From Candidatus Altimarinota bacterium (lineage in GTDB: Bacteria; Patescibacteriota; Gracilibacteria; BD1-5; UBA2023): a stretch of DNA of 64,000 nt. The DNA is taken from the NCBI GenBank assembly GCA_028713325.1, contig JAQTON010000003.1:62001-126000 (forward strand), written 5' to 3'. Of the stretch, positions 1 through 64,000 are shown one piece after another. The number at the start of each line of letters is the position of its first letter. The stretch's first letter is position 1. The notes below the pieces were generated by a model that was not told where the DNA came from, searched no databases, and was given only the letters and a program-made list of their open reading frames with translations. The position numbers and the translations under genes were made by a program.

Positions 1-410
1 CGAAATCTAAGAAAAGTATAGTTAGTAGCATTCCATTCAATATTGGTTGGTAGTACGAGTTGGATTGGTTTTCCCGGAGCAAGAACCGCCCAATTAGGGT
101 CATATTCGCTATTCCCTTGCCCGGGTTGCGGAAGGGTGAGTCCATTGGCAGTTATTTGATAGGTGAATCCGGATCCATTTATGAGAGCTCCGCTTGATGT
201 TTCTATACTCGGATCATCTCCTGACATCGAGAGAAGAGCTTCGTCCAGAGCGGTGTTTGCTCGGTAATAGGAGATATTTCCATTCTCCACCCCTTTGATA
301 TCCCGAGAAAACGGGAGAATCTTTTCAAGGAGATAGATGGCAATGACGATGATAATCATCGTCACAAATATCCCGATAATGAGAGCGGATCATGATTGAT
401 TCTTTTTCAT
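1..410 (-). CDS. Type IV pilus-associated prepilin-like protein (PilX-like N-terminus), 3' end beyond window
   Basis: The protein starts MKKNQSGSALIIGIFVTM and continues into a single hydrophobic N-terminal helix of about 20 residues, then a polar periplasmic-type domain that runs off the left edge. The SG-SALIIGIF start resembles the short leader and helix of PilX/minor pilin proteins. Residue 7, the likely cleavage-site glycine, is a TGA codon. It lies downstream of, and is co-oriented with, a clear prepilin at 435-1550. The family call rests on the helix only. The missing C-terminus prevents a firmer name. Confidence 0.6.
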
Positions 411-434
411 GGTACTGGTATAAAATAATAACAT

Positions 435-1550
435 TTATCTCGATAGATTCACCGTTGTTGTGATGGTCATATCACTCGCGGGCCCCTTGATTTTTTTGCG
501 TTTTTCCCATGCAAGACCCAAAGTAAGGCGTATTCGGATGTAAGAATTCAGGATGATCGAATCACTCGATTCCTTCCAGGCATAACGGAAATCCTTTTCC
601 GGATACAGATAAAAATCCACATTTTTTACATGTATCCACTCGGGAAATACATTTACCCACTCGGCATCCTCCCCCGCAGGAAGGTTGTTCGTTCCGGTAC
701 AATTATAGTCTGGATGACACTCCCAGGTGTCTATAATACCATCATATCTTCCGGTGGAAGTAATCGATGTGTTTCCGGTGTGGCTGAGTCCAAGATCCTT
801 TCAGACAAGTTTCAGTATCTGGATATTTCCGAGACAACCAGTTCCCGTTCCGGTAGCATCACAGGTCGCACCGGACGGTCTATTCTCATCGAGTTTAAAG
901 ACCCAGCGAAAATAGGTACGTTCGGATTTCAATCATTTTTTTATCAAATAGAGCTCTTTTGTGCTCACTCCACCGGTAAAGACGCTCGGACCCATACCGA
1001 GATCTTCATCGTCATCATCTCATCGAACGTTGTCATTATTGTCCTCGTCTCAGAGGTCATTATTTGCATTGGAATTGTAATCGATGAATTGCTGACGATA
1101 TTGCCCGTATCTTTGAGCGGCTCCCGAAGCGTTCATGCAACCTCCGGTTCCCATCGATATTCCCATTCCACTCACACAGGAGTAAAGTCCGTCCCCATAA
1201 TTTGAGAGAGAACCACCGCTTCCATAGTTTCCAAAACCGGAAAACAGAGCGTAGTGTCCAGAAGAAGTGTTCGTTCCGACCACTCGTCTATTCCAATACT
1301 CCTCGTAATCGATATCCCCCCCGGTTTTTATAAGATCGACGAATTTTTCCGTGGCACTGTAGAGTTCGTTATTGAGATCAAGACGACTGGATACCATAGT
1401 TCTCAGTATCCCGATATTGCTCATCGAATCGAATGCCATTATGATGATAATAGCAAAGATGGTAATCGAGACAAGCATCTCTATGAGAGTAAATCATTTC
1501 ACCTGAGATCGGTCTCAACTCGAGATCGGTCCCAGTCTATTAAATTTCAT
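435..1550 (-). CDS. Type IV prepilin-like protein with N-methylation motif
   Basis: A 371-residue protein starting at ATG 1550 and ending in TAA. After an 18-residue basic leader it has the classic prepilin peptidase site G|FTLIEMLVSITIFAIII, with Glu at +5. The cleavage-site glycine (residue 19) is TGA. A long polar domain follows, rich in Gly, Ser and Asp in the middle, with several Cys. About six TGA codons are in frame. Established: such proteins are inserted in the inner membrane, cleaved by PilD and assembled into type IV pili or pseudopili. At 371 residues it is longer than a major pilin, so a minor or adhesive pilin is likely. It is probably co-transcribed with the pilin-like gene at 1-410. 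Confidence 0.8.
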
Positions 1551-1576
1551 ATTTTCCAAAAACTAAAAACTAAAAA

Positions 1577-1867
1577 CTACTTCTTCTTTTCTGTAAAAGT
1601 TTTTTCCTTTTCAAAAATATAATGAAGAAATGTTCCGATGCTTCTCCCGATTTTTAATCCGGACGGTGCCTTCCAAAAGGACTTTGGACCGATATGAAAA
1701 AAGAAATTCATTATATCGAGAAAGGCATTTTCTTTGAGTGCTTTTTCGCTTTTTCCAGCCAAGCTTTTGGTTAAGAGACTGAGACTCTGTATAAGGGATA
1801 TGAAAAAATCTTTTATCAGGTTCATGAGGATAAAAATAGTGTTTTTCTCCAATTTTTTCTCTCGCAT
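1577..1867 (-). CDS. Hypothetical protein, small, with a hydrophobic segment
   Basis: A 96-residue frame ending in TAG 26 bp upstream of the prepilin gene, on the same strand. It begins MREKKLEKNTIFILMN and has a moderately hydrophobic stretch (residues 12-33) and a basic tail. No family is recognised. An overlapping frame (1611-1889) is less hydrophobic and less gene-like. The support is the spacing and strand only. Confidence 0.4.
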   Translation of the reverse strand: MREKKLEKNTIFILMNLIKDFFISLIQSLSLLTKSLAGKSEKALKENAFLDIMNFFFHIGPKSFWKAPSGLKIGRSIGTFLHYIFEKEKTFTEKKK

Positions 1868-1913
1868 ACGGTTTTGATGAATGAAACAAATAAATGATTT
1901 AACATCTTTCCTC

Positions 1914-1940
1914 TTTACAAAAAACTTATTTTCCTATAAT
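1914..1940 (+). promoter_or_regulatory. Promoter for the membrane protein gene at 1982
   Basis: TTTACA (1914-1919), 15 bp, TATAAT (1935-1940). Transcription would start about 35 bp before the ATG. Confidence 0.45.
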
Positions 1941-1981
1941 CGAATCCATACCACACTAAACTATCATCCACTTTTTAATAT

Positions 1982-2602
1982 ATGAATTATATCGCAAATT
2001 CCAAAAATCGGAAACTAAAAAATAAAATACACGCGGTTCTTGCACGTCTGAGTTTTAATTTTCTCCATCTTTCCGGAAGTTTGAGGATAATTAGCATTGG
2101 TATTTTTCTTTCGTTTATCTCCCTTTTTTTGAACTGGTTTTCCATTATGGACAACACACTGAACGGAAACGCATTCAGTATTCATGTGGGATATATCGGG
2201 TACATTATCATCCTTATAAATAGCATTCTCTGCTTTCTTCTGCTCTCGAGCACGGGAAAAGAAAAATTAAAGACCAAGGCCCATCTGACTTTCTCCGACC
2301 ATACCATTATTATAGCATCTGGAATCACCCTTTTTCTTTTGACACTGGTAATCTTTAATTCCATTCGGGGTTTCGTTCTTTTTTACCAAAACATCGTTAT
2401 AGGTGACGGTATCACATTTCAGTGTATCGGATCGATTTTTATTACTATCGGAGGATTTCTCTACTATCGTGAGAAAAAACAAGATTTTTTGAGTACGATG
2501 TATGTGGAAAATACCGGAGCCAACGACTCTTTTCTTACTGAGTATGAGGACTTACTCGGAAGAAACGATCCGGATAAAAAAAATATGACGCTTCCATTGT
2601 AA
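1982..2602 (+). CDS. Hypothetical multi-pass membrane protein
   Basis: 206 residues, TAA stop. A basic N-terminus precedes four hydrophobic segments (about residues 33-52, 74-90, 107-128 and 145-160), and the tail is acidic and polar. There is no motif I can assign to a family. It has its own promoter and lies between the divergent pilin cluster and the sigma-like gene. Confidence 0.65.
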   Translation: MNYIANSKNRKLKNKIHAVLARLSFNFLHLSGSLRIISIGIFLSFISLFLNWFSIMDNTLNGNAFSIHVGYIGYIIILINSILCFLLLSSTGKEKLKTKAHLTFSDHTIIIASGITLFLLTLVIFNSIRGFVLFYQNIVIGDGITFQCIGSIFITIGGFLYYREKKQDFLSTMYVENTGANDSFLTEYEDLLGRNDPDKKNMTLPL

Positions 2603-2644
2603 TAACTTTTACTCTGACAGAGCATCATAAATTCTACTTTTTTC

Positions 2645-2672
2645 TTGACTTTTCGTAAAAAAAAATTATACA
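2645..2672 (+). promoter_or_regulatory. Promoter for the sigma-4/HARE-HTH gene
   Basis: TTGACT (2645-2650), 16 bp A-rich spacer, TATACA (2667-2672), about 35 bp upstream of ATG 2707. Confidence 0.6.
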
Positions 2673-2706
2673 GGATAGTAATTCTATTCATTTTTTCAAA
2701 AAAAGT

Positions 2707-3759
2707 ATGGTGGCAACTCTCAATACCAAGCAAATTCAAGAAAGTTTTCTTTCTATTCTTGACGGTTTGACCGACAAAGAGCAGTCGGTTATCACTCGTC
2801 GTATCGGACTCGGTGGGGAAAAAGAAACTCTCCAGTCTATCGGTAACACCTACGGAATAACAAGGGAACGGGTTCGTCAGATTGAGGATGTGGGAATCAA
2901 AAAGATTGGGCGAATTGTTCGATCGAGTGCTCTCGTATATATTCAAGAGACTGCCGAAAAAATCCTTTCCGTCTCCGGGGGACTTATGACAAAAGATAAA
3001 CTTGTTATGGCTCTCATCGAAGAGATTCATATCGAAAAAACGCTTAATGAAGGAATTCTCGAAGTTATAGTCCAATCGGATTTCAATATTCAAAAAAGCA
3101 AACCGCAAATCGGGACAGAGACATATTTCTATACTCCGGATATTCAAAAGAAGCTCATCGGTGCCATTCATAAGGAGGCGATGATGATTCTGAAAAAGAA
3201 GGGGGATATTATGGAAACGGCAGCACTTTACGAGATGATTAAATCAAACATCGCTCCTGCTTTTGGAAAAACGGATACCTGTCTTATCGATGCGGTTTTG
3301 GATATTTTCGACGAACTGGTGAAGGGAGAAGAAAAATACATCGGACTCACAAAATGGAAAATTCTGAATCCTTCGACTCTCAAGGACAAGGCGGTGTATA
3401 TTTTCAAAAAAGAGAAAAACCCTATCCACTTCGTGGAACTTGCCAATAAGATTTCTGATTACTTCGGAGAACCGGTGAAGGTTGCAACTATTCACAATGA
3501 GCTCATCCGAAACAACGAATTCGTTCTCATCGGACGAGGTATCTATGTTCTCAAAGAATGGGGATACAAACCGGGAACCGTACTTGATGTTATTATGGAT
3601 ATATTCACCAAAGCGAAAACTCCGCTCTCGACAGAAGAGATTGTCGCACGAGTGCTCAAAACTCGACAGGTGAAAACAAGCACTATCTATATGAATCTCC
3701 AGAATAAACAACAGATAGAACGGGTGGGACGTAATATGTACCAACTTAAGCAAGCTTAA
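2707..3759 (+). CDS. Sigma-70 region 4 / HARE-HTH domain DNA-binding protein
   Basis: 350 residues. Residues about 19-65 match sigma-70 region 4, ending in the helix-turn-helix signature YGITRERVRQIE, which in sigma factors reads the -35 element. No region 2 (the -10 reading and core-binding part) is present. Residues about 215-285 (STLKDKAVYIFKKEKNPIHF onward) match a HARE-HTH winged helix like that of RNA polymerase delta subunit. A second winged-helix-like repeat follows to the C-terminus. The likely role is a transcription regulator that contacts RNA polymerase or -35 DNA, not a complete sigma factor. It contains no TGA codons and stops at TAA, immediately before a long hairpin. Confidence 0.8.
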   Translation: MVATLNTKQIQESFLSILDGLTDKEQSVITRRIGLGGEKETLQSIGNTYGITRERVRQIEDVGIKKIGRIVRSSALVYIQETAEKILSVSGGLMTKDKLVMALIEEIHIEKTLNEGILEVIVQSDFNIQKSKPQIGTETYFYTPDIQKKLIGAIHKEAMMILKKKGDIMETAALYEMIKSNIAPAFGKTDTCLIDAVLDIFDELVKGEEKYIGLTKWKILNPSTLKDKAVYIFKKEKNPIHFVELANKISDYFGEPVKVATIHNELIRNNEFVLIGRGIYVLKEWGYKPGTVLDVIMDIFTKAKTPLSTEEIVARVLKTRQVKTSTIYMNLQNKQQIERVGRNMYQLKQA

Positions 3760-3762
3760 GTT

Positions 3763-3881
3763 GAAATCTTTGAAAAACTCGTTCTTCAAATTCAAAATTC
3801 CGTGCTTCGTTCTCCGTACATGAGTACGGTTCACTACAGTACTCATTTTTCATTCGAATTACTTCGCTTTTGAAAGATTCC
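3763..3881. repeat. Intergenic imperfect hairpin, family 1 copy A
   Basis: Two arms of about 58 nt pair with a recurrent pattern of mismatches around the centre TCCGTAC/GTACGG. The outer stem GAAATCTTT..AAAGATTCC differs from the other copies but pairs with itself. It starts 3 bp after the stop of the sigma-like gene. Other copies are at 31257, 32816, 35687 and 39834. Confidence 0.75.
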
Positions 3882-3895
3882 AGAAAATTCATCAC

Positions 3896-3932
3896 AAAAA
3901 ACTCTCCGTAAAAAGTTGCGGAGAGTTTTTTA
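3896..3932. terminator. Bidirectional intrinsic terminator
   Basis: AACTCTCCG / CGGAGAGTT stem flanked by A- and T-tracts, between two convergent genes (2707 gene and comM). Confidence 0.8.
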
Positions 3933-3935
3933 ATT

Positions 3936-5462
3936 TTAAATTTTCCTGTAACTGAGTGCCTCCGCAAGGTGCGGGAGTTTGATATCCGCCGATCCTTCCA
4001 GATCGGCGATGGTTCGTGCGAGCTTGAGGATCCGGAAATAGATGCGGGTCGAGAGATTCAATCGTTCCATCGCATTTTTTATGAAAATATCCTCTTCTTT
4101 TCCGAGGACACAGTACTTCTCCACGTCTTCGTTTCCCATTTCGGCATTGTAGGTTTTCTTGGTTCCGGAAAATCGAGTCTTTCCAAAGGCCCGGGCTTGC
4201 TCGATTTGTTCTTTTAATTCCGCGGAAGTTTTTGGTGTTTTTTTGTGTTCGGCGAAGTCCTCCACTTTTATCCGAGGCACTCGGATAAAAAGATCGATTC
4301 GATCGAGAATGGGGCCGGAGAGTTTCGATCGGTACCGTTCTATCTGTCCTTCACTGCAGATACAGGGTTTTTCTTTGTCTCCGAGAAATCAGCAGGGACA
4401 CGGATTCAGGGCTCCGATGAGGACAAACTTCGCAGGATAGGTATAACTCGCATTGACCCGGTTGATACTGATTTCCCCGTCTTCGAGCGGTTGTCGGAGC
4501 ATCTCGAGAAGCTTTCCGTCGAACTCCAAGAATTCATCGAGGAAGAGAACTCCTTTATGAGCGAGACTAATCTCCCCCGGACGACTATCGCGTCCTCCTC
4601 CGATGATGCTTATATCACTCGCAGTATGGTGCACCTTACGAAAAGGTCGTGCAAACACGAGAGGATGGTCTTTCGAGAGGAGTCCCGCGACCGAATATAT
4701 CTTGGACACGTCCACTATCTCCGAGAAATCCATATCGGGAAGGATGGTGGCAAAGGCTTTGGCGAGCATGGTTTTTCCCGATCCGGGAGGTCCTTCCATG
4801 AGGATATTATGCCCTCCGGCAGCCGCGATTACGAGGGCTCTTTTGGCGTGCTCTTGTCCGATAATATGTTCAAATCCCGTGATTTTTACTCCGGACTTAT
4901 ATTTTTTTATATATACCTTCGGGTCAATCGGGGTATGAACGGGAAGGGGTTTAGAGCCGGAGAGTATCGCGATGAGCGAAGAAAGATCCGCGACGCCTAT
5001 CAGGTGAACATCCGGGATGAGAGAAGCTTCCTCGAGGTTCTCCGTCGGGAGGAACATATATTTCATACCCTGCTCCTTGGCGAATATGACCGAAGGAAGT
5101 ATGGCATTCACACTGCGGAGTTTTCCGTCGAGAGCGAGTTCTCCGACAAAGAGACTGTTTTTCATATATTCCTCCAAAAAATCGTGTTCGCGACAGAGTA
5201 TTCCGATGGCTATCGGCAAATCGAAACTCGGTCCTTTCTTCCGAATATCCGCGGGAGCGAGATTGACCGTAATACGGGTTGATGGAAACAAAAACCCGGA
5301 GTTCTTGAGAGCACTCCGCACCCGTTCCTTGCTTTCCTGAATCGCGGCATCGGGAAGTCCGACGATATTGAATGCGGGCATTCCATTGCTCACATCGAGC
5401 TCCACATCTATCTTGTTTCATGAGAGTCCATTCACCGATACCGAGAAAACTTTTGAGAACAT
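3936..5462 (-). CDS. comM: ComM/YifB family Mg-chelatase-like AAA+ ATPase
   Basis: 508 residues, matching the family's usual size of about 500. Order: N-terminal Lon-protease-like fold ([32 protein letters not shown]), then the AAA+ core with Walker [13 protein letters not shown], Walker [12 protein letters not shown] and the NPCPCG zinc motif, then a C-terminal Mg-chelatase lid. TGA encodes the glycine of NPCPCG and one in the N-terminal domain, so without recoding the gene splits in two. Established: ComM is a hexameric helicase promoting branch migration during natural transformation. The start ATG 5462 restores the conserved N-terminus missing from the internal Met at 5405. Confidence 0.92.
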
Positions 5463-5561
5463 ACGATGAAGCCTGATTAGGGAGCCTTATTCCGATAATG
5501 ATAATGATTTTATCTGCAATGTAAAAAGAAAATATGTATTCATAACTGCAATTGGAATAAT

Positions 5562-5589
5562 TTGCATTATTCAGAGAATACGATATTCT
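5562..5589 (+). promoter_or_regulatory. Promoter for the fibre gene
   Basis: TTGCAT (5562-5567), 16 bp, TATTCT (5584-5589), about 35 bp before ATG 5625. The 160 bp between comM and the fibre gene holds nothing else I can name. Confidence 0.5.
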
Positions 5590-5624
5590 ATTCGCATACC
5601 AGTTTACTTATTTATTTCTTCTCT

Positions 5625-7709
5625 ATGACTGCATTCAAAAAGGCTCTCTATTCCGCTCTCGTATTCTTCGGCACTCTCATCGTGCTATCGGTCGGGTATG
5701 CGGCATATTCAACGATGACTCCGGCAACTTCGGGGCAACCCCTTACCATAGGCATCTGGAATGCGATGATTACAAATATGGATGATCTCAATACTCGAGT
5801 CGATTCTCTTGTTTCCGGATGAGGAAATCTCTGGAATACGGGAGCTACAAGCAGTATCAATTACACTGCCGGAAAAGTGAAAGTAGGATCTGTTTCCGGA
5901 AATGCCGAACTCGACATACAATCCGGAACGAAGCCTCATTGGGGAATCTACCACGACGAGACTTCCGAAGAGCTCCGTTTCTGGAACGGAAGCAATCGAG
6001 TAGTCTTTGCAAGCGGAGGGAATGTCGGAATCGGGACGACGAGTCCGGGAGCAAATCTTCATATCAGCGGAACGGATAATACATGGGGCCTACGACTTGA
6101 TGGTGGAGGTACAACAAATAATTATTGAATGTTGATTCAAGCTTGAAGCTCTTCAGGCAATCAATCACTTTTGGTAAAAAACAAAGATAGCACCCCACTG
6201 TTTGTTGTTAGAGGAGACGGGAATGTCGGAATCGGAACGACGACACCGAACAGGAAATTAACCATAGCAGATTCGGCGGCTTCAATGGGGATGAGCATTG
6301 TTTCAACGGACGCCAATGGTCGACCATTTATAGATTTTCGTAGGAATACCTCAACAGCCATTGGTACGATTCAAGCTGGTCTCAATGATGCCTTTGGCAT
6401 TAATGGTGATAATTTATTTATCGAAAATCCCGTTGCTGGCGGTAAAATCATTTTGCGTGATTCTACTGGAAATGGATTAGTGCAAAGTGCAGGCAATGTC
6501 GGTATCGGAACGACGAGTCCGAATGCAAAACTGCAAATCGAATCAAGTACACTCACTACACCGAACGCACAACCATTGGTTTTGACAGCACCGACAACAG
6601 CCATCGGTGACAAACTGGGAATCAGTTTTGCTCAAACCGATAATTACAGTCGTGCTCGTGCGGGTATTTATTCGATTGCGGAACTCGCCAACGGATATGC
6701 TTCTTCGCTTGGCTTTTTCACAAGAAATGCGGAAGACGGATCACAACTTGGTAATACGGATGAAAAAATGCGAATTACCAGTGCCGGGAAAGTCGGAATC
6801 GGGACGACGAATCCGTGGGCGAAATTGCAAGTGCAAGATGGTACTTTCGTCATAGGCGATACCGCTCAAGGTTCCGCTGCATCTTTTTCGTATAGTGCGG
6901 GGAAATTGCTGATTGGACTGGATTCTGCCGGTACGGATGGAATTTATTTTAGAGAATATATCCCTGGTACCGGGTATGCTGAAAATATGGTTATTAAAAA
7001 TACCGGGAAAGTCGGTATCGGGACGACGAGTCCGGAAGGGACTTTGGATGTTTATGGGGTAGGATATTTTGGTTTTCAGGATTACCGAACTCAAAACACG
7101 CAAAAGGTTTTAGTATTGAGAGCAGAACCAGTGAGTGGGTCATATTCACAGTCAAGATTTAATTTCTATACGACTCCGGGAACAACAGATAACGGAGTCA
7201 GTAAATTAACTATTAAGTCTCAATATGCAGCCAATGCTGAATCAGGAGAGCTGTTTACCTTAGCGGGTAATGGGTACATTTGAATCTGAATTCCTTCCCC
7301 AACCTACCGCCTCCAACTCCCGAATACTGCCAATGTAGCGGGACAATGACAAGCGAATGCGTGGGTAACATATTCTGACGGAAGAGTGAAAACAAACAGA
7401 GAGAACCTCAGATACGGAATTTCGGAGATTATGAAAATAGAACCGAAACAATATTTCCACCATTCCTCGGAATTTCAAAGCGGATCCCTCGTAGTGAAAT
7501 CGGAATGATTGAATACTCTGGGATTCATAGCACAAGACCTTGCCAAAATCATCCCGGAAGCAGTCAATGCACCGAAGGATGATTCCAAAGAACTCTGGAG
7601 TGTGGATTATAACAAACTTGTGCCTGTGTTGGTGAATGCAGTAAAAGAACAACAAGAACAAATTACGTTACTTCAAGAAGAACTTCAGAGATTAAAAGAC
7701 AGACAATAG
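5625..7709 (+). CDS. Secreted fibre protein with GIGTTSP repeats and C-terminal peptidase S74 chaperone domain
   Basis: 694 residues. It starts with an N-terminal signal or anchor helix (MTAFKKALYSALVFFGTLIV). The body carries six copies of a repeat like GNVGIGTTSPNAKLQI (about residues 133, 202, 292, 389, 466 and 552), typical of trimeric tail-fibre and adhesin proteins. The last copy reads GYIGIGIPSP, with two of its glycines as TGA. The C-terminus has the S74 intramolecular chaperone signature SDGRVKTN, holding the Ser and Lys of the self-cleavage dyad, then LGFIAQDLAKIIPEAV and a terminal coiled coil. Established: S74 domains trimerise and then cleave themselves off. About seven TGA codons are in frame. 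It lies just upstream of the VirD4-like gene. Likely a surface attachment fibre. Confidence 0.85.
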
Positions 7710-7764
7710 AATACTCTATTCCCCCACATTTCCTTCACTTGTAAACACGAAATTACTCTCTCGT

Positions 7765-7793
7765 TTGCGTTTTTTCAAGAAAACTGATACTAT
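7765..7793 (+). promoter_or_regulatory. Promoter for the VirD4-like gene
   Basis: TTGCGT (7765-7770), 17 bp, TACTAT (7788-7793), 38 bp before ATG 7831. Confidence 0.5.
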
Positions 7794-7830
7794 TACCTCA
7801 AAGGGAGTAGTATTTTTTTTCACACATCTT

Positions 7831-10740
7831 ATGAATTTCGATTTTTCTTTTATCCCGACGGCTTTTGCGAAGATTGCGATAGGTTCTGTTCCGGCACAGA
7901 CTTCCGAGGCGGTTGCGACGGGAACGGGCATTCCGGGCGGATTCGGTATGCTTTTTTCTTACATCGGGGATATCATTCTCATCGTTATCGTATTTTTTCT
8001 TTTCCTGAAATTCATTCGATTGGTGTATGAAATCTACACATCCCGCAAATTGGTTTTCATGCGGGTGACGCTTCCTCGTGCTGATTCCAAGCTCGATAAA
8101 GAAAAAGAAACCAAGAAGGATTTCAAGGAAAAAACGGGGATTATGTCTATTTTTTACAAGGGTATTCATAAAATTTCCGAAGCAACGCTCAAAGAAACTT
8201 TTCTTGATTATATTTTCGATCATGCCAAAATTTCTCTGGAAATCGTGTATGACAAAGGACAGGTGTCGTTTTATGCGGTAACGTACAGCGACTATGTAAC
8301 GCTTATCTCTCAGCAGATTACTTCCAACTATCCGGATGCGGAGGTGAGAATAATCTCCAAGGAAGAGTACGGGGATATAAAACCGGTGGGATATACGCTC
8401 CGTGCCGCCTCCATTTATAAGGCAAATGACGATATCTATCCGATTAAGACGTATAAATACTTCGAGGACGATCCACTCTCCAGTCTTACGAATAATATCG
8501 GTAACCTTAAGAAGACGGATCATGCGGTATTTCAACTCATTATCAAGCCGGTTGGTTCTTCTTGGAATCGCAAGGCGAAGAAGGCAGCGAGCGAAGTGGC
8601 GAAAGGATCGTACAAAAAAGGAGCGAAAGGAGGACTGCTCGTTACTATTATTCAGTCTATTCTTTCGCCACTGTATTGGATAGCACAGCGCTTGATTAAT
8701 AACGAGCCGATCGGCGGGGATTCCTGAGCTCCCGGGGCATCTTCGGGGGATTCTTACAAGATATTCAATCAGGCGGAGCAGGAAGCTCAGAAAATGGTCG
8801 GAGAATCGGCGGGACAGCCGGGTTTTCAGGCATCTATGCGAATACTCGTTGCTTCGGATACTCCGCAGAGTGCGGAATCGGGACTCTACAACCTGATTTC
8901 TGCGATGAACATCTATACCGACGAGTACAATAACAAACTCGACAATCCGCAGATTATCGAAAGTATGTTTGCCTTCTTTTTCACTCCGATTCGGTATCTG
9001 GCGTTTCGTCTCCGTTTGGTAGGTCTTCTTCAGACCAAGAGCATGTTCTCAACGGATGAACTCTCAACTCTGTACCATTTTCCCGATATCAATTACAACA
9101 AATCCCCTATTATTAAGTGGTTGGAGTACAAGATGCTCACGCCGCCGAACAATCTCCGAACACCGACGAAACCGACGATGCTCATGGATTATGTTCGGGA
9201 TAAGCATGGAAATGTACTTACCATAGATGGAAACCATCTGAGGGTGGATGGAAACTGGAATCTCGTTCGAGACGCTTCCCGGAACTTTATAACTACGACC
9301 GGAGAAGTGGTTGCGGTATTTGCAGACGGGGACAACAAAGGAAAGCCCGTGGATGAAGGAAAGACCCCGAAACAAGAGTTGCAACAGAGAAAGATTGCCG
9401 GATTCCCGATATTTACGGATGGGGTTTTGATGGGATGGAACGAATACCGAAACAATAAAACCCCCATTTATTTTAATCGAAAAGACCGAGGACGACACCA
9501 TTATATCATCGGTAAATCCGGATGAGGAAAGTCGGTATTTGTCGGATATATGGCACGTCAAGACCTCTGGAATGGGGACGGACTCTGTATCATCGATCCG
9601 CACGGGGATCTCGTCGAGGACGTTATCGCATTCACTCCCAAAGAGCGAGCGAAGGATGTCATCGTATTCAATCCTGCGGATCACGAGCGTCCGATGGGAC
9701 TCAATATGCTGGAGATTATCGCGACCGATCCCGCTCTCCGGGCAATCGAAAAGGATCGTGCCGCCCTCGATGCGACCTCGATATTCATCAAGATATTCAA
9801 CGAAGAAATCTTCGGTCCGCGTATTCAGCACTATTTCCGAAACGGGTGTCTGACGCTTATGGATGATGAAGATGAAGGAGGAACGCTCATAGATGTTCCG
9901 CGACTCTTCGTCGATGAAGCCTTTATGAAATACAAAACTTCCAAAGTGAAGAATCCGGTCGTAAAAGCCTTCTGGGAACATGAGTATGCGAATACTGGAG
10001 ACCGCGAGAAACAAGAAATGATTCCGTATTTCTCCTCGAAATTCGGACCGTTTATCACGAATACGACCATCCGAAATATCATCGGGCAACCGAAATCCGC
10101 GTTCAATCTCCGTCGAGTTATGGACGATCAAAAAGTTCTCATGGTCAATCTCTCCAAGGGTATGATCGGAGATCTCAATGCACAGCTTCTCGGTCTCATA
10201 TTCGTTTCCAAGATCAATATGGCGGCCATGAGTCGTGCCGATACGCCCGAGGATGAACGAAAGGATTTCTTCCTCTATGTCGACGAGTTTCAGAACTTCG
10301 CCACGGACACTTTCGGGGAGATTTTGTCCGAAGCCCGAAAGTACCATCTGGCACTTATTATGGCACATCAGTATATCGCTCAGATCGGAGGTTCCAAATC
10401 CAAGGACGGAAAACCCTCCATCAAAGACGCGGTATTCGGGAATGCTGGAACTATTATGTCCTTCAAGGTCGGTGCGGAAGATGCGGAATACCTCGAAAAA
10501 GAGTACGCCCCACTTCTCTCCCAACAGGACATCATCGGAATCGCCAACTTTACGACCTATTGCAAGCTCAATATCGACAACGCGACGACTCGTCCGTTCG
10601 ATATGAAGACCATCTGGGACAATCACTACAAGAACCCGGAAGTTGCCAAGGTTATCAAGGAGTATTCCCGCAAGATGTACGGACGCAAGAAAGAATATGT
10701 CGATATGGAAATCGAGGCACGCCTCGGGATTATAAAATAG
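7831..10740 (+). CDS. VirD4/TraG-like type IV secretion coupling ATPase
   Basis: 969 residues. It has an N-terminal membrane helix (about residues 38-62), a long poorly conserved region, then an ATPase domain with Walker A GKSG-G-GKS at about residue 565 in which the central glycine is TGA. Next come CIIDPHGDLVEDV and Walker B FFLYVDEFQNF, followed by TraM-recognition-like HLALIMAHQYIAQI. Established: VirD4/TraG proteins feed DNA or protein into a type IV secretion channel and form membrane-bound hexamers. ATG 7831 was preferred to an upstream TTG. A second TGA-encoded Gly occurs at 8725-8727. With the pilin-module protein and VirB4-like ATPase downstream it forms a minimal secretion or conjugation set. 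Confidence 0.85.
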
Positions 10741-10752
10741 TAAAAACATAAA

Positions 10753-10785
10753 TTTTCACCCCCGACTTGATTGGGGGTGATTTTT
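10753..10785 (+). terminator. Intrinsic terminator after the VirD4-like gene
   Basis: TCACCCCC / GGGGGTGA stem with a following T-run. Its 3' half overlaps the next promoter's -35 and spacer. Confidence 0.7.
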
Positions 10786-10794
10786 GTGTATACT
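10767..10794 (+). promoter_or_regulatory. Promoter overlapping the upstream terminator
   Basis: TTGATT (10767-10772), 16 bp, TATACT (10789-10794), serving the gene at 10822. The spacer is the descending arm of the terminator hairpin. Confidence 0.6.
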
Positions 10795-10821
10795 CTGGAC
10801 AATATTACTTTTCTTTGATGT

Positions 10822-11769
10822 ATGTACCAAAATTTGAGGACCATTATTTTCACTTTTCTTCTTCTCGCGAGTATCGTTGGATTTTTCGGTACTACTTTTG
10901 CAGAGCCCACCACCCGCGATTTGGATCTGAGATACGATGCTACAAACGGAACAACGAGAGAGGGGTATATCGAGACATTCAAATCTTCTTTTGGAACTTT
11001 CTTTTTTGGGGGAGATTTGACCGGAGAGAAGGGGGCGAAATACCTCATGATAACGATCGCAAGAGACCTGAAGAATGTTGTAACGCTCCTTGCAGTCGTA
11101 TATCTCTTTATAATGGTTATTAAAATAATATTTTCGGGCGGAAGCGAGGAGGATGTGAAAAAATGGCGTTTAGGAATTATCTATACATCCATCGGTATTG
11201 TCGTTATGCAAATAGCCTATACCCTCATAGCCACACTGTTCGATAGACAAGTGAGTGGCGTCACCGCTTTTGATTTCCTCGATAAAATTATATATCCGTT
11301 TGTTCGGATGCTCGAACTTCTTGCCTCATTTGCCTTTCTTGCCATGGCATTTTACGCTTTCTATCGAATCATCTCCGCAGGAGGGTCGGATGACAAGGTA
11401 AAAAAAGGAAAACAAACTATTATCTTTGCACTTATCGGATTCCTTCTCCTTAAAATACCGAGAGTGCTGGTAGAGAGTATTTATGGAAGGGCACAGTGTG
11501 ATAGCGGACTTTTCGGGATATGTCAGATTACCTCTCCAGATCTCGGTGCCACCGTTCGGATCATGACAACGGCCATCAATTATTTTAACGGATTCATCGG
11601 ACTTATCACGGTCATTTTGATCATCTATGCAGGATTTCTCGTGCTCACTGGTGCGGGGGACGATGAAAAACTCAAAAAAGCAAAATCGATTATCAAATAC
11701 GCACTTATCGGTATATTTCTCCTGGTGACGAGTTATGTATTGTTTAATTTTTTTGTTCTTAAAGGCTAA
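10822..11769 (+). CDS. Membrane protein with three VirB2/TrbC-like type IV secretion pilin modules
   Basis: 315 residues with a signal peptide ending near residue 26 (TTFA). Three times it repeats the same unit: a hydrophobic helix, a loop with GGS or GAG plus acidic residues and Lys (GGSEEDVKKW, GGSDDKVKKGKQ, GAGDDEKLKKAK), then IIYTSIGI or IIFALIGF or IIKYALIGI and a second helix. This two-helix hairpin is the fold of VirB2-type pilins and of the T4SS pilin family common in CPR genomes. It probably sits in the membrane as a pre-assembled pilin trimer or a channel part. The link to the VirD4 and VirB4 ATPases is inferred from neighbourhood. Confidence 0.7.
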   Translation: MYQNLRTIIFTFLLLASIVGFFGTTFAEPTTRDLDLRYDATNGTTREGYIETFKSSFGTFFFGGDLTGEKGAKYLMITIARDLKNVVTLLAVVYLFIMVIKIIFSGGSEEDVKKWRLGIIYTSIGIVVMQIAYTLIATLFDRQVSGVTAFDFLDKIIYPFVRMLELLASFAFLAMAFYAFYRIISAGGSDDKVKKGKQTIIFALIGFLLLKIPRVLVESIYGRAQCDSGLFGICQITSPDLGATVRIMTTAINYFNGFIGLITVILIIYAGFLVLTGAGDDEKLKKAKSIIKYALIGIFLLVTSYVLFNFFVLKG

Positions 11770-11774
11770 TTCTT

Positions 11775-13100
11775 ATGTTTCGATGTCGAGAATGCGGTGC
11801 CACGAGCCAAAAATGGCAGGGAAAATGCCCAACCTGTGGAGAGTGGAGTACTCTCGATGAGGAGACTCCTATTTCCAAGAGCAAAAAACAAGCGAGCGGA
11901 AAAACACAGGAAGTATTCCAGATTCTTCCATTCCGTGAGTCCATCACCAAGGTACAACTTCGAAGTAATGAACTCAATACGGTTCTCGGCGACGGACTTA
12001 CTCCAGGGAGTCTCATTCTTCTCTCCGGAGAACCGGGAATAGGGAAATCGACGCTTGCGTTGCAAATAGCGGATTGGTATAGTGGCAAAGGGAATACTGC
12101 TGTGTACGTTTCTGCTGAGGAGAACATCCACCAAATATCGGATCGGGCGCATCGACTCGGTATTGCGAACGAGCATATTCGGATTTTTACCGCACACACT
12201 CTCGAAGATATCCTCGAAACTCTCGAAAAGGACACTTCGGGACTCATCGTCATCGATTCCATAAGCATGATATCATCGCTTGATGTCAGTTCGCAATCGG
12301 GGAGCATCACGCAGATTCGGTATGTCACCGAAGTATTTATGGAGTTCTCCAAGCGAACGGGGCGTTCGATTATCCTCATCGGGCACGTGACGAAGGAGGG
12401 AACCATCTCCGGTCCGAAGATTCTCGAACACTTGGTCGATACGGTGCTCTTTCTCGAGGGAAGCAAATACGAGGATTACCGCATACTTCGAGCTCTCAAA
12501 AACCGGTTCGGTCCGACGGATGAAATCGGACTTTTTCGGATGGCGGAAAATGGGCTCGTAGATATAGCGAATCCGGGTTTGGAGTTTATCGATAAAGAAA
12601 ACGAACACCTGTCCGGATCCGCCCTCGGTATCACCCTTGAGGGAAACCGTCCGATCGTCATCGAAATAGAAGCTCTCTCCACCTATACCAAGTTCGGCTA
12701 TCCGAAGCGATCCGCTCGGGGAATCCAGAACGGGAAAGTCGATCTCCTCATCGCCGTTCTCTCCAAGTGGAGCGATACGAAACTGGAGAGCTACGATGTC
12801 TATGTGAATGTCGCTCGAGGGCTCTCGATCTCCGAGCCCGGAATCGATCTCGCGACCGTTGCGGCGATTATCTCTTCCAAGAAAAACAAGCCCCTCGGAA
12901 GACGTATATTTCTCGGGGAGATATCCCTGACAGGGGTTGTGAAAAATATATTCGGGCTTCAAAAACGGGTGGATGAGGCGGTAAAACTCGGTTTTACGGA
13001 AATTGTCCTCCCAAAAAATTCTGGAATAAAGACAAAAAAAGGAGCTTCCGTACAGCTCATAGAAGTGGGACACATAGGAGAGCTTTCGAAAATAATATAA
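11775..13100 (+). CDS. radA: DNA repair protein RadA (Sms)
   Basis: 441 residues, full length for the family. Order: N-terminal zinc finger CRECGATSQKWQGKCPTC, RecA-like ATPase with Walker A GEPGIGKST, the RadA-specific KNRFG motif (LKNRFGPTDEIG), and a C-terminal Lon-protease-like domain. Established: RadA is a hexameric helicase extending D-loops in recombination, including natural transformation. It begins 5 bp after the pilin-module gene, so the two are probably co-transcribed. It has no TGA codons. Confidence 0.95.
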   Translation: MFRCRECGATSQKWQGKCPTCGEWSTLDEETPISKSKKQASGKTQEVFQILPFRESITKVQLRSNELNTVLGDGLTPGSLILLSGEPGIGKSTLALQIADWYSGKGNTAVYVSAEENIHQISDRAHRLGIANEHIRIFTAHTLEDILETLEKDTSGLIVIDSISMISSLDVSSQSGSITQIRYVTEVFMEFSKRTGRSIILIGHVTKEGTISGPKILEHLVDTVLFLEGSKYEDYRILRALKNRFGPTDEIGLFRMAENGLVDIANPGLEFIDKENEHLSGSALGITLEGNRPIVIEIEALSTYTKFGYPKRSARGIQNGKVDLLIAVLSKWSDTKLESYDVYVNVARGLSISEPGIDLATVAAIISSKKNKPLGRRIFLGEISLTGVVKNIFGLQKRVDEAVKLGFTEIVLPKNSGIKTKKGASVQLIEVGHIGELSKII

Positions 13101-13116
13101 AAATGAGACGAAAAAG

Positions 13117-13143
13117 TTGCATTAAATAAATTATCCATATAAT
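13117..13143 (+). promoter_or_regulatory. Promoter for rpmE
   Basis: TTGCAT (13117-13122), 15 bp, TATAAT (13138-13143), 39 bp before the ATG. Confidence 0.55.
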
Positions 13144-13182
13144 ACTGCCCAAGTACTATTTTTACTCATTTTTTTTGTCCCT

Positions 13183-13398
13183 ATGAAAGATATTCACCCA
13201 AAATTCTCTGCTCAAACAAAAGTTCTTTGTTCTTGTGGAAACGCATTCGCTACCGGAAGCACGATTACTACCGAGATTAAGGTAGAGTCCTGCAGCAAGT
13301 GTCACCCATTTTATACCGGGGAAAAACGTATTTTGAAGACCAGTTCTGTTGACAAGTTCTACGCTCGTCAGAAGAAGTCAGAGTCCATCGTAAAATAA
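13183..13398 (+). CDS. rpmE: 50S ribosomal protein L31
   Basis: 71 residues. MKDIHPKFS start, and CSCGNAF plus CSKCHPFYTG supply the four Cys of the zinc-binding form. It is a surface protein of the large subunit near the central protuberance, and in zinc-limited bacteria is swapped for a Cys-free paralogue. It stands alone with its own promoter and terminator. Confidence 0.95.
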   Translation: MKDIHPKFSAQTKVLCSCGNAFATGSTITTEIKVESCSKCHPFYTGEKRILKTSSVDKFYARQKKSESIVK

Positions 13399-13457
13399 TT
13401 TCTTAAAGAAACGCAAAAATCTATATTTGGAGAGCGGGTTTTTTCGAGAGTTCGTAA

Positions 13458-13485
13458 AAACGGGTTGTTGTCAATCCGTTTTTAT
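13458..13485 (+). terminator. Intrinsic terminator after rpmE
   Basis: AAAAACGG / CCGTTTTT stem with inner GTT/AAT pairing, between rpmE and the phosphatase gene. Confidence 0.6.
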
Positions 13486-13553
13486 GTGCATTATTCTTGC
13501 TTATAGAGAGTATATATGATACTCTTAAGGAGTACCTATTCCCATTCTTTTTT

Positions 13554-14717
13554 ATGAATTTTCTCTTCCGCAATCTTTTTTTTGTTTTCGCATTCCTCTT
13601 TCTCGTCATAGATGGACTTTTTCTTTTGGGCGATACCGTTATCGATGCGGAGTACGCTCGATATATTTCCGTCATTACCATTATAGAAATCTTAATCCTT
13701 TCGGGGCTTGCGTACCTCACTTCCATTAAGCCAATCCATAGTCTCAAGAAGGAAATCGCTTTTTTTCTCACCGGATCGAAACAGTGAGGTGCTCTTACGG
13801 TCGGAAATATGAATCCGGACGTGCGATTCGTTATTAATTTCTTCAACAAAAGTCTGGAGATTCTGAAAAACTTCAAGGAAGAATTTAAGGCGGGGCGTAT
13901 ACTCAAATCAGAAGTGGAATTCGCTTCGGAAATTCAGCGCCATGTTCTGAAAAAACGTACGGTCGTAATCCCGTCCATCGATATCGTTGCCGATACGAAA
14001 TCCGCTACGGAAGTAGGAGGGGATAGTTATGATATCATCGAACAGGGGGATAACTACTATATCTATATCGGAGATGTTACGGGACATGGAGTTGCATCGG
14101 GATTTGTCATGATGATCGTTAACGCACTTATATCCGGATTTTCCAAAATTATCGAAAGTTCCGCGGATATTCTCGCAAAAACGAATGAAATCGTGAAACC
14201 TCGCGTAAAATCCAGTATGCTCATGACGCTTCTTATGATTCGCTGGAATGAGTGAGAGAAAAAGATGTATATGACCGGTGCCGGACATGAATACCTGATC
14301 ATCTATAAAGCTTTACAAAAAAAGGCATTTAAGATTAAATCGGGAGGAATGGCTCTTGGTATGACGAAAGATATCTCGAAAATCCTCAAGGAAACACAGA
14401 TTTCTGTAGAGAAAGATGATATCATCGTTCTTTATACCGACGGTATTACCGAAGCTCGTAATGGGAAAAATGAAAGTGATATGATGCTCGGAATCGATCG
14501 GCTCGTGGAAATTATCGAAAAAGCCTCCATGAAAACGGCACAAGGAGTTTTCAATACCATTACAATAGAACTCTCAAAATTTATGGGGTACGGACACCGG
14601 CAGTTCGATGACATTACTCTTATATCCATGCATTACAAAGGGGACAAAATCATCGAAAACAATGTTGCTCCGGAAATTCCGTCCCAGTTTATAACGGAGT
14701 GGAATTGGAGGGGATAA
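13554..14717 (+). CDS. RsbU/SpoIIE-type PP2C serine phosphatase, membrane-anchored
   Basis: 387 residues. Two N-terminal membrane helices (about 1-30 and 37-60) with a short linker lead to a SpoIIE-type PP2C domain. Metal-binding Asp lie in EVGGDSYDIIEQ and YIGDVTGHGVASGFVM, and in LYTDGITEARNG and HRQFDDITLI near the end. Two glycines are TGA. Established: these phosphatases dephosphorylate STAS anti-anti-sigma proteins in partner-switching circuits. A STAS protein with the target Ser is encoded at 43534, so that is a candidate substrate (inference). ATG 13554 was chosen over an upstream TTG. Confidence 0.88.
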
Positions 14718-14736
14718 TCTCATTTGCACTATAAAA

Positions 14737-14764
14737 TTGAATTTTATCGAAGTCTCCGTATACT
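14737..14764 (+). promoter_or_regulatory. Promoter for the VirB4-like gene
   Basis: TTGAAT (14737-14742), 16 bp, TATACT (14759-14764), 52 bp before ATG 14817. Confidence 0.6.
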
Positions 14765-14816
14765 ACAGGAACTTCAAAAAAACATCTCTACTCTTCTTTT
14801 AGAATTATTTCTTACT

Positions 14817-16769
14817 ATGGCAAATCAAGCACTTCTCGAACTTATCGCGAAAAACTACACAGGCGATGCAGAGTGATATGAACAGGCTCTTTTGAAACAA
14901 GAGGATATATCCGCTCTTAAGGTGACCGCTTCCGATGATATCTTACCGAATGTATCGGTAGAGATAGCCCCCCCTTCCGCTATTGAGACGATTACCCCTC
15001 AGGATGTTTCATCCAAGAAACTTACGAAACAGGAAGCGGACGAGATTCGACTCTGAGAAAAAGAATATCGTGAAGCACTCGCTTTCGTGAAGGACGCCAT
15101 AGCTCCTTCCATGATGAAAATCGATGCGTCCAAGCTTCAGATCGGAGATACGTACATTCGTACCTTTTTCACTTATGCATATCCGGACTTCCTCGAAGGA
15201 AATTGGCTCGGACCCCTTATCAACTGGGATGTGAAGTTCGATATGTCCATGTTCATCTATCCGGTGGAGTCGGCGTATATTATGAAGTATCTCCGCAAAC
15301 GTCTTACGGAACTTCACTCGGAACGATCTCTCAATGCCGACAAGGGTCTCATCAACGATCCGGCACTCGATGCACAGGTACAGGATGTAGAAGAACTCCG
15401 TGCGAGTCTGACGCGAGGTCAGGAACGATATTTTCATTTTTCTATTTATATCAGCATCTATGCTGATTCGGAGGATCAGATCAAGAAGCTTTCGAGTACG
15501 CTCGATACGCTTCTTTCCGGACGAAATATCCTGACGAAACAAGCTTTTCTCCGATCGGAGCAGGGGTTTGTGGCGACGGGGCCGTTTGCTCGCGATGAGG
15601 TGGGAGTTTATCGAAATATCTCGACCAAAGGACTTTCCACGACCTTCCCGTTCACCTCCAACTCTCTCTCGCAGGATGACGGAATCCTCTACGGAATCAA
15701 CACGCACAATAACTCCCTTATTATATTCGATCGATTTCGTACTGAAAATGCGAATATGGTCGTGTTTGCCAAATCCGGATGAGGAAAATCCTTTGCAGTG
15801 AAACTCGAGATTCTCCGCTCGCTCATGCTCGGAACCGATGTCATCGTTCTTGATCCGGAAAACGAGTACAAGACCCTCGTGGATACGGTCGGTGGAACCT
15901 ATGTAAATATCAACCTCAATTCCAACGAGCGAATCAATCCGTTCGATCTCCCGAGAGCTCTGAAGGACACTGAGACGAAATCTGGAGACCTCCTTCGAGG
16001 TGCGGTTATCAATCTTCTCGGACTTATGAATCTGATGCTCGGAAAGTGTACTCCATCCGAGACATCCATTCTTGAAAAAGCCATCATCACCACCTATTCT
16101 CTCAAAGGAATTACGATGACGGACGATGATATCAGCGGAAAAGAAGTTCCGATTATGAAGGATCTCTACTCCGTACTCGAAACCATGGATGGAGCAAAAG
16201 GAATTTGCGAACGACTGGAGAAATACGTAACGGGAATATTTTCCGGAGTCTTCTCGGAAGCAACCAATATCAATCTGACCGACGGACTCGTCGTATTTTC
16301 GGTTCGCGATCTTGATGATATTCTCCGTCCGATTGCCATGTATATGCTCCTCGGATATGTATGGAACGTGACGAGAAGTTCTCTCCGTAAGCGTGTTCTT
16401 GTTGTGGATGAGGCATGGAATATCATGCAACACGAGGACAGTGCGAAATTTCTCTTCGGGCTCGTGAAACGGGCTCGAAAATACGGACTCGGGGTCACGA
16501 CCATCACGCAGGATGTCGAAGACTTCATGGGAAGTCCTCATGGAAAGGCGATTGTGACAAACTCCTCGATCCAGCTTCTCCTCAAGCAGTCTCCCGCTTC
16601 CATCGATGTCCTCCAGAATGTCTTTAAGCTCACGGAGCAGGAGAAGTACATCCTCCTTAACTCCGCCGTCGGACAGGGTCTCTTCTTTGCCGGTACGGAA
16701 CACGTCGGGATTCAGGTTCTCGCGAGTTACTTCGAGGAACAGGTAATAACCACGAATCCAAACAAATAG
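14817..16769 (+). CDS. VirB4-like type IV secretion ATPase
   Basis: 650 residues. It has an N-terminal CagE/TrbE-VirB4-type region (about 85-310, with TFFTYAYPDFLEGNWLGPL), then Walker A AKSG-G-GKSFAVK at about residue 322 whose middle glycine is TGA. Next are VIVLDPENEYK, Walker B RVLVVDEAWNIM and ITQDVEDF. Three TGA codons are in frame. Established: VirB4 energises pilus biogenesis and substrate transfer at the cytoplasmic face of the inner membrane. The family usually runs to about 800 residues, so this one is compact, as in other CPR bacteria. It pairs functionally with the genes at 7831 and 10822. Confidence 0.88.
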
Positions 16770-16800
16770 AAATTTAATAATTACTTACCAAAACTTTTTA

Positions 16801-17006
16801 TGAAAACCTTCACCCTCACGACCGAATATATCGAAATGAACAAACTCATGAAACTTCTAAATCTCACGGAAACCGGTGGACAGGCGAAAATCGCCATCTC
16901 CCAGGGGCTCGTGACCGTGAATGGCGTGACAGAACTCCAGCTCCGAAAGAAGCTCCGAAAGGGGGATAAAGTGGATTTTGACGGAGTTTTGGTAGAAATC
17001 GCGTAA
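16801..17006 (+). CDS. S4 domain RNA-binding protein (YaaA/YbcJ type)
   Basis: 68 residues made of one S4 fold: MNKLMKLLNLTETGGQAKIA followed by GLVTVNGVTELQLRKKLRKG, the alpha-L RNA-binding motif. Related small S4 proteins bind rRNA or ribosome-associated RNA. The gene sits alone and ends at a strong terminator. Confidence 0.85.
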
Positions 17007-17008
17007 AC

Positions 17009-17040
17009 AAAAAAACTTCCGAAATTTCGGAAGTTTTTTT
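17009..17040. terminator. Bidirectional terminator
   Basis: Perfect AAAACTTCCGAAA / TTTCGGAAGTTTT hairpin between the convergent S4-protein and membrane-protein genes. Confidence 0.85.
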
Positions 17041-17045
17041 GTTTC

Positions 17046-17567
17046 TTACACTCGTATCTTCTTAATGACTTCGCCGTATTTCAAACACTTGCTCGTGATA
17101 CATTTTCCGGTGATTCCAGCGAGAAGGGGGAAGATTCCGAGAAGAGCGATCCAGAATCCGACATTAACGGGTTTGGAAGGAGCTGTAATTTCGGAAATCG
17201 TTCCATAATCGAGCGAACCACTCTGAGTGGTGGTTGTACTATCTTGAGTAACCGACATCTTTGTGTCGATGAGCCAATTTCCTGCGATAAAAAGAATAAT
17301 ACCGAAACAAATCTGGACGATACGGAGGTATTTTCGTTTAAGGAGACAGATTCCCGTTGCTCCCATGAGAAATGGAACAATGGCGAAGATGAAGAGTCCA
17401 TAGACAATACTCGTTTCGTAAGACTTCAACGCTTTCGGAAGGTGCAATATGATATTTTCGAGGTTGAGCCCGAGAATGATGGCAATCATCAGACCAAAAA
17501 ACATCCGTCCAAATAGAATAGTGCGGTCTTTCGGACGTTTCTGGAAGAATTCGATAAGTTTGAACAT
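17046..17567 (-). CDS. Hypothetical four-helix membrane protein
   Basis: 173 residues with four membrane helices (about 18-40, 50-70, 80-100 and 135-160) and a Thr/Ser/Gln-rich loop between helices 3 and 4. The second and fourth helices have similar flanks (GATGICLLK and GITGKCITSK), hinting at an internal duplication. No family is recognised. Confidence 0.65.
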   Translation of the reverse strand: MFKLIEFFQKRPKDRTILFGRMFFGLMIAIILGLNLENIILHLPKALKSYETSIVYGLFIFAIVPFLMGATGICLLKRKYLRIVQICFGIILFIAGNWLIDTKMSVTQDSTTTTQSGSLDYGTISEITAPSKPVNVGFWIALLGIFPLLAGITGKCITSKCLKYGEVIKKIRV

Positions 17568-17641
17568 AGATTGGTGGGATAAAGATTAAGTTGATGGTAT
17601 AGTATGGAAAATGAGAAAAAAGTAAAGGTTTTACTTCTGAC

Positions 17642-17738
17642 TCGTGAATGGGATTTTATTTCTCATCCCTATGAAGCCGTGGAAATCCTCAAATATACCA
17701 AGGCCATAGGAACATCGAAATGAAATCCCATTCGCTCG
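17642..17738. repeat. Intergenic imperfect hairpin, family 2 copy F
   Basis: Arms GAATGGGATTT..AAATCCCATTC enclose a core TCTCATCCCTATGAAGCCG..CCAAGGCCATAGG. It shares that core with the copy at 62192, but the outer arms differ and pair with themselves. It lies between the stop of trpS and the start side of the 17046 gene. Confidence 0.7.
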
Positions 17739-17755
17739 CTATCGCGAGAATAGCA

Positions 17756-18859
17756 TTAGAGTCCAACTACTTCCTTTACTTCCTCCATCTTTGCTTCGAT
17801 TCTCTCGTTCATAATCCGTGCTCCTTCCTGGAGTTTTTGTTCGATGAGCTCGGGATGTTTCTCAAGCATCGCACGAGCATCGTGGTAGGGTCGGAGGTAC
17901 TCAGTCAGGATTTCCAAAAGTTCGAGCTTCGCATGTCCGTATCCGTACCCGGGCACGAGATACTTCGCCCGAATCGACTCGGTTCTGTCCGGAGTGGCGA
18001 AGGTCTTGATGAGTGCGAAAACATTACAGGTTTCGGGGTCTTTGATATCGTCGAACCCTTTGGAATCGGTCACGATGGACATGACTTTTTTCTTCAGAGT
18101 CTTGTCGTCGTCGAAGATTCCGATGAAATTATCGTAAGATTTGCTCATCTTTCGACCGTCAATTCCCGGGAGAATAGAAACATCTTTTTCTATGTACTCA
18201 CTCGGGAGTTTGAAAATATCCGTTTTGTAGGTCTTGTTGAAGGCTTTCGCGATATCCCGGGTCATCTCGAGGTGTTGTTTTTGATCGGCTCCGACGGGAA
18301 CGATATCCGTGTCGTACGCGAGGATATCGGCGGCCATCAGGATGGGGTAGTTAAATATTCACATATTGAGATTTGGTGCATTTCCATACAAATTATCATA
18401 AGCCTCTTGTGTTTTTTCAAAAATAATAGCCTTGTCTGAAATTCCAGCTTTAAGACATTTTTTTTCCATGTCGAAAACAATTTTTGGAAACAATGATTTT
18501 TCCAAAATTTTTTGCTTTTGTAAAGCATCCTTGAAACTATGCGCCCGGAGCATCAGCGAATACGGCGTCACATTGTTGAGAATCCAGTTGAGCTTCGGGA
18601 TGAGCGGGATATCCGACTGGCGGAAGATATGGACGGGCGTGTCGATTCCAAATATGGAAAAGTAGGTGAGTGCCATTTCATGGGTATTCCGCTTCAAATC
18701 CGCAGCATTTTTGACACTCGTGAGGGCATGGAGGTCCGCGATGAAAATCGCCGCATCATTTTTCTCTGCAAGGCGCTTAAAAGGAAGAACGGCTCCGAGG
18801 AGATTCCCGAGGTGCATCTGGTCTCCGGTCGGTTTGACTCCGGTGAGTATTTTTTTCAT
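17756..18859 (-). CDS. trpS: Tryptophan--tRNA ligase
   Basis: 367 residues. The class I signatures are PTGDQMHLGNLLGA (HIGH region) and GRKMSKSYDNF (KMSKS). It charges tRNA-Trp in the cytosol. One TGA, in NLNMG-IFNYPILMAADIL, encodes the glycine that joins the two halves. ATG 18859 gives the normal start MKKILTGVKPTG, and longer in-frame upstream sequence overlaps topA and is rejected. Because UGA is Gly here, Trp must be read from UGG alone. Confidence 0.93.
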
Positions 18860-18891
18860 AAAAAAGTCAGGAAAGTGAGTATTTTCCTGAC
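18860..18891 (-). terminator. Hairpin with T-run immediately before trpS
   Basis: GTCAGGAAA / TTTCCTGAC stem followed by six T directly abutting the trpS ATG. It may end topA transcription. Because a promoter lies just upstream, it may instead act as a leader structure on the trpS mRNA. Confidence 0.6.
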
Positions 18892-18919
18892 AGTATAGGG
18901 ATGAGTTGCAAAAAGGCAA
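18892..18919 (-). promoter_or_regulatory. Promoter for trpS
   Basis: On the minus strand: TTGCCT (18919-18914), 16 bp, TATACT (18897-18892). The predicted start falls at the foot of the hairpin. Confidence 0.5.
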
Positions 18920-18924
18920 GATAA

Positions 18925-21132
18925 TTACTCTTCTCCCGGTTCTTCTTTCGGGAGATTCTTTGCGTTCTTGCACTCCGGGTAGGCAGAGCAGGCGAGGAAT
19001 GGGCCTCGTTTGGAACTCTTGACGTGCATGATTCCTTCTCCGCATTTGTCGCAGGTTCCTCCCCCATGTTTCTCTTCGAGAGCCGATAATTTCTTATCTT
19101 GGATTTTCCCAATCCACTTCACCTCAGGGTAGAGGGAACTCGCGAGGAATGGTCCGAATCGACCGGTTTTCACGACGATGGTTCCACCCGCCGGACATTC
19201 TTTTCCTTCATGCTCGGCTTTGAGCTCTGCGAGGCGATCTTCCGCTTCGGGTGTTGTGATATTTTCGAGGAAATCACAGGTCGGATAGTTGGAACATCCG
19301 ATAAATCGTCCGTTCTTGGAGAACTTGTAGACGAGTTCGGAATCACATTTCGGACAGGCTCTTCCGACCTTTTCCTGAACTTTTCCTTTTTCTTCCATAG
19401 CCGCGATGAGATAAGTGCTAAATTTCTTGTAAAAAGTATCGAGCATCTGTGTCCATTCGAGTTCTCCGGTTGCGACCGTATCGAACTCTTCTTCGACTTT
19501 TGCCGTGAATTTGTAGTCCATGAGTTCTGGGAACCGCGTCTCAAGAAAGTCGTTGACCGTGAAGGCGATATCGGTCGGTGCGAGTTTCTTGTCGATTTTT
19601 TCGACATATCCGCGTTCGACGATCGTTCCGATGGTCGGAGCGTAGGTCGAAGGTCGACCGATTCCTTCGGATTCGAGTTTCTTTACGAGCATGGCTTCCG
19701 TATATCTCGAAGGTGGCCTTGAGAATGTCTGGGATCCGAGAAGTTTTGTCGCAGTTGCTGTTTCTCCGACTTTGAGGTCCGGAAGAGTGGTCGGTCCAGC
19801 TCCTTCCTCACTTTCTTCGTCGTCATTTCCTTCGACATAGAGTTTCATAAACCCGGGGAATTTGATGACTTCTCCCTTGGAAATCCACTCCTGATCAGGA
19901 GCGACGGTTGGGGAAAATATGAACGTAGTGGTTTCTATTTTCGCTTCCTGCATCTGCGATGCCACCGTTCGTTCCCAGATGAGTCGATAGAGACGGAGTT
20001 CTCCGCCCTCGAGGCCGATAGTGTCGGGAGTCTTGTCGATATAAGCGGGACGTATCGCTTCATGTGCCTCTTGTGCATTGGCTTGCTTCGTCTTGTATTT
20101 TCGCCCTCCCGCGATGGAATATTCTTTTCCGAATGTGGTATCGATGTAGCTTTGACACGCGTCCATAGCAAGCGTGGAGAGATTCACGGAATCGGTTCGC
20201 ATATAGGTGATGAACCCATTTTGATACAATCCCTGTGCCACGGTCATGGTTTGGGCAACCGAGAATCCGAGTTTACGGGAAGCTTCCTGTTGGAGAGTGG
20301 AGGTCGTGAACGGAGCCCCTGGAAGTCGTGTCGTATTTTTCTTGTCCGCATCCGCGAGGGTGAACTCGAGCGTTGTCGCCGCTTCGTAGAATTTATTGCC
20401 CTTTTTATCGGCTTTCTCCACGAGAGAATCCACGTTGAATCCGAGTGTTGAAAGCATCTTCTGGATATCTTCGGTATTCTTGAGTTTCTTTACTTTTCCG
20501 GAAAGTTTGGCGAAATCGATCCCGAATGTAACCCCTTTTGCCTCCGCTTCGACTCGAAGTTTCCAACTCTCTTCCGGTTTGAAACCCTGTATCTCTCGTT
20601 CTCGTTCGACGATGAGTTTCACCGCGACGGATTGTACCCGTCCAGCCGAAAGTCCGGTACGAATCTTCTGCCAGAGCACTGGTGAGACTTTGAATCCCAC
20701 GAGTCGATCGAGGATTCGACGCGATTGTTGTGCATTGACGAGATCCATGTCGATATGTCGAGGATTGGCGATGGCCGCCTCGATGGCGGGTTTGGTAATC
20801 TCGTGGAATACGATACGGGAAACGTTTTTCGCATCGATTCCGAGTGCCTCGCAGAGATGCCATCCGATAGCCTCTCCTTCGCGGTCCTCATCCGTCGCTA
20901 TCCAGACTTTCTCCGCTTCTTTTACGAGCTTTTTGAGTTCGGTAACCGTTTTCTTTTTCTCATCGGAGACGACATAGGTCGGAGTGAAATTATTTTCGAT
21001 ATCGATTCCGAGATCTTTCTTCGCAAGGTCGCGGATATGCCCGAAAGAGGCTTTGACGATAAAATCTTTTCCGAGAAATTTTTCAATGGTTTTTCCTTTG
21101 GCAGGGGATTCGACGATGACGAGGTTTTTCAT
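18925..21132 (-). CDS. topA: DNA topoisomerase I
   Basis: 735 residues. Toprim domain (MKNLVIVESPAKGKTIEKFL, DEDREGEAIGWHL), central gate with catalytic Tyr in GFITYMRTDSVNL, then C-terminal zinc fingers: CPKCDSELV..CSNYPTC and CDKCGEGI..CSAYPEC, with a degenerate one between (ECPAGGTIV, second pair lost). It relaxes negative supercoils. ATG 21132 gives the conserved start. A longer frame to 21192 has no family support. No TGA codons. Confidence 0.95.
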   Translation of the reverse strand: MKNLVIVESPAKGKTIEKFLGKDFIVKASFGHIRDLAKKDLGIDIENNFTPTYVVSDEKKKTVTELKKLVKEAEKVWIATDEDREGEAIGWHLCEALGIDAKNVSRIVFHEITKPAIEAAIANPRHIDMDLVNAQQSRRILDRLVGFKVSPVLWQKIRTGLSAGRVQSVAVKLIVEREREIQGFKPEESWKLRVEAEAKGVTFGIDFAKLSGKVKKLKNTEDIQKMLSTLGFNVDSLVEKADKKGNKFYEAATTLEFTLADADKKNTTRLPGAPFTTSTLQQEASRKLGFSVAQTMTVAQGLYQNGFITYMRTDSVNLSTLAMDACQSYIDTTFGKEYSIAGGRKYKTKQANAQEAHEAIRPAYIDKTPDTIGLEGGELRLYRLIWERTVASQMQEAKIETTTFIFSPTVAPDQEWISKGEVIKFPGFMKLYVEGNDDEESEEGAGPTTLPDLKVGETATATKLLGSQTFSRPPSRYTEAMLVKKLESEGIGRPSTYAPTIGTIVERGYVEKIDKKLAPTDIAFTVNDFLETRFPELMDYKFTAKVEEEFDTVATGELEWTQMLDTFYKKFSTYLIAAMEEKGKVQEKVGRACPKCDSELVYKFSKNGRFIGCSNYPTCDFLENITTPEAEDRLAELKAEHEGKECPAGGTIVVKTGRFGPFLASSLYPEVKWIGKIQDKKLSALEEKHGGGTCDKCGEGIMHVKSSKRGPFLACSAYPECKNAKNLPKEEPGEE

Positions 21133-21164
21133 GAAAGCTGGTAAAATGGGATAATTTAGCTCCG

Positions 21165-21192
21165 AGGATAGGGATGAAAATAGTAAAGTCAA
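21165..21192 (-). promoter_or_regulatory. Promoter for topA
   Basis: Minus strand TTGACT (21192-21187), 16 bp, TATCCT (21170-21165). Confidence 0.5.
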
Positions 21193-21200
21193 AAGATTTT

Positions 21201-21228
21201 TTGATTTATGGAGGAAAAGTCCTATACT
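21201..21228 (+). promoter_or_regulatory. Promoter for the lipoprotein gene
   Basis: TTGATT (21201-21206), 16 bp, TATACT (21223-21228), 32 bp before ATG 21261 and back to back with the topA promoter. Confidence 0.55.
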
Positions 21229-21260
21229 TCTTACTATCTACTTTATAATTTCCTCTTTCT

Positions 21261-21650
21261 ATGAAATATATTATCCTCTCTGTTTTACTTTTCGGACTTG
21301 CTTCCTGTTCTCTCTCAAATCTTTCCCAAGAGAGTTCCGAGGAAAATACTGCCTCAGGCACTAGTAGAGAATGAACACAGAATTCAGATTCCGGAGCACT
21401 TACATCCTCCGGTGATATAAATGGAGAAAGCGAAGATAGTTCGGGAAGTATTTCCGAGGATGCGAGTGAAACGGGAACCGTCTCTTCCGAGAGCGGGGAT
21501 ATTATTCGTGATGAAGAAGATGTTCGTATCGGAACGGGAATAGAAAAATGAGACAAGGAAACGAATGACGTGGAAAAAGACCCGGAGGTTCAAAGTATCA
21601 CCGAGGATATCGATAAAATATTTTCCGATATAGAAAACGGAGGGAAATAA
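21261..21650 (+). CDS. Small Ser/Glu-rich lipoprotein
   Basis: 129 residues, invisible under the standard code because two TGA codons (after SRE and after IEK) interrupt it. It starts MKYIILSVLLFGLASCS, a type II signal peptide with lipobox LASC, then a low-complexity acidic region of Ser, Glu, Gly and Asp, and a short C-terminal helix (SITEDIDKIFSDIENGGK). It is probably lipidated and exposed on the outer face of the membrane. The function is unknown. It has its own promoter, and its TAA abuts the stop of murE. Confidence 0.75.
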
Positions 21651-22967
21651 TTACCCCATCACTATTTCGTTCTCGTCAATCTCTCGAAGAATCTTTCGGG
21701 TCATAATTCTGTCATCCCAATCGATCGCTCCGGCATTGGTAATCTGACTGGTTTCCGCTCATTTCCCGGCGATGAGCACCACGTCGCTCTCCTCGGCGAT
21801 GAGCAGGGCGGTACGGATAGCATCCATTCTCGATGGTACGATCCAGAATCATTCCCCTTCTTTTCGTTTGATACCCATAGACACTTCCTTGATAATATTC
21901 AGACTGTTTTCGGTATAGTTATCATCCTCGGTAAGGATTACCACATCGCTCAGAGCATCGACTACCCGCCCCATCTTCGGTCGTTTGCTCGTATCACGGT
22001 CGCCCGTTGCCCCAAAAACGGTAATGACTCGTCCGATTCCCTCCATCTGTTTCACGGTTTCTAGAACATTCTGGAGACTATCTTCGGTATGGGCATAATC
22101 GACAAAAACCGTGAGCCCGCGAGTATTTTCTATCTCTTCAAGACGTCCGGGAATCACCTCCACCGATTCGATAGCCGTGACAATAGTAGGGATATCAACT
22201 TTTTGTGATACCAAAACACTGACAGCCGCGAGAATGTTGCTGACATTAAAATTTCCCCGAAGTCTTGTTTTTATGGCAACCGTATTGGAGGGCATCTTGA
22301 TCTCAAATTCTGTTCCTTCTTTACGATAATATATATTTTGCGAACGAATCTGTGCATTTGATGACATTCCATACGTATACATGATATCGGGGGTTGTTTC
22401 CGAGAGAAACATACTGGCATAATTGGAATCGATGTTCACAACGGCTATTTTTTTCACTCCCGGTTTTCTGCGATAATTTACGAGGTTCTTGAAGAGTTGC
22501 AGTTTCGTTGCGGCATAATTGTCCATCGTGCGATGAAGATCGAGGTGATCCTGGGAGATATTTGTAAGGACGGCCACATCATAGTCGATTCCATAGTTCC
22601 TGTTGTAAAAAATCGAGTGACTCGAAGTCTCGATAACCGCATATTCACACCCCGCTTCTTTGGCCTCCTTGAGGAGTCTTTGAAGGACGAATGGGGAGGG
22701 AGAAGTCATCTTCATATTATTTTCCGACCATTGTCCGTTGATGCTGTAATTTGCCGTCGAGAACATAAAAACCTTTTTTCAGGCATGTTCGAGCCCGCGA
22801 GCTACGAGATTTGTGACGGTCGTTTTTCCTTTGCTTCCGGTAATTCCTATAACTACCATATCCCGAGCAGGATTTCCATAGACATGAAACGCGATAACTC
22901 CTCGGAGATAATGGTAAAATACCCGAAGAGGCGAATCGAGGGCGACGAGTGAGCGGAGGAAGTTCAT
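21651..22967 (-). CDS. murE: MurE-like Mur ligase lacking the N-terminal domain
   Basis: 438 residues. Walker-type GITGSKGKTTVTNLV lies at residue 42, instead of about 110 in standard MurE, so the UDP-MurNAc-binding domain is missing or minimal. The central ATPase and C-terminal domain are intact (VIETSSHS, NISQDHLDLH, VDYAHTEDSLQNVL, GATGDRDTSKRPKMG). The amino-acid selectivity motif, DNPR in meso-DAP enzymes, reads DDNYTEN. Three TGA codons are in frame and the last 65 residues are visible only with recoding. It adds the third residue of the peptidoglycan stem peptide. Probably co-transcribed with lysS (40 bp gap). Confidence 0.85.
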
Positions 22968-23007
22968 GAGAATGGAAGATAAGAATTAACGAGTTTTTCA
23001 GTGATTT

Positions 23008-24573
23008 CTATTCATTTTTCGGTTTTATCAAAGGAAAGAGCACTACATCTCGAAGGTTTTCCTGACCCATGATGAGAGTCAAAAATCGATCGATTCCGAA
23101 TCCGAGACCGGATTGTGGGGGCATGGCATATTCCATGGCGAGAACGAAGTCGTAATCAGCAGAAGTGGCTTCTTCGTCTCCTGCTGCGGCAGCTTGGGAT
23201 TGTTCCTCAAACCTCCTTCTCTGATCGATGGGATCCACAAGTTCACTATAGGATTTGATAATCTCCCATCCGTTCACGACTACCTGGAATTGCTCAACAA
23301 TCCCCGGAAATTGATCCGAAGTACGAGCAAGAGGTTGCATATATTTCGGATAATTATAAAGAAATGCGGGTCCTGTGATTTTTGGTCTGACAAGTTTCTT
23401 ATAGAAGTAATCGATGAGCGTGGTAAGTCCCATTTTTTCCATTCCTTCGATTGTAATCTTCCGTTCTTTTAAAATTTTTCGAAAAACTTCTTCATCCCCC
23501 GGCTCATATTTACCGATATCGATTCCAGTCACTTCTTGAATCCGTTTCATATAGTCGATTCGTTCCCAGGTGGTTCCGAAATTTACATCCTGAATAACCC
23601 CATCTCGATCCTTGATTTTCACTGTTTTTTCGAGTTTTAGTCGCTCAAAGAGACTATTGATCATCTTCTCGATAAATCGCATATTATCTTCGTAATTCCA
23701 GTACGCAGCATAATGCTCGACCATCGTAAATTCTTGCAAGTGGGAAGGATCCGATCCCTCGTTTCGAAAATCGCGGGCGATTTCGAATACCCGTTCGAAT
23801 CGTCCGACTGTCGCTTTTTTGAGGGCGGTTTCAGGGGAAATTCTCAGGAATACATCAAGATCGTAATCGTTGTGATGGGTGATAAACGGTGCTGCGGCAG
23901 CTCCAGATGCGGAGTTTCCAAGAATCGGTGTTTCGAGTTCTATAAATCCCTCCTCCTCGTAAAAATCACGCATCACTTTGATAAATCGGGAACGAAGGAG
24001 AAACCGATTGTAGGTATCATTATTTGTGATTAAATCGAGATAGCGCTGTCGGTAGAGGGTTTCTTCGTCTTTGAGCCCATGAAACTTCTCCGGAAGCGGA
24101 CGAATAGCTTTGGAGAGAAATGTAAAGGCGGAAACAAAAACCGTCAGTTCCCCTTTATGGGTCAAAAAAAGCTCTCCCTCCACTCCGATGAAATCGCCCA
24201 TACCTACGAGCTTCTCCATAAATTTGTAGGCGGAAACTTCCTCGGAAAGTTGGGTTTTTAATCCGTCACTTGTCACGATGGAACAGTTCTCCCGAGAGAA
24301 CATAATCTGAATCTCTCCGCTCGCATCCTGGATTTTTGCGAATGAAATCTTCCCGAAACTCCGAAACAGCACTACGCGCCCAGCAGTTTTCACATTATTA
24401 ATCGGAGAAGCGATAATGGTTTCGATTTCTCGAAATTTACTCACATCAAAACTCCCGAGCGAACTGATTGCGTTTTTCTTGTCGAAAGAAGCGGCATAGG
24501 GGATAACTCCGAGTGCCTTCATTCGTTCCACTTTTTCGATACGGGTCTGTACTTCGTCAGTATGTTGGGTCAT
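23008..24573 (-). CDS. lysS: Lysine--tRNA ligase, class II
   Basis: 521 residues, full length. N-terminal OB-fold for anticodon binding (GRVVLFRSFGKISFAKIQDA), then the class II core: motif 2 FRNEGSDPSHLQEFTMVEHY and motif 3 GLGFGIDRFLTLIMG. It charges tRNA-Lys. No TGA codons. An Ala-rich insert QSQAAAAGDEEATSAD lies before motif 3. Confidence 0.95.
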   Translation of the reverse strand: MTQHTDEVQTRIEKVERMKALGVIPYAASFDKKNAISSLGSFDVSKFREIETIIASPINNVKTAGRVVLFRSFGKISFAKIQDASGEIQIMFSRENCSIVTSDGLKTQLSEEVSAYKFMEKLVGMGDFIGVEGELFLTHKGELTVFVSAFTFLSKAIRPLPEKFHGLKDEETLYRQRYLDLITNNDTYNRFLLRSRFIKVMRDFYEEEGFIELETPILGNSASGAAAAPFITHHNDYDLDVFLRISPETALKKATVGRFERVFEIARDFRNEGSDPSHLQEFTMVEHYAAYWNYEDNMRFIEKMINSLFERLKLEKTVKIKDRDGVIQDVNFGTTWERIDYMKRIQEVTGIDIGKYEPGDEEVFRKILKERKITIEGMEKMGLTTLIDYFYKKLVRPKITGPAFLYNYPKYMQPLARTSDQFPGIVEQFQVVVNGWEIIKSYSELVDPIDQRRRFEEQSQAAAAGDEEATSADYDFVLAMEYAMPPQSGLGFGIDRFLTLIMGQENLRDVVLFPLIKPKNE

Positions 24574-25018
24574 AATTTATGAGTCTACAAAATAGGAAAT
24601 AATCAGGAGTATGCTATAAAAAAAGGGAGAAAAGTCAAAAGAAATCCCGAAAAATAGAAGATTCTCCTCCCACAAAAACTTGCATTCTCTCAAAAACCCC
24701 CTACAATTCCCGCACATCTCTTTGTTTCTTCACTTTTCCCTCTTCACGAAAACAAATCATATCCTCTCTTTGTTCCGATAATTATAAAAATCTCAAAAAA
24801 TCTTTTGACACGGAGTCTCTTTTCTATACAATACCACCACTTTCAATTTTCGAAGCATGATGTTGCCGCTGTAAGACAACCTCTCAAATGCATATAGATT
24901 CTAGAAGTCATTTAAAAGTTCAATCTTCATTACTTTAGGGAAATATTCCCTACTTATGCAGATTCATTTCTTTTATCTGTAAGAATATAATTATAGTTTT
25001 TGTAACTTTTTTATTCAG
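24574..25018. other. Intergenic region between divergent lysS and rplC
   Basis: 445 bp, AT-rich. It holds the ribosomal-operon promoter at 24805-24832 and, on the minus strand, a TTGACT about 60 bp upstream of lysS. About 180 nt of untranslated leader precedes rplC and includes a 16-codon open frame starting near 24887 and ending in TAG. I see no recognisable riboswitch or S10 gene. Confidence 0.5.
24805..24832 (+). promoter_or_regulatory. Promoter of the ribosomal protein operon
   Basis: TTGACA (24805-24810), 16 bp, TACAAT (24827-24832), about 185 bp before rplC. Confidence 0.65.
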
Positions 25019-25573
25019 ATGGCTGGACTTATCGGGAAAAAGCTTGAAATGACTCGTATCATCAAAGGTGATGCAATGATCGCAGTAACGCTTATTAAAA
25101 TCCCAGAAATTAAAGTAGTACAAATCAAAACTATCGATACCGATGGATACGAGGCAATCGTTCTTGAGGCACTTGATGGAAAACTTTCTCATATGAGAGA
25201 AGTTCCACTCACTGGAGCTATGTCCGAACTTAAAGTAGGTGATATAGTAAGTCTTGATGTTCTCGATGGTATCGAGACAGTAACTGTCTATGGAATCTCT
25301 AAGGGTAAAGGTTTTGCCGGAGCTATGAAACGTCATAACTTTGCCGGAGGGCCTGCAGGACACGGATCGAAATTCCACCGAGCACTCGGTTCTATCGGAT
25401 GTCGTAAACCACGCCGAACAAAGCCAGGACAGAAAATGCACGGACATATGGGACTCGACAAGATTACTCTCAAACAGATTCAAGTTGAGCTCGTAAATAA
25501 GAATATTAATGTTATCGCTCTCCACGGACCAGTTCCAGGAGCTCGTAATTCACTCGTAGTTTTAGATTTCTAA
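25019..25573 (+). CDS. rplC: 50S ribosomal protein L3
   Basis: 184 residues. GLIGKKLEMTRI at the start and the L3 signature KGKGFAGAMKRHNFAGGPAGHG near residues 98-120, the loop that reaches the peptidyl transferase centre. It is the first gene of the operon here. The usual preceding rpsJ (S10) is absent from the window. Confidence 0.96.
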   Translation: MAGLIGKKLEMTRIIKGDAMIAVTLIKIPEIKVVQIKTIDTDGYEAIVLEALDGKLSHMREVPLTGAMSELKVGDIVSLDVLDGIETVTVYGISKGKGFAGAMKRHNFAGGPAGHGSKFHRALGSIGCRKPRRTKPGQKMHGHMGLDKITLKQIQVELVNKNINVIALHGPVPGARNSLVVLDF

Positions 25574-25586
25574 TTGTATCTTATTC

Positions 25587-26207
25587 ATGGAAGCAGTTCT
25601 CTATACACAAGAAGGAAAAGAAAATGGGACAATCAGTCTTAAAGACGAACTTTTCGGACGAGAAGTTCAGATGGGACTCATCCACCGACTTCTTCGACTT
25701 CAACGCTCTAACGCACGTATCGCTATTGCTCACGCAAAAACTCGTGCAGAAGTAATCGGATCTACTCGAAAACTCTATAAACAGAAAGGAACCGGTAGTG
25801 CCCGTGTGGGTGATGCTCGTTCTCCAGTTCGTCGAGGTGGAGGTGCCGCATTTGGTCCCACAAAAGACAGAAATTTCACGATTCGTATGAACAAGAAAGA
25901 ACGTCGAGCTGCTCTTTTCTCTCTCCTTTCTGCGAAAGCAGGAGAAAACGGTATCAAGATTGTAGAATCTTTTGCTGCAGATGCGATGAAAACAAAGAGT
26001 ATGATTGATCTTGTTACCAAGATGAATGTAACATCCGGAGTTTTCGCCGTTTGCCCAGAAGATAATGGAGCATTTATCGCCGGTCGGAATATCCCAACGG
26101 TAAAATTCATCGGAGTCAATTACTTGAATCCCATGGATCTCCTCAAATACAATAACCTTGTCTTCACAAAAGCATCGATCGAGAAACTCTATTCCCTGTA
26201 CTTGTAA
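25587..26207 (+). CDS. rplD: 50S ribosomal protein L4
   Basis: 206 residues. The conserved KQKGTGSARVGDARSPVRRG and GGGAAFGPTKDRNF loop lines the exit tunnel. It lies 13 bp after rplC in the standard order. Confidence 0.96.
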   Translation: MEAVLYTQEGKENGTISLKDELFGREVQMGLIHRLLRLQRSNARIAIAHAKTRAEVIGSTRKLYKQKGTGSARVGDARSPVRRGGGAAFGPTKDRNFTIRMNKKERRAALFSLLSAKAGENGIKIVESFAADAMKTKSMIDLVTKMNVTSGVFAVCPEDNGAFIAGRNIPTVKFIGVNYLNPMDLLKYNNLVFTKASIEKLYSLYL

Positions 26208-26228
26208 TTACCAATAATCTCTTAGCGT

Positions 26229-26528
26229 ATGTCACTATATACTATAATCAAAAGACCCATTGTAACAGAAAAGAGTCAACGACTCGAGCTCGAAGGAGCT
26301 TACACTGTTGTGGTATCGTCAGAATCTACGAAAGTAGATGTTCGCACTGCATTTGAACGTCTCTATGGAGTTCAGGTAGAGAAGGTGAATATGATTACTA
26401 CTCGTGAAAAGTTCCGAAATAGTAAACATGGTGTTCAGGTAAAAAGAAAGAGTCGTCTCAAAGCGATTGTCACTCTCAAAAAAGGACAAAGAATCGCCGA
26501 TCTTCAAAAAATTACAATCAAAGATTAA
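26229..26528 (+). CDS. rplW: 50S ribosomal protein L23
   Basis: 99 residues. IIKRPIVTEKSQRLE at the start and an FERLYGVQVEKVNMI core are typical. It sits at the tunnel exit, where trigger factor and SRP dock. Confidence 0.95.
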   Translation: MSLYTIIKRPIVTEKSQRLELEGAYTVVVSSESTKVDVRTAFERLYGVQVEKVNMITTREKFRNSKHGVQVKRKSRLKAIVTLKKGQRIADLQKITIKD

Positions 26529-26554
26529 TTTTATTCACTGCTTTATCATATAGT

Positions 26555-27400
26555 ATGGCAATCAAGAAATTCAAACCAACTACTCCAGGACGCCGACAGA
26601 TGACTGGATACACGTTCGACGAGCTCACGACCAGTGAGCCACACAAGGCTCTTACCTATGGTATGAAGAGTCAGGCGGGTCGTAACAGTGCCGGTCGTAT
26701 CACCGTTCGTCATCAGGGAGGTGGACACAAGAAACTCTATCGAAAAATAGATTTCTTCTTCACTGATAAACTCGATGTTCCTGCAAAAGTGGAAACTATC
26801 GAGTACGATCCGTTTCGAACCGGGTATATCGCCCTCGTATGTTATGTTGATGGTGAACGTCGATATGTTCTCGCTCATAAAGAAATGAAAGTGGGAGATA
26901 TGATTATCACTGCTGACAATGCAAAACCAATGAATGGAAATCGTCTGGCTATTGGAAATATTCCAACTGGACTCTCTGTTTACAACGTAGAGCTTATCAT
27001 CAACGCTGGAGCTTCCAGTGTTCGTTCTGCCGGAGCTTCCGCTACCATCGTTTCTCAGGAAGGAGAATATACTCAAGTGAAACTTCCATCGGGGGAAATC
27101 CGCCGAGTACACAAGAAATGTTATGCTACTATCGGAGTTGTTTCCAATGTGGATCACAATCAAATCGTTATCGGTAAAGCGGGACGTTCCCGATGGATGG
27201 GTATCCGACCAACCGTTCTCGGTATGTCCATGAATGCCGTGGATCATCCGCACGGAGGAGGAGAAGGACATCAATCACTCGGACAACGAAATGGACCAAA
27301 AACCCCTTGGGGGAAACCGGCTCGTGGAGTGAAAACCCGACGTCGAACAACGACTGATCGATGGGTGGTGAGAACTCGCCGAGGAAAACTTCTTGGATAG
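26555..27400 (+). CDS. rplB: 50S ribosomal protein L2
   Basis: 281 residues. GRNSAGRITVRHQGGGHKKLYR, EYDPFRTGYIALV and the C-terminal AVDHPHGGGEGH, which borders the peptidyl transferase centre. The Arg in DPFRTG is CGA, showing that CGA is arginine in this organism. Confidence 0.97.
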   Translation: MAIKKFKPTTPGRRQMTGYTFDELTTSEPHKALTYGMKSQAGRNSAGRITVRHQGGGHKKLYRKIDFFFTDKLDVPAKVETIEYDPFRTGYIALVCYVDGERRYVLAHKEMKVGDMIITADNAKPMNGNRLAIGNIPTGLSVYNVELIINAGASSVRSAGASATIVSQEGEYTQVKLPSGEIRRVHKKCYATIGVVSNVDHNQIVIGKAGRSRWMGIRPTVLGMSMNAVDHPHGGGEGHQSLGQRNGPKTPWGKPARGVKTRRRTTTDRWVVRTRRGKLLG

Positions 27401-27453
27401 GCTCAATATATGCACAATACGACACATTTAACTTCATCTAATCCGTCAACACT

Positions 27454-27717
27454 ATGACACGTAGTCTTAAAAAATGACCTTACATAGACGCTCGACTTGT
27501 TCAGAAAGTGGAACGTCTTAATGAGTCGGGAAAGAAAACTGTTATCAAGACATGGTCAAGGTCATGTACAGTTACTCCGGAATTTGTTGGACACACTTTT
27601 GGTGTTCACAATGGAAAAGTTCATACTCCCGTTTTCGTTACTGAAGATATGGTGGGTCATAAACTGGGGGAATTCTCGTTCACTCGAAAATTTGTTGGAC
27701 ATTCTGGAAATAAATAA
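27454..27717 (+). CDS. rpsS: 30S ribosomal protein S19
   Basis: 87 residues. The invariant KKGP-YID motif is encoded with TGA for the glycine (27475-27477), so the first seven codons are cut off under the standard code. [23 protein letters not shown] is the conserved body. It binds 16S rRNA in the head of the small subunit together with S13. Confidence 0.96.
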
Positions 27718-27745
27718 TAGTTATTTTTCACTTCAATTTTTCTCT

Positions 27746-28072
27746 ATGAAAGCAATTGCAAATAATATTCGTATATCCGATAAGAAGCTCAACGTTGTAG
27801 CTAAGATCGTTCGAGGTATGGAGGCAAAAAAAGCACTCGATATCTTGAGATTTATGCCAAACAAAGGAGGAGCACTTATGTACAAGATTCTTGCCAGTGC
27901 CGTTGCTAACGCAACACACAATGATATGCAGGAACTTGTAAACCTTGCTATCGCATCGGTGAGTGTTACTAAGGGTATCGTCTACAAGCGTGGAAATCCA
28001 ATTTCTCGCGGACGATCTCATCCGATTTTGAAAAGAACTTCAAATGTACTTCTCGAGCTTCGAGTTAAATAA
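27746..28072 (+). CDS. rplV: 50S ribosomal protein L22
   Basis: 108 residues from ATG 27746. The hairpin that lines the exit tunnel is present (VYKRGNPISRGRSHPILKRT). A longer upstream reading frame runs through rpsS in another phase and is not coding. Confidence 0.95.
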   Translation: MKAIANNIRISDKKLNVVAKIVRGMEAKKALDILRFMPNKGGALMYKILASAVANATHNDMQELVNLAIASVSVTKGIVYKRGNPISRGRSHPILKRTSNVLLELRVK

Positions 28073-28101
28073 TTCTTATTTTCATAATTTGCATACGCAT
28101 T

Positions 28102-28734
28102 ATGGGACACAAAGTTAGCCCTCTCGCATTCCGTATAGGATACATCAAGACTTGGAAGAGTACTGGATACTATAATAAAAAAGATTATGGTAAAAAAGTT
28201 GCTTCCGATGTTCAGCTTCGTATCTTTGTACAGAAATTTCTTACCGGAATTCCCGTTGGAAATATTTTCATCAATCACGCAAACGGAGAAACCACTATTA
28301 GCATCTATACTGCCAAGACTGCACTTATTCTTGGAAAGAATGATGAGAATAAGGAACGTCTTGAGCGAGATATCGCCGTTCGTTTCCCCGGTAAATGTAT
28401 CATCGAGGTAAAAGAGGTGAAAAAACCGGAGCTTTCCGCAGCACTTGTGGCTGATTCCATCGCTCGTCAGATCGAAAAGAAACTCCCGTATCGTCGTGTT
28501 ATTAAAAATGCTATTTCTAAAACTATGGAAAAAGGAGGACTCGGAATCAAGGTGATTCTTGGTGGTCGTCTCAACGGTGCGGAAATTGCTCGTGTAGAAA
28601 CCTACAAAGAAGGAGCGATTCCTCGCCAAACTATCCGAGCTGATATCGACTACTCTATGGAGCGAGCAAACACTATTTACGGAGTAATCGGACTCAAGGT
28701 GTGGATATACAAAGGAGACATCTATAAAAAATAA
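28102..28734 (+). CDS. rpsC: 30S ribosomal protein S3
   Basis: 210 residues. MGHKVSPLAFRIGYIKTW start, a KH domain (about 60-105) and the C-terminal RLNGAEIARVETYKEGAIPR. It forms part of the mRNA entry channel. Confidence 0.96.
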   Translation: MGHKVSPLAFRIGYIKTWKSTGYYNKKDYGKKVASDVQLRIFVQKFLTGIPVGNIFINHANGETTISIYTAKTALILGKNDENKERLERDIAVRFPGKCIIEVKEVKKPELSAALVADSIARQIEKKLPYRRVIKNAISKTMEKGGLGIKVILGGRLNGAEIARVETYKEGAIPRQTIRADIDYSMERANTIYGVIGLKVWIYKGDIYKK

Positions 28735-28741
28735 AAAACTG

Positions 28742-28768
28742 TTGACTTTTAGAGAAAATTCTTATACT
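28742..28768 (+). promoter_or_regulatory. Internal promoter before rplP
   Basis: TTGACT (28742-28747), 15 bp, TATACT (28763-28768), 17 bp before the rplP ATG. It could give a separate transcript for the second half of the operon. Confidence 0.5.
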
Positions 28769-28785
28769 TATTTACCATATTCAGT

Positions 28786-29187
28786 ATGTTACAGCCGAAG
28801 AAAATCAAATATCGGAAATCTCAACGTGGAGTCCTTAAGGGGATTGCAACACGAGGATCTGAAATTGCTTTCGGAGACTATGCCGTGAAAACGACAGAGT
28901 CGGGATTCATTACTTCTCGTCAAATCGAAGCAGCGAGACGTTCTATCATCCGTTCCCTCAAAAAATGAGGAAAACTCTGGATACGTATTTTCCCAGATCG
29001 TCCATATACGAAAAAAGCCCTCGAAGTTCCAATGGGATGAGGAAAGGGAAGTCCAGAAATGTACCGAGCTCCTGTAAGACCGGGACGAATACTCTTTGAA
29101 ATGTCATGAGTATCTCCAGAGGTTGCAAGAGAGGCTTTTGAGGAGGCTTCATATAAACTTCCGGTTAAGACGAAAATTCTCGTTTAA
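28786..29187 (+). CDS. rplP: 50S ribosomal protein L16
   Basis: 133 residues once three TGA codons are read as Gly: LKKG-GKLWIRIFP, VPMGG-GKGSPEMY and EMSG-VSPE. All three fall on family-conserved glycines. MLQPKKIKYRKSQRG and VRPGRILFE are diagnostic. L16 helps place A-site tRNA and is assembled late. Confidence 0.96.
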
Positions 29188-29205
29188 TTCCCTTCAACTT
29201 TTCTT

Positions 29206-29406
29206 ATGAAAAAACAATCAGAAAAAGATATCAAGACTCTTGAAGCACTCGATGCTTCGGAACTTGCAAAAGAAATTGCAAAAGCGGAGAAAGAACTCTT
29301 TCTTCTCAATATGAAAAATCGAGCAAATGAACTGAAACAATCTCATACCCTGGGAGCTCAGAAAAAATACCTCGCAAAACTTCATATGATGAAAACACGT
29401 ATCTAA
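29206..29406 (+). CDS. rpmC: 50S ribosomal protein L29
   Basis: 66 residues, two helices ([20 protein letters not shown] and [18 protein letters not shown]). It binds near the tunnel exit next to L23. The position between L16 and S17 is standard. Confidence 0.9.
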
Positions 29407-29432
29407 TTACTACATTTTTAACACTCTTTACA

Positions 29433-29663
29433 ATGAGAACTAAAACCGGTATCGTTACGAGCACAAAAATGGATAAAACCATTGTTGTTACCGTTGACTC
29501 TTACAAGACTCATCCAAAATATAAGAAACGCTATAAAGACTCTTCAAAGTTTTATGCTCATGATGAGGCAAATAGCTGTGTTCTCGGTCAAACTGTGACT
29601 ATTGAGGAAACTATTCCTTTGAGCAAGATGAAGCGTTGGAAGATTACGACGCAAGCAGAATAA
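29433..29663 (+). CDS. rpsQ: 30S ribosomal protein S17
   Basis: 76 residues. [20 protein letters not shown] and [19 protein letters not shown], an OB-fold primary rRNA-binding protein. Confidence 0.95.
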
Positions 29664-29715
29664 AATATTTTCTCGGAACTGAGAAACCCCACTAATAACT
29701 CATAAACTATTTAGT

Positions 29716-30084
29716 ATGATACAAGCAGAAAGCAGACTCGTTGTCGTTGATAATACTGGAGCAAAAGAAGTTCTTTGCATCAAGGTTCTTGGTGGTTCAA
29801 AAAGACACTACGCTTCCGTGGGTGACATCATCGTTTGTTCCGTTAAAAAAGCACTTCCTCAAGGAAATATCAAGAAAAAATCAGTGGTGAAGGCTGTTGT
29901 TGTCCGTGTTGCTTTCTCTGTGAGACGAGACGATGGTACCTATGTTCGTTCTGATGATAACGCTTGTGTGATTATCAACGATAACAATGAACCGAAAGGA
30001 ACCCGTGTATTTGGTCCGGTGTTTCGAGAACTCAGAGCAAAAGGATTTCAGAAAATCGTCAGTCTTGCACCAGAAGTTATTTAA
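29716..30084 (+). CDS. rplN: 50S ribosomal protein L14
   Basis: 122 residues. [20 protein letters not shown] and the conserved [11 protein letters not shown] end. It contributes to the subunit interface. Confidence 0.96.
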
Positions 30085-30128
30085 AAAGAAATCGAATTGT
30101 TATTTTATTTATTATACGTTTGCATCCT

Positions 30129-30431
30129 ATGAGAATCCGCAGTGGAGATATGGTACAGGTGATGGCCGGTAAAGATAAGGGAAAAAAGGGAAAAGTTCTT
30201 GCAACACACGCAGTAGATAACCGATTGGTTGTTGAGGGTGTGGGTATAGCAACTTGTCATATCAAAAAACAAGGAACTACTCCTGGTCAGATTATCAAAA
30301 TCGAAAAGCCGATTCATGCTTCCAATGTCATGATCCTTGACCCAGAATCCGGAAAGCCAACTCGTATTGGCATCAAGATGGAAGGAACCAAAAAGGTTCG
30401 TGTAGCGAAGAAATCTGGAAAAACTCTCTAG
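30129..30431 (+). CDS. rplX: 50S ribosomal protein L24
   Basis: 100 residues from ATG 30129, with KOW motif RSGDMVQVMAGKDKGKKGKV. An upstream TTG at 30120 adds three residues and is less likely. An early assembly protein of the large subunit. Confidence 0.94.
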   Translation: MRIRSGDMVQVMAGKDKGKKGKVLATHAVDNRLVVEGVGIATCHIKKQGTTPGQIIKIEKPIHASNVMILDPESGKPTRIGIKMEGTKKVRVAKKSGKTL

Positions 30432-30454
30432 TTCATATCATTATTTTCAATACT

Positions 30455-30994
30455 ATGTCTTTTAAAGAACAGTACAATACAGTTATCCTTCCTCAGGTAC
30501 AAAAAGCTCTCGGAATCGAGAATCCTATGGAAGTCCCAAAAATCGAGAAGATTGTTCTCAATATGGGTATCGGAAGTTATGTGGCAAGTGGTCATAAAGA
30601 TTTCTCGAGTCTCAAGAACGACCTCTCTCTTATAGCTGGGCAAACTCCTTTGGTTATCAATTCCAAAAAGGCTATCTCCAACTTTAAGCTCAAGATCGGT
30701 ATGCCCGTTGGTATGACTATTACTCTTCGAGGAGAGAAAATGTTCTTTTTCTTAGAAAAACTCATTCAAATTATCCTTCCTCGTGTTCGAGATTTCCGTG
30801 GTATTTCCGGAAAATCATTCGATGAAAAAGGAAACTTCAACTTCGGTATCAAGGAACATACTATTTTCCCGGAAGTTCCTCAGCTCGATGTTGTAAAACC
30901 TCACGGTCTCCAGATTACGATCAAATTCAAAGCAAAAGATAAAAAAGATACTCGAGTTCTTATGGATGCTCTTGGATTCCCATTCACGAAATAA
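30455..30994 (+). CDS. rplE: 50S ribosomal protein L5
   Basis: 179 residues. PKIEKIVLNMGIGSYV, LRGEKMFFFLEKLIQIILPR and DFRGISGKSFDEKGN are typical. It binds 5S rRNA and P-site tRNA. Confidence 0.96.
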   Translation: MSFKEQYNTVILPQVQKALGIENPMEVPKIEKIVLNMGIGSYVASGHKDFSSLKNDLSLIAGQTPLVINSKKAISNFKLKIGMPVGMTITLRGEKMFFFLEKLIQIILPRVRDFRGISGKSFDEKGNFNFGIKEHTIFPEVPQLDVVKPHGLQITIKFKAKDKKDTRVLMDALGFPFTK

Positions 30995-31030
30995 ATCAAA
31001 ACTATTTTTATTACCAATTACTCTCCTACT

Positions 31031-31255
31031 ATGGCAAGAAAGGCTCTAGAAGTGAAATGCAGCAAAGCTCAAGATAAGGCAACTCGTCTTTTTGAGTCTG
31101 GAAAAGCTATCAAGTTCTCCACACGACTCTATCATCGTTGTGCTATCTGTGGACGATCTCGTGGTTACATGGGAAAGTTCGACATGTGTCGTATCTGTGT
31201 ACGTGAACGTGCGAATGCCTGAGAGCTGATGGGGGTACGTAAATCCAGCTGGTAG
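31031..31255 (+). CDS. rpsN: 30S ribosomal protein S14, zinc-binding type
   Basis: 74 residues. [20 protein letters not shown] supplies the four zinc Cys. TGA at 31220-31222 is Gly, followed by the family's C-terminal GVRKSSW and TAG. Ending at the TGA would delete this conserved tail. At 74 residues it is slightly longer than the usual short form. Confidence 0.95.
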
Positions 31256-31256
31256 G

Positions 31257-31382
31257 CAGGATATTCGCAAAATGCGAATTTTGAACTCAAACTTTACGTT
31301 TCCTTCTCACTTCGGTTAACCCCACAAGGGGGCACTATGGTGGCAGTTTTCATTCAAACTTCATCATTTTCCAAATATCCTG
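31257..31382. repeat. Intergenic imperfect hairpin, family 1 copy E
   Basis: Arms CAGGATATT..AATATCCTG, a shared ACTCAAACTTTACG / GGCAGTTTTCATTCAAA segment (also in copy D) and a GC-rich tip CCCCACAAGGGGG. It starts 1 bp after the rpsN stop, inside the ribosomal operon. Confidence 0.65.
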
Positions 31383-31430
31383 AAAGATAAAATATAATTC
31401 AACTACAATATTTTTAACTTAATTGTTCCT

Positions 31431-31817
31431 ATGATAAATGATCCAATTGCAGATTTGCTCACGAGAGTCCGAAACGGATATCTTGCACGACTTGCCGTTG
31501 TAAACGTTCCATATTCTGCCCTCAAGGAAAAAATCATTTCAATCCTAGAGAAGAATGCTTATATCGTATCCTATACGGTGAGTGAAGATAAACGAGAAAT
31601 CATCGTAAAGCTCAATGATGTTCGTAAAACGAAATATCTTCCCTCTTTCCGTCGTATTAGCCGACCGGGACAGAGAATTTATATCAAGTCCGCGGATGTT
31701 CGTAAATCACGAAATGGACTCGGTATCTATATTCTCTCCACTCCAAAAGGCATTATTACGGGATATGAAGCTCATGTGCTCGGTACCGGAGGAGAACTTC
31801 TCTGCGAAGTATATTAA
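31431..31817 (+). CDS. rpsH: 30S ribosomal protein S8
   Basis: 128 residues. MINDPIADLLTRVRNGY start and the C-terminal STPKGIITGYEA..GGELLCEVY. It binds the central domain of 16S rRNA. Confidence 0.96.
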   Translation: MINDPIADLLTRVRNGYLARLAVVNVPYSALKEKIISILEKNAYIVSYTVSEDKREIIVKLNDVRKTKYLPSFRRISRPGQRIYIKSADVRKSRNGLGIYILSTPKGIITGYEAHVLGTGGELLCEVY

Positions 31818-31844
31818 TCAACTACTTATTAATCATTATTTTAT

Positions 31845-32399
31845 ATGTCTCGAATTTGAAAACTTCCTGTTACACTCCCCGCAGGAGTAAGCGCGAAGGT
31901 AGATGGTAAAAACGTTACTGTCTCTGGACCAAAAGGAGAGCTTAAGCATACTCTTCAAGAGTGTACTTCTCTCGAACAAAAAGATAATACTCTCATAGTA
32001 TCTATTGTAAATGAAGAAAATAGCAAGGATAAAGCTATGTGGGGTCTTACCCGAGCACTCATTGCCAATATGGTAGTAGGGGTTTCCGAAGGATATAAAA
32101 AATCTCTGGAAATTCAAGGAGTTGGATACAAATTCGAAGTTGCCGGACCTTCTAAACTGGTTCTTGCTGTCGGATTCTCTCACAAGGTGGATCTTCCCGC
32201 ACCAAAGGGAATTACCATCTCTGTAGACGAGAAAGAAAAAAACATCATTCATATCTCCGGAATCGATAAACAACAAGTAGGGTACTATACCGCTCTCGTT
32301 CGATCTATTAAAAAACCTGAACCATACAAAGGAAAGGGTATCCGATATGTTGGAGAACATGTACGTCGAAAGGCCGGTAAGACCGGAGGAAAGAAATAA
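31845..32399 (+). CDS. rplF: 50S ribosomal protein L6
   Basis: 184 residues from ATG 31845. The invariant start MSRIG-KLPV has its glycine as TGA. The body has the two L6 repeats and ends EPYKGKGIRYVGEHVRRKAG. Under the standard code the first 64 residues would be lost. Confidence 0.96.
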
Positions 32400-32410
32400 A
32401 ATCCCCCACC

Positions 32411-32445
32411 CGTCATTGCGATGAGCAATAGCGATGTGGCAATCT
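32411..32445. repeat. Short dispersed repeat of the CGTCATTGCGA type
   Basis: CGTCATTGCGATGAGCAATA followed by GCGATGTGGCAATCT. This form of intergenic repeat recurs across unrelated bacterial genomes. Here it separates rplF and rplR. Confidence 0.55.
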
Positions 32446-32475
32446 ATCTTTAATTATTTAGCTAATTCACATTCT

Positions 32476-32817
32476 ATGTTAGAAAAGGTTATGAAACGCA
32501 AACGACGACAGGTTCGTGTACGCTCTACTATAATCGGTACTGCTACAAAACCACGTCTTGCTGTGTTTCGAAGTAATACATCTATCTACGCACAGATGAT
32601 TGACGATGCTGCTGCAGTAACTCTTTGTGCCGCAAGCGACATGAAGATAAAAAAGGGTACAAAACAGGAGTGTGCAGAAAAGGTTGGTGAAGAACTTGCA
32701 AAAAAAGCACTCGCTCTTGGTATAACCACTTGTGTATTTGATCGCGGAGGTTTCCTCTATGCTGGTCGGGTAAAACGTCTTGCTGAGGGGGCACGTTCCG
32801 GAGGACTCCAATTTTAA
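32476..32817 (+). CDS. rplR: 50S ribosomal protein L18
   Basis: 113 residues from ATG 32476. KPRLAVFRSNTSIYAQMIDD and the FDRGGFLYAGRVKRLAEGAR end. It binds 5S rRNA. A longer frame starting at 32434 runs into the repeat and is rejected. Confidence 0.94.
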   Translation: MLEKVMKRKRRQVRVRSTIIGTATKPRLAVFRSNTSIYAQMIDDAAAVTLCAASDMKIKKGTKQECAEKVGEELAKKALALGITTCVFDRGGFLYAGRVKRLAEGARSGGLQF

Positions 32818-32935
32818 ACTCTTAGAAAAACTCGTTCTTCAAGATTAAATCTCCGCTTCCCTGTTCTCCGTACAGTCGTACGGTTCACTCCGGGTCTCGA
32901 TTTGCACTTGAATTACTTCGCTTTTACAAGAGTTT
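32816..32935. repeat. Intergenic imperfect hairpin, family 1 copy B
   Basis: Arms AAACTCTT..AAGAGTTT around CTCCGTACAGTCGTACGGTT. It overlaps the rplR stop codon and separates rplR from rpsE. Internal mismatches fall at the same places as in copies A and C. Confidence 0.75.
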
Positions 32936-32974
32936 CCAAACATTTTTTCTTAATTATTCATTTTTTCCATTTCT

Positions 32975-33727
32975 ATGGTTGATACTACTACTACTCCTGT
33001 AACTACACCTACTGCACCGGTAAAAACTCAAAGAGACGATCGTCGTCCACAGGGTGATAAACGTGGGGGAGGATTCAAGGATGTTGAAAAAGAATTCCAA
33101 GAAGAACTTCTCGGAGTAGATCGGGTTACTCGTGTAACTGCCGGAGGTCGTCAACTTCGTTTCCGAGCATCTGTGGTTATCGGTAATGGAAAAGGAACCG
33201 TTGGTTTCGGTATGGGAAAAGCCGGAGAAGTGGTTATCGCCATTGAAAAAGCGGTTCGTGATGCGAAGAAAAATCTTCTTACTTTCAGTATCATTGATGG
33301 AACTATCGCTCATGATTTGAGTGCCAGCTACAAGGCGGCAAACATCTTCATACATCCTGCTTCCAAAGGAACTGGGCTTATTGCCGGAGGTTCTGCTCGT
33401 AAAGTATTTGCGGTTGCCGGTATCAAGGATATCCTCGCAAAACAACGTGGTGGAAATAATCCTATTACGAATGCTCGTGTGACGATGAAGGCACTTGCTA
33501 CTCTCAAAAAAGTACCAAGAGTTACTCCAAAGGTAGTTCCTGTGATAGCTTCTGAAGAGGCAGTAGTGGTGGCTCCAAAGGCAGTTCCTGCGAAAGTGGA
33601 ATCAACTTCGGTTAAAACGGAGGCTCCAAAGGTAGTTGTTGCTAAAAAAGCTCCTGCGGCTAAAACTCCTGCCAAAGTAGCTGCTAAAAAAGCTCCTGCG
33701 GCTTCCAAGGCTAAAAAAGCAGAATAA
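32975..33727 (+). CDS. rpsE: 30S ribosomal protein S5 with long Ala/Lys/Pro-rich tail
   Basis: 250 residues, about 80 more than usual. The core (about 25-180) has FKDVEKEFQEELLGVDRVTR, GNGKGTVGFGMGKAGEV and GTGLIAGGSARKVFAVAGI. From about 185 the tail alternates VVAPKAVPAKV and KKAPAAKTPAK, low-complexity and basic, probably disordered and RNA-contacting. S5 takes part in decoding fidelity and mRNA unwinding. Confidence 0.95.
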   Translation: MVDTTTTPVTTPTAPVKTQRDDRRPQGDKRGGGFKDVEKEFQEELLGVDRVTRVTAGGRQLRFRASVVIGNGKGTVGFGMGKAGEVVIAIEKAVRDAKKNLLTFSIIDGTIAHDLSASYKAANIFIHPASKGTGLIAGGSARKVFAVAGIKDILAKQRGGNNPITNARVTMKALATLKKVPRVTPKVVPVIASEEAVVVAPKAVPAKVESTSVKTEAPKVVVAKKAPAAKTPAKVAAKKAPAASKAKKAE

Positions 33728-33770
33728 TCTCTCTATCAATATTTTCACTCATTAATTAACAACATATATT

Positions 33771-34226
33771 ATGCTTTCTCACAATACTATAGAGTCTGCT
33801 CCAAATTCCCGTACGCCTCGCATGCGAGTAGGTCGAGGAGTTGGTTCTGGAAAAGGAGGTACTTCTGGTCGCGGAAATGGTGGACAAAATTCTCGAACGG
33901 GACGAGGAAAATTCAATGCTACATTTGAAGGGGGACAAACTCCACTTTTTAGACGTATGCCAAAAAAGCGTGGTTTCACGGCACATGCTCCAAATGTATT
34001 CTCTATCTTGAATATTTCTACACTTGAAAAACTTGCTGCAGAAGGTGTTACAACCATCGATAGCGAGGTACTCGTGAAAAAAGGTATTATCCCTAATATC
34101 GGAGCCCTTATCAAGCTTCTTGGAAATGGAGAAATTACTGCAAAAGTAACGGTTCGTATCCATAAAGCTTCCGCTCAGGCCCAGGAAAAGGTTGTTGCGG
34201 CCGGAGGAACGGTGGAACTTCTCTAA
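33771..34226 (+). CDS. rplO: 50S ribosomal protein L15
   Basis: 151 residues. RVGRGVGSGKGGTSGRGNGG and GGQTPLFRRMPKKRGF are diagnostic. The gene follows rpsE directly with no rpmD (L30) between them, as known for CPR bacteria. Confidence 0.96.
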   Translation: MLSHNTIESAPNSRTPRMRVGRGVGSGKGGTSGRGNGGQNSRTGRGKFNATFEGGQTPLFRRMPKKRGFTAHAPNVFSILNISTLEKLAAEGVTTIDSEVLVKKGIIPNIGALIKLLGNGEITAKVTVRIHKASAQAQEKVVAAGGTVELL

Positions 34227-34237
34227 TCTAGATTTCT

Positions 34238-34270
34238 AAAAATCCCCCCTCATTCCGAGAGGGGATTTTT
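34238..34270 (+). terminator. Intrinsic terminator after rplO
   Basis: AAAAATCCCC / GGGGATTTTT stem and T-run, ending the ribosomal transcript before secY, which has its own promoter. Confidence 0.75.
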
Positions 34271-34296
34271 AGTGCTTTGCTTTTATCGTAATAAAC

Positions 34297-34324
34297 TTGA
34301 CTAAATCATACTTTTTCATACAAT
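34297..34324 (+). promoter_or_regulatory. Promoter for secY
   Basis: TTGACT (34297-34302), 16 bp, TACAAT (34319-34324), 42 bp before the ATG. Confidence 0.6.
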
Positions 34325-34366
34325 CCGAGCGTTAATACATCATTTTTATCTCTATCGTTTTTTCCT

Positions 34367-35686
34367 ATGATTCTCAAGAATGTTTCCCGTATATGGAAGT
34401 CATCTGACGTGAAGAAAAAAATCCTTGTCACCCTTGGTATTATTGTTCTTTATAAATTTCTCTCCACCATTCCGGTTCCTGGGGTAAACACTACGGCGCT
34501 TCTTTCTATTAAGGATTTTCTTGCTGCCAATCAAGGACTTGCTTTTTTTAGCTCTCTTATGGGAGGGGGACTTGAGAATTTTTCTGTTGTTCTTATGGGA
34601 CTTGCTCCCTATATCAATGCGGTTATTATCATGCAACTTTTAGCGGTTATCGTACCGAAACTCGAAGCTCTTAAAAAAGAAGGAGAACAGGGACAGAAAA
34701 AAATCAACAATTATACTCGTTGGGCGACTGTTCCTCTCGCTTTTGCACAAAGTTACGGAATGATCATTCTCCTTAATACCCTTATCGGTGGTGGAGGGAA
34801 GATTATGGATGTGAGCAACTTTTGGGGAGTAGTGCTTCCCGCTATGCTTTTCATCACCGCAGGAACTCTTTTTCTTATGTGGCTCGGAGAGGTTATCAAC
34901 GAATCAGGAATCGGAAACGGAGCATCTATGATAATATTTGCCGGAGTCCTTGCAGGAACCCCTTCCCATATTATGCAATACATTTCCGTGGGAAATTATC
35001 CCCTTCTTGGAATGCTTACTCTTATGACTCTTGCAGTTATTTACATCATCATCAAATTTACGGAAGGATTTAGAAAAATCCCTTTGATCTATACTCGAAC
35101 GGGACGGGACGAGAAATCATACTTTCCAATACGAGTGAATCAAGCAGGGATGATACCTATCATATTTGCGGTATCGATCGTAACATTTCCAGCTCTTATC
35201 GGACAAGTTCTTGCCAATAAGGGATTCGGTAGTTCTGCTCAAATCGGACAATTTCTTTTGGAATATTTTTCTATGAACAATCCGAGTTGGCTCTATATCA
35301 CTGTATATTTTCTCCTCGTTCTCGGATTCTCATTTTTCTATGTTTCCATAGTATTTAATACTGAGGAAGTTGCTGAAAGTATTCAGAAACGAGGTGGATA
35401 TATTCCAGGAGTTCGTCCGGGACGAGAAACCGCAGAGTATCTTGAAAAAACTTCCCTTCACCTCAATCTCTACGGAGGATCATTCCTTGCTTTCATCGCA
35501 GTATTTCCATATCTTATGTCGAAATTAAACGGAGTGGTTCAAATCATTGACACTTCCGGTTCTGGAGGACAAATTGATTTTCTTATCTCTGGGGCGGGAC
35601 TCATCATCGTTGTCGGAGTTATTCTTGAACTCATTCGACGGGTAGATACGGAGCTTAAGAGCTATGACTACAAAAAGTTCTTCTAG
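34367..35686 (+). CDS. secY: Preprotein translocase subunit SecY
   Basis: 439 residues with ten predicted membrane helices. Conserved IPVPGVNT near helix 1, the plug region, INESGIGNGASMIIFAGV, RVNQAGMIPIIFA and a cytosolic loop with ALKKEGEQGQKKINNYTR. It forms the SecYEG channel for signal-peptide proteins such as the fibre, propeller and CAP proteins here. Confidence 0.96.
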   Translation: MILKNVSRIWKSSDVKKKILVTLGIIVLYKFLSTIPVPGVNTTALLSIKDFLAANQGLAFFSSLMGGGLENFSVVLMGLAPYINAVIIMQLLAVIVPKLEALKKEGEQGQKKINNYTRWATVPLAFAQSYGMIILLNTLIGGGGKIMDVSNFWGVVLPAMLFITAGTLFLMWLGEVINESGIGNGASMIIFAGVLAGTPSHIMQYISVGNYPLLGMLTLMTLAVIYIIIKFTEGFRKIPLIYTRTGRDEKSYFPIRVNQAGMIPIIFAVSIVTFPALIGQVLANKGFGSSAQIGQFLLEYFSMNNPSWLYITVYFLLVLGFSFFYVSIVFNTEEVAESIQKRGGYIPGVRPGRETAEYLEKTSLHLNLYGGSFLAFIAVFPYLMSKLNGVVQIIDTSGSGGQIDFLISGAGLIIVVGVILELIRRVDTELKSYDYKKFF

Positions 35687-35808
35687 AGAAATATGAAATA
35701 ACTTCAATCTTTGCACTCAAACTTTACGATCCTCGCTCTCCGTACAAGTCGTACGGTTCGCTTTGATTCGCAGTTTTCATACAAATATTATCGTTCTTTC
35801 ATATTTCT
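35687..35808. repeat. Intergenic imperfect hairpin, family 1 copy D
   Basis: Arms AGAAATATGAAA..TTTCATATTTCT around CTCTCCGTACAAGTCGTACG. It follows the secY stop (TAG 35684-35686) directly. It shares the ACTCAAACTTTACG segment with copy E and the CCGTAC tip with A-C. Confidence 0.75.
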
Positions 35809-35825
35809 ATAAGTATGATGGAGAG

Positions 35826-35857
35826 AATCCGACTTCATCCGTAGGTCGGATTTTTCT
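35826..35857 (+). terminator. Intrinsic terminator after secY
   Basis: AATCCGAC / GTCGGATT stem followed by TTTTCTTTT. Confidence 0.75.
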
Positions 35858-35883
35858 TTTCTAACAATAAACCGAAATTTTCT

Positions 35884-36486
35884 ATGAAAGCCTTTGTATT
35901 CGATACCGAAACTACAGGACTCACCGTTCGAACGGGAACGCTCGATGAACAGCCGTATATCGTGCAATTCGCGGGGATACTCGGAGAAGTGGACAGTGTG
36001 AACGGTTTCACGGAACTCGATCGTGTGGATATCATGGTGAAACCACGTATTGCCATTCCTTTTGCCGCATCGCAAGTACACGGGATCTACGATCGCGACA
36101 TCGAAAACGCTCCGTATATCGAAGAAGTGATGGATCAGATTCTTAAGTATCTCAATACCACCGATATCGTCGTCGGACATAACATCGAGTACGATGAGGA
36201 AGTAATTCGATCGGAACTTAAACGATTGGGACGGGACGGGGATTATCAACCTATCAAGCGTGTTTGTACGATGCGAGGATCGACGGATTATTGCAAGCTC
36301 CAGGGACGGGGATTCTCTTTTAAACCGCCGAAACTCTCGGAACTCCACAAGCACCTCTTCGGAGAATGGTTCGAAGGAGCCCACAATGCGATGGTCGATG
36401 TGGAAGCGACGACTCGGGCATTCGGCTTACTCGTGCAAAGATGAGTGATAGAATTGGAAGAGACGAAGGTGATGCGATTATTCTAA
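35884..36486 (+). CDS. DnaQ-like DEDDh 3'-5' exonuclease
   Basis: 200 residues. The three exonuclease motifs are FDTETTGL (ExoI), VGHNIEYDEEV (ExoII) and AHNAMVDVEAT (ExoIII). TGA at 36442-36444 is Gly and the frame continues 14 residues to TAA. It could be the proofreading epsilon subunit of DNA polymerase III or a free-standing nuclease. No polymerase gene is adjacent, so the role is open. Confidence 0.85.
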
Positions 36487-36507
36487 ATTTAAAATCCTAT
36501 TAAATAT

Positions 36508-37071
36508 ATGTATATATCAAAAAGTGAAAGAAATCAATTGTTCTTATTGGCTCTCGTCGTTCTTCTTTTTCTTATGATGCTGTATGAGAAATTTGTGTGA
36601 CGTATCCAAATTCCGTGAATATGTCAAACTACCTCCATAACAGAAGCCATACTTGATAAAGCTCAAGAAGAAAAAGGTAAGTTTGTTAAAAAAAATGATT
36701 CTTTTAAAAGATCAAAAATGATATTTGATAGTGCTACTTATATAGAGTTTCATTATGAAGTGAATGGGAAGAGATACCAAGGAAGTGATACTATCTCAGG
36801 TCTTGATCCATTATCCAATATTACGAGTAAATCTAGAAGAGAATGTTTTGATAAAGTGGATCAACAATTTGGTAGACCAAATGCGGGCGTTGCAAGTGGA
36901 CAAGCTTTTGAGATGGCAATAGATGCTCTTAGTGATGATAAAAAAGCACTTATGAAAAAACAGGCTATGGAGTGTGATTCGGAAAAAACAGTCCAAATAA
37001 AATTTTGTCCAAAAGATCCGTCGATTCATTTTGTAGATACTTCTTGGAGAAGTCTTATTAAATTAAATTAA
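36508..37071 (+). CDS. Hypothetical membrane-anchored protein
   Basis: 187 residues. One N-terminal helix (about 11-26) precedes a soluble domain with EFHYEVNGKRYQGSDTI and four Cys. Two TGA codons (FVG-RIQIPG-ICQ) come just after the helix. The base composition is visibly more A/T-rich than in neighbouring dnaJ, which may mean recent acquisition. No family is recognised. Confidence 0.65.
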
Positions 37072-37081
37072 AAACTTACAT

Positions 37082-38194
37082 ATGGCATACGAATTTTACG
37101 AAATTCTCGAAGTCTCGTGCGAAGTGAGTGCCGAGGAACTCAAGCGTGCGTACCGCAAGAAGGCGATGGAGGTGCACCCTGACCGGCATGGTGGGGACAA
37201 GGAAAAGGAAACCCTCTTCAAAGAAGTGAATGAAGCGTATGCGACGCTCAGTGACCCACAAAAACGAGCCCATTATGACCGATTCGGAACCAACGATATG
37301 GGAGGTGGAGGATTCGGGGGTGGACAGGGCGGATTCCATACCGATATGGATTTCTCGGATATCTTCGAGTCTTTTTTCGGGGGCGGATTCCAGGGGGGCG
37401 GAACCAGACGGAAGTCTGGGGGCGTGGAAGGCGAGGACATCGAAATCCGGATAAAGCTCGATTTCGCAGAGGCTCTTTCGGGACTCAAGAAAACGGTATC
37501 CTATAACCGCAAGGTCGTGTGTACCGAGTGTACGGGAACCGGAGCCAAGAAAGGAACCGAACCGAAGGAATGTACCCAGTGTCATGGAGCTGGACAGGTT
37601 CGCCGACGGACTCAGACCATCTTCGGAGTTATGGAACAAACGGGAATCTGCGACAAGTGTCACGGAACCGGGAAGATTATCACGGACAAATGTACGAAGT
37701 GTCACGGAGAACGACGGGAAATTCAGAAGACCGAGAAGGAAATCGACATCCCGGCAGGAATCGATGATGGGATGACGATCAAGGTTCGAGGGGAAGGAAA
37801 TGATGGGATTGAATCAAAAGCCGGAGATTTGTACATAACTTTCAGTATCCCGGACAGCATCGATTCTCTCACGAGAGAGGACACGAATCTCTTCTACACG
37901 ATAGAAATCGACCCAGTGGAGGCGGTCCTCGGTACGAAGAAGATTCTGAAGCTCCCGGTTCTCGGAGAGCGGACCCTCGAAATCAAGGCAGGAACCCAGC
38001 ACGGGGAAGTTCTCAAGTTCAAATGAGATGGAGTGAAACATATTTCCAAGGACCAGAAAGGAGATTTGTTTATCACCGTCAATATCAAAATTCCAACGCA
38101 TTTAAGCAAGAGAGAGCGAGAACTCTATCACGAGATAGCAAGTGAAAAGAAAATCGAAGTTGCGAATGAAGGAATTTTGAGTAAAATCTTTTAG
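37082..38194 (+). CDS. dnaJ: Chaperone DnaJ
   Basis: 370 residues. J domain with VHPDRHGGD, a Gly/Phe-rich linker, four zinc repeats (CTECTGTG, CTQCHGAG, CDKCHGTG, CTKCHGER) and the C-terminal substrate domain. TGA in LKFKG-DGVKHI is Gly and opens the last 56 residues. It stimulates DnaK ATPase. Neither dnaK nor grpE lies nearby. Confidence 0.95.
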
Positions 38195-38213
38195 AAGATT
38201 TACTTTATGTATG

Positions 38214-38377
38214 TGTCATCCCGAGCGGAATGCAATGAAGTCGAGGGATCCCTTTAGATCGGGTTATATGGAGTAAAAAGTATATAAATCTCTCAAATAA
38301 CTCGGATTCGATTTTTCTTGAAATATAGAGTCAATGTATCGGTCTAAAGGGATTTCTCCACTCCGGTCGAAATGACA
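38214..38377. repeat. Dispersed palindromic repeat, TGTCATCCCGAG type, copy 1
   Basis: Inverted ends TGTCATCCCGAGCGG .. CGGTCGAAATGACA with inner GGGATCCCTTTAGA / TCTAAAGGGATTTC pairing. The intergenic stretch 38195-38414 holds only this element. Confidence 0.7.
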
Positions 38378-38414
38378 AAGTTCTCATTTTACCTTGTAAC
38401 TTTTACCTCTTTCT

Positions 38415-38645
38415 ATGGCTTCCTACAACGACCTCGTTAATATCCCGACTTTTGAAAAAAGAAAAGAAGAGTTCTCCCAAGAGCGAGGAGAGGTGACTTT
38501 TTATTGTCGCGATTGTCAGAAAAACGTGGAAGCAGTGCGACTCCATCCGGAGAAATATATCTACGAATGTCCTCTCTGCAAGGGGAAACGTATCTCCATC
38601 GGAACGGAAGGTTCGGTGAAAGAGGTATATAGTAGAAGAAGATAG
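38415..38645 (+). CDS. Small zinc-ribbon protein
   Basis: 76 residues. Two Cys pairs, YCRDCQKN and CPLCKGK, 28 residues apart, form a probable zinc ribbon. The tail is basic (VYSRRR). Such proteins usually bind nucleic acid or the ribosome. I do not know its specific role. Own transcription unit or a dnaJ read-through. Confidence 0.7.
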   Translation: MASYNDLVNIPTFEKRKEEFSQERGEVTFYCRDCQKNVEAVRLHPEKYIYECPLCKGKRISIGTEGSVKEVYSRRR

Positions 38646-38654
38646 GATTTTTAT

Positions 38655-38682
38655 TTGCTTTTTACTTCATTTTTTATATACT
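38655..38682 (+). promoter_or_regulatory. Promoter of the ATP synthase operon
   Basis: TTGCTT (38655-38660), 16 bp, TATACT (38677-38682), 33 bp before atpB. Confidence 0.6.
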
Positions 38683-38715
38683 TTCCGCGATTTTAACCGT
38701 TTTTTTTACTTATTC

Positions 38716-39513
38716 ATGATCGAGACAGAAATATCTGCTACAACGACCGAAGTCCACACAGGACCGCATATCCCGACTCTTAAAGGAGAGTCGGTTTTTG
38801 GTTTTGTTACGACGACCCTCGTCTCTATGTGGATATTTATGGCGGTACTTTTTGTAATTGTCTTTTTTGTAAACCGTTCCATTCGACTTGAGAAGTTCGG
38901 ACGTCTGAGAATATTTTTTCAGGAACTGGTGAGTTTTATGCGAATGGGATTTGATTCCGTTCTCGATAATCGAGAATTTGCCCGAAAGAATTTCTTCATC
39001 ATCGCAACCGTTGGTATATTTGTCATTTTCGCCAATCTTTTCGGACTTACTCTCGAAGTTGTCGGGGCTTTTCTCCCGGGAATCACCCACTATCTTCGTC
39101 CTATCACTTCCGATCTTTCAACGACCCTCGTTTTGGCACTTTTCACCATCGGTCTTGCTCAGTTCTACCATACGCGAACGAAAGGAACTTGGATACATTT
39201 TCGCGGGTATCTCTGTAATTTTTCCGGACCGCACATCGGTGCGAAGATTGGAAATACCCTTTCTGGGTGGCTTCATATCATCTCCGAACTTTCCCGTATT
39301 CTTTCGCTTTCATTTCGATTGTTCGGAAATATTTTCGCAGGAATAATTCTTATATCAGTCATCACGTTTTTGACGCAAGAACTGTTGAAATTTCCACTTT
39401 TCGGACCGGTTCCGTTCTTTCTGTATGAGGTATTCGTCGCATTGTTTCAGGGGTTTATATTCACTCTTCTGATGCTGGTATATTTTAAAGAGTCCCAGGA
39501 AACACATCATTAA
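38716..39513 (+). CDS. atpB: ATP synthase subunit a
   Basis: 265 residues, membrane. SLSFRLFGNIFAG carries the essential Arg facing the c-ring, with ALFQGFIFTLLMLVYF at the end. It forms the ion half-channels of the Fo motor. Confidence 0.94.
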   Translation: MIETEISATTTEVHTGPHIPTLKGESVFGFVTTTLVSMWIFMAVLFVIVFFVNRSIRLEKFGRLRIFFQELVSFMRMGFDSVLDNREFARKNFFIIATVGIFVIFANLFGLTLEVVGAFLPGITHYLRPITSDLSTTLVLALFTIGLAQFYHTRTKGTWIHFRGYLCNFSGPHIGAKIGNTLSGWLHIISELSRILSLSFRLFGNIFAGIILISVITFLTQELLKFPLFGPVPFFLYEVFVALFQGFIFTLLMLVYFKESQETHH

Positions 39514-39519
39514 TCAGGA

Positions 39520-39574
39520 TTAGCATCTGATTTCTGTCTTCTTCATCCTGAAGAAAATAGAGATTAGAAGCTAA
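39520..39574. repeat. Imperfect hairpin between atpB and atpE
   Basis: TTAGC..TCT.AT..TCT..TCTTC pairs with GAAGA..AGA..AT.AGA.GCTAA with regularly spaced mismatches. It is shorter than the family 1 hairpins and has an unrelated sequence. Confidence 0.5.
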
Positions 39575-39616
39575 CAGCTTTTATATAAACTTATTTATCA
39601 TTAAATTTTTTCTTTT

Positions 39617-39829
39617 ATGGAATCACATGCACTCGCTATGGCACTTGTAATCGGACTCGGACTCGTTGGTTCCGGTATCGGACTCGGACTTCTCGGAAAA
39701 GGAGCGATGGAAGCGATCGGACGGAATCCGAATGCGAAGAAGTCTCTCACTATCGAGATGTTCCTCTTCCTCGGAGTTATCGAGGCGATGGCGATATTTG
39801 GTATTGCGATGGCATTCGTAATTAAATAG
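39617..39829 (+). CDS. atpE: ATP synthase subunit c
   Basis: 70 residues, two helices. The polar loop is GRNPNAKK and the ion-binding Glu sits in GVIEAMAIFG. The residue after Glu is Ala, and helix 1 has no Gln at the matching depth, so the sodium signature is absent and proton coupling is likely. Confidence 0.95.
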   Translation: MESHALAMALVIGLGLVGSGIGLGLLGKGAMEAIGRNPNAKKSLTIEMFLFLGVIEAMAIFGIAMAFVIK

Positions 39830-39833
39830 GGAG

Positions 39834-39951
39834 TTTTATAAAATAATGGATGATTTCTTTGTCAAAATCTCCGTGCCTCGTTCTCCGTACAGTCGTACGG
39901 TTCACTCCGGTACTCAACTTTTCCTCGAATTCATCTCATTCTTTTATAAAA
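39834..39951. repeat. Intergenic imperfect hairpin, family 1 copy C
   Basis: Arms TTTTATAAAA..TTTTATAAAA around CTCCGTACAGTCGTACGG, beginning 4 bp after the atpE stop. The core matches copies A and B, while the outer 15 nt are unrelated to theirs yet self-complementary. Confidence 0.75.
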
Positions 39952-40008
39952 TCCGAGTCTATCTGACTTTATGAAATTTAGCTTTATAGATTATTCTCAA
40001 TTTTTCTC

Positions 40009-40485
40009 ATGGATCAACTCGTACAATTCGTCGATTGGAAAGTAATGCTCGTGCAGGTTATAAACTTCGCGATTATCTTTTATGTGCTTACTCGCTTTAT
40101 TTTCAAACCACTTATCGCGTATCTCGATGCCGAGGAAGTGAAACGAGCCAAGATAGAATCGCTCGCTGCCGACATCGAAGCTCAGAAGCTCGAGGCGGAT
40201 AAAAAGGCTCAGGAACTTGTTGCAGAAGCTCGTCAAGAAGCCATCGCCATCAAAACTCAATCCGAAACACTCGCGAAAAAAGAGGCATCCCTCATGGTTT
40301 CTCGTGCCAATGACGAGATTACCGCGATGAAGGCAAAAGCCGAGCTCGATCTCGCCAACGAGCGAAAACAACTCGAGATCGCCATGAAGGACCGAGTCCT
40401 CGACGTCGCCCTTTCTCTCAACGCGAAGCTCTTCGGAAAGAAGGAAGCCAACGCCGATTTTATCAAGCAGGCGATGAAGAAGTAA
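40009..40485 (+). CDS. atpF: ATP synthase subunit b
   Basis: 158 residues. One N-terminal membrane helix (about 12-30) then a long Ala/Lys/Glu-rich coiled coil (AQKLEADKKAQELVAEARQE), the peripheral stalk. Confidence 0.93.
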   Translation: MDQLVQFVDWKVMLVQVINFAIIFYVLTRFIFKPLIAYLDAEEVKRAKIESLAADIEAQKLEADKKAQELVAEARQEAIAIKTQSETLAKKEASLMVSRANDEITAMKAKAELDLANERKQLEIAMKDRVLDVALSLNAKLFGKKEANADFIKQAMKK

Positions 40486-40496
40486 ATTCGTTTTAC

Positions 40497-40646
40497 TGTC
40501 ATCCCGAGCGAAGTCGAGGGATCCCTTTAAATCACTCTTATGAAATCGTGTTTAAAGAAATTACAAAACATATACTTTATGACCTAAAAGATTTTGTTTC
40601 AAATGTAGCAGTCAAAAGGGATTCCTCCGCTATGGTCGGAATGACA
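40497..40646. repeat. Dispersed palindromic repeat, TGTCATCCCGAG type, copy 2
   Basis: TGTCATCCCGAGCGAAGTCG .. GGTCGGAATGACA with GGGATCCCTTT / AAAGGGATTCC. It separates atpF and the delta-like gene and matches the copy at 38214 at both ends. Confidence 0.7.
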
Positions 40647-40675
40647 AAAGTCTAACTTTCAACTTTACAAATTCT

Positions 40676-41020
40676 ATGAACCTTTCTACTTACTCCAAAT
40701 CCGAACTTACGACTCTCCTCAAGAGTCTGAAGTCCTACCGTGCCCTCGAGAAGTTCGTCGGGCGACGCGGTCGTGCGATTTTCGCACGCTCGCAATCCGG
40801 AACGAAAGTTTCTCGAGTCGAGTACTTCGGAGAAGAGGATAAGGTTATTCTCGAACCGATGGTTATTGCGGCATACGCTCGTCACTTCGGAGAGACGATT
40901 GATTCGAAATCCATCGAATGGAAACAGAACGACGCTATCCGCGGAGGAATCCGAATCTTCTCGGGAGACGACATGATGGATATATCGTTCCAGGAGGTGG
41001 AGAATAGGTTGAAACGATAA
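40676..41020 (+). CDS. atpH: ATP synthase delta-like subunit, short form
   Basis: 114 residues, against about 180 for standard delta. The C-terminal GGIRIFSGDDMMDISFQEVE resembles the delta end IGG..V..GD.V.D.S. The N-terminal six-helix domain that binds the top of alpha/beta looks reduced. Identity rests on position between b and alpha plus this motif. Confidence 0.7.
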   Translation: MNLSTYSKSELTTLLKSLKSYRALEKFVGRRGRAIFARSQSGTKVSRVEYFGEEDKVILEPMVIAAYARHFGETIDSKSIEWKQNDAIRGGIRIFSGDDMMDISFQEVENRLKR

Positions 41021-41075
41021 TTTTTCCAGAGTATTCAAATATTAATTAACAACTAATCACTAATAATTTTTTCTT

Positions 41076-42578
41076 ATGTCTACACAACTCATCGACTCTC
41101 TTATCCGTGAAATCGAGGCGAAAATCGATTCGACCGACCTGAGCCCAGAACGCGTTAACTCAGGAGAGGTTATCTCTCTCGGGGACGGTATCGCGAAAGT
41201 CGTGGGACTTCGCGAGGTTGCCTACAACGAAGTTGTCGAATTCGAATCGGGAGCCCGAGGGGTTGCTATGAACCTTGAGGAGAACTTCGTCGGAGTCGTG
41301 GTACTCTCTGGGGTTGATACGATCAAAGAAGGGATGATTGCGAAAACAACGGGTCGTACCCTCGAAGTTCCGGTTGGTCCGGGACTTCTCGGTCGTGTCA
41401 TCGATCCGCTCGGGAATCCGCTCGACGGACTCGGGCCGATTGTTTCGACGGAATTTTATCCAACCGAACGGGTTGCAACGGGGGTTATGAGCCGAAAATC
41501 CGTTCATGAACCTATGGCGACCGGTATCAAGGCAATCGATGCACTTGTACCAATCGGACGAGGACAACGGGAACTTATCATCGGAGACCGTCAGACGGGG
41601 AAAACTCAAATCGCCATCGATACCATTCTCAATCAGAAAGGACAAGATGTGAAATGTATCTATGTCGCTATCGGACAGAAAGATTCCAAAGTGGTTGCCA
41701 TCGCCGAAGAACTTCGAAAAGCCGGAGCTATGGAATATACAACCATCGTTGCTGCCGGAGCTTCCAGTCCCGCTGCGATGCAGTGGCTCGCTCCGTATTC
41801 CGGATGTGCGGTCGGTGAATACTTCATGCTTAACGGACAGCATGCACTCATCATTTACGATGATCTTACGAAGCATGCGAATGCGTATCGTGAAATGGCC
41901 CTCCTCCTTCGTCGTCCGCCAGGACGAGAGGCGTATCCGGGAGATGTATTCTACCTCCACTCCCGTCTTCTCGAGCGTTCCGCGAAGCTTAATGACACAC
42001 TCGGAGCCGGTTCCATGACCGCTCTTCCGATCATTGAAACTCAGGGAGGGGACGTTTCCGCATATGTTCCGACAAATGTTATCTCCATCACCGATGGACA
42101 AATATTTCTCGAATCCAACCTCTTCAATGCGGGTATCAAACCGGCGATCAATGTGGGACTCTCGGTTTCGCGTGTCTGAGGATCCGCTCAAACCAAGGCG
42201 ATGAAACGAGTTGCCGGAACTCTCAAACTCTCGCTTGCTCAGTACCGGGAACTCGAAGCATTCTCTCAATTCGCCTCCGATCTCGACGAGGATACACGAA
42301 ACGCTCTCGAACGGGGAAGGCGTATGGTAGAAATCCTCAAGCAGGACGTCTATTCTCCCGTTTCATTCGAGAAACAGACCTGTGTTATCTATGCTGGAAC
42401 CAATGGATATCTCGACAGTGTTGCGGTGAGTGACATTAAGAAATTTGAGAAAGATCTTTACACGGCACTCGAAGAAGAAGGAACGATTCTCAAAACGATT
42501 GTTGAAACGAAGGATTTGAACGATGAGATGAAGGCGAAACTCAATGGAGTATTGGAGAGTTTGAAGAAGATGTATTAA
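41076..42578 (+). CDS. atpA: ATP synthase subunit alpha
   Basis: 500 residues. P-loop [27 protein letters not shown], and [15 protein letters not shown] with TGA as the first Gly. Reading stops there under the standard code, 134 residues short. It is the non-catalytic nucleotide-binding subunit of F1. Confidence 0.97.
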
Positions 42579-42595
42579 TCCGTTAATTATAATTT

Positions 42596-43510
42596 ATGGC
42601 TTCCGGAAAAGAAATCAAAGCTCGGATAAAATCCGTCACCAACACGAAGAAGATTACTCGTGCGATGGAACTTATCTCGACGGTTAAGATGAAAAAGGCT
42701 CAGGAATGAGTTCTTTCGAGTCGTCCTTTTGCGATTGCAGCCCTCCGGATATTCGCGAACGTGAGCGAATCTCTCGCGGATATCCCTTCTATCGGAGGTC
42801 ATGCACATACGACGGGGAGAGAGTTCCTTGTGGTTATATCATCCAATAAAGGGCTCTGCGGAGGGTACAACGTCAATACTTTCAAGAAAGTGGCTCAGTA
42901 CCGGAAAGATCATCCGGATATGACGATTGATTATATCACCATCGGGAAAAAGGCTCGTGAATTTATCCTGCGAACCGGAGGAAATCTCGTGGCTGATTTC
43001 TCGGATGTTATGAAAGATACGATCGAAATCGGGGATGTGAAACCGGTGAGTTCCATGCTCCGGGAACTTTTCATAAAACACGGACATGAGAAACTCAATT
43101 ACGATGCGATAAAAATCGTGCATAGCTACTATATCTCCGCCATCAACCAAAAGGCTGTTACGAAGCAATTTCTTCCCTTGAATCGCACAGATATCGTGGA
43201 ATTTCTGAGCGATATTGTCGGACAAGATACGAGTAATCTTACGGGATCGGAGAAATACAATATCGAACCGGATACGGAAACTATCGTCAATGAGGTTATT
43301 CCGATGATTCTCAGTATGCTTCTCTATGAGATTCTTCTCGAATCGAAGGCATCCGAGCACTCTTCTCGTATGGTTGCCATGAAAAATGCAAAAGATAGTG
43401 CGACGAAGAAGGTTTCCGCACTGACTCTCAGTTACAACAAAGCTCGTCAGGCAAGCATTACGAAGGAAGTATCGGAAATCGTGAGCGGAGTCGAGAGTAT
43501 GAAAGAATAG
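42596..43510 (+). CDS. atpG: ATP synthase subunit gamma
   Basis: 304 residues. [20 protein letters not shown] at the N-terminus, TGA as Gly in [21 protein letters not shown], and a C-terminal helix with [13 protein letters not shown]. This is the rotor shaft. The gene following is not atpD, so the catalytic beta subunit must lie elsewhere. Confidence 0.95.
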
Positions 43511-43533
43511 TTATTTTTTCACCATATAGGATT

Positions 43534-43890
43534 ATGGTCACGGATATAATAGTAAGCTATGCAAAGGAAAGAAATTTTTCTTCCCTGACTTTCACATGAA
43601 AAATAAATCAAACGGAAATTGCAGAGAATTTTTCGGAGGCATATGAATTGATAGGCAATCTCAAGAAGATTGTCCTCCTGTTTGATCTCTCTGGTATTGA
43701 GTATATCAACTCGGGGTTTATCGGAAATGTTGCGGAACTTTATGCCGATATCGAAGAAAATGGGGGAAAGATGGTAATTCTAGGAAATCCCGTTATCAAT
43801 GATACGTTTGATCTCGTCGGATTCGGGGAATTTGTTCGGATTTTTGATACCCGAAAAAAAGCGATCAATGAACTGCGTCTTTCTGTATAA
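43534..43890 (+). CDS. STAS domain protein (anti-anti-sigma-like)
   Basis: 118 residues from ATG 43534, TGA as Gly in LTFTG-KINQ. The STAS core has LLFDLSGIEYINSGFIGNVA with the phospho-acceptor Ser in INSG. In RsbV/SpoIIAA circuits this Ser is phosphorylated by an anti-sigma kinase and dephosphorylated by an RsbU-type phosphatase, one of which lies at 13554. No kinase is in the window. Confidence 0.85.
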
Positions 43891-43926
43891 ATTACGGTGT
43901 TTAGTTCACTTTATAGACTTATTTTT

Positions 43927-44334
43927 ATGAAACTAATCATCTACACCGATGGTGGAGCACGCAATAATCCGGGTCCTGCGGGAATCGGAGTTTTTATCAC
44001 GAATGCAAACGGGAAAGCCTTGGAGAGACGACATAAATATCTCGGGATTGCAACCAATAACCAGGCGGAGTACCAGGGAGCACTCCACGGAATCCGTCGC
44101 GGGATAGAGCTCGGAGCGACCGAGATAGAGCTTCGGATGGATAGTAAGCTGGTTATCGAGCAACTTTCCGGTAATTTTAAGATTAAAAATTCCGAGCTCA
44201 AAATCATCTTTCGGGAAATTCAGGATTTATTGGAATCTTGGTGCGGAAAGATACAACATATTCATATCCGTCGCGAATTTAACGCGGAGGCAGATAGACT
44301 CTCAAATGTCGCGATGGATGAAGGAACAAGGTAG
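43927..44334 (+). CDS. rnhA: Ribonuclease HI
   Basis: 135 residues. IYTDGGARNNPGPAGIG, NNQAEYQGALHGI, LRMDSKLVIEQL and HIRREFNAEADRLSNVA hold the catalytic acids D-E-D-D. It removes RNA from RNA/DNA hybrids. Confidence 0.94.
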   Translation: MKLIIYTDGGARNNPGPAGIGVFITNANGKALERRHKYLGIATNNQAEYQGALHGIRRGIELGATEIELRMDSKLVIEQLSGNFKIKNSELKIIFREIQDLLESWCGKIQHIHIRREFNAEADRLSNVAMDEGTR

Positions 44335-44335
44335 G

Positions 44336-44360
44336 AAAAAGACCGTCATAGACGGTCTTT
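44336..44360. terminator. Bidirectional terminator after rnhA
   Basis: AAAAAGACCGTC ATA GACGGTCTTT, shared by rnhA and the small minus-strand gene ending at 44387. Confidence 0.8.
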
Positions 44361-44386
44361 AAATTTTTTAGCCTCTCGGTTTGTTT

Positions 44387-44533
44387 TTACCGATGAGGGC
44401 AGTGTGGACACGGGGGCATGGGGCAATTAATTTTCCCCCCAGGACCACGAGTGATTTCGGTGGTGCCACAAGTCAGTGGTTTTTTCTGCTTGTGATTGTT
44501 TATTTGTATCGGTACTATTCTTCGTCCAGCCAT
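44387..44533 (-). CDS. Small Cys-rich protein, 48 residues
   Basis: Starts MAGRRIVPIQINNHKQKK and ends with a Cys cluster, INCPMPPCPHCPHR, plus one earlier Cys (LTCGTTE). A purine-rich GGGAG lies 8-9 nt before the ATG, a promoter lies upstream and a terminator follows, so it looks like a complete small gene. Possible zinc or metal binder. No family is recognised and the coding call is moderate. Confidence 0.5.
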   Translation of the reverse strand: MAGRRIVPIQINNHKQKKPLTCGTTEITRGPGGKINCPMPPCPHCPHR

Positions 44534-44579
44534 GATCTAATCTCCCTTTTTTGTTTGTACACGAAATCCGTGCTGCATA

Positions 44580-44607
44580 TTTATAGACAATTTTCTTTTT
44601 TTTGCAA
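44580..44607 (-). promoter_or_regulatory. Promoter for the 48-residue gene
   Basis: Minus strand TTGCAA (44607-44602), 16 bp, TATAAA (44585-44580). Confidence 0.45.
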
Positions 44608-44634
44608 ATTTTTTTGTAATTTCCAATAAACATT

Positions 44635-44661
44635 TTGTAAATTCTCCCACCTCTGTATAAT
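44635..44661 (+). promoter_or_regulatory. Promoter for RNase P RNA
   Basis: TTGTAA (44635-44640), 15 bp, TATAAT (44656-44661), just before the RNA's 5' end. Confidence 0.5.
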
Positions 44662-44667
44662 ACCAGT

Positions 44668-45042
44668 CTCTTCTTTCGGAGGGACATACGCCGAGAGTGT
44701 AAACTCTCAGAGGAAAGTCCGGACACTACTGAGATAGTATGGCAGATAACGTCTGCGGCTTCGGGATATATATGAAACCAGGAGTACGGAAAGTACCACA
44801 GAGACGATACTAATTCCGAGAAATCGGGATGAAAGGTGAAAAGTCCGCCTGAGGCGGATGTAATTATTCTTCGGAATAATTATGTGGCAAACCCCATATG
44901 GTGCAAGAGGAATGGTACTCCGTTTATCTATGACGATCTCGGTCGATAAACGGAGTATACCTCGCTAGAGAGTGCGGGCGACCGTACTACGAGATAGATG
45001 TATGTCGAGACACAGAATCCGGCTTACTACCCGAAAGAAGAG
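44668..45042 (+). ncRNA. rnpB: RNase P RNA, type A-like
   Basis: The ends pair as helix P1: CTCTTCTTTCGG with CCGAAAGAAGAG. The conserved P4-side sequence GAGGAAAGTCCGGAC is at 44710, and the 3' partner ACAGAATCCGGCTTACTACC is near 45012. GGTGCAAGAGG and the central helices are also present. It is the catalytic RNA that cuts tRNA 5' leaders. Confidence 0.93.
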
Positions 45043-45064
45043 ATTTTAAAATAATAATATTTCT

Positions 45065-45685
45065 ATGAATATCCTCCTTGTTTGAATCCAATGATCGGGA
45101 AAATGAACCCAAGCTCGAAAAATTGCTGCCGATTACGGGTACAGTTTTTTCGAGATGGGGCAGAAGCTTCGAAATTTCTCGGAATTGGATCATCCTCGAT
45201 CTCGTGAAGTAAAATCGTATATGGAGCAAGGGAAGTTGGTTCCAGATGACCTTATTACCACTATGCTCGAACACTATCGCGATACGCACGGGAGTGATAA
45301 AATCCTCTTTGACGGAATCCCACGATCGAGTGCACAAAAAGCTCTCTTCGATGCGGTATTTCCGAATTATTTTGTGGTATTTCTCGATCTCAAACGAGAA
45401 CAGGCCATCGAACGGCTCGCGGGACGCAAGATCGACCCGTCTACGGGCGAGAGTTTTTCGGCGGATTTTGCCGGGTCGTTCAGTCCTTTTACCGGACAGA
45501 AACTCATCAAACGACCAGATGACACTCCCGAAGCGGTGGCGAAACGAATCGAGATTTTCTACGATAATACCCTTCCGCTTTTGGCTCTCTGGGCACAGGA
45601 AGGGAAGCGGGTGTATACTATCGATGCGTCAAAGGATATAGAAACGGTGTATGAACAGATTAAAGTGGTTTTATCAGCGTATTAA
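45065..45685 (+). CDS. adk: Adenylate kinase
   Basis: 206 residues. The P-loop G-IQG-SGKG-TQA uses TGA for three of its four glycines (codons 7, 10 and 14). Without recoding the first 30 residues, including the P-loop, vanish. FDGIPRSSAQ and RPDDTPEAVAKRI follow. It interconverts ATP, ADP and AMP. The gene is away from its usual place after secY. Confidence 0.95.
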
Positions 45686-45709
45686 TTTTACTTTTTTATT
45701 ACTTTTTCT

Positions 45710-46048
45710 ATGAATAATTGGCTTCGTTCCCAGAGTGTACTCTTTTATGCGGTAATACTCAGTGCTATTATCGAAATATTCGAAGTAATACGAGGATCGT
45801 GTGCTGTTTGGCAACAGGAATTCCTTCTTCTCGCCATCATAGGAACTATGAGTTTTTCCGTTCGGAATCGGAGAATTTCCTATCTTGCGACACTCGGACT
45901 TCTCATAATTTATGCCGTGGAATTCTATGAGCAGTTTATAGAGCTTGAGGTATGCGGATTTGCCGCATCGGAACTCACCCCTCTTCTCATAATCGCTCTT
46001 CTATCGGCACTTTCGGTTGTAGACATGAAAGGATGGAAACGAAAATAA
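45710..46048 (+). CDS. Hypothetical three-helix membrane protein
   Basis: 112 residues with hydrophobic segments at about 10-25, 38-50, 57-72 and 85-103, and a basic end. No motif is recognised. It follows adk by 24 bp and is probably co-transcribed. Confidence 0.65.
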   Translation: MNNWLRSQSVLFYAVILSAIIEIFEVIRGSCAVWQQEFLLLAIIGTMSFSVRNRRISYLATLGLLIIYAVEFYEQFIELEVCGFAASELTPLLIIALLSALSVVDMKGWKRK

Positions 46049-46055
46049 TGAAAAT

Positions 46056-46084
46056 AAAAAGAGCATACTGCGAAGTATGCTCTT
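46056..46084. terminator. Bidirectional terminator
   Basis: AAGAGCATAC TGCGAA GTATGCTCTT between the convergent genes ending at 46048 and 46103. Confidence 0.75.
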
Positions 46085-46102
46085 GATTGATCTTCCCTAG
46101 CC

Positions 46103-46204
46103 CTATTTGGACTTGGATTGCAGGTTGCTGCTGTGAAGAGGACAATCCGTGCGATGTCCTTTACTGCCTTTGCAACGTATACAAGGTTTTTGCTTCTTTG
46201 CCAT
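46103..46204 (-). CDS. 33-residue zinc-knuckle-like protein
   Basis: Starts MAKKQKPCIRCKGSKGHRTD. The spacing C-x2-C-x5-H-x3-C is close to the CCHC zinc knuckle (C-x2-C-x4-H-x4-C), with basic ends. A strong Shine-Dalgarno GGAGG lies 7 nt before the ATG, rare in this window, with a near-consensus promoter 50 nt upstream and a terminator downstream. All point to a real, well-expressed gene. It may bind RNA. The function is unknown. Confidence 0.65.
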   Translation of the reverse strand: MAKKQKPCIRCKGSKGHRTDCPLHSSNLQSKSK

Positions 46205-46261
46205 GATGGCCTCCATTGATTGATTTATTTTTCGTGGCACTATGGTGAAACCACGACGGAG

Positions 46262-46289
46262 ATAATATGAAAATAAAAAGCAATGTCAA
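46262..46289 (-). promoter_or_regulatory. Strong promoter for the zinc-knuckle gene
   Basis: Minus strand TTGACA (46289-46284), 16 bp, TATTAT (46267-46262). The leader carries a short CGTGG..CCACG stem. Confidence 0.65.
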
Positions 46290-46317
46290 GACAATTTGTA
46301 AAAACTACTCATAGTAT

Positions 46318-47379
46318 ATGTTTTTTTATCTCCACATCCCGTTTTGTCGCCAAAAGTGCTTGTACTGTAAATTCGCACTCACGCCGAAATTTGACGAACT
46401 CAAAATTCGCACCTATATTGATGCTCTGAAGAGAGAGATAGAAGGTTTTTTCATTTCTCATCCAGATACACTCATCGAAACCATTTATTTCGGCGGGGGA
46501 ACGCCTTCTGTTTTGACGAGCGGACAGATATCGGAAATCATCGAGGTGTTCCGGGAACAAAAGGGGTTTGCGAATGTATTCGAAATTACTCTGGAATCTA
46601 ACCCCGAAGACATCACGGGCGAATATCTCGATGCTCTTTCAGAGCTTTGAGTGAATCGGTTGAGTCTTGGGGTTCAGACTCTGAACGGCGAATCGCTCCG
46701 TGTGGTCGGGCGAGCGGATTCGAATGAATCCATTTTCCGAGCACTCGATACTATCGCAAAATGTTCGATAGAGAATATTTCCATCGATCTCATCGCGGGG
46801 CTTCCCGGTACCGTAATCGGGCAAACAGTTTCGGATTTGACCGAGATTTTTTCCTGTATCACGCCGAAGCACGTGAGTATCTATATGCTCGAGGACGAAT
46901 CATATCCTCTGAGCTGGAAACCGCACCTGCCGAGCGAGGAAATAGTTCGAAGCGAGTACTTATCGGGAATGGAATGGTTACAATCAAAAGGATTTCATCG
47001 GTACGAACTCTCTAATTTCGCAGAACCCTGATTTGAATCGAGGCATAACCGGTCGTACTGGAATCACTCGAATTATCGTGGCTTCTGACTCTCTTCGGCA
47101 AGTTTCGTCGGAGGAGAGAGGTTTATTAACAGTCCATCATTCAGCGGGTATTATCGAGGCGAAAAACAATCTGAAGGGATATTGTCGCCCGAATCGCTTC
47201 GCATCGAACGGATTATGTTCGGACTCAGAACCTCCGGCGTGTCCTTGGATGAGTTCGATACCGTGAGTACAGTCGAGAAATTTCAGAGAGAATGACTCCT
47301 TAAAGTGCGGGAAAACAGAGTTTTTCCAACTTCGACTTGAATTTTTTTGATTGACCATATAATGGGCGAGCTTATATAG
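46318..47379 (+). CDS. hemW: Radical SAM protein, HemW/coproporphyrinogen dehydrogenase-like
   Basis: 353 residues. IPFCRQKCLYCKF provides the CxxxCxxC [4Fe-4S] site, then YFGGGTPSVL, NRLSLGVQTLN and HNRSYWNHSNYRGFG-LSSASF. Five TGA codons, including the last 115 residues, are opened by recoding. Established: HemW is a heme chaperone related to HemN. With no heme genes nearby its role here is uncertain. Confidence 0.88.
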
Positions 47380-47387
47380 CTTTATAA

Positions 47388-47463
<76 letters not shown>

Positions 47464-47472
47464 GTGAAAAAC

Positions 47473-47504
47473 AAAATCCCCTTCGTAACGAAGGGGATTT
47501 TTTT
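47473..47504 (+). terminator. Terminator after tRNA-Thr
   Basis: AAATCCCCTTCG TAA CGAAGGGGATTTTTTT, a strong hairpin. Confidence 0.85.
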
Positions 47505-47519
47505 GTTGTGCATATTTTT

Positions 47520-49916
47520 CTATTTCAGCTCCACGCTTCCTATTTTCTCATATTTTTGTTCTATGTCATTCGCCTGGATTTTATTATTACTTACGGTGAC
47601 GAGGGTATTGTCGAGATAGAGGTTGCGAATGACGAAGTCATTGGAGAAATTCCAGAGCTGATTTGAAAGATATTCGCCGATTGGGGAATCCGTATAACAG
47701 TACGGTGGTACATAGGATTGTGAGGGAGTGGTGCAGTATTCTCCATTGCCGATGATAGTCCTACAAACAGGCTCGCTACTTACCACATATTTTTTGCACT
47801 CTTCCAATCGTTTTGCTTCCAACCCCGTTGTATTTATATGTGAGATGCGAGACTGTTCTTTTACTCCATTTGCTCAGTCGATGCTGAGAACAATTGTTCC
47901 CTGCCAAGCGTCTTTGTTTCTATACGGTTCATTTATATCACCAGCATTCGTCATAAGGGTTGCCGGCATAAAGAGCAAATTCTTTTTTGCATACCAAGTA
48001 AAGAGTCTCGGATTATGAAGCACATCCGAACTTGATCAGAGATCTCCGAGAGTGAGAGTCGAGAGTTGTTTCGGATTCGCTACATCCCCGACATCATAGA
48101 GGTCTACCTTAATTCCTGCATTCTGCGTTCCACCCCACTGATTGGTTTTGGTATCGTATCCGATTCCGATGAGATGGGTCGCATCATAGGGGTGAAGATA
48201 GGTTGAATATCCGGGAATCTTCAATTCTCCGAGTATTTTCGGGTTTTTACTGTCCGAGAGATCGATCGTAAAGAGCGGATCGATTTGTTGAAATGTTACG
48301 AGGTAGAGGCGGTTTCCGATGAATCGTGAGCTCTGAAAGGTTTCATCCTTTCCGATATTTTGAAGCTTTCCAAGTATCTGAAGTTTCGGATCGAGCACGA
48401 AAAGTTCGGTGGATCGACTCGGGTAGTTATGACTTGTCACGATTCGAAAATTAAGAGTCGCACTATCCTCATCCATGGAGTACTGGTTCAGGGGAGATCC
48501 TGGAATGACGGTGGATGCTACATAGGAAGTAGTATCGTCTTTCACTGAAAGCTTGTGAATGAGGGTATTTTCTCCTCGATAGTAGTACGGCATAATACAC
48601 TTCATAAGAGGACCACATCGGAAATCATAGCTCGTTGTGAGATGGGAAGTGATATAAAGACTCGAGAGACTCATATGAATCTGGTTCACATCCCCGAAAA
48701 GCACTTTTGTCTTGGTTTCTTTCGTCGCATCCTCCGTGTCGATAATGGAAAGAGTTACGAGACTCGGAGTGAAATCAAATTTTTTCATCGTCTCCGCATC
48801 GGGAAGCACATATTCTATGTTCGCACAGGTAGTATTGTCTTTTCTGGTCAAATTATAGGGATACAGCTTTCCATTGAGGTAAAAGTTTTTCTCACTCGCT
48901 ATGCTGGTTTTGCGTAATTCTACCTTAAGCGGCTTGACAGTGGATCCGATAAAATCGGCATTGAACTTTCCCTCATTCATAGTTCCTATTCCTCCTTCCT
49001 GTACTCCTTCGTAATATACTTCATAAGGGAAAGAAAACGGGGAATTGGAAAGAATATAAAGATACTTTCCAATCATCCGAGATTCGACGATAGTTCCGTC
49101 GGTCTCATAGTATTTATCAATCTTGAGATTATTTACATCACTTGTATCGTAGACCACCACTACTGTTTTTACTTGTCGATTGAACCAATAACGGTATCCG
49201 TAATCGACCGTATTATACTTGGTTGAGAGGATAATAAGTTTTTTCCCGGAGAGAAAAAGTTTTGGCTCGATAAAGCTCTCGGGTATTTTAATCTTCTTTA
49301 CGATAGAAAGTTCCGTTGCAGGAAAAACTTTTGCTATATAAACCGTATGATCTTTACTGTTGTAGAAATAGAGGTATGTTCCGTCGGTTTTAATAAGCTC
49401 TGATTCATCGACTCATGCAACCTGGAGATTGGTGGTGGAAACATCTACAGCCCCCATTCCTCATTTTCCGAAATCCGCGGAAGTGGCTGTCGGAGCGGAT
49501 ATACCACTCGTTTGTTTTTCCATAACGGCATCTTCCATCATGATAGGACCCCCGCCTCCCCGACCGAAATACCCGCCTCCATAATATGGATGAGTACTAT
49601 AATACTCTTTGATAAAGTTCTTCATTACATTTTCCATATCGTCACAACTGTTGAATTTCTTGAGTTTAAAATCTGTCGTGAGAGTTTTTGCAGCAGAATC
49701 GGTATTGTCGAGGCACTGGGGAATTCCTTCCCAGACACAAGTATTATTGGTCGTTTGTGTGTCGATACCATCTTTTACAGTATGAGTATTACACCCGTCG
49801 GAATAGGTGGTACAAGACCCAAGATTAACATTGCGGACGATGATATCAGCTGCCTGAACTTCTGAAACCATAATCCCAAGTGTCACTACGAGGGTTATCA
49901 AAAAAGTATATTTCAT
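47520..49916 (-). CDS. Secreted C-terminal beta-propeller domain protein
   Basis: 798 residues with a signal peptide (MKYTFLITLVVTLGI.., cleavage after VQA). The family signature STTNLQVAG-VDESELIKTDG, with TGA as Gly, opens the propeller part. Later blades read LYITSHL, RFIGNRLYLVTFQQIDPLFTIDLSD and YLHPYDATHLIGIGYD. At least three TGA codons are in frame. This is the secreted propeller family distantly related to WD40. No enzymatic role is established. The N-terminal part has Cys pairs and a Gly-rich GGGYFGRGGGG loop. Operon partner of the upstream DPBB/CAP gene (31 bp gap). Confidence 0.85.
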
Positions 49917-49947
49917 AAGAAAAAAGAAAAGAAATAAAGAATCTTTA

Positions 49948-52014
49948 TTATTCTCCAAATACCTGCGTGTAGTATACTTGTCCATCCTTTACGACATAGC
50001 CAATTCCTATATTTTTCCAATCATCAAGCATATTCGCTCGATGTCCTCCGCTATTGGCAAGACCGATGAGGAGCACTTTGAAGCTTATATTTCCACCGGC
50101 AATATTTTCACCGATAACTCCCGCAATCATGATGTTATTGTGTTTTGCGGTTCCGTTGATTTTATTGCCATTTGAATCGGTATGCGAGAGATTATTGTGC
50201 AGAGCCATATCTTTGGACTTGATAGTGGCAAGACTATTCAAGGTATCATCGAGGGCAAGAGCGGATTTTCCAGATTTTGCACGGAGAGCATTGACGAATT
50301 TCAATGATTCGAGTGCGACAACGGAATCATCGGTGGCACTTATTTCTTTCTGTGTGCCATCATAATCGTTTGGATATACCGGAAGAACATCCCCATACAC
50401 AAGGGGTCCATTATAGGCAGCGAAACCATTGTCGTAATTTACCTCTACGAGATAGAGTCCTGTCTGTTTCAATGAAAGAGTCTTTTCAAAAACCTTTCCC
50501 CGTTTCATATATTTGTCCGTATCGATGCTCGCGGCATCGAAAGTATATTTTTCTACACTTCCATCGGGAAGAATGAGAAGGATATCGCTTTTTACATTTT
50601 TTCCTTCCCGAACTATTCCGCGGATAATGAGATTTCCATTTTCTTCCATTACTGTGATATTCTCGTTTTTTTCTTCTTTGTACCCGGAAGCAAGAGTCAT
50701 GGTCCTGTTAAAAATAGTGACAGGAAGGGTATAGGTATCATGGGAAAATGAAGTGGAGCTCTCTTGGGAACTTACTTCTACGGAAACCGGTTTGTTGATA
50801 TCGAGAGATTTCAGTGCATCGCCCCGTATGGCGATAACTCAAAAACCCCTGTATACAAAGGTTTCCGTATCGCTTTTAATGGTAAGAGTATGAAGGTTTT
50901 TCGGAGAGAAACGGAAAAAATACGTGGATGTTAGATCGGGAAGCTCCACACGTTCTATCTCCAATTTCTCCAATTTTTCCGGAGTTTTTACCGAGGAGAT
51001 AAGTTTTTTTGCAGAAAAGAGAGAATCTTCCAGAACCGTTATTTCGAGAAAAGTACTTGTATTAAAACCTAAACCAGAAGCCAATACTATCTGGTATACT
51101 CCTGTTTCCTCCAGAGGGTAACTATATTCGAATTGTCCATTCGGTAGCTTTTTTGCACCGAGAGTGACGCTTTTTCAAGAAGGGGATGTAAGATAGAGTA
51201 TAGTATACTCGTTTCCGAGAAGTTCCTGTCAGGTGATATGAAACGTTTCATTTTTCAGATAAGTATTTGGTATGTTTGAATCCAGCGTTATTCAGAGATT
51301 CGAGAAGACGCCGGTTCGTAAGACTTCTTTTGTGTAATTTTTTGAAACAACTCCCAGAGTGTTGCGGGTTCCTTGCAGCCTCCCGCTGGAAATCTTCCCA
51401 ATAGTTTCAAACGCGGTTTTGCTGAGATCGGTAACATTCGGATATCGGGAACAATTCGGACGATCATTCGTTTTGACGATGACGGAGGTGTTGCCTTTTC
51501 CGATTTGGAGAAGGGTGTTAAAAGGGATTTCGCATACAGCGGCAGAGAAATATTCTTGCGAGAAGAGATTTCCGTTGGAAGTTTTTCTTCCCTCAAAAAT
51601 ATCCGAATAATAGGTAATGTCAGTACTTTCCCCAAGGATTTCCATCCCACCTGGCACATCTTGGATTTTTTCAAGATTTGGGGGTACGGTGAGATTTTTA
51701 AGATTTTGAATAAAAATTATCGTCTCTCTGTAACCATCACGAAAAAGCTTCGCTTGTTCTTTGAGTTTCGCCGTATCGCGTTTTTTAAAAGCGGTATCGA
51801 TAGAAACGAGAATTTCTCCGAGTCGGACTTTTCTCTCCTCGACGTTTTTTTTCGAATTTTCATCGAGAATCATTTTACTCGCTTTTTGCTCGATTCTCAA
51901 ATTCACTTGCTCATAGGCTTTTCCCAGTACTGGATGAGAAAAACTCGGTGTCGCAGAAACGCCCTGCAAGAGGGAGAGAAAGAAAAGCGATAGGAAGAAG
52001 AGATTTTTTTTCAT
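49948..52014 (-). CDS. Secreted protein with RlpA-like double-psi barrel and CAP domain
   Basis: 688 residues, signal peptide MKKNLFFLSLFF.., cleavage after VSA. Residues about 120-245 match the RlpA-like barrel: ITYYSDIFEGRKTSNGNLFS, VIVKTNDRPNC, VTDLSKTAFETIG. The middle (about 250-540) looks like Ig-type beta domains. The end (about 565-688) is a CAP/SCP domain: VNALRAKSGKSALALDD, HTDSNGNKI, GENIAGG, GGHRANMLDDWKNIGIGY. Four TGA codons join the parts. RlpA barrels act on or bind peptidoglycan. The CAP function varies. An unusual architecture. Confidence 0.82.
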
Positions 52015-52033
52015 ATGATGAAAATGAAAACCC

Positions 52034-52061
52034 ATTATATCCGAGTAAATATAAAATGCAA
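52034..52061 (-). promoter_or_regulatory. Promoter of the DPBB/CAP and propeller genes
   Basis: Minus strand TTGCAT (52061-52056), 16 bp, TATAAT (52039-52034), about 20 bp before the ATG. Confidence 0.6.
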
Positions 52062-52169
52062 ATGGAATAATATTCGTCTTCTGGAATTCCCGAGTTTCCC
52101 TATATTTTTAGCTCCATTCGTTAAAAAATTCGATTCTGAAAACCGGTTAGTATGACGAGGATGATACTT

Positions 52170-52610
52170 TTAAAAGATGGCTGTTTTTATAGAGTGCAAT
52201 ATGTTCGATACTCTTTTTCTGATGGTGAGGATCTCTGTCATTACGCCTGATCAGAGTTTTCCGTAAAATTCGTGGGCGAATGCCTTCCAGTTGTTATTTT
52301 CTAAACAGTTTTTCAGAAAAAGCGTAAGCTTTCCTCCCCCGTTTAAAACCAGTTCAATTATCTGAAAAGTGGAATCATCGAGATAGTGTATCATGCCCGA
52401 CATATAGTGTGCCTTAATTTTTTTGGTGGTTTTTCCTCGCATATCGATTCCCGTATTTCCCCAAGAAAGAGCCTTGTATACTCATGCCTTTGCTCGATCA
52501 ATCACCAATCTCATCTCCTCGGTAACGGAGCGTTTAATAATCCTTCATTGCTCGTAACAAGAAATGGTATCAGGGATTTTTTCTCCGGAAAGGACTCCTA
52601 CATAACTCAT
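52170..52610 (-). CDS. Hypothetical protein, 146 residues
   Basis: Reads MSYVGVLSGEKIPDTISCYE and continues to TAA only with three TGA codons as Gly (YKVG-type sites at about residues 22, 44 and 121). It is soluble, with a predicted mixed fold and no recognised family. A segment DDSTFQIIELVLNGGGKLTL is the most hydrophobic. It has its own promoter. Confidence 0.65.
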
Positions 52611-52645
52611 ATTTAAAAATGCTTATCATATATAATAGGATGCCA

Positions 52646-52673
52646 TTTATAATCAAAAATACTTTTATGTCAA
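52646..52673 (-). promoter_or_regulatory. Promoter for the 52170 gene
   Basis: Minus strand TTGACA (52673-52668), 16 bp, TATAAA (52651-52646), at the 3' end of dprA. Confidence 0.6.
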
Positions 52674-52676
52674 AAA

Positions 52677-53771
52677 TTATTTTATATTATAGCTCCCATC
52701 GATATTCATTTTCACGATTCCATGTACTTCCATTATAGAGAGTTTGAATGCAATGGTCGCAATGTCCATACCGAGTCTGTTCTCAATGGATGATATATCA
52801 AGCGGTTCGGATTCTATGAGTCTGTAAATGGATTCCTCCAAGGGGTCATCAAATTTTCGGACATGTATCAGCTCTTTGTTTTCTCTTTCGATGGTTATCG
52901 GTTCGTACTCGGAAAGAATATCCGTTGCACCAAGAATAAGTTTTGCTTGTCCATCCCGAATGAGCATATTGGTTCCGGTACTTGTCGCTTTAGTAACCTC
53001 TCCTGGGAGTGCAAAAACATCTCGTCCAAAATCGAGAGCGAGCCCTGCGGTGATGAGCGTTCCCGATTTTTCTGCCGCTTCTGTGACGAGAGTTCCTTTG
53101 GACATCCCCGCAACTATTTCATTGCGGATAGGAAAGTTATAGGGTTCCGGTCCCATTCCAATCGGAAACGGCGATACGAGTGCTCATCCCGAAGTGAGAA
53201 TCTGGTTAAAAAATTCTTTATTTTCCTTTGGATAACACCGATCAATTCCAGTTCCAAAAACCGCCAAGGTATATCCTTTATTTTCCAGAGTGATTTTATG
53301 TGCAAGGGAATCCACTCCATAAGCACCTCCGGATACGATTCCATATCATCTCTGTATGAGATCGGGTATGATATTTGAGAGAGTAATTCGTGAATAGGGA
53401 GTACTTTTTCGGGAACCGACTACAGAGATAAGATTCGTATGCAGGGGAAGTGTTCCCCGAACATAGAGGAAATAGGGACAAACGGGCGTTTGTCTCAAAA
53501 GTTCCGGATAGAGCGGATCTTTGAGAGTGATGATTTGCACATCCAATTTCTTTATAAGCTCAGAAATTTTAGTTGTGTCGAATTCTTCTTTGGTCTTGAG
53601 TATTATCTGAATTTTCTCATCTTTGAATCCAAGCTTTTCAAGAATTTGAAAATCGAGCTTGTTGTAAAAATCCTCATAATTCTCCTCTTTCTCGAAGATA
53701 CGAGAAAGGGCTCTTTGGGACAATCCAATGGAGTGAAGATAGACGAGAAAAAGGAGATTGGTTATGGTCAT
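52677..53771 (-). CDS. dprA: DNA processing protein DprA
   Basis: 364 residues. Rossmann-like core with VVGSRKSTPYSRITL, GIVSGGAYGVDSLAH, GTGIDRCYPKENKEF, FPIRNEIVAGMSKGTLVTEA, SGTLITAGLALDFGRDVFALPG, then a DprA-type winged helix. Two TGA codons bridge the halves. Established: it loads RecA on incoming single-stranded DNA in natural transformation. It starts 2 bp after the tilS stop. Confidence 0.93.
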
Positions 53772-53773
53772 GG

Positions 53774-54712
53774 TTATGAGAGATGAGAATCAAAATATAT
53801 CCGTCCATTTCTTTTTTCCAAATGGAGTTTCCCCAATTCCTTTTTCGTATAGTTTCCTTTGTTTCCGATAAATCGGATGATTTCGGCGATACCTCTTTCG
53901 GAAAGTCCAATGGTTCCATTATTGGCTCGCTCATAGATATATCGAATCACTTCTCTCTGTAAAAAAGGAGAGAGAATCTGAAAATCTTCGACACTGAAAG
54001 AGGATTCTCATCTGAGAAAAACTTCTACCTGCTTGTTGATAAAATCAACAAGTTCCGTCATATATCTCATAAAAGATATCATATTCTTGCGATACTCTGG
54101 ATTGATACGTTCAAACTCGTTGATGATGTTGAGTCGGAGGTGATTGCGAAGATACGTATCATCGGCATTGGTTGAGTCGAGCCTATAGGGAACACTTTCT
54201 TTTTCTAGTTTCTTTAGAATTTCGGTTTTTGAAACATTGAGAAGCGGTCGAAGTATGTGTCAGTTTTGTTCCGGAACTCCCGTAAGTCCATGAATTTTAC
54301 TTCCGCGAATGAGATGGAACATAAGGGTTTCTATGCTATCATCGAGATGATGGGCAGTAAGAATATACCTTGCCTCATATTTTATCCGTGTCTGTTCGAG
54401 AAAATCGTATCGCTCGATGCGTGCCGTTTCCTCGATTCATTTTTTTGTCGTCTGAGCTATACTGGTTATATTTTTTTTCGTACTCGTAAAAATAATATGA
54501 TTTTCTTTGCAAAAATCCCGCAGAAACTCCTCGTCCCCCTCGCTTTCTGGTCATCGCAGGCAGTGGTTGAAATGAGCAACGATGAGGTGCTCATTCGGAA
54601 GGATTTTTATAATCTCTGAGAGGAGATACATACTATCCGGTCCTCAAGAACAGGCAATTATAAGAATATCACTGGAAGTCAATTGATATTTTTGAAAGAA
54701 ATTTTTGAGCAT
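53774..54712 (-). CDS. tilS: tRNA(Ile)-lysidine synthase
   Basis: 312 residues, entirely hidden under the standard code. PP-loop ACSG-GPDSMYLL with the first Gly as TGA, then HFNHCLRG-PESEGDEEFL, LTAHHLDDSIETLMF and RNHLRLNIINEF. Five TGA codons. It converts the CAU anticodon wobble C to lysidine so the tRNA reads AUA. The C-terminal domain is short. Confidence 0.92.
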
Positions 54713-54718
54713 AGATTT

Positions 54719-55045
54719 TTATTCTTTTAAAGATATTCGTTCTTTGTTAAGTTGTTTGATAAAGTCGAGAAAATCATCATCCGGGGCAACCTTATTGAGC
54801 ATGGTTTTTTTGCACCGTGTACATTGGTGTCGTATCATATATCCTTTATTTTTTCGATAATCTACATCTATCGGTTGCATTTTTCCATGACACTGAGATG
54901 CTCGGTCTCATGGGCTTATATCATCTACATGTTTGGAACAGAGACAAAAAGGACAGTGATTACGTGCCGACCCTTCCGGATGAATAATAACCGATTTGTG
55001 ACAATATTCACATTCAAAAGATTCGTTATACATTACAAAGGACAT
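54719..55045 (-). CDS. RNHCP domain protein
   Basis: 108 residues. CEYCHKSV, the namesake RNHCPFCLCSKHVDDISPG-DRASQC with TGA as Gly, and CTRCKK give three Cys pairs, probably zinc-binding. The biochemical function of the family is unknown to me. Start chosen at 55045; ATG 55033 is an alternative. Between the 55050 gene (4 bp) and tilS (6 bp) in one operon. Confidence 0.85.
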
Positions 55046-55049
55046 ACTC

Positions 55050-55538
55050 TTATGATTCAATATTATTGTTAAAATGACTTGCAAACTTTCCAAGAAAGTG
55101 TATGAGTTTGGTTTCATCAAATGGATATTTTTGCATGAGACTACCGAGCGATTCGGTGGAATTATTCAGTGCTATGTAGTAATCTCACTCTCGAACCATG
55201 ACGTCAAAGAGGGCTCCATCCTGATTCCAGGTAAAAACTCATTCACCATCGGCGAGGGCATTTTTTTTCATGATACGATTTAAAAAAAAATCGATATTCC
55301 CAATAACACGATCTCGCCAATTTTTATCGGCAATGGCATTTTTTCAGTATTCCCTATGATATATGAGCTCATATCCAGAGTGGAGTTTTCGAAGAATGAG
55401 TATTTCATCGAAAAGAAGAAAAGAAAACTCTTCTGTAAGTTCTTTGAAAAAAGAATCGGTCTCTTTTGGGAAATCTACAAGCGGACACGATCGAATGACC
55501 GACAGGGATTGTTTTTTTCTGAAGAGAAATCCAAACAT
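55050..55538 (-). CDS. Hypothetical protein, 162 residues
   Basis: Begins MFGFLFRKKQSLSVIRSC. Three TGA codons (after HRE-Y, in GEG-VFT and before the motif ERVMVDF) are read as Gly to reach TAA at 55050. Acidic and aromatic, soluble. No family is recognised. It is tightly packed, 3 bp downstream of the 55542 gene and 4 bp before RNHCP. Confidence 0.7.
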
Positions 55539-55541
55539 AGG

Positions 55542-56081
55542 TTAACGGGTTTTAAAGAAACGAACTTCCTGTCATCCCTGATTAATGTATGTTGTATTTT
55601 CACGGAGTATCTGCCATACTTTATACGGATGCGGTATAAAATGTATGGTTCGCACCTCGTCTTTTTGCTGCTCCATAATGAGATGACCGTACCCGAAGAT
55701 ATTTGCGAAAAGCCCATGACATTCTACGTCGATTTTCATAACTTTTCAGAGATCCATTATCTCGAGATCTTCTTGAAGTATGAGAGAACTATTGAGGATA
55801 ATGAACTTATCGCGAACGATGATGACGAGTCGGTTGTAGTATCGGATGATTCCGAGTATGAGCTGGATGAATCCGTAGTTTACCAAAAGAAATATGACGG
55901 GAAAAAACACGTAATTGACGATATCGGAGGTATCTTTGTTCAGGTCTTGTTTATAGACCAAAAGAGCGGCAAAAAGTATTCCCACTATGAGAATCAAAAA
56001 AAGAAATTTTGCTACGAGATACAAAAAATAGATAAAATGTCTCGTGATGATAGTATAATTCTCTTCTACAAGGATATCCAT
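55542..56081 (-). CDS. Membrane protein with bacterial PH-like domain
   Basis: 179 residues. Two membrane helices (about 16-40 and 57-80) are followed by a beta-rich domain, RDKFIILNSSLILQEDLEIMDLG-KVMKID then HGLFANIFGYGHLIME, resembling bPH domains. Two TGA codons. A long plus-strand open frame over this region is a shadow, because the minus frame fits the operon and code. The domain call is tentative. Confidence 0.65.
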
Positions 56082-56090
56082 ATGAAGGAA

Positions 56091-56327
56091 TTATAAAAGA
56101 GTAAGAATGCCTATGACTGAAATCGCGAACAAAAGGACAAAAAGAATACGAACGATAATCTTGAGTTTCCGGTCTATGATCTTGAGTCCATCCTCTCAAA
56201 TCGGCCAGAGCTTCTCAACGTGACGTCTGTGTATAGAATTGAGACGGAGCTCAAAGAAGATAACTATGAAAATAAACGAAATAGTGTAGACACTGAGGAT
56301 AATAAGCTGAAATTCGGTTAATGGCAT
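56091..56327 (-). CDS. Small two-helix membrane protein
   Basis: 78 residues, MPLTEFQLIILSVYTISF start, helices at about 6-27 and 57-78, a basic loop RLNSIHRRHVEKLWPIG with TGA as the final Gly. First gene of the minus-strand operon leading to dprA. No family is recognised. Confidence 0.6.
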
Positions 56328-56372
56328 GATTTCTCTGGTTAATTTGAGGAGATAGGATGTCAAACTGATTGT

Positions 56373-56399
56373 ATTATAATGATATTCATATTTTTGCAA
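56373..56399 (-). promoter_or_regulatory. Promoter of the RNHCP-tilS-dprA operon
   Basis: Minus strand TTGCAA (56399-56394), 15 bp, TATAAT (56378-56373). It uses the same palindromic -35 as the plus-strand promoter. Confidence 0.55.
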
Positions 56400-56422
56400 T
56401 ACTAATTATTATATGATAGAAT
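56394..56422 (+). promoter_or_regulatory. Promoter for the PilB-like gene
   Basis: TTGCAA (56394-56399), 17 bp, TAGAAT (56417-56422), 35 bp before ATG 56457. Confidence 0.55.
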
Positions 56423-56456
56423 GCTACCGAGTATATCGTTTACGTCATTTCTATTT

Positions 56457-57764
56457 ATGCCGATTCAAAATGAAGAAGACTTTAAAAAGATAAAGGAGGC
56501 ACTTCAGAGAGAAGATGCCGGATTTCATTCCGATAAATTTCAAGAGCTTAAGCGTTTTGTTTGAGAAGCTCTTTTGAGACAAGACTCTGACACGGCACTG
56601 ACTCTTATTACCAAAGGAGCTCTTTCTCTCGGAGGATCCGATATCCACTATGATGTTAAATCTACATCCGTGGGAGTGCGACTCCGAATTGATGGGAATC
56701 TCGTGACGATATTTGAGCTCACTTTCGCGGAATATAAACTTGTTTTGGAACGACTCAAATATAAATCCAATATGAAGTTGAATCTTACGCAGATTCCACA
56801 GGATGGAAAATATCGCATCGAGGATGCAGGTGATCGCATCGATGTGCGTGTTTCCACACTTCCGGTGAAACTTGGCGAGAATGTCGTATGTCGAATTCTC
56901 GATTCCACCAACTCGATTCCGGTGATGAGTGATCTCGGATTTATGTGGACCTCCAAACGTCAGATTGAAAAAAGTACTCAGAAGAAAAATGGGATGATTC
57001 TTGTTACCGGACCGACAGGAAGCGGTAAAACCACTACACTCTATTCTATCCTTGCAACACTCAATACTTCGGAAAAAAAGGTCATTACCCTTGAGGACCC
57101 CATCGAATATGAACTGGAAGGAGTGGTGCAATCAGAAGTAAACGAAAAAAATAATTATACCTATGCGAGTGGACTTAAGGCACTCCTTCGTCAGGATCCG
57201 GATGTTATTATGATCGGAGAAATACGTGATCTGGAAACGGCCGATATTGCAGCACAAGCTTCTCTTACCGGACATCTTGTCCTTTCTACGCTCCATACGA
57301 AGAGTGCATCGGAAACGATAGAACGTCTGACTAATATGGGACTTCCTTCCTATGTACTCGCCTCGTCTATCGACATCATCATCGCTCAGCGACTGGTTCG
57401 AAAGATCTGTTCGCATTGTTCGGAATCGTACGAAGCAACCCCGGAAGAAAATGATATCATTAAATGGATGATGCAGGATATAGGAATTGAGGCAGTTTCA
57501 AAGGCGAAGAAAAAAGGATTTACCCTTCATCGCGGAAAAGGATGTGAACACTGTGGTTACACCGGATTCAAGGGGCGAATCGGCATCTTTGAGGTGCTTT
57601 ATTTCTCCGATGAAATTCGTTCGCTTATCCGTCAAGGAGCAAGTCCTTCCGCGATACTCAAGCAGGGACGGGAGCAGGACTTGATACTCATGCGAGAGGA
57701 TGGAGTTCTGAAAGCGATGCGAGGAAAAACGACACTGGAGGAATTATTCAGCGTTATTGATTAA
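56457..57764 (+). CDS. Type IV pilus assembly ATPase, PilB/GspE family
   Basis: 435 residues. N2 domain with GGSDIHYDVKSTSVGVRLRI, Walker A VTGPTGSGKTTTLY, Asp box TLEDPIEYELEG, Walker B ALLRQDPDVIMIGEIRD, His box GHLVLSTLHT, and a zinc Cys pair set (CSHC, CEHC). One TGA (RFVG-EALL) extends the N-terminus to ATG 56457. It powers pilus extension and is the probable motor for the prepilins at the left edge. The N1 domain is short. Confidence 0.9.
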
Positions 57765-57770
57765 AAACTA

Positions 57771-57797
57771 TTTACAAAATATAAAAAAAGCTATACT
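57771..57797 (+). promoter_or_regulatory. Promoter for zwf
   Basis: TTTACA (57771-57776), 15 bp, TATACT (57792-57797), 47 bp before ATG 57845. Confidence 0.5.
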
Positions 57798-57844
57798 TCC
57801 ATTTGAAAATAGAGCTTTTTTTATTTCTTCGACAATACATTTCT

Positions 57845-59233
57845 ATGCCACAAACCCCTCAGAAAAATCTCCTCGTCATATTCGGTGCTACGGGAGATCT
57901 TGCGAAACGTAAACTTATACCGGCACTTTTTTCTCTCTATAGTCAAAAGACACTGGAAGATACCTCCATTCTCGCAATCGGAAGAAAATCCTTTCGTTCG
58001 GAAGAGTTTCGTACATATCTCAAGTCCGAATCTCTTATAAAGACTGAGTCTATGGACAATAGGGAGAGGTTTTTGAAAAAAATAGACTATCTCGAACTTT
58101 CGATGAACGATTCAGCCGGATATGAACCGCTTCGGGAATTCACCAAAATATATTCAGAAAAAAACATTACATTTTATCTTTCGGTGCCACAGGAGCTTTT
58201 TGAACCCATTGTTTCCGGTATTACCCATATAGGACTCAATACCCCTCTTTCTCGCATTGCCTTTGAAAAACCGTTTGGATCCGATCTGGAGAGTGCGACG
58301 AAATTAAACGCATTTGTCGCATGAGCTTTTTCTGAAGACCAGATTTTTCGAATCGATCATTATGTTGGAAAAGAGACGATTCAAAATATCCTCGCTTTCC
58401 GATTCGCAAACTCGCTCTTCGAGCCGGTCTGGAACAATCATTATATCGATAATATTCAAATTACCGCCACCGAATCGCTTGGTGTGGAAGGTCGCGGAGC
58501 TTATTACGATCATTCTGGAGCACTCCGAGATATGGTACAAAATCATCTCTTTCAGGTGCTCGCCCTCGCCACGATGGAACCACCCCATACTCTCACGAGC
58601 ACTGCCATTCATGACGAAAAAGTGAAAGTTATTCGATCCCTTCGACTCGGAAAGGATCTCGCGTCTCATGTCGTTTTCGGTCAATACATCGGATACAAGA
58701 ACGAACCATGAATACCGGAAGTTTCTCGGACGGAAACATTTGCCGCTCTCCGACTCGAGGTTCATAATTGGCGACTGAAAGGTATACCAATTTACTTGCG
58801 AACCGGAAAAGCACTCGCCGAGAAGAAAACAAAAGTGGTCATAGAATTCCGAAAAAACGCATCCATTCTCTATAACGAGCAGGATGAACTTGAGCGGAAC
58901 CGTATCATATTTGAGATATCGCCCTATGAGGGAATTTCCGTCGGCTTTAATGTCAAAGAATATGGAGAAACGAAAAAAACTCGTGCAGTTTGGTCGGAAT
59001 TCATACAAACCAAAGAAGGACCGGAGGCATATGAACGCATCCTTTCGGATCTCCTTTTAGGCGACCATACGCTCTTTACGAGGTGGGATATGATTGAGGA
59101 GTCATGGAAGATTGTCGATCATCTCGTTAATTGCAAGGAACACTGCCCCATGCTGTATCCTTATGAGATAGGAGGGGATGGTCCGGTCGCGGCCGATAGC
59201 CTCCTTGAAATGGATGGACGGGAGTGGTTTTAG
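57845..59233 (+). CDS. zwf: Glucose-6-phosphate 1-dehydrogenase
   Basis: 462 residues. NADP site [16 protein letters not shown], active site [10 protein letters not shown], and the conserved FEKPFG and RTGKAL. Two TGA codons (AFVAG-AFSED and NEPG-IPEV). First step of the oxidative pentose phosphate pathway. The pgl gene starts 26 bp downstream. Confidence 0.95.
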
Positions 59234-59259
59234 AAATCATTTTTTTAAAATCGTATTTT

Positions 59260-59952
59260 ATGCAAATAATCCATTCTTCCAATCCTGTCAACCTCACTCA
59301 AGAAGTGACTTGAACTTTTTTTCGCATACTTCAAACGATCGGAGAAAAACAATCGATAGTCACCATAGGTCTTTCTGGAGGAACTTCTCTTCAGTTATTC
59401 TATGGGAATTTGAGAGATTCTTTTTCTTCCGTAGACGTAAAGCTCCGCAAGAAAATTCGATTCGTATTTCTTGATGAACGGCTCGTTCCCCTTGATCATC
59501 CGGACAGTAATTATCGACTTCTTTCCGAAATACTTTTCGCTCCGCTCACTGAAAAACACCTCTTATCGACGGAACAAATTCTAAGCATTCGGACAGATAT
59601 CGAAAATTCCGAAAGAGACTATTTCTTTCGTGTTCCCTCTATCGATATCGGATTTTTCGGAGTCGGTTCGGACGGGCATATCGCTTCGCTCTTTCCTCAC
59701 CATAGAGGACTTCAGGATAAAAGTCATGGATATATCCTTATCCATGACTCACCAAAACCTCCATCAGACCGGATTTCCGTTTCCGTTTCCTTTACTCAAA
59801 AAATCCCCTTGGTATTCGTATTTTTTATCGGAGAAGGAAAACGAGAGGCATATAATCGATTCTTCGATGCGGGTACCCCAAAAGAGCAATGCCCGGCGAA
59901 ATATCTGCTCGGATGTAAGGATTGTCGGATAGTGACAGACTTGGAAGAATAA
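59260..59952 (+). CDS. pgl: 6-phosphogluconolactonase
   Basis: 230 residues from ATG 59260, with TGA as Gly in EVTG-TFF. GLSGGTS, FLDERLVPLDHPDSNY, GFFGVGSDGHIASLFP are the family motifs. Second step of the pathway, in an operon with zwf. Confidence 0.93.
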
Positions 59953-59980
59953 AAAACCACGAGAATTCTCGTGGTTTTTT
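59951..59980. terminator. Bidirectional terminator
   Basis: Perfect AAAAAACCACGAGAATTCTCGTGGTTTTTT between convergent pgl and gnd. Confidence 0.85.
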
Positions 59981-59993
59981 ATTGGGAAAGAAA

Positions 59994-61415
59994 TTATTTG
60001 TCACTCCATTCGGTATGGAACACTCCTTTTCGATCCGTCCGTTCATAGGTATGTGCTCCAAAAAAATCCCGAAGACCTTGGAGATAGTTTGCCGGATGTT
60101 CGTTATCGGTCATGGCTTCAAAATAGGAGAGGGAACTTCCGATAGTTGGAACAGCGATACCGTGTTCAATTATAATACTCACAACTCCATGCCAGTCTGG
60201 CACACTCTCTCGAAAAGCACTCATAACTTCGGGAATGGCGAAGAGGTGTGAAACTCACTCTGGAGCATCGAGGAAAGATTCATGGAGAAATGAGAGAATT
60301 TCCGCACGGATAATACATCCTCATTCCCAGATGCGAGAAATCTCCGCCAGATTCACCTCCCATCCTTCTTCGCGAGAAGCCTGGGTAATGAGATCATATC
60401 ATTGTGCATATGCTGAAAGAATGCTGGCATAGAGTCCATTCTTAAGAAGGGGAATAAATTTATTCAGAGGAGGAAGATTTTTCCCATGAAATTCCTCAAA
60501 AGTAGCGGAAAGTTCGGTTCGAAGTTTTTTGTTTGCGGAAATATTTCGTGCAAATACCGCTTCGGCAATAGTGGGAACACAAACATTACGTTCAAGAGCA
60601 TCGATAGCAGTCCATTTTCCTGTTCCTTTTTGCCCAGCACGGTCGAGGATATAATCTACAAGAGAGGCTCCATCTTGGAACTCGTCCTCTTTTCGGAGAA
60701 CCTTGAGAGATATATCAAACAAATAAGATCCGAGTTTCCCTTTTGAATAGTCCTCGAAAATATCGGCAATTCCCGGAGCGGAAAGATTGTAAAGTTTTCT
60801 TAGAGTATCATACGCCTCTGCCATTATTTGCATGACAGCATATTCGATTCCGTTGTGGACCATCTTGACGAAATGTCCGGAAGCCCCTCATCCTATATGA
60901 GTTACACAGGCTCATCCATTGAAATCGCGTGCGGCTATTGCTTCGAAAATCGGACGGAGTCGCACATAATTTTCTCCGCTTCCACCCGGCATAATACTTG
61001 GTCCATGAAGTGCTCCTTCTTCGCCACCGGACACACCGCATCCTACGAAGTGAATGCCTTTCGGAGCAAGATACGCTTCTCGACGGATAGTATCACGGTA
61101 GTAGGAATTTCCACAATCGATAATACAGTCGTCTGAATCAAGAAGGGGAAAAAGTTCTTCGATAACTGCGTCCACAGGTTTTCCAGCCTGCACCATAATG
61201 ATGATGTTTCTTGGACGCTCAATGGAAGCGACAAATTGAGAAAGACTCCGCGTCTCTCCGAACAGATGCTCATTTCCATATTGTTTTATAAACTCCTTCG
61301 TTTTTTCCTTTGTTCTATTATAGACGATGACATCGAAGTTTTTTGAAGCGATATTTCGAGCGAGATTTGCTCCCATAACAGCAAGACCGATGAGTCCGAT
61401 TTGAGTTTTTTTCAT
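59994..61415 (-). CDS. gnd: 6-phosphogluconate dehydrogenase, decarboxylating
   Basis: 473 residues, the long NADP-type form. GLIGLAVMGANLARN, VYNRTKEK, CGVSGGEEGALHGPSIMPGG, IGG-GASGHFVKMVHNGIEY and GQKGTGKWTAIDAL. About five TGA codons, such as FNG-GACVTHIG and WEG-GCII, join three otherwise separate fragments. Third step of the pathway, convergent to zwf-pgl. Confidence 0.95.
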
Positions 61416-61564
61416 AGAAAGACGGGTTATTGAATAATCGGAACCAATCATATAGGATTTCTTTTTCTTTGCAAGAAAGTTTTTGAGATTCCTTTAGATA
61501 AAAATCTATCTTTTTTCTTCTTTTTCCTTATACTCTCCGAGAAATATTTTTTATCACCCGTAAT

Positions 61565-62137
61565 ATGAACAAAATTCCTCCTATTCTCATACTTTCCGGA
61601 CCGTCGGGGGTCGGAAAAACCACTGTTTGGGAAACGCTTCATATGAGGAATGTCGACCGGCTTGAAAAAATCGTCACTACTACTACTCGTACGAAAAGAG
61701 ATGGGGAGATAGAGGGGAAACATTACTATTTTCTTTCGCGAGAAACTTTTGAATCTCGCATAGATTTAGGCGATATGATCGAGTATGCATTGGTTCATGG
61801 AAATTACTACGGATCCACTTTTGCGGAACTTGAGAGAATTACAAAGCTCGGTAAATACCCTCTCTATATTATCGACCCGCAAGGAATGGTTCATCTAAAA
61901 CCCTTATTGCAACATCGGGGATACGTAATTCAAACCTTCTTTCTCCTTCCGCCATCTGTTGAAGAACTCCGATCTCGTCTTTCCGGACGGGGAACGGAGC
62001 AATCCGACCATATGGAACTTCGCCTCGCTAATGCCCTCGTGGAGATGGAAGAGCAGGATTTCTACGATCATAAGATCATAAATACCACACTTGAAGAAAC
62101 TATTGAAGTTCTCGCCTCGATTATTTTCTCGAAATAA
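61565..62137 (+). CDS. gmk: Guanylate kinase
   Basis: 190 residues. P-loop LSGPSGVGKTTVW, TTTTRTKRDGEIEGKHYYF and VHGNYYGSTFAELE, the GMP-binding part. It converts GMP to GDP. No TGA codons. Confidence 0.94.
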   Translation: MNKIPPILILSGPSGVGKTTVWETLHMRNVDRLEKIVTTTTRTKRDGEIEGKHYYFLSRETFESRIDLGDMIEYALVHGNYYGSTFAELERITKLGKYPLYIIDPQGMVHLKPLLQHRGYVIQTFFLLPPSVEELRSRLSGRGTEQSDHMELRLANALVEMEEQDFYDHKIINTTLEETIEVLASIIFSK

Positions 62138-62139
62138 CC

Positions 62140-62166
62140 TTGCTTTCTCCGATTTTTCCCTATAAT
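62140..62166 (+). promoter_or_regulatory. Promoter for serS
   Basis: TTGCTT (62140-62145), 15 bp, TATAAT (62161-62166). The transcript leader would contain the hairpin at 62192. Confidence 0.55.
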
Positions 62167-62191
62167 ACGACATTAATATACGTCATATTCC

Positions 62192-62284
62192 GTAGATAGG
62201 ATATTCATTTCTCATCCATATGAAGCCGATGTGTACTGAAGTACACCAAGGCCATATGAATTTCGAAATGAATATCCTATCTAC
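62192..62284. repeat. Intergenic imperfect hairpin, family 2 copy G, in the serS leader
   Basis: GTAGATAGGATATTCATTTC pairs with GAAATGAATATCCTATCTAC without mismatch, and the inside repeats the TCTCATCC.TATGAAGCCG .. CCAAGGCCATA core of copy F. It ends 30 bp before the serS ATG. Confidence 0.75.
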
Positions 62285-62314
62285 TTACATTTATTATTTT
62301 TTTGTTGTTTCCCT

Positions 62315-63613
62315 ATGATTGATATAAAAATCCTCCGTACCAATCCCGATCTTGTTCGAAAAGCCCTCCATGACAAGGTGACGAAAGTGGATCTCGACCG
62401 AGTTATCGAGCTCGATACGAAACGTATCCCCCTCAAACAACGTCTCGATGAGATCAGGTCCGAAAGAAATAAGCTCTCCGATGCGATGGGGAAAGGAAAA
62501 CCGGAACCGGTTCTGATTGAGAAATCCAAGGCTCTCAAAGAACAACTTCAGGTTCTCGAAGTGGAATTCGAAGCGATTGAAACAGAGTTTCTCGCCCTCT
62601 ATAAAAAGATTCCAAACATTCCAACAGCCGACACTCCGGTGGGATTCACAGAAGACGACAACGTCATCGTTCGACAATGGGGAACTCTTCCAACTTTTTC
62701 ATTTCCGATAAAAACGCACGCAGAGATTGCGGAGGTTCGCGGATGGATCGACAAGGAACGTGCCGCGAATGTCGCGGGAGCGCGTTTTGCGTACCTCAAA
62801 GGAGAGCTTGTGCGTCTCCAGTTTGCACTCGTAAATTGGGTAATGGATTCGCTCAGTGACGAAAAAGTCCTCGCTGGTATCATAGCCGAACACGGACTCA
62901 AAGTTTCCGCAAAGCCATTTACCCCAGTACTTCCTCCATACATGATCAAGACCGCTCCGTATGATGCTATGGACCGACTCGAACCTCGGGAAGACCGATA
63001 CAAGATCGAAGGACAGGATCTCTGGCTCCAGGGTTCTGCGGAGCACGTGCTCGGTTCCATGCACGCGAACGAGATTTTCGACGAGCGCGATATGCCTGTT
63101 CGGTACCTCGGGTATGCGACGAGTTTCCGCGGAGAGGCGGGAACCTACGGAAAAGATATGGAAGGAATTATCCGAATGCACCAGTTCGACAAGATGGAGA
63201 TGGAGAGCTTCTCGACCGCCGAGACTTCCCACGATGAACATCTTCTCTTCTCTGCCATCCAAGAGTATCTCATGCAGCAGCTCGAGATCCCCTACCAGAA
63301 GCTCCAGAAGTGCACGTTTGATATCGGGAAACCGAATGCAAAAGGTTCCGACATCGAAGCATGGCTTCCGGGTCAGCAAAAGTATCGAGAGACTCACACG
63401 GCGGATTACATGACCGATTACCAGTCCCGCCGTCTTCAGACTCGCGTACGACGCTCCACCGGGGACGTAGAACTCATCCACACGAACGATGCTACCGCAT
63501 TCGCCTGCGGACGAGCCCTTGTAGCGATTATGGAGAACTATCAAAACGAAGATTGTACCATTCGGGTTCCAAAAGTATTGCAGAACTATATGGGAGGAAA
63601 GAAAGTGTTATAA
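62315..63613 (+). CDS. serS: Serine--tRNA ligase
   Basis: 432 residues. N-terminal antiparallel coiled coil (about 25-110), motif 2 SFRGEAGTYGKDMEGIIRMH, and the motif 3 region NDATAFACGRALVAIMENYQ. It charges tRNA-Ser. No TGA codons. Confidence 0.95.
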   Translation: MIDIKILRTNPDLVRKALHDKVTKVDLDRVIELDTKRIPLKQRLDEIRSERNKLSDAMGKGKPEPVLIEKSKALKEQLQVLEVEFEAIETEFLALYKKIPNIPTADTPVGFTEDDNVIVRQWGTLPTFSFPIKTHAEIAEVRGWIDKERAANVAGARFAYLKGELVRLQFALVNWVMDSLSDEKVLAGIIAEHGLKVSAKPFTPVLPPYMIKTAPYDAMDRLEPREDRYKIEGQDLWLQGSAEHVLGSMHANEIFDERDMPVRYLGYATSFRGEAGTYGKDMEGIIRMHQFDKMEMESFSTAETSHDEHLLFSAIQEYLMQQLEIPYQKLQKCTFDIGKPNAKGSDIEAWLPGQQKYRETHTADYMTDYQSRRLQTRVRRSTGDVELIHTNDATAFACGRALVAIMENYQNEDCTIRVPKVLQNYMGGKKVL

Positions 63614-63632
63614 TTTCCGAAAATATCCTTAC

Positions 63633-63664
63633 AAAAATCCTCTCCAAATCGGAGAGGATTTTTA
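63633..63664. terminator. Bidirectional terminator after serS
   Basis: AAAATCCTCTCC AAATC GGAGAGGATTTTT between convergent serS and the last gene. Confidence 0.85.
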
Positions 63665-63667
63665 CTT

Positions 63668-64000
63668 TTAATACTGCTCAAAAAACACTTTTTCTTTCTC
63701 GATTCCGTTTGCTTCGAGTTTTTCTCTCGCATCTTTCACCATCGCTGGGCTTCCGCAGAGGTAGACTTCTCCGTAGGGAGCAATATTTTCTTTCGTGAGG
63801 AAATCCGTCACTCGTCCGCGGACAGTATTTTCTGAATCTTCTTGACTGAGGAATATTCGATACTCAAACATCGGATATTCTTTCTTTATGCGATTGAGCT
63901 CGTCGATATAGAACATATCGGATGCGGTTCGCACTCCGAAGAGGAATAGAAGAGAGGTTTGTATACCCGAATCCATCATAGCTCGGATCTGGAAATAGAG
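63668..64000 (-). CDS. Ferredoxin/flavodoxin reductase-type oxidoreductase, C-terminal part
   Basis: The last 110 residues of a gene that enters from the right edge. LLFLFGVRTASDMFYIDELN, then VYLCGSPAMVKDAREKL and a terminal FFEQY match the NAD(P)-binding half of FNR-like reductases. The FAD half lies outside the window, so the exact member is unknown. Confidence 0.75.
   Translation of the reverse strand, partial: LYFQIRAMMDSGIQTSLLFLFGVRTASDMFYIDELNRIKKEYPMFEYRIFLSQEDSENTVRGRVTDFLTKENIAPYGEVYLCGSPAMVKDAREKLEANGIEKEKVFFEQY

Follow-up and report, generated by a model that had tools for sequence, protein, structure and literature searches.

The 269 bases that separate a 112-residue gene from hemW carry, on the minus strand, promoter hexamers, a closed reading frame with a Cys/His motif, and an intrinsic terminator, and are best read as a lineage-specific, stand-alone, orphan promoter–frame–terminator unit. 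We favor a leadered mRNA for a zinc-binding microprotein over either rival explanation of this unit, and give that reading about an even chance of being right. The unit lies in a 64-kb stretch of DNA (the window; G000:C3:62001-126000) from a 1.05-Mb genome, which is compact, with small spacers between genes. The host is a reduced, probably symbiotic bacterium. It reads TGA as glycine, a code of the SR1/Gracilibacteria type. The frame of hemW (46318-47379, plus strand; Pfam domains Radical_SAM and HemN_C) has five in-frame TGA codons and is open only if these are read as glycine; a gene caller using table 11 would split hemW. The unit and its surroundings comprise the following features.

44672-45042, plus strand: RNase P RNA, upstream neighbor
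45065-45685, plus strand: adenylate kinase (adk), upstream neighbor
45710-46048, plus strand: 112-residue protein without a match in a Pfam search, the last gene before the candidate
46284-46289, minus strand: −35 hexamer TTGACA (6/6), from sequence
46262-46267, minus strand: −10 hexamer TATTAT (5/6), after a 16-base spacer from the −35, from sequence
46232-46256, minus strand: predicted stem-loop UCGUGG...CCACGA near the expected transcription start, from RNA folding
46103-46216, minus strand: candidate microprotein frame, 37 amino acids, MEAIMAKKQKPCIRCKGSKGHRTDCPLHSSNLQSKSK, with an A+T-rich start context free of a Shine-Dalgarno (SD) sequence, like that of the window's genes
46210-46214, minus strand: GGAGG, within codons 1-3 of the 37-amino acid form, from sequence
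46103-46204, minus strand: 33-amino acid form from the second in-frame ATG, MAKKQKPCIRCKGSKGHRTDCPLHSSNLQSKSK, stop codon TAG, from translation
46140-46183, minus strand: stretch encoding C-x2-C-x5-H-x3-C-P (G000:C3:108140-108183), from sequence
46059-46084, minus strand: intrinsic terminator stem of 11 pairs with a 4-base loop, then TTTTTATTTT, from sequence

The Cys/His motif and coding signal

The C-x2-C-x5-H-x3-C motif named in a preliminary description of this DNA is present in frame and is followed by x2-H. The candidate is the sole ORF of 25-60 amino acids in the window with such spacing. Across 60 shuffled windows, none of the ORFs of this length had the exact Cys/His spacing, and a looser zinc-type motif occurred at a mean of 0.1 per window. 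When the 171-base transcript, minus its terminator, was shuffled 20,000 times with dinucleotides preserved, 27% of the shuffles contained a closed frame of 25 codons or more. A zinc-type C-x2-C...[CH]...[CH] motif within a closed frame arose in 0.015% of these shuffles and the exact spacing in none, figures that are partly post hoc because the motif came from the preliminary description. It is unlikely that the Cys/His pattern occurs by chance inside a promoter–terminator unit.

The codon usage of the frame looks like that of a wrong frame, which speaks against coding. Among real gene stretches, its codon score ranks at the 5th percentile, and it lies close to the median for wrong frames that are open, a score confounded by the unusual residue composition; scoring of synonymous codons only leans neither way. 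The AlphaFold2 model from single-sequence input has a mean pLDDT of 62.6 and a pTM of 0.24, values too low for it to be informative or to serve in a fold search.

Similarly to the CCHC zinc knuckle of the nucleocapsid type (C-x2-C-x4-H-x4-C), the candidate has three cysteines and one histidine over 14 residues, a basic character, and a glycine beside the ligands. However, its histidine is one position off (C-x2-C-x5-H-x3-C), and the spacing is not that of the knuckle; the Pfam knuckle models have no match in the candidate. A match of COX17 copper chaperone (PF05051) over KKQKPCIRCKGSKGHRTDC, with an E-value of 0.013-0.018 and 16.3 bits as compared with a gathering cut-off of 24.9 bits, was set aside as chance. 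COX17 is a eukaryotic mitochondrial family.

Promoter, terminator, and translation start

TTGACA-16-TATTAT, as described previously, is present on the minus strand (46289-46284 and 46267-46262) and scores 11/12. It is the best promoter locally, but over 64 kb such a score is not significant (two seen, 1.1 expected per shuffled window), and an 11/12 promoter proves little alone. The window's other 11/12 promoter, TTGACA-16-TACAAT (24805-24832, plus strand), is located in a gap of ~376 bases with two minus-strand genes around it and aims into the next of these as antisense; the site has no Rfam family match. The terminator named in that description is likewise present, at 46084-46059 on the minus strand, just beyond 46103-46289. 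With the transcription start estimated from the position of the −10 hexamer, the transcript would be ~195 nt in length. The strong expression suggested in the preliminary description finds no support in these results.

The closed 33-residue frame reported previously is present and reads alike under code 25, but an upstream in-frame ATG at 46216 makes a 37-residue form more plausible. The leader of the 37-residue start is 75% A+T and that of the 33-residue form 55%, with a mean of 77% for the window's genes. The GGAGG, which had been placed 7 nt before the ATG, lies 5 bases from the ATG of the 33-residue form and belongs to the in-frame ATG GAG GCC ATC ATG (46216-46202).

Among the 27 ATG-starting genes of the window, GGAGG and AGGAG are absent from positions −14 to −4, where a single gene carries a 4-base SD piece. 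The textbook 16S tail is GGAUCACCUCC. The ten readable 16S tails from the family (L104-L112 and L114) are GGACUAUCUCC or GGACUAUCUCU, and the CCUCC core is lost in all ten, being AUCUCC in five and AUCUCU in five; the host's own 16S is absent from the assembly. Because host genes are essentially without SD sites and the family tails are without CCUCC, the lineage has no usable SD pairing and the GGAGG, the most persuasive point of the earlier case for translation, is no evidence of it and should be dropped. The candidate is not an SD-led gene. Scarcity of SD sequences with loss of CCUCC is a known trait of neighboring lineages, and SD-scarce organisms without CCUCC include two SR1 (Absconditabacteria) genomes and one Peregrinibacterium (PMC10783764).

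Relatives and the adk–hemW slot

The candidate protein occurs as a single copy in its own genome. No credible relative was found in 26 other genomes of the family, 352 others of the class, or 379 others of the phylum sample, nor in phages and plasmids, the PDB, NCBIfam, or PHROGs. Conservation of the 33-residue frame or of its Cys/His residues is not seen in relatives, as none of those searched has the locus. The preliminary description had taken such a lack of conservation to suggest a small RNA. The lack is real, but it comes about through absence of the whole unit and not through decay of the frame, and it therefore does not separate protein from RNA. As judged by these searches, the candidate does not appear to belong to a conserved small-protein family.

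Several matches were rejected. Four weak ones in the family (L002-L005) are missing the Cys/His pattern or have frames carrying stops, and the best match in the class (G550; E = 0.004) overlies tRNA-like DNA. The DNA search of phages and plasmids gave just 25-31-base chance matches. Viral contigs had one motif match, interrupted by a stop, and zero matches to a tighter pattern.

When 84,980 species genomes were scanned for C-x2-C-x4-G-H-x3-C-P-[LF]-H, 14 stretches emerged, and only one of them, from Doudnabacteria, is convincing as a short protein. This 106-amino acid protein (L031, 2696-3016; also in G109/L019), which starts MECAICYKGEGHWAHCPLHPDN..., has at its N-terminus a C-x2-C-x5-H-x3-C-P-L-H spacing identical to that of the candidate. 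Unlike the candidate, it is longer, has its own second motif (C-x2-C-x4-H-x3-C), belongs to another family of the phylum, and has neighbors not in common with the candidate. The per-genome E-value of 0.016 is not significant over 380 genomes. An equally similar Bacteroidales match (L030) is antisense to a longer ORF, indicating that motif matches can arise by chance. For these two reasons, we regard the Doudnabacteria likeness as a lead and make no claim of common descent. A relaxed motif occurs at ~50 places in 353 class genomes, mostly outside plausible genes, and its excess over a reversed-pattern control may be due to TG/CA dinucleotide bias alone. One short frame of the class (L099, G689:C72, about 570-800) has a comparable N-terminal motif, MEICYFCWEKGWHSVGCP...; it has no NCBIfam family, and its PHROGs matches are insignificant.

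The genes adk and hemW are neighbors in five other genomes of the genus, none of which has the unit. In the genome closest in content (G021), a 112-residue-type gene is followed after 5 bases by hemW, as compared with 269 bases here. In G025, hemW comes straight after adk; in G024 and G023, the two are separated by another kind of gene, of about 275 residues; and in G022 the interval is longer and, as judged by eye, contains tRNA-like and integrase-like sequence. The slot (45685-46318), as compared with L007-L011, is variable among congeners, which have nothing, a 112-115-residue gene, a ~275-residue gene, or integrase-/tRNA-like sequence. Either the host species gained the unit or the others lost it.

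Two copies of an A-rich 14-base direct repeat flank the unit with a spacing of 219.

46048-46061, plus strand: left copy, ATGAAAATAAAAAG, whose complement supplies the terminator U-run
46267-46280, plus strand: right copy, ATGAAAATAAAAAG, whose complement makes up the bulk of the promoter spacer

The window has only three 14-base repeat pairs at spacings of 50-400 bases, among which this is the insert-flanking one, but it is A-rich. The unit may have been inserted through recombination at the repeat. A fuller account, in which a newly gained, species-specific 37-residue zinc-binding microprotein sits in a compact promoter–gene–terminator cassette that was inserted, with direct repeats on either side, into a slot before hemW that is prone to insertions, is tentative and in our estimate unlikely.

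Competing readings and their meaning

As a leadered mRNA, the ~195-nt unit would have entered, or stayed only in, the host genome between the gene of unknown function and hemW. A promoter of the sigma-70 type would drive it, its own terminator would end the transcript, and translation would proceed without SD pairing. The product would be a basic 37-residue microprotein whose three cysteines and one or two histidines may hold one zinc ion, and such a small zinc knuckle would most likely touch nucleic acid or a partner protein. Transcription, translation, zinc binding, and any function of the unit are what we infer.

The unit might instead yield a non-coding small RNA that acts through base pairing or protein binding, the frame being incidental; this is a serious rival, though we consider it less likely than not. 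The promoter, the stem-loop at the expected 5' end, and the terminator would fit such an RNA, with hairpins at both ends. The whole transcript has a folding z of −5.1; without the terminator, z is −2.4, with 4 of 200 shuffles equally good, which is suggestive of RNA structure outside the terminator but not decisive. The non-coding-like codon usage and the ease with which shuffles produce a closed frame also agree with this explanation. However, no Rfam 15 family reaches the gathering threshold on the candidate stretch, and on this reading the zinc-type motif would have arisen by chance, with odds of the order of 1e-4. Sub-threshold Rfam matches were implausible, being eukaryotic or terminator-like. 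Improbable, in our view, is that the stretch is non-functional intergenic DNA or a decaying piece of an acquired gene, with promoter- and terminator-like letters due to chance. That 11/12 promoters appear about once per shuffled window would allow this, as would the five congeners without the unit and the want of a homologue in the collections searched. Against it, promoter, frame, motif, and terminator are correctly ordered within 230 bases, which is unlikely by chance, and the compact genome has little intergenic spacer.

If the candidate frame is translated, its product would be another orphan microprotein missed by gene callers, from a lineage where TGA is recoded and SD pairing is absent. 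Tools that score ribosome-binding sites mislead in such a Gracilibacteria-type lineage, and the lesson for method is that GGAGG ahead of an ATG is no evidence of a gene in the host's group of bacteria.
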